Source: Hydrococcus rivularis NIES-593 (GTDB taxonomy: Bacteria > Cyanobacteriota > Cyanobacteriia > Cyanobacteriales > Microcystaceae). From it: a stretch of DNA of 64,000 nucleotides. Position 1 is the stretch's first letter; every line of letters starts with the position of its first letter. Shown here piece by piece: positions 1-64,000 of the stretch. The stretch lies in the NCBI RefSeq assembly GCF_001904635.1, contig NZ_MRCB01000026.1, positions 1-64,000 on the forward strand, in the 5' to 3' direction. The notes under the pieces were generated by a model. It was given only the letters and a program-made list of their open reading frames with translations, had not been told where the DNA came from and searched no databases. A program made the position numbers and the translations under genes.

Positions 1-214
1 AAGCACGGTTTTGGAGAGCAGTGGAGGGGGCGACCTCTTCACTGACTTTAATCATAAGGACAGAAGGCATCAGACAGCTATCGGTCTTGGGAATCAGAAC
101 TGCTGATGAGGGAGAGGAAGTAAGACCGAAGGGTGGACGTAAGTCTGTTTTGAGGCATTTCCCTGTGAACTCAGAAGCCCACACTAAGCTGACGCTATAG
201 TGTGGGTAATTCAC
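1..214 (+). mobile_element. Right end of an IS200/IS605-type element with the 3' end of a tnpB-like gene
   Basis: One plus-strand frame is open from the left edge to a TAG at 198-200. Its last residues include EEVRPKGGRKS, which resembles the basic tail of TnpB-type transposon proteins. The stop lies inside a hairpin (CCCACACTA near 178 pairing with TAGTGTGGG at 198-206), followed by TTCAC ending at 214. A subterminal hairpin followed by TTCAC is what I know from right ends of cyanobacterial IS200/IS605-family tnpB elements. The catalytic part of the gene lies outside the window, so the family call rests on the terminus only. The element ends a few tens of bases before the next gene's start. 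Confidence 0.6.
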
Positions 215-250
215 GATGACAATCGGTTCTCGTTGGTAGAGGCTAAAGCA

Positions 251-2938
251 GTGAGCCTGAAAAACCTAGAGTATCTTTTCGAGCCGGAGTCGGTGGCTGT
301 AATCGGAGCCTCGCCTCGCCCTCGCAGTCTTGGGGCGCTGGTGATGCAAAACCTTTTAAGCGGAGGCTTCTGCGGTCCAATCTTGCCAGTCAATCCAGAA
401 TACAACGCCGTAGCAGGAGTACTTTGCTATCCCAACATTGCCAGCCTTCCCCTGACTCCAGAGTTGGCACTCATCTGCACGCCCTCAGCAACAGTCCCCG
501 AAATCATATCAGAACTGGGCGATCGCGGAACCAAGGCAGCAGTAGTCATTACAGATGGAAGCGACAGACAAGCCGACTCAGCAGGGGATTCTCTCAAGCA
601 GGCAATACTCGCTGCGGCACGACCCTATAATTTGCGCTTACTCGGTTTTCACAGCCTCGGTCTTCTCGTGCCCAAGATCGGTCTCAATGCTAGCATGGCT
701 CACCTAAACGCGCTAGCTGGAGAAATTGCCTTTGTGTCTCAGTCGAGAGCAATTTGCACAGCTGTGCTGGACTGGGCAAAATTTCGGCGGATTGGCTTTT
801 CTCACTTTATCTCTCTGGGAGATAGTGTAGACGTTAACTGCGCAGATGTACTGGATTACCTGGGCAGCGACCCTGGCACGCGAGCAATCCTTTTGTATGT
901 CGAAGCTATCCGCTCGGCACGGCGCTTCATGTCGGCAGCCAGAGGTGCAGCCCGCAATAAGCCCGTGCTGGTACTCAAGGCAGGACGGTTGGCAGAACCA
1001 GCGCGAGCCGCCACTCCCCATGCGGGAACGATGGCAGACGTTGATGCCGTTTACGATGCAGCTATTCGCCGAGCTGGAATGCTGCGAGTATTTGATATTA
1101 AAGAACTGTTTGAAGCGGTAGAAACACTAGCCCGTCTGCGATCTTTTAGGGGAGATCGCTTGGCAATCTTAAGTAATGGTAGAGGACCGGGAGTCATGGC
1201 GACGGATTCTTTAATCTTAGGAGGCGGGCAACTAGCCGAGCTGTCTGAGGAGACTGTCGAGAAACTCAAGGCAGAGCTACCTGTCGCGTGGTCTCCCGGC
1301 CATCCAGTCGATCTAAGTGCAGAGGTGGATAGCGATCGCTACGCTAAGGCGCTCGACATTCTCATGCAAGCTCCCGAAATCGATGCGATTTTGGCGATGC
1401 ACCACGTGCCGACTGCGATCGCCCCCAGCGAAGAAACAGCAAAAGCGATAGTAGAAGCGATTCGCTCGAAAAAATCTCAGGTACTCACCGTTTGGATGGG
1501 CGCGGAATCCGCTATGATAGCTCGCGTTCATTGCATCGTAGCAGGCATTCCGACCTATGACACCCCCGATGAAGGGGTGCGAGCTTTCTTGCATCTGGTT
1601 CGCCATCGCCACAATCAAGAAATGCTTATGGAAACGCCGCCATCGATTCCAACTGAGTTTACCCCCATAACGGCAACTGCACGGCGCATCGTTCGGCAAG
1701 CCTTGGCTGAGGGGCGCAGAATGCTGAGCGAACCCGAATCAAAAGCCGTACTGGCAGCCTATGGGATTCCGATTGTCGAGACGCGGGTAGCAGCGACTGT
1801 CGAAGAGGCGCTGCGCATGGCGGAGGCAATCGGCTATCCGGTAGCGCTCAAAATTATCTCGCCTGAGATTGCCCATAAATCTGAGGTAGGGGGCGTGGCA
1901 TTGAATTTAGACAATCCCGAAGTACTACGGCTAGCTGCCGAAACCATGCGATCGCGCGTGGCAGAACTGCGTCCGGGAGCTAGCATCGCTGGCTTTGCCG
2001 TGCAATCGATGATTCGCCGTCCCAATGCTTACGAGCTGACTGTCGGCGTTAGCACAGATATTATCTTTGGTCCGGTCATCTTGTTCGGTCAAGGGGGTAA
2101 AGCGGCAGAGGCACTCAACGATCGCGCGGTAGGATTGCCGCCCTTGAACGCGACCTTAGCCGACGAGTTGCTCTCCCGGACTCGCATCGCGCGGTTGCTG
2201 CGAGAAAATCGCGATCGCGCAACAGCCAATCTCGATGCTATTCGCCTGACGCTGATTGAGATCTCTCAGCTCATCGTCGATCTTCCTGAAATTGTCGAGC
2301 TAGATATCAATCCGCTCCTAGCGGACGAGCGAGGAGTTATCGCCCTAGATGCCCGCATTGCCATCGAATCTGCAACACTGCCGGGTTCGGCTCGTCTCGC
2401 CATCCGTCCTTACCCGCGCGAGTTAGAAGAATACGTCGCTCTCCGGTCGGGTCGCAAGCTGTTGATTCGCCCAATCCGTCCCGAAGACGAACCAGCCCAT
2501 TACGAACTCTTTGAGCACTTTAGCCCCGAAGATATCCGCTTCCGCTTCTTCAGAATGGTGAAGCCATTTCCTCATTCGGAGATGGCTCGTTTTACCCAAA
2601 TTGACTACGATCGCGAGATGGCGTTTATTGCTACAAATGCCGACGACCAAAACCATCCAGAAACGCTGGGCGTAGTACGCGCGATCGCCGATCCCGATAA
2701 CCAATCCGCCGAGTTTGCCATTATCGTGCGATCCGATCTGAAGCGTCAGGGAATGGGACGCGCTCTACTCGAAAAAATGATTCGTTACTGCCGCGACAAG
2801 GGCATAAAAGAGCTGGTAGGAGAAATCTTGGCTGATAATGTTGCCATGCTTGCTCTGGCTAAAAGCCTGGGCTTTGAGCGTCATCCCACAGAAGATCCAG
2901 ATCTAGTTGCAGTGCGACTGCGATTGTGGGAAGATTGA
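251..2938 (+). CDS. Bifunctional acyl-CoA synthetase (NDP-forming)-like / GNAT N-acetyltransferase
   Basis: This is a two-part protein of the Pat type. In the frame counted from the GTG at 200, a CoA-binding Rossmann domain (ESVAVIGASPR near residue 35) is followed by a succinyl-CoA ligase-like region (SQSRAICTAVLDWA), an ATP-grasp domain (GYPVALKIISPEIAHKSE, about 555-575) and a C-terminal GNAT domain (about 745-905) with the acetyl-CoA loop RQGMGRALL. A histidine in ATPHAG (274) lies where the phosphohistidine of active enzymes is expected. Relatives either make acyl-CoA reversibly or acetylate lysines of acetyl-CoA synthetase; which applies here cannot be told. The frame is open back to GTG 200, but that codon is inside the IS terminal hairpin. 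I prefer GTG 251, preceded by TAGAGG. Cytosolic. Confidence 0.85.
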   Translation: MSLKNLEYLFEPESVAVIGASPRPRSLGALVMQNLLSGGFCGPILPVNPEYNAVAGVLCYPNIASLPLTPELALICTPSATVPEIISELGDRGTKAAVVITDGSDRQADSAGDSLKQAILAAARPYNLRLLGFHSLGLLVPKIGLNASMAHLNALAGEIAFVSQSRAICTAVLDWAKFRRIGFSHFISLGDSVDVNCADVLDYLGSDPGTRAILLYVEAIRSARRFMSAARGAARNKPVLVLKAGRLAEPARAATPHAGTMADVDAVYDAAIRRAGMLRVFDIKELFEAVETLARLRSFRGDRLAILSNGRGPGVMATDSLILGGGQLAELSEETVEKLKAELPVAWSPGHPVDLSAEVDSDRYAKALDILMQAPEIDAILAMHHVPTAIAPSEETAKAIVEAIRSKKSQVLTVWMGAESAMIARVHCIVAGIPTYDTPDEGVRAFLHLVRHRHNQEMLMETPPSIPTEFTPITATARRIVRQALAEGRRMLSEPESKAVLAAYGIPIVETRVAATVEEALRMAEAIGYPVALKIISPEIAHKSEVGGVALNLDNPEVLRLAAETMRSRVAELRPGASIAGFAVQSMIRRPNAYELTVGVSTDIIFGPVILFGQGGKAAEALNDRAVGLPPLNATLADELLSRTRIARLLRENRDRATANLDAIRLTLIEISQLIVDLPEIVELDINPLLADERGVIALDARIAIESATLPGSARLAIRPYPRELEEYVALRSGRKLLIRPIRPEDEPAHYELFEHFSPEDIRFRFFRMVKPFPHSEMARFTQIDYDREMAFIATNADDQNHPETLGVVRAIADPDNQSAEFAIIVRSDLKRQGMGRALLEKMIRYCRDKGIKELVGEILADNVAMLALAKSLGFERHPTEDPDLVAVRLRLWED

Positions 2939-2969
2939 CCAATTTGTCCTTTGTCATTTGTCAGTTGTC

Positions 2970-3085
2970 ATACCAATTTTCAGGTTTTCGCGATCGACAT
3001 TCTTCTCCCCTCTCCCCAATTGGGAGAGGGGTTGGGGGTGAGGGCGATCGACTATCTGTGTCATTAATGAATGAAAAATGATATA
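2970..3085 (-). repeat. Dispersed ~116-bp repeat, copy A
   Basis: Read on the minus strand, this segment matches 54411-54527 on the plus strand over nearly its whole length with only scattered differences. It contains a 10-bp G+C-rich hairpin at 3007-3031 (CCCCTCTCCC, loop CAATT, GGGAGAGGGG). It lies between the converging ends of the acyl-CoA synthetase/GNAT gene and the FHA-PrsW gene, a position where it could serve as a two-way terminator or RNA 3' stabiliser. Confidence 0.8.
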
Positions 3086-3140
3086 ACGAAGGCGACTATC
3101 CAAACTAAAGTCAAGCGCAGTATTTCGATCTTCTGTCCGC

Positions 3141-4472
3141 TTAATTAGACGAACCCAAACGAGTGGGTAAATCCTGGGCGCGAGTGGCAGAAATTTGGCG
3201 GGCTTTGAGGATAGCTGAGATGAGAAAAGCATAGGCGAGGACCCCTGCCGCACATTGTAGAACGCTATCCATGAGGGCATTTTGACTGAGGATATCGGCT
3301 GAGTTCCAGAGCGTGTGGAGAAAGGATGAACTCAGATAGCCGATGGCGAGAAGTTGCCAGCGCTTGCTTGGCTTAAGGGCGCTCAAGCCGATAAAATAGC
3401 CGAAATAGCCGCTATAGGCGACGTGAACCGCGATCGCTCCCAAGATTCGCGGAATGAGCAGTTGCAGTCCGGCTAATTCCCCTCCCCGTTGTATTGCCAT
3501 TTGTACGTATTGTCCGAGGGTTTCATCGAGAGTAAAACCAATGCCAGAGGCAGCTCCTAATAAAATCCCATCGAGCGGTTCCCACACGCCAACCCGCTCT
3601 CGCAGCGGAGAGCGCAACTGACGACCGATGAGATAAAAGGCAAACACGGGCAAAGATTTGGTGAATTCCTCTAGCAATCCCGCCCCAAAAAACATTCTGA
3701 CGAACCAATCAATCGGATTGATGGCTGCACCTTGTTGGCGCAGCGCAGATAACTCTTCGATATTTCCCGGCAGAATATAGCGGAAGACGTGGGCAAATAA
3801 ATTAAACAGGGTTAGATTAAAAATCATCGTGGCGATCGCCGTAGCGACGATCGCCCACCAAGCTTTGTGACGACCGCAAAGCCGATCGATGACATAGTAA
3901 CAGGCACTAGCCAAAAACACTCCCAACAACCACATAAATGCAGCAGGATTCGTTCCGACATAATTGAACATCAGAACGACAAAAAAAACTGTGACCGCAC
4001 CCGGAATCATCAGCTCTCGCCAGCGCAGATCGCTTTGAGTGGAAACGATCGGGATCAGTTGAGTTAAACTAAGCTCGGTGCCGAATCGCCCTCGAATCGG
4101 TATGCCAGTAGTCGTCTTTGCCGAATGGGTTTGAGACTCGAAGAGAAATTCCGGTCCTTGGTGACCGAGTTTGATGAGATCGCCGGCTTTGAGAGTCTGA
4201 CACTGATAGAGGCGTTGACCGTTTATGTAAGTGCCGTTAGAACTTCCTAAGTCACAAATCTGCCAGCTATTACTCAATCCTACCGGGCTAATCTTGGCGT
4301 GCCGTCGAGAAACTCCTTGATAGTGGGTAGAATCCAGGATCACCTGACAATCTGATTCTCTGCCGATAACGATGGATTGACTGCCAGAGAGTTGATAGAA
4401 AATCGGTCTAGTACCTGGAACGATTTGAGAGACCTGTTTGAGAAAGGGCTGATGGCTGGACTCTTCCATCAT
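3141..4472 (-). CDS. FHA domain fused to PrsW-family intramembrane protease
   Basis: The N-terminal FHA domain (about residues 30-110) has the phosphothreonine-binding pattern GRESDCQV, SRRHAKI and DLGSSNGTYINGQ. It is followed by several hydrophobic segments of a PrsW/CPBP-like membrane protease: a GLLEEFTKSLPVF segment with the double glutamate at 268-269, then GASSGIGF-like DETL and HVAYSGYFGYFIG segments carrying further candidate catalytic residues. PrsW proteases cleave membrane-anchored anti-sigma factors in Bacillus; here a phosphopeptide reader would sit on the cytoplasmic face. The substrate is unknown and no sigma/anti-sigma pair is adjacent. The HetZ-related gene lies 117 bp upstream in the same orientation, so co-transcription is possible. 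Confidence 0.85.
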   Translation of the reverse strand: MMEESSHQPFLKQVSQIVPGTRPIFYQLSGSQSIVIGRESDCQVILDSTHYQGVSRRHAKISPVGLSNSWQICDLGSSNGTYINGQRLYQCQTLKAGDLIKLGHQGPEFLFESQTHSAKTTTGIPIRGRFGTELSLTQLIPIVSTQSDLRWRELMIPGAVTVFFVVLMFNYVGTNPAAFMWLLGVFLASACYYVIDRLCGRHKAWWAIVATAIATMIFNLTLFNLFAHVFRYILPGNIEELSALRQQGAAINPIDWFVRMFFGAGLLEEFTKSLPVFAFYLIGRQLRSPLRERVGVWEPLDGILLGAASGIGFTLDETLGQYVQMAIQRGGELAGLQLLIPRILGAIAVHVAYSGYFGYFIGLSALKPSKRWQLLAIGYLSSSFLHTLWNSADILSQNALMDSVLQCAAGVLAYAFLISAILKARQISATRAQDLPTRLGSSN

Positions 4473-4589
4473 CTGACAGATAGGGAGGAATACAAAATAT
4501 TGTTATGCTATCGATTGTATATTAGCGATCGCTCTAGCGCCCTACTTGTCTTGACTTTTGTACAATAGCTATCCTCTTTGAGAAAAATC

Positions 4590-5768
4590 TTAAGAAGAAT
4601 CGCCGCGTAACTCTTGAGCCATCAGATAAAGCTTGCTCCATTCGCCGAACAATTGACTTTTTTTCCAGCCTAATTCTTGGGCGATCGCGTCCAGACCTTG
4701 TCCTACTTTCATCTGTTCGACGATCTGGCGCTGGATAGGAGTTAATTGCTGCCAAAACATTTCCCACTGTTTGGGCGTTAGTCCCAGATTATGCTCTCTA
4801 GGAGAGATTTCGAGCCAATTAGCAACCAATTCGGGATTTCCCTTCATGGCAAAGACGCGAATGGCATGATAGCCGATTTTTTCGCGCAAGCGATAAACTT
4901 GCTTGATAGGCAGATTTAAACTCTGGGCGATCGCTTCTTGGGAACGTCCCTGAAGATAGAGCCTCAGCCACTGCACCGCCTCCTGACCGACTTTTTCGGC
5001 TAAATGGGCTTCAAATTCTTGTTGGACTCTGTGGCGCAAAACTTGCTTTTCTTCCCAGGTTTGGGTTTCTTGGTACTCGGCGATCGCTCTCGCATCTAGC
5101 AAGCTGACGGAAGCATCCGATTCATCAGAATTAATTTCTTCAGAAATCAAGCGCACCATCTCTTTTTGAGGGACTTGGGTCATTCCTCCCCTTTGGGTGC
5201 GGCGCAGATAATTGACAAAGCGATAGACTAACAAAGGCTGGTTGCGAACGGGGCGCAGGCAATATTCTTCAATGCTAGTCAGGAGTAAACTGTTGCGTAA
5301 CCTTTCGTTCTTCGTACATCGAGCAATCCAGGCAATTTGTCCTTGAATGTAGCGATCGCTATTGAGCATCTCTTGAATCACTTCTTGGAGAACGTCATTA
5401 ACCGCCCGTTGGCGATCGCGACTGAGGGCAACCCAGGTGCGAATTTTATTGCGCAGCATGACGATCGAACCCAAACGATTGATGAGGTTGCGATAGGCTT
5501 TTGTCGGGTGAACGTTTAGATAGCGTTGGCACAAAATTCGATAGCGATAGTCCATCCCTTGCCGCGCGATCGCCAATCGCTCTGGCGCAAAGTCTTCAAC
5601 TCGTGCCCGATCTTCTCCCAGTAACCAGTTAATAATACTGTCTCGCTCTCGTTGGGGTTGTTCGGGTTGGTCTTTTAACAAGCGAGAGTGCCAAAACCGT
5701 TCTAATTCTTCTGCGACCTTATTCATGAGATTTACTGCTGCTGGGTCACATTCTTTAAGATAGGGCAT
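4590..5768 (-). CDS. HetZ-related protein
   Basis: The 392-residue soluble protein looks like the HetZ-related group of cyanobacterial regulators, which contains the heterocyst regulator HetZ (about 400 residues). I recognise the family from overall sequence character (for example WLRLYLQGRSQEAIAQSLNL, and a C-terminal part with LTPIQRQIVEQMKVG). Two helix-turn-helix-like segments are visible, near residues 275-300 and 345-380, the second with the sigma-70 region 4 flavour of QELGWKKSQLFGEWSK. DNA binding is inference. Nothing else in the window is specific to heterocyst formation, so a role outside differentiation is likely. Start ATG 5768 gives the usual family length. Confidence 0.75.
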   Translation of the reverse strand: MPYLKECDPAAVNLMNKVAEELERFWHSRLLKDQPEQPQRERDSIINWLLGEDRARVEDFAPERLAIARQGMDYRYRILCQRYLNVHPTKAYRNLINRLGSIVMLRNKIRTWVALSRDRQRAVNDVLQEVIQEMLNSDRYIQGQIAWIARCTKNERLRNSLLLTSIEEYCLRPVRNQPLLVYRFVNYLRRTQRGGMTQVPQKEMVRLISEEINSDESDASVSLLDARAIAEYQETQTWEEKQVLRHRVQQEFEAHLAEKVGQEAVQWLRLYLQGRSQEAIAQSLNLPIKQVYRLREKIGYHAIRVFAMKGNPELVANWLEISPREHNLGLTPKQWEMFWQQLTPIQRQIVEQMKVGQGLDAIAQELGWKKSQLFGEWSKLYLMAQELRGDSS

Positions 5769-6053
5769 GGGGCATGATAATAAGCAATAGCTCCCTCAAT
5801 ATCAATAATCGCAACCATTTTGCTCCTGAGTTGCTATAGACGTCAAAAACAAGTATGTACGGAGCATAAAACAGCCATTATACCCTCTTTTTTATTTATC
5901 TTTCTTTTTTTTAGCTCTCTTCTTTGCCTGCGGCATCTCAAGAGTTCTCGATCGAGATAGAGAAAATAATTTTTGATTTGATTTTGTTCAAAGTCTAATG
6001 CGATCGATCGGGTCTATCATTATTGGTTGAGCAATTAATCAAGACCGAATCGA

Positions 6054-8144
6054 ATGCTTTTAAAGCGATTGGCTTTTCTTTTACTCATCAGCTTGACGTT
6101 AGCTGTCTGTATCATCGTCAAAGCACCCGTTCGCGGCATCAGTCAAACCGAAATTCTCTGGGATAGTTGGGGAGTGCCTCACATTTATGGAAGAGATTTT
6201 GAAAGTCTTTTTAAAGCGTTTGGTTGGGCGCAAACCCAAAGTCACGGGAATTCGATTCTACGATTGTACGGACAAGCGCGGGGACGAGCAGCCGAATACT
6301 GGGGAGCGTCGTACCTCTCTTCGGATCGCTATGTCAAAACGATGGGAATCCCAGCTAGAGCGCAGCAATGGTACGAAGGACAAAATACAGAAATACGGCG
6401 CTATTTGGACGCTTTTGCCGCTGGAATCAACGATTATGCTCAAAAACATCCCCAAGAAATTGACGAGACCGTAAAAGTCGTCTTGCCCGTCAGTGGAGTC
6501 GATATCCTTGCCCACCTCCAACGGGTGATTCATTTCCATTTTCTCGCCAATCCGCAGCAAGTCGCTTCGCTCAAAACCGTTCCCATGCGGGGAGGGTCTA
6601 ATGCTTGGGCGATCGCGCCGGAACGTTCCGCTAGCGGCAAGGCAATGCTGTTGGCAAATCCCCACCTTCCTTGGTCAGATTTTTATCTGTGGTACGAAGC
6701 CCAATTATCTGCGCCAGGAATGAATGCCTATGGCGCGACCTTGGTAGGAATGCCCGTTCTGGCGATCGCTTTTAACGACAATCTCGGCTGGACGGTGACG
6801 GTTAACCCCATCGATGGGGCGGATATCTATCAACTCACGTTAAAAGATGGCGGCTATCTTTTCGATGGCAAAGTACGTCCTTTTGAAAGCGAAACCCAAA
6901 CTATCACAATTAAGCAAAAGAATGGCAAGTTTCTAGAAGAGCAACTCAAAATCGAGCGATCGATTCAGGGAGTCATCGTTGCCAGACAAGGAGACAAAGC
7001 CTTTGCCCTGCGAGTTGCGGGACTCGATCGCCCCAACGGTCTTGAGCAGCTCCTGCAGATGGCAAAGGCAACTAACCTCAAACAGTTTGAGGGAGCATTA
7101 GAGCAATTACAGCTACCGTTATTCAATATTCTCTATGCCGATCGCCAAGGACAAATCCTCTATCTCTTCAACGGCGAAGTTCCCGTCCGTGCCACTGGAG
7201 ATTGGAACTACTGGCAGGGAATTATCCCAGGCGACACGTCCAAGACATTATGGTCAAAATATCACGACTACAAAGACTTACCCCGTCTTCTCAACCCACC
7301 TAACGGCTGGTTGCAGAATACCAACGATCCGCCCTGGACGAGTACTTTTCCTACTCTACTCGATCCGAAGAATTATCCATCCTATCTCGCCCCTTCGTCT
7401 CTAGCAGAAGCGAGTAATCTTTTGCGTTCCCAGCGCTCCATTCAACTGATCGAGGAAGCCGATAAGCTCAGCTTTGAGGAAATGCTCGCTCGCAAATTCT
7501 CTTCTCGCCTGGAACTCGCCGATCGCATCTTAGAATATCTAATTCCCGCCGCGCGGTTGCTTTCAAATCCGCTCGGACAGGAAGCGGCAAAGGTGCTGGA
7601 AACCTGGGATCGGCAAACTAATGCCGATAGTAAAGGGGCAGTTCTCTTTACTTTGTGGGCACTTACGGCGAACCCTTCCCAGTTGTTTTCTAAGCCCTGG
7701 AACGAAAACGAGGCTTTAAGCACCCCGACGGGATTGGCTGACGTGAATAACGCCTTGGCGATCCTCGAAGGAGTTGCCGCCCAAGTCCAACTCCTCTACG
7801 GTTCGCTGGATGTATCCTGGGGCGAGGTAGTAAGGCTACGATACGGCAAGCAAGATTTACCCGCTAGCGGCGCGCCCGGAGAGTTAGGCAGTTTCCGAGT
7901 TCTCGACATCGCGACGACTAAAGACGAACGCTTTTCTGTCGTGGCAGGCGATAGCTATATTGCCGCGATCGAGTTTGGCAATCCGATTAAAGCTAAAGCG
8001 TTGACTGTCTATGGCAATGCCACGCAACCGAATTCTTCCCACGTGGGCGACCAGCTCTCTTTATACGCTGGCGGCGAATTGCGCCCTGTCTGGCGAACTC
8101 GCAAGGAAGTCGAGGCACATCTGGAATCGCGGCAGGTTTTTTAA
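6054..8144 (+). CDS. Penicillin acylase family protein (Ntn hydrolase), exported
   Basis: A signal peptide or anchor (hydrophobic residues 5-22) precedes a penicillin/cephalosporin acylase-type chain of 696 residues. These enzymes cut themselves, and the serine at the new N-terminus becomes the nucleophile; here the motif is RGGSNAWA with Ser183. The N-terminal WDSWGVPHIYG and the downstream LLANPHLPW and FNDNLGWTVTVN segments also fit the family. Relatives hydrolyse amide bonds of beta-lactams, N-acyl homoserine lactones or other acyl amides in the periplasm; the substrate here is unknown. The start is ATG 6054, directly before the signal sequence. It is a single gene with no obvious operon partner. 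Confidence 0.88.
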   Translation: MLLKRLAFLLLISLTLAVCIIVKAPVRGISQTEILWDSWGVPHIYGRDFESLFKAFGWAQTQSHGNSILRLYGQARGRAAEYWGASYLSSDRYVKTMGIPARAQQWYEGQNTEIRRYLDAFAAGINDYAQKHPQEIDETVKVVLPVSGVDILAHLQRVIHFHFLANPQQVASLKTVPMRGGSNAWAIAPERSASGKAMLLANPHLPWSDFYLWYEAQLSAPGMNAYGATLVGMPVLAIAFNDNLGWTVTVNPIDGADIYQLTLKDGGYLFDGKVRPFESETQTITIKQKNGKFLEEQLKIERSIQGVIVARQGDKAFALRVAGLDRPNGLEQLLQMAKATNLKQFEGALEQLQLPLFNILYADRQGQILYLFNGEVPVRATGDWNYWQGIIPGDTSKTLWSKYHDYKDLPRLLNPPNGWLQNTNDPPWTSTFPTLLDPKNYPSYLAPSSLAEASNLLRSQRSIQLIEEADKLSFEEMLARKFSSRLELADRILEYLIPAARLLSNPLGQEAAKVLETWDRQTNADSKGAVLFTLWALTANPSQLFSKPWNENEALSTPTGLADVNNALAILEGVAAQVQLLYGSLDVSWGEVVRLRYGKQDLPASGAPGELGSFRVLDIATTKDERFSVVAGDSYIAAIEFGNPIKAKALTVYGNATQPNSSHVGDQLSLYAGGELRPVWRTRKEVEAHLESRQVF

Positions 8145-8239
8145 TAGCGGGCACAATAGTGGTAAATTCTTAGAAAGCTATTTTGAAAAACCACTTTTTT
8201 CAACCGATCGATCGAACAAAGGCTTTAAGATTTTGTTTT

Positions 8240-8902
8240 ATGAGTATTACTCCTGAATCCGTTCAAAAATTACTCAATTCAGAGGATTATGGCGATCGCA
8301 TCAGAGGAATCAATCAATTGCGTCAGCTAGATTCCGAAGTAGCATTTGAGATGATCAAACCTTTGGTAAACGACAACAACGCCCGCATTCGCTACGCAGC
8401 AGTAAGCCAGTTAGATACCTTGGGCAAACACGATTTAGAAACTTCTTTGGAGTTGTTGCGCGATCGCTTGTATAACGACCCGGAAATCGATGTCAAAGCT
8501 GCTGCTGCCGATGCAATTGGAGGATTGAAACTAACGATAGCTTATGAAGACTTGGACAGGAGTTATCACCAAACTCCTGATTGGTTGCTTCAATTCAGTA
8601 TTATCGCAGCGTTGGGGGAGTTGGGCGATCCGCGCGGATTCGACTTGCTCAAAGAAGCATTAGAAAGCGGCAACAATCTGCTAGTAACAGCCGCAATCAG
8701 TTCTTTAGGAGAATTAGGGGATTCTCGTGCCGTCGCACTTTTAACTCCGTTTGCCACGGATGAAGATTGGCAAGTACGGCATCGTTTGGCACAAGCATTG
8801 GGTCGCTTGGGAGGAGACCAAGCGCGTGCAACCCTACAACAGTTGGCAACAGATAGCGTCGAACTGGTTGCGCGAGAAGCAACAAATAACCTCGCTCAAT
8901 AG
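8240..8902 (+). CDS. nblB: HEAT-repeat protein, NblB-like phycobilisome degradation factor
   Basis: The 220-residue all-helical protein consists of HEAT/armadillo-like repeats (RYAAVSQLDTLG, AAADAIGGLK, IIAALGELGDPRG, AAISSLGELGDSRA, RHRLAQALGRLGG). This repeat family includes the phycobilin lyase subunits CpcE/CpcF and NblB, which acts in phycobilisome breakdown during nutrient starvation. Length and the opening MSITPESVQKLLNSEDYGDRI match my recollection of NblB-type proteins rather than CpcE/F. The frame is open upstream to 8183, but ATG 8240 gives the family N-terminus. No phycobiliprotein gene is adjacent, which is usual for NblB. The exact name is moderately certain, the repeat class certain. 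Confidence 0.7.
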   Translation: MSITPESVQKLLNSEDYGDRIRGINQLRQLDSEVAFEMIKPLVNDNNARIRYAAVSQLDTLGKHDLETSLELLRDRLYNDPEIDVKAAAADAIGGLKLTIAYEDLDRSYHQTPDWLLQFSIIAALGELGDPRGFDLLKEALESGNNLLVTAAISSLGELGDSRAVALLTPFATDEDWQVRHRLAQALGRLGGDQARATLQQLATDSVELVAREATNNLAQ

Positions 8903-9017
8903 TCATTAGCAGTCAGATATCGATGCCAATTTAAAAAATGATTGCGATAAATAGATGGTTTAAACCCTAATGAGAACCGTCTTTGCAATCCAAAATTCAA
9001 AATGGGATGAAAGCGTT

Positions 9018-10163
9018 ATGATGGGCAACGTTCAAAGCGATCGCAACCAGACCAAAACGGCATTCGGGCAATTTCTCTCTCAAATGATGCTGCCCCTGGC
9101 AATTGCTTGTTTAGCGAGTGGATTAACCGCGATCGCTCCCTTAGCGGCACAAGTCGAACGTCCTTTACCATCGAGCCAGCAACAAAAAGAACAGCTTTCC
9201 GAGCTACTGCGTTTGGGACGCGAATATGTCGATGCAGGAGATTACGCTAACGCGATCGCGATTTACGAACGAGCCGCCTATCTCGACGGACAAAACCCCA
9301 AAATTTTTTCTGGAATTGGCTATTTGCAGGCTCGTCAGGGAAATTATACCGCCGCAGCCAAAGCCTATCAACAAGCCCTATCCCTCGATCCGAATAACCC
9401 GGAGTTCTACTATGCTTTGGGCTATAGCCTTGCCAATGCTGGTGATTATGCGAATGCGGCAGTTGCCTACTACTATGCAGCAAAACTCTCTCCCAAAGAT
9501 GTGAAAAACTATATCGGCTTGGGCGTAGTATTTTTACGTCAGGGAGATTACGCGCGAGCAACCGAAGCCTATCAACGAGTAATCGCCCTCGATCCGAACA
9601 ATCAGCAAGCTCATGAAATCATGGGCGCTGCATTAGTACGGCAGAATAAAACTGACGAAGCCATTCAATTTCTGGAAAGCTCGTTACGGCGATTTTCTAA
9701 TAGCAGCGAGTTGCGAGTGCAACTAGCAACTGCAACCTTAGCTAAGGGAGATACACAAGCCAGCTTAAATCTTTTGCAGGAAGCAGAACGGCTAGATCCT
9801 AGCAATATGGCGGTACAAATGAGAATTGGCAGCATTCTAGAAAAACAGCAAGATCTCAATGGTGCTCTAAGAGCCTATCAACGAGTTTCCTCGCTAGAAC
9901 CCAAATCGATAGAAGCGCGGATGGCAATCGGTCGCGTTATGCTGGCACAACAGGATTATTTAGGTGCGGTAGTGACATACAAGGATGCGATCGAACTCGA
10001 TCCGCAAAATGCCGATGCCTATTACAATCTCGGAGTAGCCTTAAAAGCCAGAGGGCGAAACGCAGAGGCTAAAGAAGCCCTCAATAGTGCCAAACAAATT
10101 TACCAGAGTCAGGGCAATAGTGAAGGCATAGCAAAAGTAGAAAAATTATTGCAGGAGTTTTAA
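9018..10163 (+). CDS. Exported TPR-repeat protein
   Basis: A hydrophobic N-terminal segment ([21 protein letters not shown]) looks like a signal peptide with an Ala-x-Ala-like cleavage region. About nine tetratricopeptide repeats follow, with recurring signatures such as [20 protein letters not shown] and [23 protein letters not shown] arrays are protein-binding scaffolds; a periplasmic or thylakoid-lumen location is inferred from the signal. ATG 9018, preceded by GGATGAAAG, is preferred over the upstream ATG at 8970. The stop overlaps the convergent glycosyltransferase stop by four bases (10160-10163). Confidence 0.8.
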
Positions 10164-11137
10164 GAATTCGACCTGCTTGTTTTCTCGAACGGCTCGTCAA
10201 ATCCCTCGACTTCCGCTAAAGTATAGAGCGGTCTGCCTTTGACCTCTTCATAGATCCGTCCGATATATTCGCCTAAAATACCGATACAAATAAGCTGAAC
10301 CGAACCGATAAAAAAGACGGCGATCGCGATCGTAGCAAATCCAGTTACGGGAGAATTCGGTTCGAGCAAGCGCCAATAGAGAATCAAACATGCCATCAAA
10401 ATCGAAAAAACAGCCGAGATTAACCCTAAATAACTCGCCAAGCGCAAAGGAATTCTGGAAAAGGAAACTAAACTGTTAATGGCTAATGACAGGGATTTGC
10501 GAAAGGTGTATTTGACCTCTCCAGCAAATCGAGGATCGCGCTCAAACTTTACCGCCGTTTGTCGAAAACCAACCCAAGACCGGAGTCCCCGAATATAGCG
10601 ATTGCGTTCCGGCATCCGATTGAGCAAATCTACTACCCGCCGATCCATTAGACAAAAATCTCCCGTATCGGTTGGAATATTAACATCGGCGAGAGATTTC
10701 AGCAGGCGATAAAAAGTATAGGCGGTAAAGCGCTTGAACCAACTCTCTTGATGGCGTTTTATCCGTTGAGCGTAAACGACTTGATACCCCTGCCGCCACA
10801 TTTCAATCATATCTGGAATCAACTCTGGCGGATCTTGTAGGTCGGCATCGAGAACGATAACAACCCGACCTCTAGCAAAATTAAGACCAGCGGTCACTGC
10901 CACTTGATGTCCGAAGTTTCTCGCCAAGCTCAGATAACACACCCGTTTATCCCGCTGATGCAAGTCTCTCATCATTTCTAGCGACTTGTCCCGGCTGCCG
11001 TCATTAATCAAGATTAACTCGGTTGGACTATCTAACCGATCCATGACAGCACTCACTCGACGGTATAATTCGGAGATGTTTTCTTGTTCGTTATAAATGG
11101 GAATAACTAGGGAGTATTGGGGGAGAGGTGCTGGCAT
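10160..11137 (-). CDS. GT2 family membrane glycosyltransferase (GtrB/DPM1-like)
   Basis: The N-terminal GT-A domain starts [18 protein letters not shown] and has the metal and nucleotide-sugar motif [13 protein letters not shown]. Two C-terminal transmembrane helices follow (about residues 235-258 and 268-292), ending in the [19 protein letters not shown] tail typical of polyisoprenyl-phosphate glycosyltransferases. Such enzymes load a sugar onto undecaprenyl phosphate at the inner face of the plasma membrane for cell-surface polysaccharide decoration. The sugar is unknown. The gene stands alone, convergent with the TPR gene. Confidence 0.9.
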
Positions 11138-11406
11138 AGATAGAGTTGTGATTCGGTATCGTTCCGACCGGGCGGCATTCAGTCTATCAGTCTATATGTT
11201 ATACCTGTGTAGGCTATAAAAGCATGGTTGTTTAATTTGCCCTGTAGCTTTTGGCATCATGCCTGTAAGCTGCCGAAACTGTTTCAACAACTATTTTGTC
11301 CATTCGATTCGTTGCTGGAGCAAGTATTGCCTAAATTCAGCAACGCCCAAGAGGTCTATACATACTATGACTAATTAAACCGATTGGATATCAAGCGCGA
11401 TCGCTA

Positions 11407-12396
11407 TTATTTAACTTGCCAATGTTCCGGCCAAAGTCCCTTAGCCGCTAGCCACTCTTGGTTAAACAAGCGAGACTGATACCGCGCCCCACCATCGCAC
11501 AGAACGGTAACGATCGTATGTCCGGATCCCATCTGTTTGGCTAAGGCTACCGCTGCTCCCACGTTAATCCCTACGGAACCGCCCATAAATAAACCATCTT
11601 CGTACAGAAGTTGGTAAATTACCCGTACCGCTTCTTTATCGTCTATTTGAATTGCATCGTCAATGGGAGCGCCTTCCATATTAGCAGTGATGCGACTATT
11701 GCCAATGCCTTCTGTAATCGAACTCCCTTCAACATGAATTTCTCCAGTCTTGACGTAACTGTAAAGACCGCTGCCCATCGGATCGGCTACGATGCATTTA
11801 ATATCGGGGTTTTTCTCCTTTAAAAACAGAGAAACCCCCGCATAAGTGCCGCCAGTTCCCGTCGCAGCCACCCAGGCATCGATTTTGCCATCGGTTTGCG
11901 CCCAAATTTCCGGTCCGGTCGTTTCGTAGTGCGCTCGTCGATTGGCTAGATTGTCGAATTGATTTGCCCAGATCGCATTTTCCATCTCCTGCGCCAAGCG
12001 TCCCGACAGTTTGACATAATTATTAGGATCTCGGTAGGGAACGGCTGGTACGGTGCGAACCTCTGCCCCCAGGGTTCTCAACAGGTCGATTTTCTCTTGC
12101 GACTGGGTATCGGGAATAATAATGAGGCATTTATAGCCCTTGGCGTTGCAAATATGAGCTAATCCAATCCCCGTATTGCCAGCCGTTCCTTCTACAACTG
12201 TCCCTCCCGGTTTTAGCTTCCCTTTTTCTTCCGCATCCTTGATAATGTACAAAGCAGCTCTATCCTTCACCGAGCCACCTGGATTGAGAAATTCTGCTTT
12301 TCCTAAGATTTCACAGCCAGTTTCTTCGCTGAAGCTGTTTAACCGAATCAGGGGTGTATTGCCAACCGTGCCGACGAAACCGTCTTTGATGTCCAT
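11407..12396 (-). CDS. cysK: Cysteine synthase A
   Basis: This is a PLP-dependent O-acetylserine (thiol)-lyase that converts O-acetylserine and sulfide to cysteine. The PLP lysine is Lys44 in NPGGSVKDRAA. The substrate-binding loop EGTAGNTGIG and the phosphate-binding GTGGTYAG are intact. At 329 residues it matches the usual family length. Relative to bacterial CysK the C-terminal part (ITEGIGNSRI, DDAIQIDDKEAV, LFNQEWLAAKGLWPEH) fits the cyanobacterial form. A GAGG ribosome-binding site lies just before ATG 12396. Monocistronic; cytosolic. Confidence 0.93.
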   Translation of the reverse strand: MDIKDGFVGTVGNTPLIRLNSFSEETGCEILGKAEFLNPGGSVKDRAALYIIKDAEEKGKLKPGGTVVEGTAGNTGIGLAHICNAKGYKCLIIIPDTQSQEKIDLLRTLGAEVRTVPAVPYRDPNNYVKLSGRLAQEMENAIWANQFDNLANRRAHYETTGPEIWAQTDGKIDAWVAATGTGGTYAGVSLFLKEKNPDIKCIVADPMGSGLYSYVKTGEIHVEGSSITEGIGNSRITANMEGAPIDDAIQIDDKEAVRVIYQLLYEDGLFMGGSVGINVGAAVALAKQMGSGHTIVTVLCDGGARYQSRLFNQEWLAAKGLWPEHWQVK

Positions 12397-12485
12397 ATTC
12401 CTCGAATGACTTGCTAATTTCCAGATTAGCGAATAAACCTGTTTAAAAAACTAGAAGGTGGGCATTGCTCAAACCTCATCTAGAT

Positions 12486-13016
12486 CTAGCCCAAAGATTG
12501 TTGTGCTAGATAGTGACTCACTCCCTCAGCCATCTGCAACAAGTTAGGTTCGATCTTACTGGCTAAGAACTTTTCGACAGCTCGCGTCACTTGACCTCTG
12601 AAGATCTTTGGCACTGCCTTAAGTTTTTCTGGGTCGATCTTCAGTTCGCCCCGGCTTTCAATAAGCGTCGTGCCGTTCTCTTCGAGAAAGCGATTTTTCC
12701 CCGAACAGCGAACGGCTTCAGTGAAAGCATGGGTTTCAATCCGCCACTCTACAGTAAAGTCAGACTCATTCCAGATATCGTATTCTGTCCATGAGAGAAG
12801 CTCTTCACCCAGCCAAGCCCTTAATAACGGAGGAATCTGCCCGCCAGCGTGCCACTCGTTGACGCTGTAAACTTGCCCTTCTGCTTCAGAGCGGGACTTG
12901 ATTTTGAGAAAACGCACGTTAGGCAGGTAAGGCACCAGCTCGATTAACTTGTCTCGGTAAGTGGCATAGACTAGGGGACGGGGAAAAGAAAGGCGGGGAG
13001 TTGTATGGATTAACAT
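12486..13016 (-). CDS. SRPBCC (START-like) family protein
   Basis: The 176-residue soluble protein has the beta-strand/long C-terminal helix pattern of the SRPBCC ligand-binding fold: an N-terminal strand (IHTTPRLSFPRPLVYATYRDKLIELVPYLP region), central strands (TEYDIWNESDFTVEWRIET) and an amphipathic final helix (RAVEKFLASKIEPNLLQMAEG). No catalytic residue can be assigned and the ligand is unknown. It is in the same orientation as, and just downstream of, the large TamB-like gene (gap about 107 bp), so it may share its transcript. Confidence 0.65.
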   Translation of the reverse strand: MLIHTTPRLSFPRPLVYATYRDKLIELVPYLPNVRFLKIKSRSEAEGQVYSVNEWHAGGQIPPLLRAWLGEELLSWTEYDIWNESDFTVEWRIETHAFTEAVRCSGKNRFLEENGTTLIESRGELKIDPEKLKAVPKIFRGQVTRAVEKFLASKIEPNLLQMAEGVSHYLAQQSLG

Positions 13017-13123
13017 AGCTACTAGGCACGCTGGAAAATTGATAGGATTCCCAAAACCATGACAAAAAAGATTGGGATGATAATAGTTAGCCTACCAGAT
13101 AGAGAAAAGTTAGTAGCCCAATT

Positions 13124-16100
13124 CTAAAATCGCGTTTGATACTCGACTTTAAACTCATTGAACGTATAATCGTAGGAAACGCCGACAAATGAATCTTCGC
13201 CTACTCGATAACTGGTTTGTATGAGGGGGAAAAGGCGCAGATCTGAGGAACCCACTAGGTTTCCTACGGTATTTTCGACATCGTAAACAACTCCCTGTAA
13301 TGCCATAGGCAATGCGAGTTGAATTAAACCGTACTCCAAAAGCTGATCGGTGTTTAGGTTTTGTAGAACCTCCGCCACGGAAAAGAACTGTTCGCCCAAG
13401 AGACGGACAATTTCCCCATCAGTTCGGCTAGGATTGCTAGACAAATCTACGGCAGGATTGCTAAGCAACTGCGCGTTCGACTGACCTCTGGCAGCGATCG
13501 CTTGGAGGCAGGTTTGTAGGCGTTGTAACTCTTGTTGGGAGAGGGTTCTCTGCCCAGGAATCGACGGCAGGGAAGCGGGTTGGATTTGGCAAACTTCAGC
13601 GATATTTCTGCCCAAACCGGGCACCAACTGACTGAGCTGCCCTTCTACGCTTAGAGTGATGTCAATTCTTCTGACTCTGCTGAGATTATCGTCGGGAATC
13701 TCGTTGCTAAAATCGGTGCGCTGTTGCCTGGCGTTGGGAAAATCGGAGACGATGGTTCTCATTCTCAAATCGAGGTCTGGGTCGAGCAAACCTTGTCGTC
13801 TATTGAAGACGATAACATTCCGATAGCGGCGATCCAAGAGAAAGCGAGTTTCCAAAAAACTAACCCTTCCTCGGTTTAAGGTAATCGTTCCCTGGGGCTG
13901 CAAGTTGTTGAGATCGTTAACAGGACCGCTCAGCGCTAAAGCACCGCCAAAATCAAACCGATACAAGGGCGCATCCACCGACAATCTTTCTAGAGCAACT
14001 TGCAAATTGTCGAGTCTCGGCACAAAAAGCGCGACATCGTTCCTGCGAGGAGGGGAAGCGGGTTGCCTGACGATGGGAATGGCTGGAGCATTGTTTGCCG
14101 CCTGTTGTTGCGGAACGAAGACTTGACCGTCGCTCAAGCGCACTTGTCCTGAAATTGCGGGCACAATCGCTGCACCCGTTACCGTTACTTTGCCATCGAT
14201 TCCCCCTCGGTAGAGATTGTCTAAATCGATTTGTCCTTGCTCGATCGCAATCGTCAGGGGATTGACTGCATTGGGATCTTGGCGACTGAGGGGAGTAAAG
14301 AGGGGCAGAACGCCAGCCGCCGTCAGCCTGCTTTGGGCAAAGGTTCCTTCTAACTGCTCGACTCTCAGGAGTTGGTTATCAAGCGCGATCTGAGCATTGA
14401 CATTTAGCGGCTCTGGCAAAGCCGCACTCCTGAGCGTGGCATCTTGGAGAAGCGCTCGACCGTTAGCCGTCAAGTCGTACATCCTGAATCCTTCGCTCAA
14501 ATCCAGTCGTCCGCTGGCTTGTAGCGCCACTTCTCCTTCGCCACCCAACCAGGATACCTGTCCTTGGGTGAAGACTTCTATTAATGAAAGGGCTGCCGTA
14601 CCCAGCTTGAGATCGATCGCGACGCGATCGTCGGTTTCTGGTGCGGTTGGATAGGGAACGCTGGCATAGAGCTGGATTGCCGAGTCATCGGTGGTGCGGA
14701 ATTCTAAGCGGGAATTGACATAGTTAAAATTGCCTGCCAGAGTGCGATCGATAAGCCGACCGCCAAACGAAGCATCGGTGAAGCGATACTCTCCCTGAAT
14801 CTTCGGAGCGAGCAAGTTACCCGACAAAGCTGCTCTTGCCTTGAGGTTGCCCGCGATATCTACGGGAAGCTGAATGAAACTATTAACCGTATCGACCGAT
14901 AAATTTTCGACGACCAATTCTGACGGTTGTAGGCTTTGCGTGGCAGGGATAAACCCTCCTGCAAAAGACGCGATCGAGTCTCTGATTTTGACTCGTGCTG
15001 GTTCTACCCGAACTACGCCATTTTGCAGGCTGCCCTGAAGGACGATGTTATCGATGGGAATTATCTGCGTATCTGCCGTAACTAATCCCAAGGGTTCGAC
15101 TATCGTGGCAAAGGTCGGTTGGGGATGCCATTCCCAGTTATTTCCCTGGAACTGAAAGTTGACTTGGGGATTCTGGAGCGTTCCGGCTACGGTAATCGTC
15201 GTGTCAAAGGCTCCGCGAATATCTAACTCGGTGGGAACTCCGCCTGCTTCTCTTTGGGCGACGAGTTCTCGAATCTTCTTATCGATCGCCCACAGCCGAT
15301 TGACTTGCTCGGCTATCGAAGCATTGGCATTGCCCCTAGATTCGGGTTGAACTTGCTCGGCTGCCGCGTAGTAAGGTTTCTGGAATTGCAGGAAGCTAAC
15401 TAGGGTCGGAACGTCATAAATTTGTAGGGCACCCAGAACATCTTCCATGTAGCCTTCTTCGGCTTCCAGTCTTCCTCTAATGGCTCCCGACGCGAGGTTG
15501 ATGGCTCCTTGTCCCTCGTAGCGGCTTTTGTCGAGCTGCAAGACGGCGCTATTGAGTTGGGCGATGTTATTTTCATAGATAAAGCTGGCATTGAAGGCTC
15601 TGCCTTTGCGGTTGCCGATGCGGGGTCGGTCGATCGCGATATCGCCTCTACCAGTCAGCGTCAAGAGATTGATGTCGAGATTGGCGCTCAATTGTCCCTC
15701 AAGCGTTCCCAGAATTCCGTATTCCTCGACAGGCGCAATATTTAAGAGTTCGAGGGGGAAGTTTTCCACTTGAGCGACCAAGCGATCGCCAACTCGTCTC
15801 CCTTGGGCAATAATTTCAGGCAAGCCTTCCGTAGTTTGTCGCACTTCCCAGAAAGATACCAAATAAGGAGCGGGACAGTTGCGACGAGTGCAAGGATCTA
15901 GGTTCGCAGCGATAATATCGTCTTCGCCTCGTAAATTGAGGGCGATTTCCCGTCCTGGGGCAACGGTAACGGGTCCGCTTAAAACGGGGTCGAAGGGTCT
16001 GTCGTTGAGGGTAAAGTCTTCTAGTCTTAAATTGCCCGCGAGGAGAAAATTGCCCGGTGCTGTCGGTGCGCTCAGTAAGTTTTTGCCCACCAGACGACCT

Positions 16101-18856
16101 TGAAATTGACCGTCTCCGGTTACATCCAATCTCTGCGGTAAGAGCGACCGTCTGACGGGAACGAGGGCGATTAATTCCGTCAGCGGCAGGCGATCGAAGT
16201 CGGAATTGGCTTTGACATTTAAGTTGCTGGCAATATCTGGGGCAAAGAAAGGATTGGAGACGAGAATCGTGCCGTCGGCATTGAGATTGAGGGTTCGATC
16301 TCGCAGGCGCAGCGCAATGGTTTCAGCTTTGACGGGGAGAGATGCCCGATCTTGGAAAAGAGGTGCAATACTACCAAAGAGGCTTACTAGACCATCGAGA
16401 TTGGCAAGTTTTTGTTGTTTTAGATTGGGTTGGATGCGATCGAGAAGTTGCGACGTATTGAGATTGTTAGCCAGAATGTCGGTTTGCCACAGATTATTAT
16501 TCAACTGAGCGGCAGCCGTGACGCTCCCATTGGCGACGGCTAAGCGAGCATCTGCCGTTGCCTTGAAGCTACTAACATCGGGGGTAGAATCTAACGAAGC
16601 TACTAAAGCAGCTAAGTTTCCCGTCAAATTAATTTGACCTCTTCTGACTTGAGTCGGAAACCCCAAATTGGGAAGTAATTTCGTCAGGGAGACTTGCCCC
16701 ATTGTCGCGACGGCTTCTAAAAGACCGTTTTCTAGCTTGCCCGAAGCGACTACTTCGCCATCGGCAACGTCGAGTAAGGCATCAAGATCGGCTTGAAAAT
16801 TTCTCGCCGCAACGGTCGAACCTTGTAATAAATCTTTGAGCGAACCGGAGAGATTTACTCTCGTTTGTCTTATATTAACAGGGGCGGCTAGATTGGGAAG
16901 AAAAGGATTGAGAGAAATTTGAGACGCAACGACAGAAGCCGCGATCGCGCCTTTTGATAATTCGCTTCTGAGGGCAACTAAGCCCTTTTCGGCTCGTACT
17001 GTCAGAGCGGCAACTCCTTCTAGTGTAGCGGGATCGAAAGAATCTAAGCGCCCTGACAACAAGACATTGGCAGTTTCTAAATTCGGGTTCGTCGAGACGG
17101 CATAAGAGCAGTAGGCAGAAGGATTTTCGGCACAAATTGGCGAGAGGAAAGGGGCTAGCGAGATAGCGTTCGCCCTGGCGACAGCTTGCCATTTCTTGCT
17201 GTCGAGATTACCCCTGCCCCTGACAACAGCCTGTCCTTCATCAGTCTGAAGGACGGTATTGCGAACCAAGATATTTTTTCCGACGAGAAGGACTTCTCCC
17301 CTTCCAGCTACGTCAACGTTAGGAGTGGTTGCCCTGGGAACTTGCCATTTGAGAAAGGCGGTTGGCTTATCATAAGTTCCGCGCACTTGAGCTTGGGCAG
17401 TCAGCCTGCCGATGGTCGTATTCTTGGGCAAGCGATAGTAGGGAGCCAAGACTTCTTGTGTTGGTAATTGTGCCCTAAGATTCAAGCTCAAGGGCATCTT
17501 GGCAATATCGATGGGTTGGTTGTCTTCTAATGCTTTGCGAATGCTGGTTTCAATTGTGCCATTCGCACTAATTTGTCCGCCTGCGCTGGGTCGAATTTGC
17601 AAACTCTGAAGCACAATTTTGTCTAAATCGGCTTGAAAATTTGTATCGATCTGCCTGATTCGAGTTTTATCGATCCGAAGCGATTTAGTATTGCTAATCG
17701 TCCCCGTCACTAAGGGGTTTTCGACTGCTCCCCTCAGTTGTAAATCGGCTTGCAATTCTCCATCCACTCTCACTGGCGAAGTAACCGAGATCGTCCTCAA
17801 GAGATTGGAAAGATCGAAGGGGTTGACTCTGACATTAAGATTCAAGCCTTTTTCCCAATCGACTTCGCCGTCGATACGAGTATCGACGACCTGTCCGATC
17901 CTAGCGCTAGCTTGTTCGATGAAGACTTTTTGTCCTTGCAGGCTAAGAGCGAGATTAGCTCGAACGGGAGCTTCGAACGATTCGATCTTGGCTTCGATTT
18001 GTTGGAGGTTAAGATTGCCTTGTCCGCGAGTCTTTTCTACCCTATCAAAGGATGGCAAACTGACGTTTAAGTTGGTATCAAAATTCCCTCTGTTGAGTTT
18101 GACGGGCGAGTTGGGGATAAGAGAGACTAATTCAGCTAGGGCTAATTTTTCGACAGCAAGTTCGACTTGAGTTTTTCCCGTCTCAATGACTGTTTTGCCT
18201 TTTGCGTTGACTTGGCTGTTGAGGACGGTAGCATCCACATCATAGCTAATCTCACGTTTTTCACCGTCGATATATCTTCCGCCACCATTGAGTTGAATGG
18301 GAACCGGGCGAGTCGTTCCGTAGGGACGAAGGGCAATATCGCCATCTCGAATGCGAACGTTGATATCGAGATCGATGGGCAGTTCTTGGGCTTCTCTTTG
18401 CTCTAATTCAAGGTCGATCCACCTTCCCGTTTTATCTTGGTCGAGATAGATATTCGGATCGTCGATCTCGATTTCGATTGGGAGAGGCTGTCTCAGTAGT
18501 AAGGGAAAAGGATTGAAGCCAACTTCTATCGATTGTAGCGAGAGGCGATCGCGATCGCTTGCGGTGGCAGGAAGAGAAGAAGCGCCAATGCGAACGCGAT
18601 TGAGCGTCCAAGCTAGGCTTTCCACCTCGCCGACATCGACGGGACGTTTGAGCAACTTACTGAGTTCTGCCTCCAGGAACGGAGATAATTGCCGATCGAT
18701 AAAATATCTAGCCGCAGCATAACCAATGGCTGCGATCGCGATCGCCGAGACCCCGATGACCAGCGTAGCCGGATGTCTGGTTAGGCGAAGCATGCTAGCC
18801 CAAAGATTTCGGCGCTGGTTTGGCTCTGGCGGAGGGTTTTGGGAAGAATTAGTCAT
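13124..18856 (-). CDS. TamB/Tic236-like translocation and assembly module protein
   Basis: A single N-terminal transmembrane helix (about residues 30-50) precedes a very long periplasmic beta-rich chain with AsmA/DUF490 character. Repeated short strand units such as ITLNRGRVSFLETRFLLDRRYRNV occur, and the C-terminal DUF490 block ends in TSYRVGEDSFVGVSYDYTFNEFKVEYQTRF. At 1910 residues it matches cyanobacterial and plastid homologues (TamB; Tic236 in chloroplasts). The family bridges inner and outer membranes and works with an Omp85 protein in outer-membrane protein or lipid delivery. No Omp85 gene is in the window. ATG 18856 gives the N-terminal anchor. Confidence 0.88.
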   Translation of the reverse strand: MTNSSQNPPPEPNQRRNLWASMLRLTRHPATLVIGVSAIAIAAIGYAAARYFIDRQLSPFLEAELSKLLKRPVDVGEVESLAWTLNRVRIGASSLPATASDRDRLSLQSIEVGFNPFPLLLRQPLPIEIEIDDPNIYLDQDKTGRWIDLELEQREAQELPIDLDINVRIRDGDIALRPYGTTRPVPIQLNGGGRYIDGEKREISYDVDATVLNSQVNAKGKTVIETGKTQVELAVEKLALAELVSLIPNSPVKLNRGNFDTNLNVSLPSFDRVEKTRGQGNLNLQQIEAKIESFEAPVRANLALSLQGQKVFIEQASARIGQVVDTRIDGEVDWEKGLNLNVRVNPFDLSNLLRTISVTSPVRVDGELQADLQLRGAVENPLVTGTISNTKSLRIDKTRIRQIDTNFQADLDKIVLQSLQIRPSAGGQISANGTIETSIRKALEDNQPIDIAKMPLSLNLRAQLPTQEVLAPYYRLPKNTTIGRLTAQAQVRGTYDKPTAFLKWQVPRATTPNVDVAGRGEVLLVGKNILVRNTVLQTDEGQAVVRGRGNLDSKKWQAVARANAISLAPFLSPICAENPSAYCSYAVSTNPNLETANVLLSGRLDSFDPATLEGVAALTVRAEKGLVALRSELSKGAIAASVVASQISLNPFLPNLAAPVNIRQTRVNLSGSLKDLLQGSTVAARNFQADLDALLDVADGEVVASGKLENGLLEAVATMGQVSLTKLLPNLGFPTQVRRGQINLTGNLAALVASLDSTPDVSSFKATADARLAVANGSVTAAAQLNNNLWQTDILANNLNTSQLLDRIQPNLKQQKLANLDGLVSLFGSIAPLFQDRASLPVKAETIALRLRDRTLNLNADGTILVSNPFFAPDIASNLNVKANSDFDRLPLTELIALVPVRRSLLPQRLDVTGDGQFQGRLVGKNLLSAPTAPGNFLLAGNLRLEDFTLNDRPFDPVLSGPVTVAPGREIALNLRGEDDIIAANLDPCTRRNCPAPYLVSFWEVRQTTEGLPEIIAQGRRVGDRLVAQVENFPLELLNIAPVEEYGILGTLEGQLSANLDINLLTLTGRGDIAIDRPRIGNRKGRAFNASFIYENNIAQLNSAVLQLDKSRYEGQGAINLASGAIRGRLEAEEGYMEDVLGALQIYDVPTLVSFLQFQKPYYAAAEQVQPESRGNANASIAEQVNRLWAIDKKIRELVAQREAGGVPTELDIRGAFDTTITVAGTLQNPQVNFQFQGNNWEWHPQPTFATIVEPLGLVTADTQIIPIDNIVLQGSLQNGVVRVEPARVKIRDSIASFAGGFIPATQSLQPSELVVENLSVDTVNSFIQLPVDIAGNLKARAALSGNLLAPKIQGEYRFTDASFGGRLIDRTLAGNFNYVNSRLEFRTTDDSAIQLYASVPYPTAPETDDRVAIDLKLGTAALSLIEVFTQGQVSWLGGEGEVALQASGRLDLSEGFRMYDLTANGRALLQDATLRSAALPEPLNVNAQIALDNQLLRVEQLEGTFAQSRLTAAGVLPLFTPLSRQDPNAVNPLTIAIEQGQIDLDNLYRGGIDGKVTVTGAAIVPAISGQVRLSDGQVFVPQQQAANNAPAIPIVRQPASPPRRNDVALFVPRLDNLQVALERLSVDAPLYRFDFGGALALSGPVNDLNNLQPQGTITLNRGRVSFLETRFLLDRRYRNVIVFNRRQGLLDPDLDLRMRTIVSDFPNARQQRTDFSNEIPDDNLSRVRRIDITLSVEGQLSQLVPGLGRNIAEVCQIQPASLPSIPGQRTLSQQELQRLQTCLQAIAARGQSNAQLLSNPAVDLSSNPSRTDGEIVRLLGEQFFSVAEVLQNLNTDQLLEYGLIQLALPMALQGVVYDVENTVGNLVGSSDLRLFPLIQTSYRVGEDSFVGVSYDYTFNEFKVEYQTRF

Positions 18857-19169
18857 CTTTGCTATCTCGCCAATGCTGGGATTGCTTTCGTCTGGGTAGA
18901 ACCTTAAAGAAAGCTGTTAGTCAACTGCTACTAACTAAAGTTAGATTTTTGACTGTAACTTGGTGTGAGAAGCTGACGTTTTTAGTGCTAAATGCCGCCT
19001 TGTCAATAATTGGCTGCGAGCGATCGCATTAACTTAATAGTATATAAAGTTAGCGATCGCGCAGTAGAGAGTCAATACTTTCGGCAGAATAGTTTATAAA
19101 GATTTGTCTGAGTTGCGATCGCCGAGAGAGCAAACTTAAACTGACGTTAGGGTTGGAGATAAATTCAAA
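18857..19169. other. Divergent intergenic region between tamB-like and TPR genes
   Basis: No gene is visible in these 313 bases. They hold the promoters of two divergent genes, with A+T-rich stretches (TATATAAAG near 19040, TTATAAAG near 19093), two HIP1 octamers and a short inverted repeat CTAACT-AAAGTTAG near 18932. None can be assigned to a named regulator. Confidence 0.4.
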
Positions 19170-20036
19170 ATGTCTGACGATAACCAGCAACGGTGGGAAT
19201 CGACTCTAGACCGTGTTAGCCAAGCCATTGCCTTCAATTCCAATTCAGCTTTAGCTTACAATAATCGGGGTTTTGTCTACTACAACCTACAAAAATGGGA
19301 TTTAGCGCTAGCCGATTATAATCGAGCCATAGAACTCAATCCCAATTTGGCACTGGCTTATTACAATCGAGGCAATCTTTACAAAGATCGACAAAAAGGG
19401 GATCTAGCGCTAGCCGATTATAATCGAGCCATAGAACTCAATCCCAATTCGGCTTTGGCTTACATTCATCGCGGTTTTCTTTATACCAACCAGCAACAGT
19501 AGGAGTTGGCCGAGGCAGATTATACCCAAGCTATTGCCATCGATCCCAATCATGCCACGACTTACAACAATCGGGGAGCTATTTATTGCAAGCAGGGAAA
19601 ATGGGAGTTGGCCGAGGCGGATTACACCCAAGCTATTGCCCTCAATCCCAATTATGCCGAGGCTTACAACAATCGAGGCAATCTGTACCACAACCAGCAA
19701 CAGTGGGAGTTGGCCGAGGCGGATTATACCCAAGCTATTGCCCTCAATCCCAATTATGATGGGGCTTATAATAATCGAGGTCTTCTTTACGCCGACCGAC
19801 AACAGTGGGAGTTAGCCGAAGCGGATTTCGATCGAGTCATTTCCCTCGATCCCAATTATGCTATGGCTTATGGCAATCGAGGTCTTCTGTGCTATCGACG
19901 AGGAGATAGGCAGGCAGCGATTCAAGATTTACAAACATCTGCCCAACTCTGCCAACGGCAAGGAGATCTTGCTGGCTATCAAAATGTCTTGGAGTTGTTA
20001 ACAAGAGTTGCAAAAGTAGAAAATCGCGATCGCTAA
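19170..20036 (+). pseudogene. TPR-repeat protein interrupted by one in-frame TAG
   Basis: One continuous reading frame of 288 sense codons is split by a TAG at 19500-19502. It encodes about eight 34-residue TPR units with near-identical DNA (NPNxALAYNNRG and QQWELAEADYTQAI types). In the sister units at about 19595, 19706 and 19805 the same position reads (C)AG/AAA-TGG-GAG, encoding Trp. Here TGG has become TAG, a single-base nonsense change, with no frameshift. The upstream part would give 110 residues; the downstream 176 residues have only weak in-frame starts (TTG 19506). There is no signal peptide. The gene is either inactivated recently, expressed as a truncated protein, or read through. 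A sequencing error is the main alternative. Confidence 0.8.
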
Positions 20037-20158
20037 ATCGACATTAAGCTACTGACTGTTGAGTGCAAGAAAACATCGTCTGGAGAAGTTAACCTTGCGC
20101 TTAGATCGAACTTAGCTTCAGATATACTCGTAAATAGGAATTAAAAGTCTTAGTGCAG

Positions 20159-20935
20159 ATGGAAATTCAGGTAATCAACGCCTTTGCCGGGCGTTTGCGG
20201 TTGCGCATTCCACGTCTGAGAAATGACCCGACTTATGCTAGTAAAATTGAAAACAAGGTAAAGGAATTAAATTTCATCACTAGCGTTCGGGTCAATCCTA
20301 TCGCTAGTTCCCTAGTAGTTACCTATGCAAAGACGAGTATAGCCGCAAGCGAAGCAAAAAGCCGGCTCTTAGCAGCGATCGCTTGTTTAGATCGTCCCCA
20401 AAATGAGCCATCAACCTTGCTTGAGGCTAAATCTGTTCCAGAGAACTCAGTCTTGCAGAAGTTAGACTTACAACAGCAAGAGTTGCACTCTGAAGAAATC
20501 GCTTTAGAAACCGCGTCTGAGTCGCCGAGCCAGTTCGATCTACATGAAATAGACTCCTTAAACCATAGCGAACAAATAGAATCTTTGCCAGATGAAATAA
20601 CCAGTTCGATGGCTGCCGAACCAACTCCTGAACCCGCAGAAGTTTCCGTAGCTGCGTCTGAGGAGGAATCAGTTTCAATTGTATCCTCTGTAAAATCAGA
20701 GGAAAACGATTCGATTAAGCCTAATTTTACTCCGGCTTGTAAGGGGATCGGGATAAGTCATAGAGAACTAGCTAGGCGTTTGGGGATATCTTCAAGAGCG
20801 ATCGCGATTTGGCGATCCAAGCCTAATTTCACTCAATGGAGCATGACTAAAGATCCAGAACAAATTGGCTGGGTATATATCAAACCATTGAATAAATTCT
20901 ATGCAGTTATCGAGAAATATCCTCGTATCCTTTGA
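20159..20935 (+). CDS. HMA2-like domain protein with C-terminal helix-turn-helix-like region
   Basis: The N-terminal 75 residues (VINAFAGRLRLRIPRLRND, then FITSVRVNPIASSLVVTY) resemble the heavy-metal-associated-like HMA2 fold: a ferredoxin-like domain without the CxxC metal motif. A long acidic, Ser/Glu-rich linker follows (about 85-185). The last 70 residues contain a helix-turn-helix-like segment (ISHRELARRLGISSRAIAIWRSK) and a short beta tail. I do not know its function. The layout suggests a soluble adaptor or regulator. The frame opens at GTG 20153, but ATG 20159 is the better start. Monocistronic, convergent with the DUF4335 gene 13 bp away. Confidence 0.6.
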   Translation: MEIQVINAFAGRLRLRIPRLRNDPTYASKIENKVKELNFITSVRVNPIASSLVVTYAKTSIAASEAKSRLLAAIACLDRPQNEPSTLLEAKSVPENSVLQKLDLQQQELHSEEIALETASESPSQFDLHEIDSLNHSEQIESLPDEITSSMAAEPTPEPAEVSVAASEEESVSIVSSVKSEENDSIKPNFTPACKGIGISHRELARRLGISSRAIAIWRSKPNFTQWSMTKDPEQIGWVYIKPLNKFYAVIEKYPRIL

Positions 20936-20948
20936 GATAAGGAAAATT

Positions 20949-22442
20949 CTACTCCTCTAAAAATGTTTTTACGCTTCCGTCGGGATTGAGAACCAGACGA
21001 ATCGTTGCTCGTTCGTTCGTCTCCAGCGGGGAGACAAAGGGAGTTCCCATCAGTGGCATCTGAGTGCGGTCGAGATAGATATTGGCAGCGCGTCCGAGAG
21101 GAACGATACGAGCGATCGCGCCTTCGCGATCGAGCATCAAGCGATACTCTAACCTTTGATTTAAGCCCTCTGGAGCTTTCCAGCGCTCTTGAAAATACCG
21201 TCTGACTTCTGCAACTTGGGGGATGGTATCGAGCAGGTTCTGCGTAGCTTGGGGGGCATAGGCGGTTGGATTTGGCGTGCTAGCAGGTGCGGTATTGTCT
21301 GCTTCCGGTTTTGAAGGAGCAACTGACTGGGTTTGCCCATTGGCAGAGAAAGGCTCGGATTGCAGCGATGGTAATGTCGGTAGAGTAAGCTCTCCATTTG
21401 GGGCGGCACTCTCCGATTTGGGAGACTCGGATGGAGCGCTAGAGCTAGGTTGTGCTTTCTTGGGAGATTCGGGACTAACTGCAATCGTCGATTGTTTGGG
21501 CGAAGCTGGCTTAGCGTTGGCAGGAGGTGAGGGAGATTGGGGAGGGGGAGACAGGACTGGAGGTACGGAAGTCCGGCGAGAAGAATTTGTTGGTTTGCTA
21601 ACCGATGGAGGTGGCGGTAGACTTTCGCGATTTTTTAGCGATGGGGGCATGGTTGGAGAGGGAACTGGCCCGTCCGTCGGTGCCACAGGAACGGGAGGGA
21701 TAGCCTCTCCCAGGTTTGATTGAGGATCTCGCTTTGAATCTGCCTCTCTTTGAGAAGCTGCGATATCGGCGGCTTGTCGCTTGGAGGCTTGAAAAACCCT
21801 CGTACCGACGATTGCTGTGCCAACAGCCAACAAGGCTACCGCTGCCGTACTTGCCCAGATAACAGTTTTTTTTCGCCTTTTAATTTTGTCGAGCGCGGGT
21901 AAAGTATCTATTTCCGCGCTGAATTGTTCTAGGGCTTCGGCGAGGTCGAATAATTGAGAGGCGCTCAGTTCAATGACGGGTTTTGAGGAATTTCCCGCTA
22001 GCGAACCGAAAGAAAGTTCGTGCCAGAGCAGTCCTTTGGGCTTGAGCGCGGGTGAGGAAGGAAAAGAGACTGATGCGTTACGCTCGTCCTCAGAGCGATC
22101 GGGCAAAGCCATCGGCTCTTTGGCACGCGCTTCTGGCAAATAAGTAGAGGGAAGCGTTAGCGTCTCCACCGCTACGGGAATTTGAAAAGATGTCTGCCGG
22201 AGAAAGTTTTGCACGTAGTTGCCAACGACATCGCAAAGCTGTTGAAGTTGAGCGCGATCGCCACGAGTCGAAATCTGCTCCTCTTGTGGCAATCTCGGAT
22301 CGTCAAAGCGCAGTTCAAAGCGCAATTCTTTGACTAACTGACGCTCGCTCCAAAAAGAGAGGGGAGAACGTTTTGCCCAAATCTCTAGCGTACAAGTTGG
22401 AGGCGTATATCGTCGGATGAGAGAATCGGAAAGTACTTTCAT
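20949..22442 (-). CDS. DUF4335 domain-containing membrane protein
   Basis: The N-terminal ~185 residues match the cyanobacterial DUF4335 family (opening KVLSDSLIRRYTPPTCTLEIWAKRSPL, trimmed here in meaning to the conserved RRYTPPTCTLEIWAK core). A transmembrane helix (193-217) is followed by a Pro/Ser-rich low-complexity region (about 230-395) and a C-terminal globular part (AYAPQATQNLLDTIPQVAEV to end). The domain order suggests a cytoplasmic head and a spacer crossing the periplasm. It is the downstream partner of DUF3038 (gap 89 bp), a pairing I know from other cyanobacteria. Function unknown. ATG 22442. Confidence 0.85.
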   Translation of the reverse strand: MKVLSDSLIRRYTPPTCTLEIWAKRSPLSFWSERQLVKELRFELRFDDPRLPQEEQISTRGDRAQLQQLCDVVGNYVQNFLRQTSFQIPVAVETLTLPSTYLPEARAKEPMALPDRSEDERNASVSFPSSPALKPKGLLWHELSFGSLAGNSSKPVIELSASQLFDLAEALEQFSAEIDTLPALDKIKRRKKTVIWASTAAVALLAVGTAIVGTRVFQASKRQAADIAASQREADSKRDPQSNLGEAIPPVPVAPTDGPVPSPTMPPSLKNRESLPPPPSVSKPTNSSRRTSVPPVLSPPPQSPSPPANAKPASPKQSTIAVSPESPKKAQPSSSAPSESPKSESAAPNGELTLPTLPSLQSEPFSANGQTQSVAPSKPEADNTAPASTPNPTAYAPQATQNLLDTIPQVAEVRRYFQERWKAPEGLNQRLEYRLMLDREGAIARIVPLGRAANIYLDRTQMPLMGTPFVSPLETNERATIRLVLNPDGSVKTFLEE

Positions 22443-22531
22443 GATTGACTGACGAGTCTGGGGAACGGCAAAATTAGGTTTCTGTGTTTCCTAATCTAGA
22501 CTTTAATTTTCAAAAATCTAAAATTTAAATT

Positions 22532-23122
22532 TCATTGGCGTGCCGAATCGAGCAAAGCTAGCCACAGACGGCGATGACCGTTGACGGCACTATAGAAGAG
22601 TAAATCGATTAGCAGTTTGAGGGCTAGGCGAGACAGTTGTTCGGTTGAGATTTTTTCTCCATCTTCCATACGTTCCTGATAGCTATTGGTAAAGGCATCT
22701 AAATAATCTCCTAGCAGGGCGGTTTGATGGGGAGCTTTATTTTGTTCGGTGATTTGCTCTAGTAACGTTACCGCGCGACGAATTAATTCGTGGTGTCCCC
22801 TAGCGAGGTAGCAGATAATCAGAACGAGCGATCGCGCTTCTTCTACATCCAGTTTTTTTCGCCCGCCCGAACTCTTGCGCAATGGATTCGACTGGCGCAA
22901 GCGCCACAGTCCGACGCGATCGGCGATAATTGATTCCAATTTTAGCTCTTGGGCTGTTTTGAGTACTTCCTCCGAGCCGATCTTAGTCAGAGCTTCTAGA
23001 GCCATTAATATAATGTCTAAATGAGCTTTAATATTGTCCAACTGTTGGGCATCTGGCTCTTGTGAAAGTGGCAAATCCTCCCGTTTGGGAGTCGATAGAG
23101 GTGCGTTCGCGCTCGGACCCAT
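22532..23122 (-). CDS. DUF3038 domain-containing protein
   Basis: This 196-residue, mostly helical soluble protein belongs to the cyanobacterial DUF3038 family (NIKAHLDIILMALEALTKIG; DRVGLWRLRQSNPLRK; GGRKKLDVEEARSLVLIICYLA). It lies immediately upstream of the DUF4335 gene in the same orientation, and the two probably form a transcription unit. The biochemical role is unknown. It has no membrane segment or signal peptide. ATG 23122 gives the expected short variable N-terminus. Confidence 0.85.
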   Translation of the reverse strand: MGPSANAPLSTPKREDLPLSQEPDAQQLDNIKAHLDIILMALEALTKIGSEEVLKTAQELKLESIIADRVGLWRLRQSNPLRKSSGGRKKLDVEEARSLVLIICYLARGHHELIRRAVTLLEQITEQNKAPHQTALLGDYLDAFTNSYQERMEDGEKISTEQLSRLALKLLIDLLFYSAVNGHRRLWLALLDSARQ

Positions 23123-23237
23123 AACTATAGCTTAATACGGCGAAACTGTTGTGGCTTGGCGGTTACTAATTTGGAAACAAGATGGGAATGGCTACTTTAA
23201 AGCCTTCTATTTTAGCGATAATTGGTTAAATATTCGC

Positions 23238-24851
23238 TTACTCGCTCGGTTGATAGACTATCATTAACCTTCCATCTGCATTATAAACTTCCACTCGTTT
23301 GCCGATATGATTGCTCAAGCTTTGTAAACTTTTCTCTAGGGTGGCAATGCGATCGAGCAACTCGACTTGCACTTGCCAACTGGCGCTAGCTTGTGCCTGA
23401 ATCGCCGTCTCCCGGACTCTCTGTATGTAGCTAGAAGTTAGGTTAATTTTGATAGCGCTATCGGCGATTGCCCAGTTACAGATCTCGTTGTCGGGCTGGC
23501 AAATTTGCTGGAGAATGCTATTGGTTTGTTGGAGGCGAGCCGCGCGATCGAACGCTAGGGTATAGATAGCAATTAAGGGTTCGGCTTGGCGATATTGAAA
23601 GGTATTGCGCGGAACTTGTTTAATGTAAATTAGAGCACTGCGCCAGTTGGATGCGGCAGCCGACCAACGAGCATTCGCTTCGGCGTCTGTCGCCAGTTTG
23701 GCTTGTTCTATTGCTTTTTGATAGGAACTCGCCGCAGACTGCTCCTGCTTGTAGCGGGTTTGGACTGCTATCAGTTGCGGGGTATAAATAGCTAGAAGTC
23801 TTTGTGCCTGTTGATAGGTGTTGGTTTGGGGAGAAATTTCTCGCAGATTCCGTATTGAGGTTTGCCAAGTGGCGAGAACTAGCTGCCAGTCTGTTGGGGA
23901 TTGAGCGTTTTTTTGACGTATTCGCGCCAATTTTGCAGTTTCTTGAGCCATTCTCAAACTGGTATTAGCTAGGGATTGTGCTTGCTGTCTCTGTTCGATT
24001 CCGGCGAGTTTTTTGTGATAATCTCGCTTTCTGGCTTGCGCGATCGCGTACCATTGACTCTCTGGCGGCACTTGTTGCAGGGAGGCGATTGCTTTTTGGC
24101 AAAGCTGTCGGATTTCTTCCCAGTTAGGGTAAGAAAAATTTTGTGCTAGAGAAGTGGCTTGCTCTATTGTCGCGATCGCTGCTGTAATTTTCGTCAAACT
24201 TTCCCATTGTTTGTGGTAATCTGCCAGCAATATTTCTGCTTGCGTGCGATGCTTCGACCACCCAGGAATTGCTTGTAATGTTTCGATGGTTCGTTCCAAT
24301 TGCTGTCGCGCCTCTAAGAGATCTTGGTTTGAGGCGGAAAGCTTGACCTCACTCAAAGCCGCGCGATCGATTGCCGGACAGTCGCCGATCGCGCAAGGAC
24401 GAGTCAAGGCATACCAACCGCCAAGCAGCAAAGCGATCCCGATGCCAATTCCTGCTAGCAACCCAGATTTTCTTCTCGTTTCTCTTTTTTGCGAGTCCTT
24501 CGACTCCAAAGAAGACTCGTCGCGATCGCCAATTGCCTTTCTCGGTTGCCAATCGGCTAGCCAATGATTAAAAATATCAGATCGTTCTTGGTCTTGCCAG
24601 ATCAGATACATCGAGATGGGGGAATTTTCCCAGATTTGTTCCTCTTGCAGAGCTTGTCTTAGCAGCGAAAAAATTTGCTTGGGATAGGGAATAATGGACT
24701 CCGGGCAGCGAATAAGAACGATGGGGGTTTCCTCCCTCAGGACGCAGTGAATCTGTAGGGGAGGGTTAGCTGAAGACTCTGAGTTCAGACGTTTTTGCAG
24801 TAGCTCCTCCAGCGCCTTTAAATTAACTTGACCGTCGGCTGTTCTAATCAT
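23238..24851 (-). CDS. Membrane-anchored coiled-coil protein of unknown function
   Basis: I do not recognise this 537-residue protein. The N-terminal ~100 residues form a small mixed domain (LQIHCVLREETPIVLIRCPES; ISMYLIWQDQERSDIFNHWL). A single transmembrane helix (129-149, GIGIGIALLLGGWYALT) follows, then about 350 residues of helical, Gln/Ala-rich coiled coil with repeated QQ/WQ patterns and a short beta tail (KRVEVYNADGRLMIVYQ). The TM placement implies a cytoplasmic head and a periplasmic or luminal coiled coil. It lies 115 bp upstream of DUF3038 in the same orientation, so all three genes may act together at the envelope. Confidence 0.6.
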   Translation of the reverse strand: MIRTADGQVNLKALEELLQKRLNSESSANPPLQIHCVLREETPIVLIRCPESIIPYPKQIFSLLRQALQEEQIWENSPISMYLIWQDQERSDIFNHWLADWQPRKAIGDRDESSLESKDSQKRETRRKSGLLAGIGIGIALLLGGWYALTRPCAIGDCPAIDRAALSEVKLSASNQDLLEARQQLERTIETLQAIPGWSKHRTQAEILLADYHKQWESLTKITAAIATIEQATSLAQNFSYPNWEEIRQLCQKAIASLQQVPPESQWYAIAQARKRDYHKKLAGIEQRQQAQSLANTSLRMAQETAKLARIRQKNAQSPTDWQLVLATWQTSIRNLREISPQTNTYQQAQRLLAIYTPQLIAVQTRYKQEQSAASSYQKAIEQAKLATDAEANARWSAAASNWRSALIYIKQVPRNTFQYRQAEPLIAIYTLAFDRAARLQQTNSILQQICQPDNEICNWAIADSAIKINLTSSYIQRVRETAIQAQASASWQVQVELLDRIATLEKSLQSLSNHIGKRVEVYNADGRLMIVYQPSE

Positions 24852-25373
24852 GAAAACAGCATAATATATTTTTTGCTATTATCAAAAAACTCTGATTTTA
24901 GAGGTTATTGACTGTATAGCAAATATTAAAGTTTCATATTTTGTCTCGTGGCTACGAAAAATCAAGCTTTTTCTCCCCCCGATCTCGACACATAGGGAAA
25001 TGTAAACTACTCTCCGCCGTTTACGCGCTGGGAGTTTTCAGCAGCCCTGAAGCATAGTAGCTAAGCTGTTCGCTTAGCTACTCCGAGCCTCTAGGCTGGT
25101 TTACAGACAGCCTCATCAACGAACCAGTGGAGAAATTTGTTGAGGTGCATCCGCCTTAACATATTCGAGTTACCTCATCTATTAATCTAGTTATGTATGT
25201 ATTTAATGCTTGATAAAAGAGGTCGATTTAATCGATTACTTGCTTGCATAAATTCATTTCAATCTCGTTTCCTTCCTCGCTCATTTTCTATTTACTCATT
25301 TAATTTGCATTTTCATGAACTTATAATCTTTATAAATAAAGTTTTTTGGATTTGTATTTTATAACTTAAATTT
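24852..25373. other. 522-bp divergent intergenic region with a structured G+C-richer core
   Basis: No gene is convincing here. A core at about 25000-25110 is richer in G+C than its A+T-rich flanks and holds a perfect 11-bp stem at 25056-25082 (AGTAGCTAAGC, loop TGTTC, GCTTAGCTACT), a small AGCC-TCTA-GGCT hairpin just after it, and GTAAAC/GTTTAC repeats at about 25002, 25019 and 25099. It may be a remnant of a mobile element or a structured RNA. The last 200 bases are very A+T-rich and probably hold the promoter of the GGDEF/EAL gene. Confidence 0.4.
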
Positions 25374-27944
25374 GTGATAGCTAAACTCTTTCGGACAATT
25401 CATTTTTTGCTATCTACTGCTGAAAAGTCTCGGCGAAACGCTCGTAAACTCGCCAGTTCGTCTGTCATTCCCATTTCCTCTGCGCTATTGGCAAGTTTAT
25501 CGATCGCGGGTTTAGTCATAGGAATCAGGCAAGCCGGCATCCTGCAAAGAACGGAACTGGTCGCGTTCGACGCGATGATGCAGCTATCGCCGCCATTGCC
25601 TCCCGACCCACGCCTTTTAGTCGTGGGTATTACCGAAGACGACCTTCGCTCCCAGAACAGAAGACCGCTGTCGGATCGAATAATTGCGCGACTCCTGAGT
25701 GCGCTGCAAAAAGAGCGACCGAAAGCGATCGGTCTCGATATCTACCGCGACATCTCCTACCCGCCCGGTCACGAGAAACTCCTTGAGGAACTAAAAGCCA
25801 ATAACGTTATTGTCGTCACCAAACTAGAAGACGGGGACGGTCAAAGGATTTCGTCTCCTCCTGGGGTTAGTCGCGATCGCGTTGGTTTTAGCAACTTCGT
25901 TCTCGATAGCGATAACGTGTTGCGCCGTAATTTAATGTATGCCGAATCAAACCAAGAGAAATTCTACTCATTTGCCTTGCAGCTAAGCCTAAACTATCTC
26001 AAAGATGGCCATTTAAGCTTTAGAGCCACGCCCGAAGCGCTGCAAATAGGCAAAACATCCTTGCCTCGCCTGCGAGAGAATTCTGGCGGATATCAGATGC
26101 CTGCCGCCGAGGTATCGGGTTGGCAAATCTTGCTCAAATACCGTTCGGCTAAGCAAGCCGTGCGACAAGTCACGCTAACCGATGTCCTCAACAACAAGGT
26201 AGATCCCACTTGGATCGAGAATAAGGTCGTTCTCGTCGGGACGGTAGCGCCGAGTGGTAAAAACCAATTCGCTACCCCCTATAGCACCGGAGCAAGAAAT
26301 AACAACTTCATGCCGGGGGTAGTTATCCACGCGCAAATGGTCAGTCAAATTCTCGCTACCGTGCTAGACAATCAACGCCAGTTTTGGTTCTGGGCACAGT
26401 GGGGAGAATGGCTGTGGATCTGGCTCTGGTCATTAGTAGGAGGACTTTTGGGCTTGCGATTGCACCACCCCCTTCATCTTGGCGCAGCTGTCGCAATCTC
26501 TACAGGCGGATTGTGGGTCATTGGCTATCTTGCCTTCGTTCAATCGGGCTGGATTCCAGTCGTTCCCCCCGCGATCGCAGCCATTGCGGCCAGTGCTAGC
26601 GTACTCGCCTATCAACTTTTCTACAGCAACTCTCGCGATGCTCTAACGGGTTTGCACAATCGTCGCGCCTTTCTCCAACAGCTTCAGCAAATTAACCGTC
26701 AGAAAAGGTATCAGAATGCCACGATCGCGATTCTCTTTCTCGATCTCGATCGCTTCAAGCGAATCAACGACGGTTTAGGAAGAGAAGCTGGCGATTGGCT
26801 ATTGCGCAATACAGCCAAGCGACTGCAAAAACAGCTCGATGGCAAAGGACAACAACTCGCTCGCGTCGGCGGAGACGAATTTGCCATTTATTTGAGCGCG
26901 ATCGACGACGAACATGAAGCAACGCAACTCGCCGACCGCCTGCAAAAAGAACTAACCCATCCCTTTCAATGGCAAGGACAGGATATTTATACCACCGTCA
27001 GCATCGGCATTGCCTACAACCGGACGGGTAGCGATTTCGATGCCGAAGAACTGTTACGAGAAGCCGATATTGCCATGTATCAGGCAAAAGAATTAGGTCA
27101 AGCTCGTCATCAGATCTTTGCTGCTGGAATGCGCGCTCAGGCAGAGACGCGCTGGCAATTAGAAACCGAGATGAGGAGAGCGCTCGCCCGTCGGGAGTTT
27201 CAGCTCTACTATCAACCGATCGTCTCGCTTAAAACGCTCAAAATTAGCGGTTTTGAAGCCCTAATTCGCTGGCAGTCTCCTCAGCGAGGTTTTGTATCTC
27301 CCGGACTGTTCGTGCCAGTCGCCGAAGAAAGCGGGTTGATTATTCCCATCGGTCAGTGGATTTTACGAGAAGCTTGCCTTCAGATGAATTGCTGGCGGGA
27401 GCAATTTCCCCAACATTCTTCTTTAATCATGAGCGTCAATCTTTCTCGCCGACAGTTTTCTCAAGTCGATTTAGTCGAACAAATTGAGACGATTTTAGCG
27501 GACGTTCCCATCGATCGCGATTGCTTGAAGTTAGAAATTACCGAAAGTCTGATGATGAACGATTTTGAAGAAGGACTGGCGCTGCTTGGGCGGCTAAAAG
27601 CACTCGGACTCAGATTGAGTTTGGATGATTTTGGCACGGGATATTCATCTCTAAGCAATCTGCATACCTTTCCCATCGATACCCTAAAAATCGATCGGTC
27701 TTTTGTCAATCGTCTCAATGAGGAGCGGGAAAGTCATAAGTACGCTCAAATCGTTCGTACGATCGTTATGCTCGGTCACAATTTAGAGTTGGACGTAATC
27801 GCCGAAGGAATAGAAACCGCCCATCAAGTTAGGGCGCTTCAATCCTTAAATTGCGAATACGGACAGGGATATTTCTTCTCAAAACCGCTCTCGAAGGAAG
27901 CGGCAACGAAACTTTTGGCAAGCGATCCGCAATGGGAAGTTTGA
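25374..27944 (+). CDS. CHASE2-GGDEF-EAL cyclic di-GMP turnover protein
   Basis: Order: N-terminal TM (about 32-52), extracytoplasmic CHASE2 sensor (about 55-325), two or three TM helices (about 340-425), GGDEF domain with intact GGDEF near residue 500, and EAL domain with FEALIRW near 628, SVNLSRRQF, EITES, LDDFGTGYSS and IAEGIET, all consistent with an active phosphodiesterase. No inhibitory RxxD site is visible just before GGDEF. It probably both makes and degrades c-di-GMP in response to a periplasmic signal. The GTG at 25374 is the only reasonable start before the first TM. No partner gene is adjacent. Confidence 0.9.
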   Translation: MIAKLFRTIHFLLSTAEKSRRNARKLASSSVIPISSALLASLSIAGLVIGIRQAGILQRTELVAFDAMMQLSPPLPPDPRLLVVGITEDDLRSQNRRPLSDRIIARLLSALQKERPKAIGLDIYRDISYPPGHEKLLEELKANNVIVVTKLEDGDGQRISSPPGVSRDRVGFSNFVLDSDNVLRRNLMYAESNQEKFYSFALQLSLNYLKDGHLSFRATPEALQIGKTSLPRLRENSGGYQMPAAEVSGWQILLKYRSAKQAVRQVTLTDVLNNKVDPTWIENKVVLVGTVAPSGKNQFATPYSTGARNNNFMPGVVIHAQMVSQILATVLDNQRQFWFWAQWGEWLWIWLWSLVGGLLGLRLHHPLHLGAAVAISTGGLWVIGYLAFVQSGWIPVVPPAIAAIAASASVLAYQLFYSNSRDALTGLHNRRAFLQQLQQINRQKRYQNATIAILFLDLDRFKRINDGLGREAGDWLLRNTAKRLQKQLDGKGQQLARVGGDEFAIYLSAIDDEHEATQLADRLQKELTHPFQWQGQDIYTTVSIGIAYNRTGSDFDAEELLREADIAMYQAKELGQARHQIFAAGMRAQAETRWQLETEMRRALARREFQLYYQPIVSLKTLKISGFEALIRWQSPQRGFVSPGLFVPVAEESGLIIPIGQWILREACLQMNCWREQFPQHSSLIMSVNLSRRQFSQVDLVEQIETILADVPIDRDCLKLEITESLMMNDFEEGLALLGRLKALGLRLSLDDFGTGYSSLSNLHTFPIDTLKIDRSFVNRLNEERESHKYAQIVRTIVMLGHNLELDVIAEGIETAHQVRALQSLNCEYGQGYFFSKPLSKEAATKLLASDPQWEV

Positions 27945-28063
27945 GAGGCTGCGCAGTCATTTCTCTATGTGTCAGTCAACTCTAATGACAAGCCCAATAC
28001 TTTATTTTTCTTTCATTTTCCCTTTTAATCAAACAAAGTTTAGCTTCGCTGCTCTCTTTGATA

Positions 28064-29494
28064 ATGGGAAAAAGAAAATTCTTTAGTAATTCGCTCGCCA
28101 TAGTATCCAATCGCTTGGCACAAAGCATCACGACTTTTGTCTTATTTGCCTTTATCGCGCGTTTGTTGGGTCCCTATCAGTTGGGGCAGTATACGCTAGC
28201 CTTCAGCTACTATTTTTTCTTTATGTCCCTGGCTTCGCAAGGGTTTAAAACCCTGTTTACGCGAGAACTATCGCGCTATCCCCAAGAAACGCCTATTTAT
28301 TTGACCAGTGGCACTTTATTGCAGCTTTTTTTTAGTCTCGTTGCCTATGGGCTGCTGGTTCTCGTCGTTTGCGCTCTTCCCTACAAGTCAGATACAGCAA
28401 TGGTTTGTTATATTCTCGGAGCGGCGATCGCTCCCTTTTCGCTCTCCAATATTACAGAAGCTATATTTCAAGCACAGGAAAGGATGCACCTTATTGCATT
28501 TAGTACGGTGCCAGTTTATATTTTGCGAGTACTAGCTGCAATTTGGGCAATGAGGCTAGACTACGATATTAACGCCATTGCAGCAATTATGGTCTTCTCG
28601 GAAGCAGCTATCCTCATCCTGCAATGGGGCTTGCTCGCACGAACGGTCAAACTTCAGTGGCGAATTGATTGGAACTTCATCTGGAAGACTTGCAATGCGG
28701 TCCGCGTATTTTTAGCGATCGAAGGAATCGCGGTTTTTAGAGAAAGAATGCTGACGTTTATTTTGTCGCTTCTGGGCGGGGAAGTGGTCGTCGGTCTGTA
28801 TGGCGGTGTTATACAATTGATGCAACCGTTTGAAATTATTTCCCAAAGTATTGTCACGAGCGCTTTTCCAAGAATGTCGCAGACGGTTGCATCGGGTCAA
28901 CAAAAACAGCGTCAATTGGTTGAAGGTCTGGTGGAAATTTTATTAGGCGTGGCGTTTCCCTTGATTGTCGGACTTTTATTTGTTGGCGGAAATTTACTCG
29001 TTTTTCTTTACGGAAACGCTAGCTTTCTCGAAGCAACTATAGCGCTAAATATCGTTTCTTTCGGGTTGATTGCCTCTGGGATTATTCGACCCTTAAGCTA
29101 TTCGTTGGTCGCTAATGGATGCGAACGGGTTAACTTGCGCGAGGTAATCGTGACGACAATCGCGGGCGGTTTTGCTAGCATAATGCTAATTTCTCAGTAT
29201 CAGTTACTCGGTGCAGCTCTTTCCTTACTCTTGATGCAAGTCCTTGCTTGCGGTCAATATGTCTGGGCGACAAATCATCGTCTTTTTTCGCTGCGACCGT
29301 GGCAGATCTCGCGCCGTCCGCTTCTGCTCGGTTTGTTGATGCTAGCCGTATTTGCCATTCTACAAAAAATCAAGCTAGATTTTCTCCCTGAGGCGATCGC
29401 TGCTATTTGCGCGTATTGCGTATTTGCCAGTCTTCTTGGCATTCATGCCCTTGGCAAACCAAGCGCGATCTGGGCAAAACTGTCGCGCAAATAA
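28064..29494 (+). CDS. Polysaccharide/oligosaccharide flippase family protein
   Basis: The polytopic protein has about 12-14 transmembrane helices over 476 residues and the MATE/MurJ-like polysaccharide export fold. Its opening (SNRLAQSITTFVLFAFIARLLGP) and GQYTLAFSYYFF are typical of Wzx-type flippases, which move lipid-linked sugars across the plasma membrane. The frame opens at a TTG at 28058; ATG 28064 is the likelier start. It converges on the VWA gene with 18 bp between stops. No glycosyltransferase cluster is adjacent, so the substrate is unknown. Confidence 0.85.
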   Translation: MGKRKFFSNSLAIVSNRLAQSITTFVLFAFIARLLGPYQLGQYTLAFSYYFFFMSLASQGFKTLFTRELSRYPQETPIYLTSGTLLQLFFSLVAYGLLVLVVCALPYKSDTAMVCYILGAAIAPFSLSNITEAIFQAQERMHLIAFSTVPVYILRVLAAIWAMRLDYDINAIAAIMVFSEAAILILQWGLLARTVKLQWRIDWNFIWKTCNAVRVFLAIEGIAVFRERMLTFILSLLGGEVVVGLYGGVIQLMQPFEIISQSIVTSAFPRMSQTVASGQQKQRQLVEGLVEILLGVAFPLIVGLLFVGGNLLVFLYGNASFLEATIALNIVSFGLIASGIIRPLSYSLVANGCERVNLREVIVTTIAGGFASIMLISQYQLLGAALSLLLMQVLACGQYVWATNHRLFSLRPWQISRRPLLLGLLMLAVFAILQKIKLDFLPEAIAAICAYCVFASLLGIHALGKPSAIWAKLSRK

Positions 29495-29512
29495 ACTCTA
29501 TACTCACTCACT

Positions 29513-30142
29513 TCAATCAGCGATCGCGTTCATTAAAACTTCTGTCAGCGTCAGATTTTCCATTTCATCAAAGCTGACGGTATCGACAATATCAAATTTT
29601 GCTCCCAATCCTTGCAGGAGATCGTCCAATGACTTGAGATATTTAGCGACTCCAGGATCGCAACCTACTTGAATCAAAGAGATACCGAGTTCTTCATCTC
29701 GATCCATCTTGCGAGTGGCATTGAGAATTACTTCGCTGACTGCAATGCGATCGTCGGGTTCGCCATCGCTAACGACTAAAAATATCTCTCCTAACGGTTT
29801 TGTTTTCCCCGTTGCCTTGCGCTGAAAGTAGTTATTAATTGCATCTTGCAGGACAGCTACCAAGTTAGTACCGCCGCTTGGCTCATTTTCTTGAAAAATT
29901 CGTTCTACGTCGCTCGATGTTACGTTATCGTAGCGTTTGAATCGACTAGAAAACACATAAACTGTCATCCCATCGGCATCGAACTGCTCGCATTTTCTCG
30001 CTAAAGCTAAAGTAGATTCTCGAACTGCCTCCCATCGCGTTTGACCTCCCGCTTGCTCTACAGTAGACATACTGCCGCTTTTATCGATAATCAGCGTATA
30101 ATCTCGCGCTGCCAGAGAAGCGCTGTCAAACTTCATTTGCAT
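29513..30142 (-). CDS. VWA domain-containing protein
   Basis: The 209-residue single-domain protein has a complete von Willebrand A fold. The MIDAS metal site reads DKSGSMS (residues 20-26), with the later Thr (SGGTNLVAVL) and Asp (VVSDGEPDD) ligands. There is no signal peptide or TM, so it is cytosolic. VWA domains mediate metal-dependent protein binding; no MoxR ATPase or kinase partner is nearby. Function unknown. ATG 30142 is the first of two close in-frame ATG codons. Confidence 0.8.
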   Translation of the reverse strand: MQMKFDSASLAARDYTLIIDKSGSMSTVEQAGGQTRWEAVRESTLALARKCEQFDADGMTVYVFSSRFKRYDNVTSSDVERIFQENEPSGGTNLVAVLQDAINNYFQRKATGKTKPLGEIFLVVSDGEPDDRIAVSEVILNATRKMDRDEELGISLIQVGCDPGVAKYLKSLDDLLQGLGAKFDIVDTVSFDEMENLTLTEVLMNAIAD

Positions 30143-30543
30143 TTGAATCCTATAATTTACTAGGGAAGAGGGAAGCTACAAACTTAGGATTCCCCGAAAT
30201 TCTCTGGAAATAACAGCATCGATTAGTAGAAATCATCGCCAAGTACTGGCAACGATCGAACGGTATTGACTCTAATGTTTTGCTGCGCTAATGATTCTGG
30301 TATTCCGAAGACGCGATCGCCGATCGAAGTGAAGGAAAATAGAAAAAAGTGTCGATAAAGACAGTAGGCTGAGTGGAGAAGCCATTTTCTTTATACTTAA
30401 GTCTTCTCAACTATTTACGAAATTAAATAATAGTTATTGATAATTATTTAAGTAACTATCGATCTTACAATAGTTTTTATTATATCGGTGCTGGCTCGCC
30501 CCTCAAAAAAAATTGCATTTAATTTTACTTCTTTCTTTTGAGC
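30143..30543. other. 401-bp divergent intergenic region
   Basis: No gene seen. The part near 30430-30459 is very A+T-rich and holds a 7-bp inverted repeat (ATAGTTA ... TAACTAT) around a TTGATAATTATTTAA core that loosely resembles Fur-family operators but matches neither half well. It probably contains the promoter for the hydrolase-era pair. HIP1-like sites occur near 30315. Confidence 0.4.
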
Positions 30544-31683
30544 ATGATTCCTATTACTTCTCAAATCGATTTGCTGCAACTCGCTTCGGGCGATAATTTA
30601 TCTATTCAAGTTTATAAATTTATTGGCAAACAGCCGGGGAAAAAAGTTTATATACAATCCAATCTCCATGGATCTGAAATTGTTGGCAATGCAGTGATTC
30701 ATCAACTTATTGAATTTTTGAGAGAGCTAGATGAAGATCGAATAACTGGAGAAATTTGGTTGGTTCCTGTCTGCAATCCTTTGGGAACGAATCAAAGAAG
30801 TCACTTTTTTTCATCTGGAAGATTTAATAGTTACGATGGCAGAGATTGGAATCGCATTTTCTGGGATTATGAAAAAGACTGTGAAGATTTAGCAACTTTT
30901 GTAAAAACGCAAAAAAATCTGGGCATCAAAGAAGTCAGAAAAAATTTTTTAGAGAAACAAAAAGCTGCTTTTGCCAAACAATTAGAGCGAATCCAAAAAC
31001 CCAGTAGCGTTCCCTACAGAGATCGATATCGATATCAATTACAATCTTTGTGCTTGGACGCTGACTTTGTTATCGACATTCATAGTTCGAGCAACCAGGG
31101 AATTGATTACTTATACTGTTTTCACGGACGAGAAGAAAGTGCCAAATATTTTCTCTTAGAATACGGCATCTTAATGACTGAATACGACGGAAATGCTTTT
31201 GATGAAGCGTTTATGAAACCTTGGTTGGCTTTAGAAAAACAACTGACAAAATTGGGAAAAGCGATTAAATTTGATTTAGAAGCATGGACGTTAGAACTCG
31301 GTTCGGGAATGCAAATGAATCCAGAATCTGTTGAAGTGGGGGTAAGGGGAATTAAAAACTACCTTGCCTACAAAGGGATTCTGACTCTAGCAGAGTACTC
31401 CGTTAACTATCCAGCCTCGACTGAGATTCAATTAGTTAGAAGAGATCGAATTAAAAATTATTACGCGATCGCAGGAGGCATGATTCAAAAAAGGGTTCCC
31501 TTAAAAACTTCTGTTAAAGCAGGCGATCGCCTCTATCAACTCTTAAGTTTTAATAAAAGTGGAGACCTGCCAACCGCGATCGATATTTGCGCAGAAACCG
31601 ATGGATTAGTCTTCGATATTTCCACCAATCAATCGGTCAATCAAGGCGAATACGTTTTAGGAATTCTGAACTTTGAATTATGA
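30544..31683 (+). CDS. Succinylglutamate desuccinylase/aspartoacylase family hydrolase
   Basis: This zinc carboxypeptidase-like (M14-related) enzyme has the metal motif NLHGSEIVGN (His and Glu ligands) near residue 40 and the third ligand in VIDIHSSSNQG. A family-typical C-terminal beta-domain (PLKTSVKAGDRLYQLL; GLVFDIS; VNQGEYVLGIL) is present. Such enzymes remove acyl groups from N-acyl amino acids or related small molecules; the substrate cannot be deduced. ATG 30544 is preferred over TTG 30538. The stop overlaps the era start (ATGA at 31680-31683), so the two are translationally coupled. The gene is more A+T-rich than its neighbours. Confidence 0.83.
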   Translation: MIPITSQIDLLQLASGDNLSIQVYKFIGKQPGKKVYIQSNLHGSEIVGNAVIHQLIEFLRELDEDRITGEIWLVPVCNPLGTNQRSHFFSSGRFNSYDGRDWNRIFWDYEKDCEDLATFVKTQKNLGIKEVRKNFLEKQKAAFAKQLERIQKPSSVPYRDRYRYQLQSLCLDADFVIDIHSSSNQGIDYLYCFHGREESAKYFLLEYGILMTEYDGNAFDEAFMKPWLALEKQLTKLGKAIKFDLEAWTLELGSGMQMNPESVEVGVRGIKNYLAYKGILTLAEYSVNYPASTEIQLVRRDRIKNYYAIAGGMIQKRVPLKTSVKAGDRLYQLLSFNKSGDLPTAIDICAETDGLVFDISTNQSVNQGEYVLGILNFEL

Positions 31684-32630
31684 ATTCTGAAGAATTTGAC
31701 CAACAATCAACCCCTTTAGCCATTCCAACGCCGCCGCCGGGATTTAAATCTGGATTTGTCGGCATCATCGGTCGTCCCAACGTGGGCAAATCGACTCTAA
31801 TGAATCACCTAGTCGGGCACAAAGTTGCCATTGTTTCGCCCGTCGCGCAAACGACTCGCAATCGCCTTCAGGGAATTCTCACCACCGAGAAAGCGCAAAT
31901 TATTTTTGTCGATACCCCCGGAATCCATAAACCCCATCACGAACTCGGAAAAGTCCTCGTCAAAAATGCTATCAATGCCATTAATTCTGTTGATGTCGTA
32001 CTATTTGTCGTAGATAGTTCCGTCGAGGCGGGAGGCGGCGATCGCTACATCGTCGAACTACTAGAAAAAACGAAAACGTCAGTCATTTTAGGACTCAACA
32101 AAGCCGACTTACAACCTTCAGATTATCGAGCGATCGATGAGAGTTACACGTGCCTTGCCGAACCCCACAACTGGAAAATCGCTAAATTTTCTGCACTGAC
32201 GGGGGCAGGACTAGAAACGCTGCAAACTCTCTTAGTCGATTGTTTAGAACCCGGGCCTTACTATTATCCGCCCGATTTAATTACCGATCGCCCCGAACGC
32301 TTCATCATGGGAGAATTGATTCGCGAGCAAATTTTGCTGCTAACTCGCCAAGAAGTTCCTCACTCAGTTGCCGTCGTTATCGAACAAGTCGAAGAAACGC
32401 CAAAAATTACCCGCGTTCTCGCAGCTATCAATGTCGAACGAGAATCTCAAAAAGGAATTTTAATCGGCAAGGGTGGCGCTATGCTCAAGGCAATAGGAGT
32501 CGCTGCCCGCGAGCAAATCCAAAAGTTAATTGCAGGCGATGTTTACCTAAAACTATTTGTTAAAGTAGAACCCAAATGGCGGCAATCCCGCTTACAACTG
32601 GCAGAATTTGGCTATCGCGTCGAAGAATGA
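31680..32630 (+). CDS. era: GTPase Era
   Basis: This essential GTPase binds the 3' end of 16S rRNA and assists 30S assembly. G1 GRPNVGKST, G3 DTPGIHKPHHELG, G4 NKAD and the C-terminal KH domain with GKGGAMLKAIG (about 270-300) are intact. At 316 residues it is slightly longer than the bacterial norm because of a short N-terminal extension (residues 1-22, Pro-rich). The start overlaps the stop of the preceding hydrolase gene by four bases. Confidence 0.96.
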   Translation: MNSEEFDQQSTPLAIPTPPPGFKSGFVGIIGRPNVGKSTLMNHLVGHKVAIVSPVAQTTRNRLQGILTTEKAQIIFVDTPGIHKPHHELGKVLVKNAINAINSVDVVLFVVDSSVEAGGGDRYIVELLEKTKTSVILGLNKADLQPSDYRAIDESYTCLAEPHNWKIAKFSALTGAGLETLQTLLVDCLEPGPYYYPPDLITDRPERFIMGELIREQILLLTRQEVPHSVAVVIEQVEETPKITRVLAAINVERESQKGILIGKGGAMLKAIGVAAREQIQKLIAGDVYLKLFVKVEPKWRQSRLQLAEFGYRVEE

Positions 32631-33122
32631 TCGAAAAAACTCCATGCTCCTGACTCTTTTTTCATGAAATTAGTTGCCAAAATGTACTAGAAATATATTC
32701 AAGATTGTATTTCTGAGACAAATATTGGGTACATTGACTGTAGATAGTAGATAACTGTCAAAGGCAAGAGTATATTAAGGAGTGAAACGCGAAGACTTCC
32801 CTAACCGTAACATTTTTAGCTCTATCGTCGAGCCAAAATCTCAAGCTTGGAGGGAAAATTGGCTTCTGCAAGTTTTTCAGCCAGCGCCAGCTATCGGGGC
32901 GACAATGGCTATCCTCTGTCCATCGCTCGGCAGATGGGGAAAAAGGCCAAACCGTCCGATCGCATTAAGTTATTAGGATTCAAAAAAATTAAACTCGCGA
33001 TCGCTAACCGCGACGCTTTCCATCGAGCTTTTGCCGAACCAATAATCCAAACTATACAAAAACAAGTAAACGAAATCTTTACATCTTATTCATCTTTTAC
33101 TATTAGTTGACCTTCAGCCAAC
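32631..33122. other. 492-bp region between era and the CheA-like gene, with a possible small or decayed ORF
   Basis: A plus-strand frame open from about 32820 to 33110 encodes residues such as SASYRGDNGYPLSIARQMGKKA and FKKIKLAIANRDAFHRAFAEP, which look more protein-like than chance. Its only starts are TTG codons (32847) and there is no clear ribosome-binding site. It may be a small gene, the 3' remnant of a longer one, or unused. The first 150 bases after era hold nothing recognisable. Confidence 0.35.
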
Positions 33123-36100
33123 TTGCCAGGACAAAGACCTATGAGCCGCGACCCAAAACAAAACGATCGAGCTGACAACTTTCTAGGCGATCGAGAAATT
33201 GCCGAACTTCTCGACAACTTAGAAGATAGCCCGACTTCAGCATCTGCCAACGACAGCTTTGATGAGTTTGGGAGTTTGTTTAATGAAGATTTCTCAACAG
33301 ACTCAACTGATTCTGGCATGCTATCGGACAACCTCCCAGACCGAATCACTTTCTCAGAGCTGCCATCGGACGATGAAATCAGCGAGATCTTTAGCGAAGA
33401 CTTGTCCTGGAAAGAAGATCGCTCGTCTTTGCCAGAGCGCGATCGATGGCTTGACTTCTCCGATACAGAAATTCAGAGTCAGGAAAATACAACAACTTCT
33501 GCATCGGATTTTCTAGACGACGAGCTAGCTACTTTCCTTTCCGAAGAATCCTTCGACGGAAGTTCCGCCCAACCAATCGCCGAGGCGGCTTCCTTAGACG
33601 ACGAGCTAGCCACCTTCCTTTTCGAAGAAGCCGCCGACGGCAATGTCGCCGATGGAACAAGCACAACTCCGCAATCGAGCGATTGGGACGAACTTAAGCA
33701 GTTATTGGCTGGAGACGATCTCGAAGAAGCTTACTCTCCGACCGCTTGGAATTCGCCTGCCATACCCGCACCAACGCCAGTTACGGAGGAAGAATTGCTA
33801 GCGTTTGGCGAATCCGATCTTGATGACTTAGCAGCAATGCTAGAAGAACCGACGACTGCGCCTGCTAGCAGAACCCCAGAACCAAATATTTTTGAGGATT
33901 TAGAAGCGCTACTCGGCGATTCTCCGGCTGCTATGAACGTTCCTTTGGCAAGCAACAAGAACAATAGCTCGGACGATGAATTCCAAGATTTAGAAAAACT
34001 GCTAGAAAAAGCAGAGGGAACGATAAGCTCATCCTCTGCGGCTCAACCGGCTAGCATAGCCCCGCGCCTACAAGCCCGCACCCGCGTACCCAAGGCAAAA
34101 CTCTTCGATCAGACCATGCGGGTGCCCGTCAAGCAACTGGACAATCTCAGCAACCTCATCGGGGAATTGGTTGTCAAACGAAACGCCCTAGAAGACGACC
34201 AGGAACGCTTGCGGCAATCTTTGGATAATTTGCTCAATCAGGTGCAGACGCTGAGCGAGATGGGCGCGAGAATGCACGATCTTTACGAGCGAACTCTCCT
34301 AGAGGGCGCTCTGCTGGCCAGCCGCAATCAAAATAACTCCTTTGCCGGCTCAGAATCTAACGCCCTCCCAACCGCTAACGCAGATGCGTCTAGCGGCAAC
34401 GCGAGCTACCCAATCGAGCGCGAGTTAGATGCACTGGAGATCGATCGTTTCACGGGCTTCCACCTCCTCTCGCAGGAGATGATCGAGCTAATCGTCCGCA
34501 TCAGAGAATCCACCTCGGACATTCAGTTTCTCGTAGACGATACCGACCAAGTAACGCGAACGCTGCGGCAAGTCACGACCCAACTGCAAGAAGGAATGAC
34601 CAAATCCAGAATGGTGCCCTTTGCTCAAACGGCAGATCGCTTGCCTCGTGCCATTCGGGAAGTTTCCATGCGGCTTAATAAACAGGCGAAGTTATACGTC
34701 GAGGGCAAGGATGTCTTGATCGATAAGATGATCCTCGAGCAACTGTATAACCCGATGACGCACCTGGTCAATAACGCGATCGCCCACGGGATCGAAACCC
34801 CAGAAGAACGGCTCAAAAATGGCAAACCCCCCGAAGGTCGCGTCACCGTTCGCGCCTTCATTCAAGGAAACCAAACCGTAATCACCGTCTCCGACGACGG
34901 CGCGGGCATCAATCCAGAAAGAGTCAAATTCAAAGCGATTGAAAAAGGTCTGATTACCCAGGCGCAGGCGAGAACTTTATCTAAGCAAGAAGTCTACGAT
35001 TTTCTCTTCCACCCCGGCTTTAGTACCAAAGACAAAGCCGATGACTTTGCGGGCAGAGGTGTCGGTCTAGACGTGGTTTACACCAGCCTCAGCGAAATTC
35101 GCGGAACCGTCAGCATTGACTCTGCCATCGGCAAGGGAACTACCTTTACCATTCGCTTGCCATTGACGCTGAGTATTTGTAAGGCACTGTGTTGTGAGAG
35201 CGAGCGATCGCGAATTGCCTTCCCCATCGATGGGATAGAAGACACAAAAGATTACTCGCCCAGCGAGCTGTTTGCAGATGAAGAAGGACGCAAATGCATT
35301 CGCTGGCGCGAGATGGAACTGCCGATCTATCGCCTGAGCGAGCTGCTCAATTACAATCGTCAAGTCAGTCGCCGAGCTTCCTACGCCAACAAGCCGCCAG
35401 AAGAGCTGATTTCGATTGTCGTGCTTCGCAGCGCAGGTAACTTGCTAGCCCTGCAAATCGATCGGACCATCGGAGAGCAAGAAATCGTTATTAAACAAAT
35501 CGAAGGTCCTATTCCCAAACCCGCTGGCATCGCTGGAGCTACCGTATTGGGGGATGGAAGCGTCATGCCCATCGGCGACGTTCTCGAACTGATCGAAATC
35601 GCTCAAGGACGGATGCGGACAGACAGCAGCGGCAGTCTGTGGAAGAAAACCTACGTCCCGATTCAGGAAGAAGAAGACGTCAGAAGCGAACCCACCGTAC
35701 TCATCGTGGACGACTCGATTACCGTTCGCCAGTTACTATCGCTCAGCTTCAGTAAAGCCGGCTATCGGGTAGAGCAAGCCCGCGACGGTCAGGAAGCTCT
35801 AGAAAAACTGCAATCCGGTTTGCCTTGCGATATCGTCTTCTGCGATATCGAAATGCCGAGAATGAACGGCTTGGAGCTACTGTCTCACCTCCAGCAAGAT
35901 GCGAGACTCTCAGAGATTCCTATTGCCCTGCTCACCTCTCGCGGCGCTCAGCGACATCGAACGGTGGCAGCCAAATTGGGAGCTAGCGGCTACTTTACCA
36001 AACCTTACACCGAAAAAGACTTGCTCGATGCAGCAGCCAGAATGCTCAAAGGAGAAGTTTTGCTCCCCGGCAGTACTAAAACCTCCAGGGCAAGCAATCC

Positions 36101-36581
36101 AGCAGTGGACGATTTCTCTGAGGCAGAAGTTTTTTCGCCCGGACTTTCGACCGTAGAGACTCGTCCTGCTAAATCTGAAAATTTAGTCTTGATTGTGGAC
36201 GATTCGGTAATGGTGCGCGAGATGCTCTCAATGACCTTTAATAAAGCTGGATACCGAGTCGAACCCGCCCGCGACGGTCAGGAAGCGTGGGAAAAACTTC
36301 GCGGGGGTTTGTCTTGCGACCTGATTTTGTGCGATATCGAAATGCCGAGGATGAATGGCTTGGAACTGCTATCGCGCCTTCAGGAAGACGAAAAGCTCTC
36401 TGCTATCCCCATGGCAATGATCACGTCTCGCGGCGCCCAAAAAATGCAAAACATAGCTGCCGAGAAAGGTGCTAAAGGATATTTTGTCAAGCCTTATATT
36501 GAAGAAGTTTTGCTAGATGCAGCCAAGCGCTTGATTGCTGGGGAAGTCTTGCTCAGGAAAAGCAGTGCCGTAGAAGAATAA
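33123..36581 (+). CDS. CheA-like hybrid histidine kinase lacking HPt, with two C-terminal receiver domains
   Basis: Order: an acidic, low-complexity N-terminal ~320 residues with repeated DDELATFL and DLEALL-like motifs; P3 dimerisation region (about 330-500); HATPase with HLVNNAIAHGIE, DDGAGI and GRGVGLDVV (about 540-680); CheW-like P5 domain (about 690-840); REC1 (about 855-975) and REC2 (about 1020-1140), each with DIEMPRMNG phospho-Asp and a TSRGAQ segment. No His-containing HPt (P1) domain is visible, so phosphate would have to enter from a separate protein, as in split PilL-type kinases of cyanobacterial twitching systems (inference). No che/pil genes are adjacent. A 36-bp palindromic terminator follows. 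Confidence 0.85.
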   Translation: MPGQRPMSRDPKQNDRADNFLGDREIAELLDNLEDSPTSASANDSFDEFGSLFNEDFSTDSTDSGMLSDNLPDRITFSELPSDDEISEIFSEDLSWKEDRSSLPERDRWLDFSDTEIQSQENTTTSASDFLDDELATFLSEESFDGSSAQPIAEAASLDDELATFLFEEAADGNVADGTSTTPQSSDWDELKQLLAGDDLEEAYSPTAWNSPAIPAPTPVTEEELLAFGESDLDDLAAMLEEPTTAPASRTPEPNIFEDLEALLGDSPAAMNVPLASNKNNSSDDEFQDLEKLLEKAEGTISSSSAAQPASIAPRLQARTRVPKAKLFDQTMRVPVKQLDNLSNLIGELVVKRNALEDDQERLRQSLDNLLNQVQTLSEMGARMHDLYERTLLEGALLASRNQNNSFAGSESNALPTANADASSGNASYPIERELDALEIDRFTGFHLLSQEMIELIVRIRESTSDIQFLVDDTDQVTRTLRQVTTQLQEGMTKSRMVPFAQTADRLPRAIREVSMRLNKQAKLYVEGKDVLIDKMILEQLYNPMTHLVNNAIAHGIETPEERLKNGKPPEGRVTVRAFIQGNQTVITVSDDGAGINPERVKFKAIEKGLITQAQARTLSKQEVYDFLFHPGFSTKDKADDFAGRGVGLDVVYTSLSEIRGTVSIDSAIGKGTTFTIRLPLTLSICKALCCESERSRIAFPIDGIEDTKDYSPSELFADEEGRKCIRWREMELPIYRLSELLNYNRQVSRRASYANKPPEELISIVVLRSAGNLLALQIDRTIGEQEIVIKQIEGPIPKPAGIAGATVLGDGSVMPIGDVLELIEIAQGRMRTDSSGSLWKKTYVPIQEEEDVRSEPTVLIVDDSITVRQLLSLSFSKAGYRVEQARDGQEALEKLQSGLPCDIVFCDIEMPRMNGLELLSHLQQDARLSEIPIALLTSRGAQRHRTVAAKLGASGYFTKPYTEKDLLDAAARMLKGEVLLPGSTKTSRASNPAVDDFSEAEVFSPGLSTVETRPAKSENLVLIVDDSVMVREMLSMTFNKAGYRVEPARDGQEAWEKLRGGLSCDLILCDIEMPRMNGLELLSRLQEDEKLSAIPMAMITSRGAQKMQNIAAEKGAKGYFVKPYIEEVLLDAAKRLIAGEVLLRKSSAVEE

Positions 36582-36596
36582 TTGGAAAATAAAGAT

Positions 36597-36636
36597 AGAA
36601 GCCAGCACTGGCAATTGCCAGTGCTGGCTTCTTTTA
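36597..36636 (+). terminator. Rho-independent terminator of the CheA-like gene
   Basis: A perfect 36-bp palindrome (36597-36632; half site AGAAGCCAGCACTGGCAA) is followed by a short T run. It begins 15 bases after the stop at 36581. Confidence 0.85.
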
Positions 36637-36831
36637 ATCTCACTCTTAGCGATCGCCAAATTCTTGTTAAGATTTAATAAATCTGGATGTTTAGTACTCA
36701 AGATCCTGGTTCCGGGTTATGACTCGGAAGTTTCTGCGATCGCCAAAGTACTGGTTTCAAAGTCAATTTTTGCAGTTCCCATCTATTGAAACCATTAGCT
36801 GAGATTGAATCAATAACAGAGGGAGGTTTCT

Positions 36832-37884
36832 GTGGCTCTATATGCCGATCTACACCGTCATTTGGGGGGATCTGTCGTTCCGCGCATTCTCTGGCGATAT
36901 TTTCAACGCCATAGTCCCGACCTAGCACAGCGATTTCCCCAATATCGAGAGTTTGAAGAATTTTACACCCGCGAACGCAATACTCTAGATGAGTATTTAG
37001 AATTGCATACTCTAGTAGAAAGCGTTCAAACCGAACAAACTCTGCCTTACTTTATCTATCGCCTGATTCGGGGAGCCTATATCTTTGAGAATTTGGCGTA
37101 TCTAGAATTGCGTTATACTCCTTATCTGCGCACTTCCGAGAAATTCAGCCAATTTGAGCGCATCGAACAAATGCAAACCATTGTTGAGATTGTCGGGAAG
37201 GCAAGTCAGGTAAAAGAGTATCCCATTGTTACCAGTCAGATTCTCTGCATGCACTCGCGGCTACCCTATGAGGTCAATAAAGCAATCGTCGATCTAGCAG
37301 CCGACATGAGAGATTATGTCTGCGCGATTGACGTGGCAGGCGGAGATGCTCACTATGCCCAAAGATTAGACGAATTTGTCGGATTGTATGAGTACGCGCG
37401 ATCGCTCGGTCTCAACACCACGGGCCATCTTTATGAAACAACCGATGGCTGCTATCCCGAACTGCTTCCCTATTTAATGCGAATCGGACACGGCATTCAA
37501 ATTCCCTTACTATATCCAGAGTTATTAAAAGAAATTGCTCGGTGTAATCAATGTCTGGAAATCTGCCCGACGACCTATCTGAAAACGGGGACTTTAGACA
37601 GTTTATACGAACTCAAAGTCGTCTTCGATCGCTGTTTTGAAGCAGGGGTAGATATTGCCATATGTACCGACAACGCTGGGTTGCATAACGTGCGTTTGCC
37701 ATTCGAGTACGAAAATCTGCTCACGCAAGACGTAATCGATTTCAAACAATTACAAGCTTGTCAGGATGCAGCCTTTCGTCACGCTTTTGCTTGGCCCTAC
37801 GGTCAGCGTCCTGCGACCCTATTAATGGGGTTGCTGCAAGAGACTTACTCACAAGATGAAGAGGATAGCTTGTTAGCGCTTTAA
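36832..37884 (+). CDS. Adenosine deaminase superfamily protein
   Basis: The TIM-barrel metal-dependent deaminase fold is complete: DLHRHLGGS (two His ligands, residues 6-8), HLYE (metal His and catalytic Glu of the HxxE pattern, about 203-206), RIGHG (catalytic His) and CTDNAGLHN with the metal Asp. In canonical enzymes the last motif has two aspartates; here the second is Asn, suggesting a substrate other than adenosine. ADA-family members hydrolyse amino groups of purines or related rings. GTG 36832 follows GGGAGG, a good ribosome-binding site. Cytosolic, apparently monocistronic. Confidence 0.8.
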   Translation: MALYADLHRHLGGSVVPRILWRYFQRHSPDLAQRFPQYREFEEFYTRERNTLDEYLELHTLVESVQTEQTLPYFIYRLIRGAYIFENLAYLELRYTPYLRTSEKFSQFERIEQMQTIVEIVGKASQVKEYPIVTSQILCMHSRLPYEVNKAIVDLAADMRDYVCAIDVAGGDAHYAQRLDEFVGLYEYARSLGLNTTGHLYETTDGCYPELLPYLMRIGHGIQIPLLYPELLKEIARCNQCLEICPTTYLKTGTLDSLYELKVVFDRCFEAGVDIAICTDNAGLHNVRLPFEYENLLTQDVIDFKQLQACQDAAFRHAFAWPYGQRPATLLMGLLQETYSQDEEDSLLAL

Positions 37885-38227
37885 GTCAATTTTTTGAAAG
37901 TGTTAGCGGTAGAGTGGGTACTTTTCATCAGTTCATCAGGACTAAAGTGCCCACCTTACACCTTTTTGTTAGAGCGGAGCCGATTAATCAGTCATAATAG
38001 TGTAGCGCGAGCATCTCGCTCGCGACTCTTCTTCTTTAATTACGAATTATCAAGCCCCTGCCACTCAAAAGGATACACTCACGAGTAACAGCCTTAACGA
38101 TCGCACTAAAGTTCTCTTCAATTAATAAATTTTTTCTGAGTTACTCAGCATTTACCAGAATTAAAGGCTCAAAATAGAAGTAGTCGTTTGACGCGATCGC
38201 AAAAATTATTGTTAGGGTCCTTAAAAT
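37885..38227. other. 343-bp intergenic region with a GCGAGC-type hairpin
   Basis: No gene seen. A short hairpin repeat lies at 38007-38023 (GCGAGC, loop ATCTC, GCTCGC). A related hairpin sits at 51829-51845. The rest is ordinary A+T-rich sequence, probably including the promoter of the HdrB-like gene near 38100-38220. Confidence 0.5.
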
Positions 38228-39121
38228 ATGCTTCGATATGCTTATTTTCCTGGCTGTGTTGCCCAGGGAGCTTGCCGCGAGCTGTATATGTCCACAGCTG
38301 TTTTGACACAAGCACTTGGAATTGAATTGGTCGAACTCAAAAAAGCGGCTTGTTGCGGTTCTGGAACCTACAAAGAAGACTCTCAGCTTCTAGAAGATAC
38401 CGTTAACGCTCGCAACATTGCCCTAGCCGAATCCCTCAATCTTCCCCTGCTCACCCATTGCAGCACCTGCCAAGGAGTTATCGGTCACGTAGACGAACGC
38501 CTCAAGGAAGCGAAGGAGAATAACCCCGCCTACCTCGAACAAGTCAACGAGTTTTTGGCAAAAGAACATTGTTCTCCCTACCGAGGAACCAGCCAAGTCA
38601 AACACCTACTTTGGGCGTTGGTGGGCGATTATGGACTCGAACGGCTACAGGAAAGGGTGACCAAAAAGTTGAGCGGGCTTAATTGCGCGGCGTTTTATGG
38701 CTGTTATTTGTTGCGGGCGCAGAAATCCATTCCCTTCGATAATCCCTTTCAACCAGAGTCGATGGAAAATGTCTTCCGTACTCTAGGAGCAAATCCGATT
38801 TACTACCGAGGACGGACTCAGTGTTGCGGTTGGCCCCTTTCTAGTTACGCTACCACCCAAGCCTTTAAAATGGCGGGAGCGCACATTCAAGAAGCGATTG
38901 AAGCGGGTGCAGATTGCATGGTAACTCCTTGTCCTCTATGCCATCTCAATCTCGATTCCCGACAGCCAGAGGTTGAAAAGGTCATTGGAAAAAAATTGGG
39001 TTTGCCAGTGTTGCACTTGCCGCAGCTAGTGGCTTTAGCAGTGGGCATCGAACCTGAGAAACTAGGACTCAATCGCCACGTCGTCTCGACCAAACCCGTT
39101 TTGGAAAAACTAGGATTCTAG
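38228..39121 (+). CDS. HdrB-like (CCG-domain) iron-sulfur protein
   Basis: Two cysteine-rich CCG units are present: C10, C42-C43, C78, C81 and C159, C199-C200, C235, C238. In heterodisulfide reductase subunit B the two CCG units bind a pair of noncubane clusters that reduce disulfides. Cyanobacteria lack methanogenesis, so a disulfide-reductase or quinone-linked role (as in SdhE-type subunits) is inferred. No HdrA or HdrC is adjacent. The acylphosphatase starts four bases downstream, so the two are probably co-transcribed. ATG 38228 gives the conserved MLRYAYFPGCVAQGA opening. Confidence 0.88.
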   Translation: MLRYAYFPGCVAQGACRELYMSTAVLTQALGIELVELKKAACCGSGTYKEDSQLLEDTVNARNIALAESLNLPLLTHCSTCQGVIGHVDERLKEAKENNPAYLEQVNEFLAKEHCSPYRGTSQVKHLLWALVGDYGLERLQERVTKKLSGLNCAAFYGCYLLRAQKSIPFDNPFQPESMENVFRTLGANPIYYRGRTQCCGWPLSSYATTQAFKMAGAHIQEAIEAGADCMVTPCPLCHLNLDSRQPEVEKVIGKKLGLPVLHLPQLVALAVGIEPEKLGLNRHVVSTKPVLEKLGF

Positions 39122-39124
39122 CCG

Positions 39125-39406
39125 ATGTCGGAGAAGATAATCCGCGCCCATGTTTGGGTTTCTGGACTCGTTCAAGGGGTTGGGTATCGCTACTCAACCG
39201 TAGATCGGGCAGAAAAATTAGGACTTAATGGCTGGGTGCGCAATCTGAGCGATGGTAGAGTGGAAGCTGTTTTTGAAGGAGAAAAAGCGGCAGTCCAAGA
39301 AATGATTCGCTGGTGCCGTCGGGGACCGTCGGCTGCTGTCGTTCAAAATGTTACTGTCGAGATGGGCCAACCAGAGGGATTGAGAGGATTTGGAGTAAAA
39401 AGATAA
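39125..39406 (+). CDS. acyP: Acylphosphatase
   Basis: This 93-residue enzyme hydrolyses carboxyl-phosphate bonds of small acyl phosphates. The catalytic Arg is R22 in VQGVGYR and the catalytic Asn is N40 in GWVRNLSDG. The C-terminal RGPSAAVVQNVTVE and RGFGVKR segments complete the ferredoxin-like fold. The length is typical. It starts four bases after the HdrB-like stop. Confidence 0.93.
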   Translation: MSEKIIRAHVWVSGLVQGVGYRYSTVDRAEKLGLNGWVRNLSDGRVEAVFEGEKAAVQEMIRWCRRGPSAAVVQNVTVEMGQPEGLRGFGVKR

Positions 39407-39563
39407 GAAGTGGTTATGCTGCCAGTCCTTTGGTGGGGTCAGCAACCGAAAGATTATCTGTTGGAATCAAGAGCAAGTTGGTACGGAATTGTTATTGATG
39501 CAGTTGAAGTTTATCTGCCATTTGACTTCTTAATATTTACTTTATCAATCATCTCTCAAACCT

Positions 39564-40322
39564 TTACAAAATTTGCGAGAGAAATCTTTGGGTTCGTTCT
39601 TCTTTAGGATGGTTAAAAAATTCGTCAGGCGGGGCGATTTCTACGATCTTACCGCTATCCATAAATACGACGCGATCGGCGACTTCGCGGGCAAAACCGA
39701 CTTCATGAGTCACGCAAACCATAGTCATTCCGGAATTAGCTAGGGTGCGCATCACATCTAGGACTTCCCGAACCATTTCTGGGTCTAGCGCTGAGGTGGG
39801 TTCGTCGAATAGCATAATCTTGGGCTGCATTGCTAAAGCGCGCGCGATCGCAACTCGTTGTTGCTGACCCCCCGACAGTTGTCCCGGATACTTGTGCGCC
39901 TGTTCTAAAATTCCTACTCTCTCGAGTAGCTGCATTGCCACTTCTTCTGCTTTCTGCTTCTTCCAACGGCGCACCCAAATGGGGGCTAGCGTTACATTAT
40001 CGAGTACTGTGAGATGAGGAAAAAGATTAAATTGTTGAAAAACCATTCCCACTTCCCGACGAATCGCATCGATATTTTTCAGGTCGTGAGAAAGTTTTAT
40101 GCCATCGATGACGATACTTCCTTTCTGATAGGGTTCTAGGGCATTAAACGTGCGAATAAATGTTGATTTTCCCGAACCCGAAGGTCCCATCATTACAACA
40201 ACTTCTTGTTTGTTGACGCTGAGACTGACTCCTTGGAGAACGTGAAAACTATTGTCGTACCACTTTTCAACGCCTTCAGCGACAATAATCGCTTCCGAAT
40301 CGGTAGAATTTTGAGAACTCAT
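39564..40322 (-). CDS. Polar amino-acid ABC transporter ATP-binding protein
   Basis: The ATPase has Walker [10 protein letters not shown], signature [17 protein letters not shown], Walker [14 protein letters not shown] and a switch His in CVTHEV. It belongs to the GlnQ/HisP amino-acid uptake group ([21 protein letters not shown]). No permease or binding protein is nearby, so it must work with subunits encoded elsewhere, like the stand-alone BgtA of basic amino acid and glutamine uptake in other cyanobacteria (inference). The stop is 157 bp from the acylphosphatase 3' end. Confidence 0.9.
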
Positions 40323-40421
40323 CGGTCTTTTCTCTGGTTTTTCTTTCGTTATAGCGCTCTAGACACTACATTTTATATCTTCCCGATAATGACGCTCTCT
40401 ATTCTTCTAAAGCCCGTCTTT

Positions 40422-42794
40422 TCATAAACTATCTTTGTAGATAAATTTTCCCATCATCTCATCTATCGTTGTATGAAATTGAGATGAAATTGGAAGTTTC
40501 TTTTCTTTTAGCGATTCGCTCTGACTCTGCTGAATCGATGGGTTACTACCCTCTCTAATTTTTATTTCAGCACAAGTATTGTCAAAAATTTCACAATCTT
40601 TTACCATTCCTTTACTATTTTTCTCACAGAGAACGCCATATTTTCCGCTCCGGTGAATTTTACATTTGCGAATCAATGGATTGCTTCCCTCTGTTACTGC
40701 TATTCCGGCATAAGTATTGTCAAAAATATCGCAACCCTTGACTATTCCTTTTCCATTTTTGGTAACTACAATGCCGCAGTTGTGATTGTGGTAAATCCTA
40801 CATTGATGGATAAACGGATTGCTTCCTTCTCTAATTTCGACTCCCGTGTGGAAATTATCAAAAATCTCACAATCTTTTACGATTCCTTTACCATTTTGAT
40901 AAATCAGAATTCCAGATTCTTTTTCCTGATAGATTTTACATTGATAGATAACTGGATTGCCGCCTTCTTCAATCGCTATTCCCTGTAAACCATTTCCAAA
41001 AATCTCACAATTTTTTATGATACCTTGACCGTTGGAATGCACAAAAATTCCACTTGTTTTTCCTTGATAAATCTTACAGTTGCGAATAATTGGATGACCA
41101 TTCTCTCTGATTTCTATTCCCGTATTAATATTGTTAAATATTTCGCAATCTTCGATAATTCCCTGACCGCTATCATATACTAAAATCCCATTGCTATCTC
41201 CCTTAAAAATCTTACAGCGACGAATAATAGGATTCCCGCCATTTTGAATGATCGCTCCTGCTAAACCATTGCTAAAGATATTACAATCTTCTATTATTCC
41301 TTGACCATTCTCGTAAACAGAAATACCACTTTCTTTTCCAGAAGAAATAAAACAACGTCGAATAGTAGGGTTAGCTTTATCACCATGAATGGCAACGCAA
41401 GATAAAGAAGCAGAGGTAAGATAACAATCCTCAACAATTAGTTGACCTTGAGGAATATTTACTACAAAATCTTTATCGCCTGGATGTCTTGAGCTTCCCT
41501 GTAATGTTAAGTTTCGGACTACTGCGTAGTCGGTTTGCATAAGAAGGCAATCGCGATCGGGACTTTGAATTATTATATCTTGAGCTTTTCCATCTCCGAG
41601 AATTTCTAATGGTTTATCAATGACAAGGCTTTCTAAATATAAACCGGGACGGACTAGAATTCGCATTCCCGATCGCGCATTATTAATAGCTTCTTGAATC
41701 GTTTGATAGTCGCCATTGCTTTCCTTGGAGACAACAAGGCAAAGTATAGCCCAACTTCGCTGTATGAGCTGAGTATTAACGCGACCTTGAATCGAGTCGA
41801 GAGCAGCTACTACAGAGATTTTTTTCAATACCTCTTCGGGTAAGTCAAATCGATCTAAATTAATGGAATTTTCTTCTCGAACTTTTTCAAAGGTTTCTCT
41901 CAACTTTTCTTGCTTAATATTGCTTTGGACCAAGAAATTCAAAAGGCTTTCTGACAAGCTTTCTGATTCATCTAAAATAAAAGATTTAGAGTTTTGATTG
42001 CGAATGTCCTCAACTAAAATCCTAATTTCATCAACCTTGCTAGAAAGCTCATTATCGATCTCAATAACTTGTTCGATTACGTTCTGAAACGCGCCAAAAT
42101 AATTTTTTAAATAGTCTTCAAAATTGATAGCTACATCTGCTAAGTTTCTAATATTTTCTTCTATCCAATTAATTTTTTGCTGAAGCCGAGAAACTCTGAC
42201 GTAGTTTTTAAGGCGTTCCATCATTTTTTCAAGCAAGGCTCTTTGAGTTTCTTGCTCTTGGGCGAGTTTTTTGATACTATTTTCAATCAGTTCTACTTTT
42301 CTTAAGACTAATTGAGCGGCTCGATGGAGTAGGAAAGCACTTCTAAGAATTTGTAGCTTTTGGCTTTTTAAGAAGGAGAGAAGATTTTCATTGTCTTGAA
42401 CGCTTCTCTCTAATTCTAACCTTTCTCGTTCTGCCTCGGCTAATTCTTGACATTGTTTGCCTACAAACGCTCTAAGTTCGTCAACTACTTGTACGAAGAA
42501 GAGTTGATAAGCTTCTTGATATTTTTTTAGAAGATGAATGATACTATCATAGTCTCGAACTAGCTTTTCTAGTTCGCCGAAGCGTTCTTCAAAGCCGATC
42601 AGTTCTTCAGTTTTGACTAACCCAAACCACTGAGATTGCGACCGAATTCCTTGTTGAACTAATTTTTGTCTAGCCTTAATATTTTCCTTCAGTTCTAAAA
42701 AAAATGGGCTAAATAAAACGGGTAATTGATAAGAATTTTCGTAAATTCTGATTCTTTCTTTGAAAGCAGCACGAGCTTGGCGATCCTTGGTCAT
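40422..42794 (-). CDS. Coiled-coil protein with C-terminal right-handed beta-helix repeats
   Basis: Residues 1 to about 340 are charged and heptad-like, predicted coiled coil, with no signal peptide. Residues about 370-750 form parallel beta-helix rungs of about 23 residues, with alternating GNPIIRRCKIYQ and GIIEDCEIFNN types. A pectin-lyase-like capping turn (ILVRPGLYLESLVIDKPLEI) opens the helix. Such rungs occur in NosD/CASH proteins that bind carbohydrate or serve as protein scaffolds. There is no catalytic signature. The gene is A+T-rich and its internal repeats are near-identical in DNA, evidence of tandem expansion. Likely cytosolic; function unknown. Confidence 0.75.
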   Translation of the reverse strand: MTKDRQARAAFKERIRIYENSYQLPVLFSPFFLELKENIKARQKLVQQGIRSQSQWFGLVKTEELIGFEERFGELEKLVRDYDSIIHLLKKYQEAYQLFFVQVVDELRAFVGKQCQELAEAERERLELERSVQDNENLLSFLKSQKLQILRSAFLLHRAAQLVLRKVELIENSIKKLAQEQETQRALLEKMMERLKNYVRVSRLQQKINWIEENIRNLADVAINFEDYLKNYFGAFQNVIEQVIEIDNELSSKVDEIRILVEDIRNQNSKSFILDESESLSESLLNFLVQSNIKQEKLRETFEKVREENSINLDRFDLPEEVLKKISVVAALDSIQGRVNTQLIQRSWAILCLVVSKESNGDYQTIQEAINNARSGMRILVRPGLYLESLVIDKPLEILGDGKAQDIIIQSPDRDCLLMQTDYAVVRNLTLQGSSRHPGDKDFVVNIPQGQLIVEDCYLTSASLSCVAIHGDKANPTIRRCFISSGKESGISVYENGQGIIEDCNIFSNGLAGAIIQNGGNPIIRRCKIFKGDSNGILVYDSGQGIIEDCEIFNNINTGIEIRENGHPIIRNCKIYQGKTSGIFVHSNGQGIIKNCEIFGNGLQGIAIEEGGNPVIYQCKIYQEKESGILIYQNGKGIVKDCEIFDNFHTGVEIREGSNPFIHQCRIYHNHNCGIVVTKNGKGIVKGCDIFDNTYAGIAVTEGSNPLIRKCKIHRSGKYGVLCEKNSKGMVKDCEIFDNTCAEIKIREGSNPSIQQSQSESLKEKKLPISSQFHTTIDEMMGKFIYKDSL

Positions 42795-43205
42795 AGATTG
42801 AAAAAGGTAATTATAATGCCCATTATCTCATCGTTATATTAGCAGTTGAATGCCAGAAAATCATAAAAATTAAAACAAGAAACTTAAATTGCATGGATGT
42901 TTAAAAATCTCAATCTTATTTGAGTTTGTTTTGGATTAAACTAATAATTAATTTACCCATTGCATTTTTATGCAATTTAAGATATTGGATTGAGTTGAGA
43001 TCGATCGCGTTCTCTTTAATTGCGATCGCTTACTCAGTAAATCCTGTAAAAATTTAAGAATTTATTGACTTTAAATCTCGAAGTACTTTCTTGGTTTTCT
43101 CTTGCCAAGCTAAAGAAAATGAAGTTTTAAATTGTGTCCCCTGCCAACAAAGCTGTTAATAAAAATAAATTAGTAGTAGATAGCCCCAATTTACCCCCCA
43201 GTCTC
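42795..43205. other. A+T-rich divergent intergenic region
   Basis: No gene seen. Very A+T-rich, probably the promoters of the beta-helix gene and ackA. Two HIP1 octamers near 43003-43030. The frame upstream of ackA is open from a GTG at 43134, but its N-terminal 24 residues look unrelated to the family. Confidence 0.4.
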
Positions 43206-44423
43206 ATGAAAGTTTTAATCTTGAATGCGGGTTCTAGCACTCACAAAAGTAGCTTGTACGAAATCGCAGGAGAAACCTTGCCAGAGCAAGCAAGTGAACC
43301 CTTATGGAAAGCGAGTATCGATTGGACGGCAACGACAGATGGAGGCGTTTTAAGCGTAAAAGCTCAGGGATCGACAATAGAGATCGAATTAGAATCGAGC
43401 GATCGCCCCCAAGGAATCGCACGAATGCTAGAAACTCTAGTGCGGGGAAAAACTAAAGTCATAGAACAGTTGTCAGAAATCGATGTCGTCGGTCATCGCG
43501 TCGTACACGGTGGAATCGACTATACTCAAGCCACCCGAATCACGCCAGCCGTCAAAGCGGCGATCGCTCACCTCATCCCGCTAGCACCCGCACACAACCC
43601 CGCGCATTTAGAAGGAATTGACGCGATCGCCCAGGTATTGGGCGATATTCCTCAAGTCGCCGTTTTCGATACCGCCTTTCACGGTCAAATGCCACCTCAA
43701 GCAGCCGTTTATCCCATTCCCTACGAGTGGTTTGAGAGGGGAATTCGTCGCTATGGTTTTCACGGCATCAGCCATCAATATTGTGCCCGACGAGCAGCCC
43801 AACTCCTCGGCAAACCGCTAGAATCGCTAAAACTCATCACCTGTCATTTGGGGAATGGCTGTTCCTTGGCTGCCATTAAAAACGGCATCAGCATCGATAC
43901 CACGATGGGATTTACGCCCCTAGAGGGGTTGATGATGGGAAGTCGCAGCGGTTCCATCGATCCGGCAATTCTCATTTACCTGATGCGGGAATACGATTTT
44001 GATGCTGATCGCATCAATGAAATGCTTAACCAAGAATCGGGTTTAAAGGGCGTATCGGGAGTTTCGTCCGATTGGCGGGCAATAGAAGCCGCGATCGCTC
44101 AAGGAAATCAACGCGCCCAACTTGCTGTTGATATTTATATTCATAGACTGAGAGCCTGTATCGGGTCGATGCTTGCCTCCCTTGGCGGTTTAGATGCCAT
44201 AGTGTTTACCGCAGGCGTGGGAGAAAATGCAGCCAGCGTGAGGGAAAAAGCCTGTCAAGCCTTCGAGTTTTTGGGATTAAAGTTAGATAAAGAAAAGAAC
44301 GACAATCGCCCGGTAGATGCGAATATAGCAACACGAGATTCGACTGTGGGGGTGTTAGTCATTCATACTGAAGAAGATTGGGCGATCGCCCAACAATGTT
44401 GGGGAATGATGAATGATGAATGA
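43206..44423 (+). CDS. ackA: Acetate kinase
   Basis: The enzyme interconverts acetate + ATP and acetyl phosphate + ADP. Family motifs are VLILNAGSSTHKSSLYE, VVGHRVVHGGIDY, and AVFDTAFHGQMP. The glycine-rich GFTPLEGLMMGSRSGSIDP and GVSSDWRAIEAAIA regions are also present. ATG 43206 gives 405 residues, the usual length, so the in-frame GTG at 43134 is not used. The transaldolase gene follows 35 bp downstream in the same direction, which would fit a fermentative or phosphoketolase-linked acetyl-phosphate route (inference). Confidence 0.94.
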   Translation: MKVLILNAGSSTHKSSLYEIAGETLPEQASEPLWKASIDWTATTDGGVLSVKAQGSTIEIELESSDRPQGIARMLETLVRGKTKVIEQLSEIDVVGHRVVHGGIDYTQATRITPAVKAAIAHLIPLAPAHNPAHLEGIDAIAQVLGDIPQVAVFDTAFHGQMPPQAAVYPIPYEWFERGIRRYGFHGISHQYCARRAAQLLGKPLESLKLITCHLGNGCSLAAIKNGISIDTTMGFTPLEGLMMGSRSGSIDPAILIYLMREYDFDADRINEMLNQESGLKGVSGVSSDWRAIEAAIAQGNQRAQLAVDIYIHRLRACIGSMLASLGGLDAIVFTAGVGENAASVREKACQAFEFLGLKLDKEKNDNRPVDANIATRDSTVGVLVIHTEEDWAIAQQCWGMMNDE

Positions 44424-44458
44424 TAAATTCTCAAAGTTAATTCGATCGGAGAAAACCA

Positions 44459-45634
44459 ATGGCAAGGAATTTACTCGAACAACTGCGGGAAATGACGATC
44501 GTAGTAGCGGATACGGGGGATATCCAAGCGATCGAAACATTTAAGCCTCGCGATGCGACGACTAATCCCTCTCTCATCACCGCTGCCGCACAAATGCCCC
44601 AGTATCAAGGCATTGTCGATGAGACGCTCAAAAAGGCAAGGAAGGAACTCGGCAAGGGTGCCGACGCTTCCGAAGTGGTGAGATTGGCAGTCGATCGCCT
44701 GGCAATTTCCTTTGGCTTAAAGATTTTGCAGATTATTCCCGGACGGGTATCCACGGAGGTAGACGCAAGATTATCCTATGACACAGAGGCAACTATCGCC
44801 AAGGCTCGCTACCTCATCTCTCAGTACGAAGCAGCGGGCATCAAGCGCGATCGCGTTTTGATTAAAATTGCCTCCACTTGGGAAGGCATCAAAGCGGCTG
44901 AAATCTTAGAAAAAGAGGGAATTCACTGCAATTTAACGCTGCTGTTCGGCATCCATCAGGCGATCGCTTGTGCGGAAGCAGGAGTTACTTTAATCTCTCC
45001 CTTTGTCGGACGAATTTTAGACTGGTACAAAAAAGAAACGGGACGCGATAGCTATCCCCCCGCCGAAGATCCCGGCGTGCTATCCGTCACCAAAATTTAT
45101 AACTACTACAAAAAATTCGGTTACCATACCGAGGTCATGGGAGCAAGCTTCCGCAATCTTGGCGAGATTACCGAACTAGCCGGTTGCGATTTGCTGACCA
45201 TTTCTCCAGCTTTATTAAATGAATTGCAATCGACTCAAGGAGAATTGCCTCGCAAGTTAGACCCCCAACTGGCGGCGAAAGCAGACATCGAGAAGATTTC
45301 TATGGACAAAGAAACCTTTGACAAGATGCACGCCGAAGACCGTATGGCATCAGAAAAACTAACCGAAGGCATTGCAGGATTTACCAAGGCGTTAGAAGTC
45401 TTAGAGACCCTACTAGCCGATCGCCTAGCCCGCCTTGAAGGTCAAGCCGATATTTGTACGACCACCGCCGATCTTTTCCGCATCTACGATTTGGATGGGG
45501 ATGGATATATCACCCGCGAAGAATGGGCGGGAACCGATGTCGTATTCGATGCGTTAGATGTCGATCGCGACGGTCAGATCACCGCAGAAGAAATGATGGC
45601 AGGACTGGGTGCGGCAGTTTGTTTGGTCAGTTAG
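44459..45634 (+). CDS. tal: Transaldolase with C-terminal EF-hand pair
   Basis: The pentose-phosphate enzyme transfers a dihydroxyacetone unit between sedoheptulose-7-P and glyceraldehyde-3-P. The Schiff-base lysine is K136 in [10 protein letters not shown]. The last ~55 residues carry two canonical calcium-binding loops, [12 protein letters not shown] and [12 protein letters not shown], an extension typical of cyanobacterial transaldolases (about 390 residues against about 315 in E. coli). It lies directly after ackA. GGAG is 9-10 bases before ATG 44459. A strong terminator follows. Confidence 0.95.
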
Positions 45635-45652
45635 TAGAGATTTGACTAACAC

Positions 45653-45685
45653 AAAAGAGAGAGCCAAACGCTCTCTCTTTTTTTT
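45653..45685 (+). terminator. Rho-independent terminator between convergent tal and psaC
   Basis: A 12-bp perfect stem (AAAAGAGAGAGC / GCTCTCTCTTTT, loop CAAAC) ends in a run of eight T. The A-run on its other arm gives a weaker U-run for psaC, so it may work in both directions. Confidence 0.85.
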
Positions 45686-45743
45686 AGGATGTTAAAGGCA
45701 TTTGCAATGTACTGAGAATCTACACGCTTAAACCGCGTTTTTC

Positions 45744-46349
<606 letters not shown>

Positions 46350-46730
46350 CTAATCTTCTAGCTGCTTCGCCGAGACTTCTATAGCTTCTACATCGATCGT
46401 TCCCGGCGGAGTCAAGCGCTGAAAGCGACCCGCTTCGACTTTGAGGGGTTCGCCGCAGTTGGGGCATCGACATTCGGTGCGATTGAATCCAGTAAATTCA
46501 TAATTGCATACCGGGCATTTGTCTTCAACCAGATTGCTTTTTACCCACCAACGAAACCCCCAAAAAGCAACAATGGGCAAAAACAGCAGCAGGGCTAACA
46601 GAATCAAAAAGCTATTGACTATCCAGCCCAATCCGACTGACCCTAACAACAAACCCAATAGCAGTAGAGTCAGCAAGCAGCTTAACCCCGAATCATTTAA
46701 CCATAATAGTTTTGGAAAATTGTCATTCAC
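46350..46730 (-). CDS. Small membrane protein with C-terminal zinc ribbon
   Basis: The 126-residue protein has two hydrophobic helices (about residues 15-35 and 38-60) and a zinc-ribbon-like pair of knuckles (CPVC near 72, CRCPNC near 88) followed by a polar tail. No domain name is certain. The four or more cysteines suggest bound Zn or an iron-sulfur site on the cytoplasmic side. Unknown function, single gene, same orientation as the downstream permease gene only by strand. Confidence 0.65.
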   Translation of the reverse strand: MNDNFPKLLWLNDSGLSCLLTLLLLGLLLGSVGLGWIVNSFLILLALLLFLPIVAFWGFRWWVKSNLVEDKCPVCNYEFTGFNRTECRCPNCGEPLKVEAGRFQRLTPPGTIDVEAIEVSAKQLED

Positions 46731-46782
46731 GGTAGTCTCCTGGGTCGCTAATCGCTAGCGTCAATATTTCTATGCTAATCTA

Positions 46783-48000
46783 TCAAATGCTTCTCAATGC
46801 CACGATGGGATCGAGTTTTGCTGCTCTTTGGGCGGGAACCACGCCAAAGAATAGACCAATGCCGCCAGAAACCCCAACTGATAGCAAAATAGCGGTTGGC
46901 GAGACGCTAGGTTTGAGAGGAGATAAGGCTCCTGTCAGCGTAACTGCGCCAATGCCAATCAAGATTCCTAAAATTCCTCCAACTGCCGAGACAATCACTG
47001 CTTCGATGAGGAACTGGACGAGAATATCTCCTTCCCTAGCTCCGATCGCTTTGCGCAGTCCGATTTCTTGAGTTCGTTCCGTCACGGAAACCAGCATGAT
47101 ATTCATCACGCCGATGCCGCCGACGATTAGAGAAATTCCCGCGATCGCTGCCAACAGGAACGTTAGTCCGGTCGTTATCGTACCGACGATGGTTAAAATA
47201 TCTTTTTGGGTTTGAACGCCGAAATCGTCCTCGTCGGTAATTTTATGGCGCAATCGCAGTAAATTTTCGATCTGAAACTTAGCTGCGCGAATGCTTTGTT
47301 CGTCTTTAGCCGTTACGTTAATCCAACTCACTTCTAGGCCGTAGGGAGATGTCTGTCCGACAATTTGATTTGCCATGGTCGTGAGAGGAATAAAGGCTTT
47401 TCTATCCTGATTGTCTCCAATGAAAGATCCTTTGGCTTTCATCAAACCGATGACTTCAAACGTAACATTTCTGATTCTGATCCGTTTGCCAATCGGATCG
47501 CGATTGCCAAAAAGTTTTTCAGACAATTCCGAACCCAGAACAACGACGCGAGTGTTGCGCTTAATATCGATGTCATTAATAAATCGTCCGCGATCGATTT
47601 TGAAGCTTCTGACGCTTAAAAATTCGGGGGTCGTGCCAATAACCGTATCGTTGGCATTGCGATTTCGATAGCTCATTACCGCTGTCTGATTGATTTGGGG
47701 GGCGACTTCTTTGACTGTCGGCACTTGAGTGGCGATCGCTTCTGCATCCGCCAATACTAGCGTTTTTGGCAAATTAAATTGCGTGCGACGCGCTTGTTCG
47801 GAACCTGGAACGATGAAAAGCACGTTGGGTCCGAGCGATTCAAATTGTTCGGCTGCCAGTTTTTGTGCTCCCTGTCCCACGCCTATCATCGCAATAACCG
47901 AAGCGTTGCCAATCACAATTCCAAGCATCGTCAAGCCGCTACGAAGTTTATTCGCAACTAGCGTCGAGGATGCCATTTTGAGACTTTCTAAAATATTCAT
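46783..48000 (-). CDS. MacB/FtsX-type ABC transporter permease
   Basis: The 405-residue protein has one N-terminal TM, a large periplasmic MacB-PCD domain and three C-terminal TMs in the FtsX arrangement (LLAAIAGISLIVGGIGVMNIMLVSVTERTQEIGLRKAIGA). Relatives form tripartite export pumps for macrolides, siderophores or lipoproteins with a MacA-type adaptor and a MacB/LolD ATPase, none of which is adjacent. ATG 48000 (MNILESLKMASSTLVANKLRS) matches the family; the ATG at 48015 would add five residues. Confidence 0.88.
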   Translation of the reverse strand: MNILESLKMASSTLVANKLRSGLTMLGIVIGNASVIAMIGVGQGAQKLAAEQFESLGPNVLFIVPGSEQARRTQFNLPKTLVLADAEAIATQVPTVKEVAPQINQTAVMSYRNRNANDTVIGTTPEFLSVRSFKIDRGRFINDIDIKRNTRVVVLGSELSEKLFGNRDPIGKRIRIRNVTFEVIGLMKAKGSFIGDNQDRKAFIPLTTMANQIVGQTSPYGLEVSWINVTAKDEQSIRAAKFQIENLLRLRHKITDEDDFGVQTQKDILTIVGTITTGLTFLLAAIAGISLIVGGIGVMNIMLVSVTERTQEIGLRKAIGAREGDILVQFLIEAVIVSAVGGILGILIGIGAVTLTGALSPLKPSVSPTAILLSVGVSGGIGLFFGVVPAQRAAKLDPIVALRSI

Positions 48001-48427
48001 CTGAGCGCCGGTCATTAATCATCTAATTTTGGCATGGAAAGCCACGGCACAGACGTTAGTCTGTACCGTGGGGACGCGCACTGAAATGCATCTATCGATC
48101 TTGGCATCGGACGCTTAGGAAACGTCGCCTCCGTATAAAGTTTACAATTGCGCCGATCGCTCCTTATTTTACTGTTTTTCCGCCTCCAAGTCCCTTTCTT
48201 TCGGTGCAGATAAGATTCTCATCAGCCGCGATGGCTTGCAATCGCTCACAATGGCAAAGACCTTCGCTAACCGCCCTACAGTAGCTCTCATCTTCCTATC
48301 GATGTAACTCCGGTTTCCCTCAAGTAGTTAATAACCCACCTACCAATTTATTGCCAGAGGAATTGCCGAAAGAAAGATCTCCTCTAGCAGCGCGATCGCA
48401 GATAAAATTAATAATTGGGTTGACTTC
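48001..48427. other. Intergenic region with a stable hairpin
   Basis: No gene seen. A 13-bp near-perfect stem with a GTTA loop lies at 48042-48071 (CCACGGCACAGAC pairing with GTCTGTACCGTGG), about 40-70 bases upstream of the permease start. It could act in the leader RNA of that gene or be an intergenic repeat. The rest is unremarkable. Confidence 0.4.
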
Positions 48428-48817
48428 CTAAGCCAATGTTTCTGGGCAATACCCCAAACCATTGGTAAACTGTTCGCGAAACGCTTCGATATCGCTCGTA
48501 TCTGGAGTACCGTGGGAAACGATCGCGACTTGATAGCGACGCATTACATCAACGGTCGATTGGGCGGTATCTAAACTCCAAAAGACCATTTGGATCCGAA
48601 TTTCTGGTTGATAGGGAATGCCCAATTCATTCATAAACGCCCGAAAATTTCCGTGTTCGTAGGGCGAAAGAGGTTGCTTGAACTTAACTCTGACAATCCA
48701 GCCATTAATCTGATGAATCACTGTCATCGAACACGCAGACTGATAATTCATCATGCGAAGATACTCTATCACTCGCAATGTCAGGCTAGCATTGGCTAAA
48801 AAATAGACATAATCCAT
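48428..48817 (-). CDS. Conserved hypothetical protein
   Basis: The 129-residue soluble protein starts MDYVYFLANASLTLRVIEYLRMM; the frame is open upstream to 48871, but ATG 48817 gives a cleaner N-terminus. It shows alternating strands and helices (QINGWIVRVKFKQPL; RIQMVFWSLDTAQSTVDVMRRYQVAIV) and no catalytic motif. I do not recognise a function. It is divergent from queA. Confidence 0.55.
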   Translation of the reverse strand: MDYVYFLANASLTLRVIEYLRMMNYQSACSMTVIHQINGWIVRVKFKQPLSPYEHGNFRAFMNELGIPYQPEIRIQMVFWSLDTAQSTVDVMRRYQVAIVSHGTPDTSDIEAFREQFTNGLGYCPETLA

Positions 48818-48986
48818 ACTTGCCGCCAGTTCCCTTTGTAGATGCCTTATTTTTAGTGTGGCAAGAAACATCTTCTACTTTCTAGGGGAAAAGCCCCCGA
48901 TCTACTCGATTTACAATGGGGGAAATTACCCAATTTGATTATTTATTGTTAATTATTGATTGTTAGTCAACAATGAACGAGAAGCA

Positions 48987-50126
48987 ATGACCGATCCCCC
49001 AGAAAAAACCGCCAATCAGTTATTGTCAAACTATGATTACGAGCTACCAACGGAGTTAATCGCCCAAAATCCAGTAGTGCCTAGAGATAATTCGCGCTTG
49101 TTAGTGGTTAACTCCCCTACAACCCACGTTCACAGCATTTTTCGCGATTTACCAGACTGGCTGCAACCCGGAGATTTACTGGTTCTCAACAACACTCGCG
49201 TCATCCCCGCACGACTCTATGGACACAAATCGACTGGCTCTCCTGTCGAGATCCTACTCTTAGAGGAGAAACAAGAGAACTGCTGGCTGGCGCTAGTCAA
49301 ACCGGGCAAGCGGTTCAAAATAGGAACGAAAATTTTGTTTCATCCTGCCTCAGGAGAGCTACCAGAAGGGGTTTTTCTCAAGGCAACGGTCATCGCTAGG
49401 GATGAAGCGACGAGCGGAAGATTGTTAGAATTTGAGCTGCCCTCCGGTCAATCTTTGTGGGATTTATTAGATAAATTCGGTCAAATTCCTTTTCCTCCCT
49501 ACGTGACACACTCTCAAGCTCTACCCGACCAATATCAAACAATTTATGCCCAACAAGCTGGTTCGGTTGCAGCACCGACGGCGGGATTGCATTTTACTGA
49601 AGAACTGTTTCAACGCCTGGAAGAGAAAGGCATTCAAAAAGCTCATATAACACTTCACGTCGGCGTTGGCACGTTTCGTCCTATAGAAGTCGAAGATATT
49701 ACCCAACACGTCATGCATCAGGAATGGCTGGAGGTTCCCGAAGCGACGGTGGAGAAGATAAAGGGAACCAAAGCCAAGGGTGGGAGAATTATTGCTGTCG
49801 GGACAACAGTAGCACGAGCGTTAGAAGGCGCTGCCCAGGAAACCGAAAAAGCTGGCGAAGAGTTTTTACGTCCATTTCGCGGGAAGACGGATTTATTTAT
49901 TTATCCCGGCTATCGCTGGCGAGTAGTAGAGGGAATGATTACTAATTTCCATCTGCCTCGTTCTAGTTTATTAATTTTACTGAGTGCGCTAATCGGCCGC
50001 GATCGCGTTTTGGCTTTATATCGCGAAGCCGTACAGCAAAGGTATCGATTTTATTCCTTTGGCGATGCTATGTTAATTTTGCCAGCAGCTACTATCAGTA
50101 ATCAGTCATTTGATGCTATTAATTAA
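48987..50126 (+). CDS. queA: S-adenosylmethionine:tRNA ribosyltransferase-isomerase
   Basis: QueA transfers and isomerises the ribosyl group of SAM to 7-aminomethyl-7-deazaguanine in tRNA, giving epoxyqueuosine. Conserved blocks [68 protein letters not shown]-like [14 protein letters not shown] are present. The frame is open from TTG 48960; ATG 48987 is preferred. Its 3' end overlaps the convergent isochorismatase-like gene by eight bases. Confidence 0.95.
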
Positions 50127-51159
50127 GGAAATTCGCGATCGCGTCTGTAGAATTGACAATTTTCATTCCTGCCTTGGCAAAGCGTTGGAAGGCAGCATCG
50201 GCTTGTTCGGTAAAATCGATAACACCGGGAACGACGACGGGAGAGGTACAATCTTCTAGTAAGTAAACTTTTTTAGCTAAGCTGGGATCTCGTGCCAAAA
50301 TTTCCGTTAATAGGTCGTCAATCGTCCAAGCGACGCAGTGACTTTTGGCTTGCCCTGCAATGATAATTGCCTCATATTCGAGTAATTTTTCTAGAAAACG
50401 AGTATTTTTGAACGCGATCGCGACTCCGTCTGCACCTTCTAAAACTTCTGGACGCAATACCGAATAATTTTCTGTTAGAGGATTGTTTCCTTTGATCTCA
50501 AAAATAGTTTGACTGTTTCTAGCAATATTGTGGAAAAAAATGGCTTCTTCTACAGCAGAAACTAAGGCGTGACCGATCCCTCCTAACATGGAGTGGTAGG
50601 GCCATACCGTCAGGAGATATTTTCCGGCTTCGCTCAGTTTTTTAACATAATGCAGTGCGTGTTTTTGTAATGCTGAATAATTGCTGCCAGCAAGACTAGC
50701 CGCGACAGCTGGATTAACTTTCCACAAGCCTTTTTCAAGATCTTCAAGACTTATCGTCGTTGCCGCCGGAATCGGATGTTCTCCCGCATCATTTATCCAA
50801 AAAATCGGATGGAAAATTTGCATAGCGGTATGCGTATCCATCGTCGCAGCAATTTCTGTAATGACATCTAGATTGTGATAAATAAACTCGCACAAACGGA
50901 TATTATCCTCAACTGCACCTTTACCGGATTGTCCGCCGACAAATAGTTCGAATTCCGGAATACAAAAGGTATTTTGTACGTCAATTAATACTAAACCAAC
51001 ACGAGTTTTATCCTCCGCAGCCGGTTTAATATTGTGCTGTTTTGCCCAAGCTTTAGCTTCTGCTGCCCTCTGTTGGTAGGGAACTCGCCAAACTTCACCG
51101 ACTTTTTTGCGATCGAAAAAAGAAGGGATGGGGAGTTGAGTGGGAGTTGTAGTCGTCAT
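50119..51159 (-). CDS. Isochorismatase-like cysteine hydrolase
   Basis: The isochorismatase/nicotinamidase fold is visible: Asp in [10 protein letters not shown], and the catalytic Cys in [19 protein letters not shown] long N-terminal extension (about 55 residues) precedes the core, and an insertion separates the Asp from the rest of the triad. The family includes nicotinamidases, isochorismatases and ureidoacrylate amidases; the substrate here is unknown. The frame is open upstream to 51258, but ATG 51159 is the plausible start. The 3' end overlaps queA by eight bases. Confidence 0.75.
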
Positions 51160-52061
51160 AGGTCTACAAGATTTACCGAAGAGACTATTACGAACACTTG
51201 ACAAAGTGTTTTTTTTGTAGTATGGAGAGCGCATCTGCGCCAATTTAAATACTGTCACAGAGACGTTTACCGTTTGGCAGACCTAGATTTATTCTAAAGT
51301 TTAAATTCCCCTCTTCAAAGAGAGGCGAAACGCAACGAAGAGCGAACTAAGCAAGTCTTCTAATTTTGGTGGTGTGAGATGTGGGAAAGATTATTACTTG
51401 CTTTTACGTCTACTGCTTTGCTTTATCTGTCATTACAAATCGGCAGACCGACCGTTAGTTCAAAACCATCCGAGCAAACTGTTAATTACCTTACACTAGA
51501 GCTGATGCCATTTCGCAAAAGTTGCGGGAAGGCAAACAGCTTTGTCTGTAAGTCTGTAAACCTACTCACGAAACTATAGCTAACAGGGCATTCCAACAGT
51601 CCATTTTGTGATTCCCAGTGCAGGAGAACGTAACGAAGAATCTAGGATTGGAGTTGGTATACAATCCCATTTTGGCAAAGCCGCCGCACGCTCCTTGAAC
51701 CTCTTCAAGGAGAACGGCGGATTTTGAATTGAGAAGTAAAAGCGGGTTTATCTAAAAACGCGCCCTTAGGAGTTTTGCAATAATAAGTTGAACAATTTTG
51801 AATTCGTAGTGCGGGCATCATGAGAAGCGCGAGCAAGACGCTCGCACTACTTATTTTTACTTGATGCCTTACTTCTATTGTCAAAAACTCGCCACACACA
51901 GAACGTCTGACTAATTGCGAACCGATTGTTGCAAATTGTGAATTGTGAATTGGTAGAAAATGTTTCGCTTCGCGATCGCTACGCTCAACATGGCATTATA
52001 TACTTCTGGGATAAGCTGTAAGTAGCTAAGATGCTAAAGTCCGTCTTATAGGATTTTTATG
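51160..52061. other. 902-bp intergenic region containing repeat-derived DNA
   Basis: No convincing gene. A hydrophobic 66-codon frame at 51379-51579 has no support. From about 51587 to 52019 the DNA is bounded by imperfect inverted ends, contains a GCGAGC hairpin (51829-51845) and shares its right third with a second intergenic copy at 61174-61294. The window's longest gene-free stretch. Confidence 0.55.
51587..52019. repeat. MITE-like repeat, copy D
   Basis: The left end GGCATTCCAACAGTCCATTT (from 51587) is an imperfect inverse of the right end TGGCATTATATACTTCTGGG (from 51991). The right ~125 bp (51892-52019), with CTAATTGCGA, ATTTCGCTTCGCGATCGCTA-like and CTCAACATG blocks, matches 61174-61294 in the same orientation. 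No transposase is present, so it would be non-autonomous. Confidence 0.5.
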
Positions 52062-53822
52062 TTACATCCGTTCCAATACTGGAATTCCCAATAAAGATAA
52101 CCCTAATTTCAAAGTTCGCGCCGTTAAATCGCACAAAATCAATCGAGATGTCCGGAGGGGTTCTTCTGCTTTGAGAACGGGACAATTCTCATAAAATCTG
52201 TTGAATTTTTTACTCACTTCCTCATACAAATATTCACACAGACGATTGGGCATCAAATCTCTTTCTACATGCTTAATAACTTCGCTTAACTGTAGAATTG
52301 CTTTGGCTAAAGCTAACTCGGTTTCATGTTCTAAGATCGCTTTAGAATCTTCTGCTATGCTTTCAAAATCAATATTTCCCTCGCGACCGATACTTTTTAC
52401 TCTAGCATAGGCATAAAGCATATAAGGAGCTGTATTTCCTTGAAGGGAAAGCATTTTGTCATAACTAAAGATATAATTGCTCGTGCGATTCTGGCTTAAA
52501 TCAGCATATTTTACCGCACTAATTCCGACTACTCGAGCAACGCGATCGATAAATTCTTTTGATTCTCTTCGATTTTCTTGTTCTAATCTTTGTTCCAAAT
52601 CTTTACGAGCGCGATCGACTGCTTCATCTAATAAATCTTTTAATTTGATCGTATCTCCGGAACGAGTTTTTAGCTTTCTCCCATCTTCTCCTAAAACTAA
52701 GCCAAAAGGAACGTGAACGACTTCTACATTATCCGGCAGAAATCCAGCACGTTTTGCTACTTGAAAAACTTGAGAAAAGTGATGGGATTGTCCGGCATCG
52801 GTAACATAAATAATTCTTTCCGCACCATCTTGTTGCACGCGATATTTAATGGCTGCTAAATCAGTGGTTGCATAATTGTAACCACCATCGGATTTCTGGA
52901 CGATTAAAGGTAATGGCTGACCTTCTTTATTAGTAAATCCTTCGAGAAAAACGCACTTTGCTCCTGCATCTTCTTTTAACAAACCTTGCTTGTCTAAATC
53001 TTCAATAACTTCAGGTAGCAAAGGATTATAAAAAGATTCTCCTCGTTCGGTTAGTTTAATATCTAGGAGATCGTAGATAACTTGAAATTCGCGACGAGAT
53101 TGATCGCATAGCAATTGCCATGCATGTCGGCTATCTTCTGCGCCTGCTTGTAACTTGACAACTTCTTGTCTAGCTATTTCCCGAAAATTTTCATCCTCAT
53201 CAAAGCGAATTTTGGCTTGTTTGTAAAACGTTACCAAGTCTCCTATATCTAGTACGTCTGCCGTCGTTAAAGCATCGGGAAAAACTTCTCTTAAATAAGC
53301 AATCAACATGCCAAATTGGGTTCCCCAATCGCCTACATGGTTGAGACGCAATACCTCATGTCCTCGAAATTCGAGAATGCGAGCGATACAGTCTCCAATA
53401 ATCGTAGAACGCAGGTGTCCGACGTGCATTTCTTTGGCAATATTTGGACTGGAGAAATCAACAATAACTCGCTGGAAATGTTTTGCTTTTTCTACTCCTA
53501 AACGAAAGTCTTTTTGAAGAGAATTAAGCTGAGTTTCTAAGTAAGCTGGTTTGAGGGTAAGATTAATAAAACCAGGACCTGCAATTGTTGGGTTTTCGCA
53601 GAGATCGGCAAGTTTTAAATTATCGACTAATTGTTGCGCGATCGCTCGCGGTTGTTGACCTAATTGTTTGGCTATAGATAGTGCAATATTAGACTGATAA
53701 TCGCCAAATTTAGGATTGCTGGCAGGAAAAATCAGTGGATCGACTTCTGCCAAATCAGAACCAAAAACCGCGACCAATGCTTCGCTAAAACGATTATTTA
53801 GCTGTTCGATAATAGAATTCAT
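52062..53822 (-). CDS. argS: Arginyl-tRNA synthetase
   Basis: This class I synthetase charges tRNA-Arg. The N-terminal Add1 domain (about 1-110), a HIGH-like [12 protein letters not shown] at about 133, a KMSK-equivalent [13 protein letters not shown] and the C-terminal DALR anticodon-binding domain ending GIPVLERM are intact. At 586 residues it is full length. A TATAAT hexamer lies on the coding strand at 53834-53839, only 12 bases before ATG 53822, which would imply a very short leader if it is the -10 element (inference). Confidence 0.97.
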
Positions 53823-53871
53823 ATTAGTGCTATATTATACTACACAAAGCTAAAAGGACGAATAACAAACC

Positions 53872-54159
53872 TCAGTTATCTTTTTCCCAGCGAAATAACC
53901 GGACCATCAAAACAACTAAACCAACTTGCAAAGCAAAATTAGGTAAAGCTGAAGTCACATCCTTTCCTGCTGCTAACTGAGCGAGAAAAACTAGAGCGCC
54001 GATCGAACCAGAAGCCCCAAAAGCTAGATAGATAAACGATCTTAGCCCTTTGTAGGGAGCTTGCGCTTCAGCCATCAATCGTGCATATTTTTGAGGATCG
54101 CGCTGCTTAAGGGAGTTTGTCCCATTGCTACTGCGCTGGTTTAGCTGTGAATTTTTCAT
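53872..54159 (-). CDS. DUF3493 family small membrane protein
   Basis: The 95-residue protein has two TM helices (FIYLAFGASGSIGALVFLAQL; LPNFALQVGLVVLMVRLF) after a polar N-terminus with the family segment YARLMAEAQAPYKGLR. The family occurs in cyanobacteria and plastids and has been linked to photosystem assembly (LPA-type proteins); that role is inference here. argS begins 50 bp downstream in the same orientation. Confidence 0.8.
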   Translation of the reverse strand: MKNSQLNQRSSNGTNSLKQRDPQKYARLMAEAQAPYKGLRSFIYLAFGASGSIGALVFLAQLAAGKDVTSALPNFALQVGLVVLMVRLFRWEKDN

Positions 54160-54222
54160 GTTTTTTTAGTTCGCCGAATAGTATATTGTTTAACTTCTGC
54201 GTTATACTATAACCTTGGCAGT

Positions 54223-54250
54223 GCCGAAGTAGCTCGGTGATAGAGCATTA
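54223..54250 (+). pseudogene. 5' remnant of a tRNA gene
   Basis: GCCGAAGTAGCTCGGTGATA followed by GAGCA repeats the acceptor and D-arm of a tRNA, then runs into A+T-rich sequence with no anticodon or T arm. It precedes the intact tRNA-Thr by about 25 bases and differs from it in acceptor sequence, so it looks like the broken start of a different tRNA. Confidence 0.55.
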
Positions 54251-54275
54251 ATTTATAATTTTCACTGTGCCCTAT

Positions 54276-54347
54276 GCCAGTTTAGCTCAGTGGTAGAGCA
54301 TCGCACTCGTAATGCGAGGGTCGCGGGTTCAAATCCCGCAACTGGCT
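54276..54347 (+). tRNA. tRNA-Thr (anticodon CGT)
   Basis: A 72-nt cloverleaf: acceptor GCCAGTT/AACTGGC with discriminator T, D-arm GCTCAGTGGTAGAGC, anticodon loop CTCGTAA (CGT, reads ACG), T-arm GCGGGTTCAAATCCCGC. No CCA is encoded. A T-rich stretch follows. Confidence 0.95.
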
Positions 54348-54410
54348 TTTTGGAGATCGAAAAATTCAAAAAATTTATTCCAACAGCAAAAAAAAGCGAA
54401 ATCAAAGACT

Positions 54411-54527
54411 ATATCATTTTTCATTCATTAATAACAGAGAGATAGTCGATCGCCCTCACCCCTAACCCCTCTCCCAAATAGGGAGAGGTGAGAAGAATGT
54501 CTATCGCGAAAACCTGAAAATTGGTAT
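54411..54527 (+). repeat. Dispersed ~116-bp repeat, copy B
   Basis: Inverse-orientation match to 2970-3085. It carries the same hairpin core (CCTCTCCC, loop AAATA, GGGAGAGG at 54469-54489). It sits between the tRNA-Thr 3' end and the converging cobW-like gene, again at a 3'-3' junction. Confidence 0.8.
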
Positions 54528-54548
54528 TAGGTTCCGAGCAGAAAAAGT

Positions 54549-55562
54549 TTAATTGTCAGTAGAATGAGAAATTAAGCAGGTTTTTAGTTGCTCGTGGATG
54601 AGCGTAGTATCTAAATTCCGACCGATCAAAACCAGCTGATTTTTAGGTTGCGTTTGCCATTCATCTGCTTCGAGTTCGTAACGATTGCCGCTAAGCTGAA
54701 AAATATGTCTCAATTTGCTTTCTTCAAACCAAAGAATTCCCTTAGCTCGAAAGACAGTATAGGGCATTTGCTCGACAATAAAGTTCTCGAATTTCTGTAA
54801 ATCAAAAGGGCGATCGCTCTCAAAAGAAACAGCCACAAATCCATCATTTTCTATATGATAACCAGAAGATTCGCGATCGCGCCGAAATTTTCTAATTTGA
54901 CTGATATAAATATCTTCTTGAGTTAATCCTAATCCCAAAAGTAATGTTAGCGGGACTTTCCCATATTGACCATGAAAAATCCTCACCCCTTCTTTATTGC
55001 CTTGAATAAAATCTTCTAACTCTTTGATTTTTCTCTCATCAACTCTATCTATTTTATTGAGAATTATAATGTCGCCATATTTAATCTGACGAAGAGCGAT
55101 ATCACTATCAAAATGTTCGGGAGTAAAATTTTCTGAATCGACTAACGTAATAATCGAATCCAGATGGGTTAAAAACTTTAACTCAGTAGCTATAAAAGTC
55201 AAAATAATCGGAAAAGGATCGGCTAATCCTGTTGTTTCAATAATCAAATAATCGATTTTATCTTCTCTTTCTAAAATCTGATAAACTGCCTCGATTAAAC
55301 TATCATTAATCGTACAGCAGATACAACCATTGCTTAACTCAAACATATCTTCTTCCGTTGAAACTAGAAGTTGGGAATCGATATTGATATCGCCAAATTC
55401 ATTGACTAAAACAGCCACTTTCAACCCTTGTCGATTCTCTAGAATATGATTGAGCAAAGTTGTTTTGCCACTGCCCAAGAAACCAGTGATAATAGTTACT
55501 GGCATTCCTCTTTTGGGAAGAGTAGGCAGAGAATCGGAAAGAGAAATATTGGGACAATTCAT
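54549..55562 (-). CDS. COG0523 (CobW/ZNG-like) GTP-binding metallochaperone
   Basis: This G3E-family GTPase has Walker A GFLGSGKTTLL (about 27-37), the metal-binding GCICC (C80, C82, C83), ETTGLADP and NKID for GTP, and a C-terminal CobW_C domain ending in LVLIGRNLD. No histidine-rich loop is present. Members deliver metals, and a zinc-linked subset is often encoded with copies of Zn enzymes such as FolE and HisI. Here it is the third gene after folE and hisI (38 bp after hisI), pointing to a zinc-allocation role (inference). Confidence 0.92.
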   Translation of the reverse strand: MNCPNISLSDSLPTLPKRGMPVTIITGFLGSGKTTLLNHILENRQGLKVAVLVNEFGDINIDSQLLVSTEEDMFELSNGCICCTINDSLIEAVYQILEREDKIDYLIIETTGLADPFPIILTFIATELKFLTHLDSIITLVDSENFTPEHFDSDIALRQIKYGDIIILNKIDRVDERKIKELEDFIQGNKEGVRIFHGQYGKVPLTLLLGLGLTQEDIYISQIRKFRRDRESSGYHIENDGFVAVSFESDRPFDLQKFENFIVEQMPYTVFRAKGILWFEESKLRHIFQLSGNRYELEADEWQTQPKNQLVLIGRNLDTTLIHEQLKTCLISHSTDN

Positions 55563-55600
55563 ATTATTAGATTTGAAAAAGTTAGCTCATAAAAATTAAC

Positions 55601-55957
55601 CTAGATCTGATGAAAATAATTGAGAGGAACAAAATTAAAAAAACAACTTCTTTTACCCGTATGACAGGCAATATCTCCAACCTGTTCGATTTTTAATAAC
55701 AAGGTATCAGCATCGCAATCATAATACAATTCTTTTACTTTCTGAATATGTCCGGAAGTTGCCCCTTTGTGCCATAATTCTTGTCGAGAGCGGCTCCAAT
55801 AATATACTTCTCCCGTCATCAAAGTTTGCTGAATTGATTCTCTATTCATCCATGCCATCATCAAGATAGCGCCATCCCGATAATCTTGAGCAATGGCAGG
55901 AATTAATCCTTGCTCGTTAAATTTTAATTGTTCAATCCAAAGAAAATCTTGATTCAT
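55601..55957 (-). CDS. hisI: Phosphoribosyl-AMP cyclohydrolase, stand-alone HisI
   Basis: The 118-residue enzyme opens the purine ring of PR-AMP in histidine synthesis. In many cyanobacteria HisI is fused to HisE, so this monofunctional copy may be a paralogue. Metal residues are intact: D80, D82, D84 for Mg and C81, C98, C105 for Zn; [16 protein letters not shown] is the substrate loop. CCGGAG precedes ATG 55957. It is in a row with folE upstream (76 bp) and the COG0523 gene downstream (38 bp), suggesting a zinc-responsive operon. Confidence 0.93.
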
Positions 55958-56033
55958 GTTTCTATCTCCGGAAAAGTAGAGATGAGAAATAACTCACCTC
56001 TACTTATGGCACGCTGTTTAACTTGGAATTTAG

Positions 56034-56690
56034 TTAATGAAAGGTAGGATTATGACAAATTAAACTCATAAATTCTTGACGAGTTTTCGCATCTTCTGCA
56101 AAGACTCCCCTCACGGCACTGGTAGAAGTCCAAGAACCGGGTTTTTGTACTCCCCGCATCACCATACACATATGAGTTGCTTCGATAACAACCGCCACGC
56201 CTTTTGGTTTTAATAATCCTTGTATGGCATCGGCAATTTGTGCGGTTAATCTTTCTTGCACTTGCAAGCGTCTGGCATACATTTCACAAATGCGCGCGAT
56301 TTTTGAGAGTCCCATTACTTTTCCATCAGGAATATAGGCGACGTGAGCGCGGCCTAAAATGGGTAAAATATGATGTTCGCAGGAACTGAAAAGATCGATA
56401 TCTCGCACCAATACCATCTCGTCGGTATCTTCGTGAAAAACTGCCCCGTTGAGCAATTCATCGAGAGATTGATGATACCCTGACGTCAAGAATTGTAAGG
56501 CTTTAACAACTCGTTTGGGAGTATCTTTTAACCCTTCGCGATCTGGATCTTCTCCTAATCCTAACAGTAAAGTCCGTACCGCCTGGATCATATCCTCTTG
56601 TGAAACAAGAGATTGATGTTCGGTAGTCAGATTGGGGAAGGAACTTTTAGTCGATTTGATTGCAGTAGGTTCGGACTTAGATAAGGTCAT
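56034..56690 (-). CDS. folE: GTP cyclohydrolase I
   Basis: The type I enzyme converts GTP to dihydroneopterin triphosphate. It retains the zinc ligands C104, H107 (SSCEHH) and C175 (HMCMVMRG) and substrate residues in [22 protein letters not shown]. At 218 residues it is slightly long at the N-terminus. Being zinc-dependent, it does not replace a zinc enzyme the way FolE2 would. It is the first gene of folE-hisI-cobW, with the palindromic operator at 56796-56820 about 106 bp upstream. Confidence 0.95.
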
Positions 56691-56770
56691 AGATGAATCT
56701 CAACAACAAAAAATCAGGTAGGAATACGGAGCAATAAGTGCTTAGAGAGCTAATTTTTGACAAGTGGTTT

Positions 56771-56789
56771 GTACCGACGCGATCGGTAC
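56771..56789. other. 7-bp inverted repeat in the folE leader region
   Basis: GTACCGA-CGCGA-TCGGTAC, a small hairpin between the operator and folE. It is possibly part of the folE leader RNA. No regulator can be named. Confidence 0.35.
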
Positions 56790-56795
56790 TCCCTT

Positions 56796-56820
56796 TATAA
56801 TAATGATAATCATTATTATA
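56796..56820 (-). promoter_or_regulatory. Zur/Fur-type operator upstream of folE-hisI-cobW
   Basis: A perfect 12-1-12 palindrome. The inner TGATAATCATTATTA (56804-56818) fits the cyanobacterial Zur consensus I know (TGATAATnATTATCA) at 14 of 15 positions, and 56799-56817 matches the classical 19-bp Fur box at 17 of 19. It lies where the folE promoter should be, since TATAAT and TATAAAG hexamers occur in and beside it on the coding strand. The zinc-enzyme context favours Zur. Confidence 0.8.
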
Positions 56821-57082
56821 CAGTGCGACACAAGATTATCTGGGACGGGCGATTGGGAATGTTAGCTGGCTTAAGCCTACTGACTAATCGGGCAGGGCGA
56901 ATCCCGTTCGAGGATCGCGGATGTACAAACCCAAGGTAAGCGATTCCATCGCTGTATCCCATACTGGCGTGAAGCGATCGCAATCGTCTGCCCAATAGTC
57001 AAAGGTAATCAGACACTGAACCCCAGAACCTACGCGTTATTTTAAATTGAGATAACTCGGTAATAATCGTTTCTTGATTTTC

Positions 57083-57133
57083 TGTGGAAAACTTAGCGGC
57101 AATCTGTGGAAAATTGCACTTATCTGTGGAAAA
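57083..57133 (-). promoter_or_regulatory. Cluster of three DnaA boxes
   Basis: TTTTCCACA (seen as TGTGGAAAA on the plus strand) occurs at 57083-57091, 57105-57113 and 57125-57133, all in one orientation and 20-22 bases apart, about two helical turns. A fourth, inverted copy is at 57277-57285 inside the CDF gene. The flanking 57030-57080 is A+T-rich. TTTTCCACA is the DnaA-box form used in cyanobacteria. Confidence 0.65.
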
Positions 57134-57146
57134 AACGATCGCGCAA

Positions 57147-58070
57147 TTAAGAGTCTCCTGACTCAAAAGTAATGCGATCGTGTTGATAATCGGGAGGTTC
57201 TACATGGATGATTACTCGTACGGGACTGAATTGTTCTGCCAAGCGAATTTCTACTTCTTCTGTAATTTTATGGGCGTTTTCCACATCGGTTGCCTCTACA
57301 ACTAAGTGCATTTCTATAAATATTTGTCGTCCCAGCAATCCCCTAGAGGCTATATCATGGCAATTGATAACGCCGGGAACCTCCATGACGATTTGATGGA
57401 TTGCTTCGGGCGCGATCGCCATTTCATCTACCAACCAAGGCACGTTGGCCTTTAATACCGTCCAACCGCTGTAAAATACCAACAAAGCAACGGGGAAAGA
57501 CAAAATTACGTCTAGCCATTGCAGTTGCGGTAAATTTAACACCCGTCCTTGCCAAACGCCAACCAATCCAGCCATAACCGCAATCGTCACCCAGATGTCG
57601 CTCATGGTGTGGTAAGCATCGGCAATCAAAATCGGACTTCCAACTTTCCTGCCAACTTTCCGTTCGTAAAAAGCCACAAAAATATTCACCCCCAACACGA
57701 CGATCAGGAGCGATAATTCTGCGCCAGCAATGCGAACGGGACTTCCTCCCTTCAAAATTCGTTCGGCTGCGTTTTTCAGGATTTCAAAACAAGCAATTCC
57801 TAAAAAAGCAGCGATTCCCAATGCGCCTAGCGCTTCATATTTTTGATGTCCGTAGGGATGATCGCGATCGGGGTGAGGAGAGGACAAGCGACTGGCAATT
57901 AAACCGAGAATGTTATTTGCACTATCGGTGACGCTGTGTAAGGCATCTGCTTGCAAACTCAATGAATTCGCCTGGACTCCTACCACTGCTTTGAGTCCCA
58001 TAACGAAGAGATTAAGAAGCAGGGTAAGAATTAAAACTTTACGAACCTCAGAGCGGTTATCCCTTACCAC
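57147..58070 (-). CDS. Cation diffusion facilitator (CDF) family transporter
   Basis: Six TM helices and a C-terminal cytoplasmic domain (about 215-300) are visible. TM2 has HSVTDSANN and TM5 DAYHTMSDIW, giving the HxxxD metal sites typical of Zn/Fe CDFs. It would export Zn2+, Fe2+ or a similar ion in exchange for protons. The C-terminal dimerisation domain (IFIEMHLVVEATDVENAHKI) is intact. It lies next to, but separated by 456 bp from, the zinc-linked folE group. Confidence 0.9.
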   Translation of the reverse strand: MVRDNRSEVRKVLILTLLLNLFVMGLKAVVGVQANSLSLQADALHSVTDSANNILGLIASRLSSPHPDRDHPYGHQKYEALGALGIAAFLGIACFEILKNAAERILKGGSPVRIAGAELSLLIVVLGVNIFVAFYERKVGRKVGSPILIADAYHTMSDIWVTIAVMAGLVGVWQGRVLNLPQLQWLDVILSFPVALLVFYSGWTVLKANVPWLVDEMAIAPEAIHQIVMEVPGVINCHDIASRGLLGRQIFIEMHLVVEATDVENAHKITEEVEIRLAEQFSPVRVIIHVEPPDYQHDRITFESGDS

Positions 58071-58323
58071 AGAAGCTACTAGATTTAGGCTATCATGTTA
58101 AAATAATTCATAGGTTTGGGCTAATCTACAGCATGCGACCTGGTTTGAGTTTGATAGTAAAAATGGTGCGGTTGAAGGCTAGCTGATTTCTCTAATTATT
58201 CGCTCTCCGCTTGTAGACGACACTTGTTTTTCAAAGGCTTATTATACCACTTTGTCAATGCGTAAGTCCTAATTAAAATTGTTAATGGCGATCGCACTCA
58301 ATTTGTCGCCATCAAGAATTTGA

Positions 58324-59166
58324 ATGTCAAAAGACTTAAAACCGGGAACGCTATATCTAGTCGGAACGCCGATAGGAAATCTGGAAGATATTACCTTTCG
58401 AGCAATAGGAATTTTACAAACAGTAGATTTAATTGCGGCTGAAGATACTCGCCACACGGGAAAATTATTACAACATTTTCAGATTGCTACCCCACAGATT
58501 AGCTATCACGAACACAATAAGCGATCGCGTCAGGAAGAATTATTAGCTCGTCTCCAAAAAGGAGAGACAATTGCTCTAGTAACGGATGCGGGAATGCCAG
58601 CAATTTCCGATCCGGGTTACGAATTGGTGAAAGCTTGCATCGATGCTGGCATCTCGGTCATTCCCATTCCAGGAGTCACGGCAGCGGTGACTGCGCTAGC
58701 GGCATCGGGTTTGCCAACCGATCGCTTTGTTTTTGAAGGGTTTTTACCTATAAAAGAAAAAGAAAGGCGCGATCGCCTTAATTTTTTGAAACATGAAACT
58801 CGCACCTTGATTTTATACGAAGCCCCCCATCGCTTGCTTGAAACTCTCAGGGATTTAGCCAGCGTTTTAGGGGAAAATAGACAAATCGTATTGGCAAGAG
58901 AATTAACCAAAGTACATGAAGAATTTTGGCGAGGGACAATTCGAGATGCGATCGCACTCTATACGACTAACCGCGAACCCAAAGGAGAATTTACCCTTGT
59001 CGTCGCAGGGACTCAAACGCAAGAAAATCTCATTTTATCGGAAGAGGAACTCAAAACCGAACTGCGACACCTAATCGAGCAAGGAATGACGCGATCGCAA
59101 GCTAGTCGTCAGTTAGCCCAACTCACTAATATTCCCCGCCGTCAGATTTATGATTTAAAAATCTAA
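58324..59166 (+). CDS. rsmI: 16S rRNA 2'-O-ribose C1402 methyltransferase RsmI
   Basis: This SAM-dependent tetrapyrrole-methylase-fold enzyme shows LYLVGTPIGNLEDITFRA at the start, AAEDTRHTGKLL, SYHEHNKRSRQEEL and DAGMPAISDPGYELV, and the C-terminal YEAPHRLLETL. It methylates C1402 in 16S rRNA helix 44. At 280 residues it is typical. ATG 58324; a plsC-like gene follows 14 bp later, so they probably share a transcript. Confidence 0.95.
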   Translation: MSKDLKPGTLYLVGTPIGNLEDITFRAIGILQTVDLIAAEDTRHTGKLLQHFQIATPQISYHEHNKRSRQEELLARLQKGETIALVTDAGMPAISDPGYELVKACIDAGISVIPIPGVTAAVTALAASGLPTDRFVFEGFLPIKEKERRDRLNFLKHETRTLILYEAPHRLLETLRDLASVLGENRQIVLARELTKVHEEFWRGTIRDAIALYTTNREPKGEFTLVVAGTQTQENLILSEEELKTELRHLIEQGMTRSQASRQLAQLTNIPRRQIYDLKI

Positions 59167-59180
59167 AAACTTTTCATCAA

Positions 59181-59834
59181 ATGACCAATGACAATCAACC
59201 CAGAGAACGAGAACCCTTGACTAATTTGGTGCTCTATCACTTATTCAAGTGGTCGGTCGTTAGTCCCATGCTGCACGTTTATTTTCGGGTTCGCATTTAT
59301 GGGACAGAAAACGTTCCTCAAAAAGGTGCTCTAGTTGCCGTCTGCAACCACGGCAGTTACTTCGATCCGCCAATTGTATCCAACTGTCTGCGCCGTCCGG
59401 TAGCCTATATGGCAAAAGAAGAATTATTTAAAATTCCTGTATTGAAGCAGGCGATCGAATTATATGGAGCTTATCCCGTCAAACGAGCAACGAGCGATCG
59501 CGATGCCATCCAAGCAGCACTGACTGCCCTAGAAGAAGGTTGGATAGCAGGGATTTTTTTGACAGGGACTCGAACTCCTGACGGTCGTATTACTAATCCT
59601 AGACGAGGAGCAGCGCTGATTGCGGCTAAAGCGCAAGTCCCTCTCTTACCCGTGAGTTTGTGGGGCACAGAGAAAATTTTACGCAAAGGTTCGCCTTTTC
59701 CCTACCCCGTACCCGTCACCGTTAGAATCGGGGAGTTAATCGCTCCCCCATCCTCAACCAAACGAGATGAATTACAACAAGTGACAGAAAAGTGCGCCGC
59801 TATTATCAATGCCATGCACGATTTAGGACGATAA
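59181..59834 (+). CDS. 1-acyl-sn-glycerol-3-phosphate acyltransferase-like protein
   Basis: The PlsC-type HX4D motif is NHGSYFDP (about 53-60). Motif III reads FLTGTRTPDGRI where most relatives have a Glu in place of the Thr (xPEGTR), an odd substitution at a substrate-binding position. An N-terminal hydrophobic stretch anchors it to the membrane. It would acylate lysophosphatidic acid. At 217 residues it is a short member of the family. It follows rsmI by 14 bp. Confidence 0.85.
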   Translation: MTNDNQPREREPLTNLVLYHLFKWSVVSPMLHVYFRVRIYGTENVPQKGALVAVCNHGSYFDPPIVSNCLRRPVAYMAKEELFKIPVLKQAIELYGAYPVKRATSDRDAIQAALTALEEGWIAGIFLTGTRTPDGRITNPRRGAALIAAKAQVPLLPVSLWGTEKILRKGSPFPYPVPVTVRIGELIAPPSSTKRDELQQVTEKCAAIINAMHDLGR

Positions 59835-59903
59835 GCATGGTTGGTAGTTAGTGGTTATGTCTCCCACCTCTCCCCGTCTCCTCCTCTCCTCACACCTCTC
59901 TCT

Positions 59904-61067
59904 TCAGAGCGATCGCACAAACTTATCGAGTCTGTTCAATCCTTTCTCGATAGTGGTCATATCGGTGGCATAGGAAAGACGGATGCATCGATCTGCGCCA
60001 AAGGCAATGCCAGGAACGGCGGCTACTTGATGCTCTTCCAGTAAGGCTTTACAGAAATCGATGGAAGCCATTCCCGTTTGGCTAATGTCTATAAAGACGT
60101 AAAAAGCGCCATTGGGTTTGGGACAACTGAGGTTGGGAATGGCACTAATGCGCTCTAACATATACTGTCGCCGTTTGGCAAAAGCAGCGAGCATTTGTTG
60201 CACGCAATCCTGAGAGCCTTCTAAAGCCGCGATCGCGCCGTGTTGTGCAAAGGTACAAACATTAGAAGTACTATGACTTTGAATGGTAATTGTAGCTTTA
60301 ATTAGCTCTAGTGGTCCCGCTAGATAGCCGACGCGCCAGCCCGTCATAGAATAGGCTTTGGCGAAACCGTTGCTAATAATCGTCCGCTTAAAAGCTTCTT
60401 CGCTAACGGCACCAATACTTAAATGTTCTGCACCGTCGTAGACAATTTTTTCATAAATTTCGTCGGAGACAACGAGTATATCCCGTTCTACAATAACCTC
60501 AGCTAGAGCGCGAATTTCATCGGGCGTGTAAACTATCCCGGTTGGGTTAGAAGGGGAGTTGAGGACAAATAGTTTTGTCCGAGGAGTAATGGCTTGACGG
60601 AGTTGGTCGGGAGTAATCTTGTATTGGTTTTCTTCAGGCGTATCGACAATAACTGGCGTACCGCTTGCTATCTTCACCATCTCAGGATAGCTCAGCCAAT
60701 AGGGGGCTGGAATAATGACCTCATCGCCTGGTTCGATTAAGGCAAGCATCAAATTGAACAGAGAATGTTTGCCGCCATTGGTGACAATAATATTTTCTGC
60801 TTGATAATTTAAATGATTGTCTTCGTATAGCTTTTTGGCGATCGCCGCTCTGAGTTTTGGTTCTCCAGACGCAGGGCCATACTTAGTTTTTCCTTGGTCT
60901 AGCGCCAGTTTGGCAGCTTCCTTAACGTGTTGCGGCGTGTCAAAATCTGGCTCTCCCGCACTAAAACTACAGACATCAATTCCCTGCGCCTTCATTGCTT
61001 TGGCTTTGGAATCGATCGCTAATGTTAGGGATGGCGTTACCTGACCGACTCGCGATGCTAGTTTCAT
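59904..61067 (-). CDS. PLP-dependent aminotransferase (aspartate aminotransferase-like)
   Basis: The fold-type I class Ib enzyme has the PLP lysine K237 in [16 protein letters not shown] and the pocket [20 protein letters not shown] and [12 protein letters not shown]. At 387 residues it matches the family. It transfers amino groups between aspartate (and probably prephenate, as in plant and cyanobacterial homologues) and 2-oxoglutarate. The 3' side overlaps nothing; ATG 61067. Confidence 0.93.
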
Positions 61068-61412
61068 AAATTTTATCCCCCAGATGTTTTACAGACCTTA
61101 GAGGACATCCCAAAAGTCTATTTTGTCATTCTCATCTAAAAAAGAACGCTACAGATGCTCAATGAAAAAGCCTTACACACAGGGCTACTAACTAATTGCG
61201 AATGGCGAATTGATAATTGCGAATTGGTATTAAGATATTTCGCTTCGCGATCGCTATGCTCAACATGACATTCTAGACTTTTGGGATAACCTGTTAGATC
61301 GAGAGTTTATCTGGGTATTGTCGCATTATCATCGTGGAAAGCTGCCCTAGGCTTATACTTTTTTTAAGGACAGCATTCTTAGACCGACTCGCTTCCACTG
61401 AGCGATCGCGAA
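61068..61412. other. 345-bp intergenic region holding a MITE-like repeat
   Basis: Gene-free. Most of it (about 61091-61294) is the repeat described separately. The rest, about 61300-61412, has no recognisable element beyond A+T-rich sequence between the narM 3' end and the aminotransferase promoter. Confidence 0.5.
61091..61296. repeat. MITE-like repeat, copy E
   Basis: The left end CATCCCAAAAGTCTATTTTG (about 61106) is inverse to the right end CTAGACTTTTGGGATAAC (about 61273), giving clear terminal inverted repeats around ACAG/CTGT boundaries. The interior right half (61174-61294) matches 51892-52019. No coding capacity. Confidence 0.65.
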
Positions 61413-61865
61413 TTATGCAAGTTTAAATTCTTTTAGCGCTGGAAAAAAATTTTGATTTTCGTGACCGGGACGGCTGAGTTTGATAAGGGCAAAACGCTGT
61501 GCGGGAGTGAGATTTTCCCACTGCTGTACCGTAATCGCGATGCCGAATTCTGCGGCTTTTTCCTGAGTTTGGGCTGGCACCGTCGAAGCATCCAGCCAAG
61601 GTGGATGGGGATCGATCGCGAGTTCGCTTGCCGGTTTGCCCGTTTTTTCTTTGACGAGATTTTGTAAATAGTCTCGATAAGCTTGACTTTCTTCAACAGT
61701 TGTGCATGGCAAAGCAACGAGGGTTTGTCGTTCTTCTTGGCTGAACTGGTTCCAATGAAATAGCTTGAGTTTTACTCCACAAGTATCGAGTTTCATTCTC
61801 ACTTGCATGGGAATACAGCGCAAGGAATCAACGAAATCAGCCTCGAATTGAAAAAAATCAGTCAT
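61413..61865 (-). CDS. narM: Nitrate reductase associated protein
   Basis: The 150-residue soluble protein matches the NarM family (FQFEADFVDSLRCIPMQVRMKLD; PPWLDASTVP; LTPAQRFALIKLSRPGHENQNF), required for nitrate reductase activity in cyanobacteria, probably for maturation or electron supply. It lies 78 bp downstream of narB in the same orientation, the usual narB-narM arrangement. Confidence 0.9.
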   Translation of the reverse strand: MTDFFQFEADFVDSLRCIPMQVRMKLDTCGVKLKLFHWNQFSQEERQTLVALPCTTVEESQAYRDYLQNLVKEKTGKPASELAIDPHPPWLDASTVPAQTQEKAAEFGIAITVQQWENLTPAQRFALIKLSRPGHENQNFFPALKEFKLA

Positions 61866-61943
61866 TTCAGTTTTCAGTCATTCGATGAAAGGATTTTGGA
61901 TTGATTGTCTCCCTAGTCCCTCTACTTCCCATCTTACTGAGAG

Positions 61944-64000
61944 TCATTTAGGTGTAGATGCGTATTCAGGTGCTGACGAGGTTTGGACGGGTTTTTCGGC
62001 ATCAGCTTCGGAGATAGCCGAAATAGGCACTAATCGGACTGCACAAGCTTTTAATTCTGGTTCGAGAGAATCGGGACAAGCTTCTGGGTGGGTGAGACTA
62101 TTAGCCTCTGCATTATCTGCCCAGAGTGCACCCCAGTGCATGGGAACGAAAACCGTACCAGGCGCGATCGCTTTGGTAACTTTAGCCGGAAAACGTGCCC
62201 TGCCGCGACGCGATCGCACTTCGACCCAATCCTCATCTTTAATTCCCAATTTTTCTGCATCGCGAGGGTGAATTTCAACAAAGGGATTGGGATGCATCTT
62301 AGTAATTTTCTCAATTCGTCCCGTGCGAGTTTGAGTATGCCAATGACCGTATAATCTCCCTGTCGTCAAGACAAAAGGATAGGTTTCGTCGGCGGGTTCC
62401 GCTAATCCCTTGGAATGATAGGCAGCAAACCTCGCCCGTCCGTCGGGAGTATTAAACCGCCAATCCATATAAAGGCGCTTGCCTTTTGGTTTTTCCTCCT
62501 TCCCCTTAAATAGATTAGAGAGAATTCCAGATTGTTGAGTAGAAGTACTTTCTCTCCCTCCGTCCAAGGGACAGGGCCATTGAATGGGGCCTTCTTGCTG
62601 CAAGCGATCGTAGCTAATTCCCGTCATATCGCAGGGACGATTGCGGGTTGCTTGCACAAATTCCCGATGCACCGCAGCCGAATCGGGAAAGTTAAACTGT
62701 TCGACAAACCCCAAGCGACGACCCACTTCTGCAAAGATTTCCCAGTCGGCTTTGGCTTCTCCCGGACGGAGACGGAACTGCGGACACAACGTTACTACCC
62801 GTTCGGAATTGGTCATCGTTCCCGTTTTCTCGCCCCATTGCGCCGCCGGCAATAAAATATGGGCATAAGCTGCCGTTTCTGTCGGGTAATAGGCATCCTG
62901 ATAGACGGTCAAGGGCGACTTCAGTAGCGCAGCTTTCGTGCGTTCTAAATCCGGCATGCTGACGGCGGGATTGGTCGCAGCAATCCACAGTAAACCTACT
63001 TCGCCGGTTTCCAAACCCGTTATCATACTCCAAGCATCTCGACCTGGATTGGGGGAAATTCGTCCGGCGGGAAGTTCCCAGAGTCGTTCCACTTCGGCGC
63101 GATGTTGGGGATTTTTGACCGACCGATAACCGGGGAGAATATGGGCGAGTCCGCCGGCTTCCCGTCCTCCCATTGCGTTTGGCTGCCCGGTAAGAGAAAA
63201 AGGTCCCGCGCCCGGTTTGCCGATATTGGCGGTCATTAGGTGTAGGTTAATAATGGTGCGAACTTTAGCTGTTCCTTCAGAAGACTGATTGACTCCCATC
63301 GACCACAGAGAGAGAACCCGTTCCGATTCTGCCCAATAACGCGCTGCTTGTTCTAGATGGTCGATGCGGATGCCGCATTTGCGGGCAACTAATTCGGGGG
63401 GATAGTGGCTGATGACTTCCGCGTAGGCGGGAAAATCTTTAGTACATTCATCGATAAAGAGAGTGTCAATTTTGTCCCAACGCATCAGCAGATGGGCGAT
63501 GCCGTTGAGTAGGTCGATATCGGTGCCAGGATTGATGGCAATATGGAGATCGGCTGCTTCTGCGGTTTTCGTTCGGCGGGGATCGACGACGATCAGTTTG
63601 GCTTTGCGATCGCGCTTGATATGTTTGTGCAAGCGGTTGAAAACGATGGGGTGGCATTCGGCGGTATTCGTACCGATTAAAAAGGCACAATCGGTCAATT
63701 CCAAGTCGTCATAACAACAGGGAGGTCCGTCAGAACCGAAGCTTTGAATATAACCCGCCACGGCGGAGGACATGCAAAGGCGGGAGTTGGCATCGAAGTT
63801 ATTGGTGCCCAAGCAGCCTTTGATCAGTTTCTGGGCGACATAGTAGTCTTCGGTTTGAAATTGACCGGAACCATACAAGCAAATGCCATCGGAACCTTGC
63901 GTAGCGATAACGGTTCGGATGCGATCGACGATGCGATCTAAGGCTTCATCCCAACTGACTCGACGAAAGGGATCGGATAAAGAGTCCCTCATCATGGGAT
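61944..64000 (-). CDS. narB: Ferredoxin-nitrate reductase (5' part beyond the window)
   Basis: This Mo-bisPGD oxidoreductase reduces nitrate to nitrite with electrons from ferredoxin. The frame is open past 64000, so the N-terminal [4Fe-4S] cysteine motif is missing from view; the visible ATG 63995 is internal. The molybdopterin region ([45 protein letters not shown]), the [16 protein letters not shown] block and the C-terminal molybdopterin-dinucleotide domain ([18 protein letters not shown]) are intact. Confidence 0.95.

Follow-up and report, generated by a model that had tools for sequence, protein, structure and literature searches.

The window analysed here, the whole stretch of 64,000 nt from Hydrococcus rivularis NIES-593, corresponds to contig 19 of a 5.14 Mb genome assembled in 67 contigs. 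Near its end, three co-oriented copies of the 9-mer TTTTCCACA (hereafter the triad, or class I array) lie between the 3' end of a CDF (cation efflux) transporter gene and folE, with an inverted fourth copy inside the CDF gene. The features of the locus are:

56034..56690, minus strand: folE (GTP cyclohydrolase I), the next gene past the array here, not conserved as a neighbour
57061..57082, minus strand: A-rich 3' flank (GAAAATCAAGAAACGATTATT), with partial conservation across class I that is clear in a subset of loci only
57070..57135, minus strand: entire class I array as delimited by sequence profile R1 (57.4 bits, E 3.5e-15, with the near-identical relative G002 included in the model)
57083..57091, minus strand: DnaA box 3 of the class I array, exact match, 22 bp from box 2
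57092..57104, minus strand: last spacer of the class I array, whose weak-box resemblance is a class-wide result (24 arrays) and not this copy's own
57105..57113, minus strand: DnaA box 2 of the class I array, exact match, 20 bp from box 1
57125..57133, minus strand: DnaA box 1 of the class I array (TTTTCCACA), exact match, 14 nt past the CDF stop codon
57147..58070, minus strand: CDF (cation efflux) transporter gene (PF01545, PF16916), its 3' end adjoining the array
57277..57285, plus strand: inverted fourth TTTTCCACA, within CDF codons

The motif is known as the DnaA box of cyanobacteria, supported by footprints at a Cyanothece oriC (PMC4674748). An exact-match search reproduced everything the initial annotation had recorded about its placement, namely the triad positions, the spacings of 22 and 20 bp, the inverted copy at 57277 and a single further copy near 50529. 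The five copies in the 64,000-nt window (minus strand at 50529, 57083, 57105 and 57125; plus strand at 57277) compare with a chance expectation of 0.83 (sd 0.93), and at least five were reached in 0/100 dinucleotide-preserving shuffles; with a backwards control pattern for the triad matching in 0/98 genomes, the clustering at the triad exceeds chance. A genome-wide motif count, also proposed in the initial annotation, gave 43 copies of the 9-mer and 36 of its reversed control in the 5.14 Mb. Since single boxes are hardly enriched across the genome, clustering is the unusual feature, and two further close clusters were found, at C1:341054-341092 and C21:60027-60077. The earlier estimate of one such 9-mer per 130 kb agrees with the observed genome rate (1 per 120 kb) but lies below the shuffle rate of the window (about 1 per 77 kb). 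On the deposited contigs 13 copies are forward and 30 reverse, a bias that contig orientation may explain.

The inverted fourth copy lies in the CDF codons D-V-E-N and is present in G002 too, but an exact box anywhere in the gene was found in only 2/80 CDF reading frames. Being coding and rare, it was ruled out as a member of the array and is probably incidental. The A+T-rich stretch described beside the boxes is present but mild, with fractions of 0.60-0.64 in 50-bp blocks over 57000-57149. A scan of 56650-57400 found no terminator at the triad and one promoter-like match, within shuffle expectation. An RNA element at the triad found no support, as 56000-58400 contains no Rfam match to E 0.1. 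Farther along the minus strand (54549-56818), folE, hisI-like and COG0523/CobW-like genes stand in a row; with the Zur/Fur-like palindrome TGATAATCATTATTA (56804-56818) upstream of folE, which has one mismatch to what we take to be the Zur/Fur consensus, they look like a zinc- or iron-responsive operon.

The genome encodes a DnaA with N-terminal, ATPase and DNA-binding domains, its gene lying on C66 and dnaN on a separate contig, C1. About 100 bp upstream of dnaN are three boxes (C1:341054-341092; orientations -, +, +), the last two 2 nt apart, an arrangement like that described for the Cyanothece 51142 oriC, with paired boxes 2 nt apart beside dnaN (PMC4674748). The triad shares the box TTTTCCACA with this type of origin but differs from it in standing away from dnaN, in having no 2-nt pair and in its 20-22 bp spacing. 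Because boxes of the published type immediately precede dnaN on C1, the triad was rejected as the ordinary oriC, and the suggestion that it could be a replication origin found no support in that sense. Its description as far from dnaA and dnaN holds within the limits of a 67-contig assembly; in the single-contig G002 the same triad begins at 4,094,685, 0.89 Mb from dnaN, with dnaN-linked boxes starting at 2,495, 2,514 and 2,525 and a second kind of array (class II, described below) at 374,255. The location away from oriC is accordingly clear, and the distance between class I arrays and dnaN is not constant, being 117 kb in G005, 0.89 Mb in G002 and 2.9 Mb in G081 (the latter two assuming circular single contigs). 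The GC skew of G002 displayed no significant two-arc or V pattern (permutation p 0.27; 40 stretches of 20 kb, sampling 16% of the contig), consistent with the irregular skews reported for many cyanobacteria (PMC7198777).

To describe the conservation of the triad, 98 genomes were searched for three exact co-oriented boxes separated by gaps of 5-30 nt (start-to-start 14-39). This returned 43 matches in 39/98 genomes, the present one included, against 0/98 for the backwards control. Start-to-start spacing was 20-23 bp for the first interval and 21-22 bp for the second in 40/40 fetched arrays, though 14-39 was allowed. Alignment A1 comprised 38/40 fetched loci, with G088 (a tandem repeat) and G054 (wider gaps) excluded; its 27 box columns are invariant because the search pattern demanded exact boxes, and the informative positions are those at or above 70% in the remaining columns, for instance the nucleotide following each of boxes 1 and 2 and the one preceding box 3. 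A sequence-only profile, R1, was built from these 38 triads of the same genomes. Across the phylum an exact triad occurs in only 44/386 genomes, and some of these probably sit at origins, given a spacing near 30/21 and a position at the very start of the record. Similar clusters at many other loci, named in the initial annotation as evidence against its reading, were not seen; genomes carry few clusters, and conserved ones. Separately, two genomes from a single family outside this order contain dense arrays of many TTTTCCACA (G125 C13:44875-45028; G133 C9:30985-31137), with additional triads elsewhere in both.

Mechanically called reading frames were clustered for 41 arrays, the window's own and the 40 fetched; two of the 43 triad matches fall outside this count, one between dnaA and dnaN by coordinates (G068 C1) and one at a DUF2811 locus (G076 C93). 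The genes c0, CDF or guaA were found within 2.2 kb of 24/41 arrays, the class I loci, with 6/41 near DUF2811 and 11/41 elsewhere. The recurring block consists of the small conserved gene c0, CDF, the array and guaA, and farther out c3, c4 and genes named by eye from their translations as glycosidase-like and rbfA-like. The array adjoins CDF in 14/24 class I loci, and no CDF lies beside it in the other 10/24; guaA, instead of folE, occupies the other side in 10/24 and is convergent on the array. In the lineage of the window folE is the next gene, downstream in the same direction. Among 80 named CDF loci, 12 have two or more exact boxes in the same orientation, 19-24 bp from each other and no more than 600 bp from the stop codon, including Symplocastrum, Trichocoleus, Argonema and Spirulina records. 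The nearest frames converge in 14 of the 24 class I loci, run in the same direction in 8, including the window, and diverge in 2, so a promoter role does not unite these arrays. Control of CDF or folE, a further suggestion of the initial annotation, is unlikely as a general role because the triad lies 3' of CDF and its neighbours vary between class I loci.

Within the arrays, the last spacer resembles a degenerate DnaA box more closely than shuffles do (z -7.2 for class I, 24 arrays, and -13.3 for class II, 50 arrays), values that the relatedness of the sequences and the use of mononucleotide shuffles make too strong. For the first spacer of class I a weak box was unsupported, the fit being worse than in shuffles (z +2.3). 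Over the 50 bp past box 3 the A+T fraction averages 0.69 in the 24 class I loci, compared with 0.55-0.60 in the flanks, and conservation of the 3' flank is clear in a subset of these loci only. Repeats resembling the DnaA-trio, counted after the last box with what we take to be its consensus and with mononucleotide shuffles as the comparison, are not in excess (class I 1.71 against 1.64; class II 1.22 against 1.12).

The weaker R1 matches include arrays that precede DUF2811, in many cases with pth as the following gene; these made up 44/61 examined loci, the 61 having been picked from the profile matches. In the present genome this class II array (C21:60027-60077) has two exact boxes and ATTTCCACA, spaced 21/21, and lies 308-350 bp upstream of DUF2811 with pth next; across genomes its position is fairly constant, approximately 220-600 bp upstream of DUF2811. 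In 50 class II arrays, imperfect boxes (no more than two mismatches) recur on the upstream side of the penultimate exact box; their offsets are roughly multiples of 11 bp, mostly -22/-21 and -44/-43, less often -33 (13/50) and near -56/-55 (14 in all). DUF2811 itself, a 75-aa protein of unknown function encoded here at L160:2378-2605 (G000 C21), is present in 65/79 dnaA-bearing genomes at the 45% identity filter used (plus G005, below it at 40% identity) and in 7/19 dnaA-less genomes, in one of the seven with stop codons. A functional link between DUF2811 and DnaA is possible from this distribution, in which lineage effects are included. No paper naming DUF2811 was found in open PubMed Central.

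Both kinds of array are associated with dnaA. The DnaA ATPase domain is absent (E 1e-30) from 19/98 genomes, which belong to 13 genera and several of which measure 3.5-4.8 Mb; the DNA-binding domain is also absent from 18/19, the exception being G066. In that genome (C97:4576-4674) a truncated remnant of the DNA-binding domain, with an in-frame stop, lies beside dnaN as a trace of dnaA loss. Exact triads occur in 37/79 dnaA-bearing and 2/19 dnaA-lacking genomes (Fisher p 0.0037), or 31/45 and 2/13 when counted by genus and dnaA status (p 0.001); because the genomes are related, these and the other p and z values overstate independence. The profile R1, built from triads of the genomes on which it was tested, had its best match at E < 1e-4 in 76/79 dnaA-bearing and 3/19 dnaA-less genomes among the matches listed (p 9e-13), the former becoming 72/79, again among the matches listed, without G056, G083, G092 and G093, where the best match is beside dnaN. 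Upstream of DUF2811, at least two exact boxes were found in 50/65 dnaA-bearing genomes vs 0/7 without dnaA, and at least one in 58/65 vs 3/7 (p 0.0087). Within 400 bp of the CDF stop codon, at least two exact boxes are present in 13/55 dnaA-bearing and 0/12 dnaA-less genomes, a count based on 67/69 genomes, with G056 and G078 omitted for a contig edge and a partial gene.

The association has exceptions on both sides. An exact triad is missing from 42/79 dnaA-bearing genomes, and 7/65 have no exact box upstream of DUF2811, including all five genomes of genus g12. Three dnaA-less genomes (G064, G070 and G088) retain R1 matches, among the matches listed; the match in G088 is a plain tandem repeat, and G070 is 95% complete and has a dnaA-bearing congener. 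The match in G064, a dnaA-less single contig, has two exact boxes separated by 42 bp and a 3' flank resembling that of class I (C1:3801050-3801117; L237), and may reflect recent dnaA loss, an assembly gap or another binder. At the usual distance from DUF2811, dnaA-less G027 and G031 keep one exact class II box with degraded neighbours.

Exact boxes, helical spacing, a neighbourhood without a constant downstream gene and rarity in the absence of dnaA together point to a DnaA-binding control site. We therefore lean towards reading the triad as a conserved extra-origin site that would titrate DnaA or control its activity, and the class II array upstream of DUF2811-pth as a putative second site of this kind in the genome. 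The boxes, their spacing, the conserved gene neighbourhood and the association with dnaA are direct observations. We infer binding of the arrays by DnaA from the identity of the motif with the published cyanobacterial box and from the rarity of the arrays in dnaA-less genomes; with less confidence we propose that DnaA would oligomerise on them and that they would serve to titrate it or control its activity. Three strong co-oriented boxes about two helical turns apart would place DnaA molecules on one face of the helix, where, together with the weak box in the last spacer, they could assemble a short DnaA oligomer. Such an oligomer might keep DnaA from oriC or change its ATP/ADP state, and DnaA withheld or altered in this way would help set DnaA availability and the timing of initiation. 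The initial annotation, partly supported overall, had offered an origin, DnaA titration or gene control; titration is the best supported kind of reading, because the array is kept in one neighbourhood, lies between mostly convergent frames (14/24) and is rare without dnaA.

Comparable sites are described in other bacteria. In Bacillus subtilis, DnaA-box clusters (DBCs) lie outside oriC, and removal of six leads to early initiation, while the same review also describes Bacillus clusters as having no significant role in initiation control (PMC5295017). The class I array is analogous in being a DnaA-box cluster outside oriC; unlike the DBCs, it keeps a fixed set of three co-oriented boxes in the same gene neighbourhood in different families of one order. 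The E. coli locus datA is reported as a high-affinity non-coding DnaA-box locus away from oriC (PMC5295017, PMC4585315), a description that the present array would share, with three boxes in place of the five of datA. DARS1 and DARS2 have a core of three DnaA boxes, and DARS1 also requires a flank past the last box (PMC4585315); the three-box core and the 3' flank conserved in a subset of class I loci are reminiscent of them, whereas the boxes here are all co-oriented and about 21 bp apart. The conserved distance to oriC reported for E. coli strains has no counterpart in class I, with the qualification that our comparison spans genera and the E. coli study is within-species. For this reason the array was not filed as datA or DARS, and a corresponding activity would be putative, by analogy.

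Transcription control is an unlikely alternative, in which DnaA at the array would regulate a neighbour (CDF or folE here, guaA in relatives, DUF2811-pth for class II). Regulation of genes by DnaA at non-origin boxes is on record (PMC7198777), class II keeps its fairly constant position upstream of DUF2811, and folE in the window lies downstream of the array in the same direction. For class I, however, the array stays while its neighbours change and 14/24 copies lie between convergent frames; in the window, the single promoter-like match is within shuffle expectation and folE has its own Zur/Fur-like palindrome.

We regard as improbable a role as a secondary or back-up origin of replication, with DnaA opening the DNA at the array. 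The boxes with their A+T-richer 3' flank (0.69) and the many graded boxes of class II are what such a site might contain, and several cyanobacteria use multiple origins, but the reported multi-origin species are DnaA-independent (PMC7198777). Ordinary-oriC-type boxes were moreover located at dnaN, DnaA-trio-like repeats are not in excess after the last box, and the G002 skew, without significant pattern (p 0.27) over the 16% of the contig sampled, lends no support. About as improbable is a neutral array, or one bound by a protein other than DnaA, whose absence without dnaA would reflect genome reduction or shared ancestry: several dnaA-less genomes are indeed small and the genomes are phylogenetically related, yet those without dnaA span 13 genera and include several of 3.5-4.8 Mb, the repeated motif is the exact box of the genome's own dnaN-linked origin, and a 20-23 bp spacing across families is unexpected of neutral sequence. 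The control-site reading of the triad remains the one we prefer.

Extra-origin control of DnaA is known from E. coli, Bacillus and Streptomyces, and most cyanobacteria are polyploid. Titles and abstracts in open PubMed Central yielded no report of conserved extra-origin DnaA-box arrays in cyanobacteria. A broader reading, which we offer tentatively and hold to be rather less than probable, is that many cyanobacteria of the order possess two dedicated extra-origin DnaA-control loci, one at c0/CDF/guaA and one at DUF2811, with a shared geometry of co-oriented strong boxes two helical turns apart and a weak box in the last gap. Such loci would keep DnaA selected for regulation even where initiation is DnaA-free, would decay after dnaA loss and would be separate from datA and DARS of E. 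coli. According to Ohbayashi et al. (2020), it is still unclear what DnaA does in DnaA-oriC-independent cyanobacteria (PMC7198777), and two conserved dnaA-linked arrays outside oriC are concrete sites that make this question directly testable. If they are control sites, extra-origin control of DnaA would be extended to the cyanobacteria, mostly polyploid organisms.
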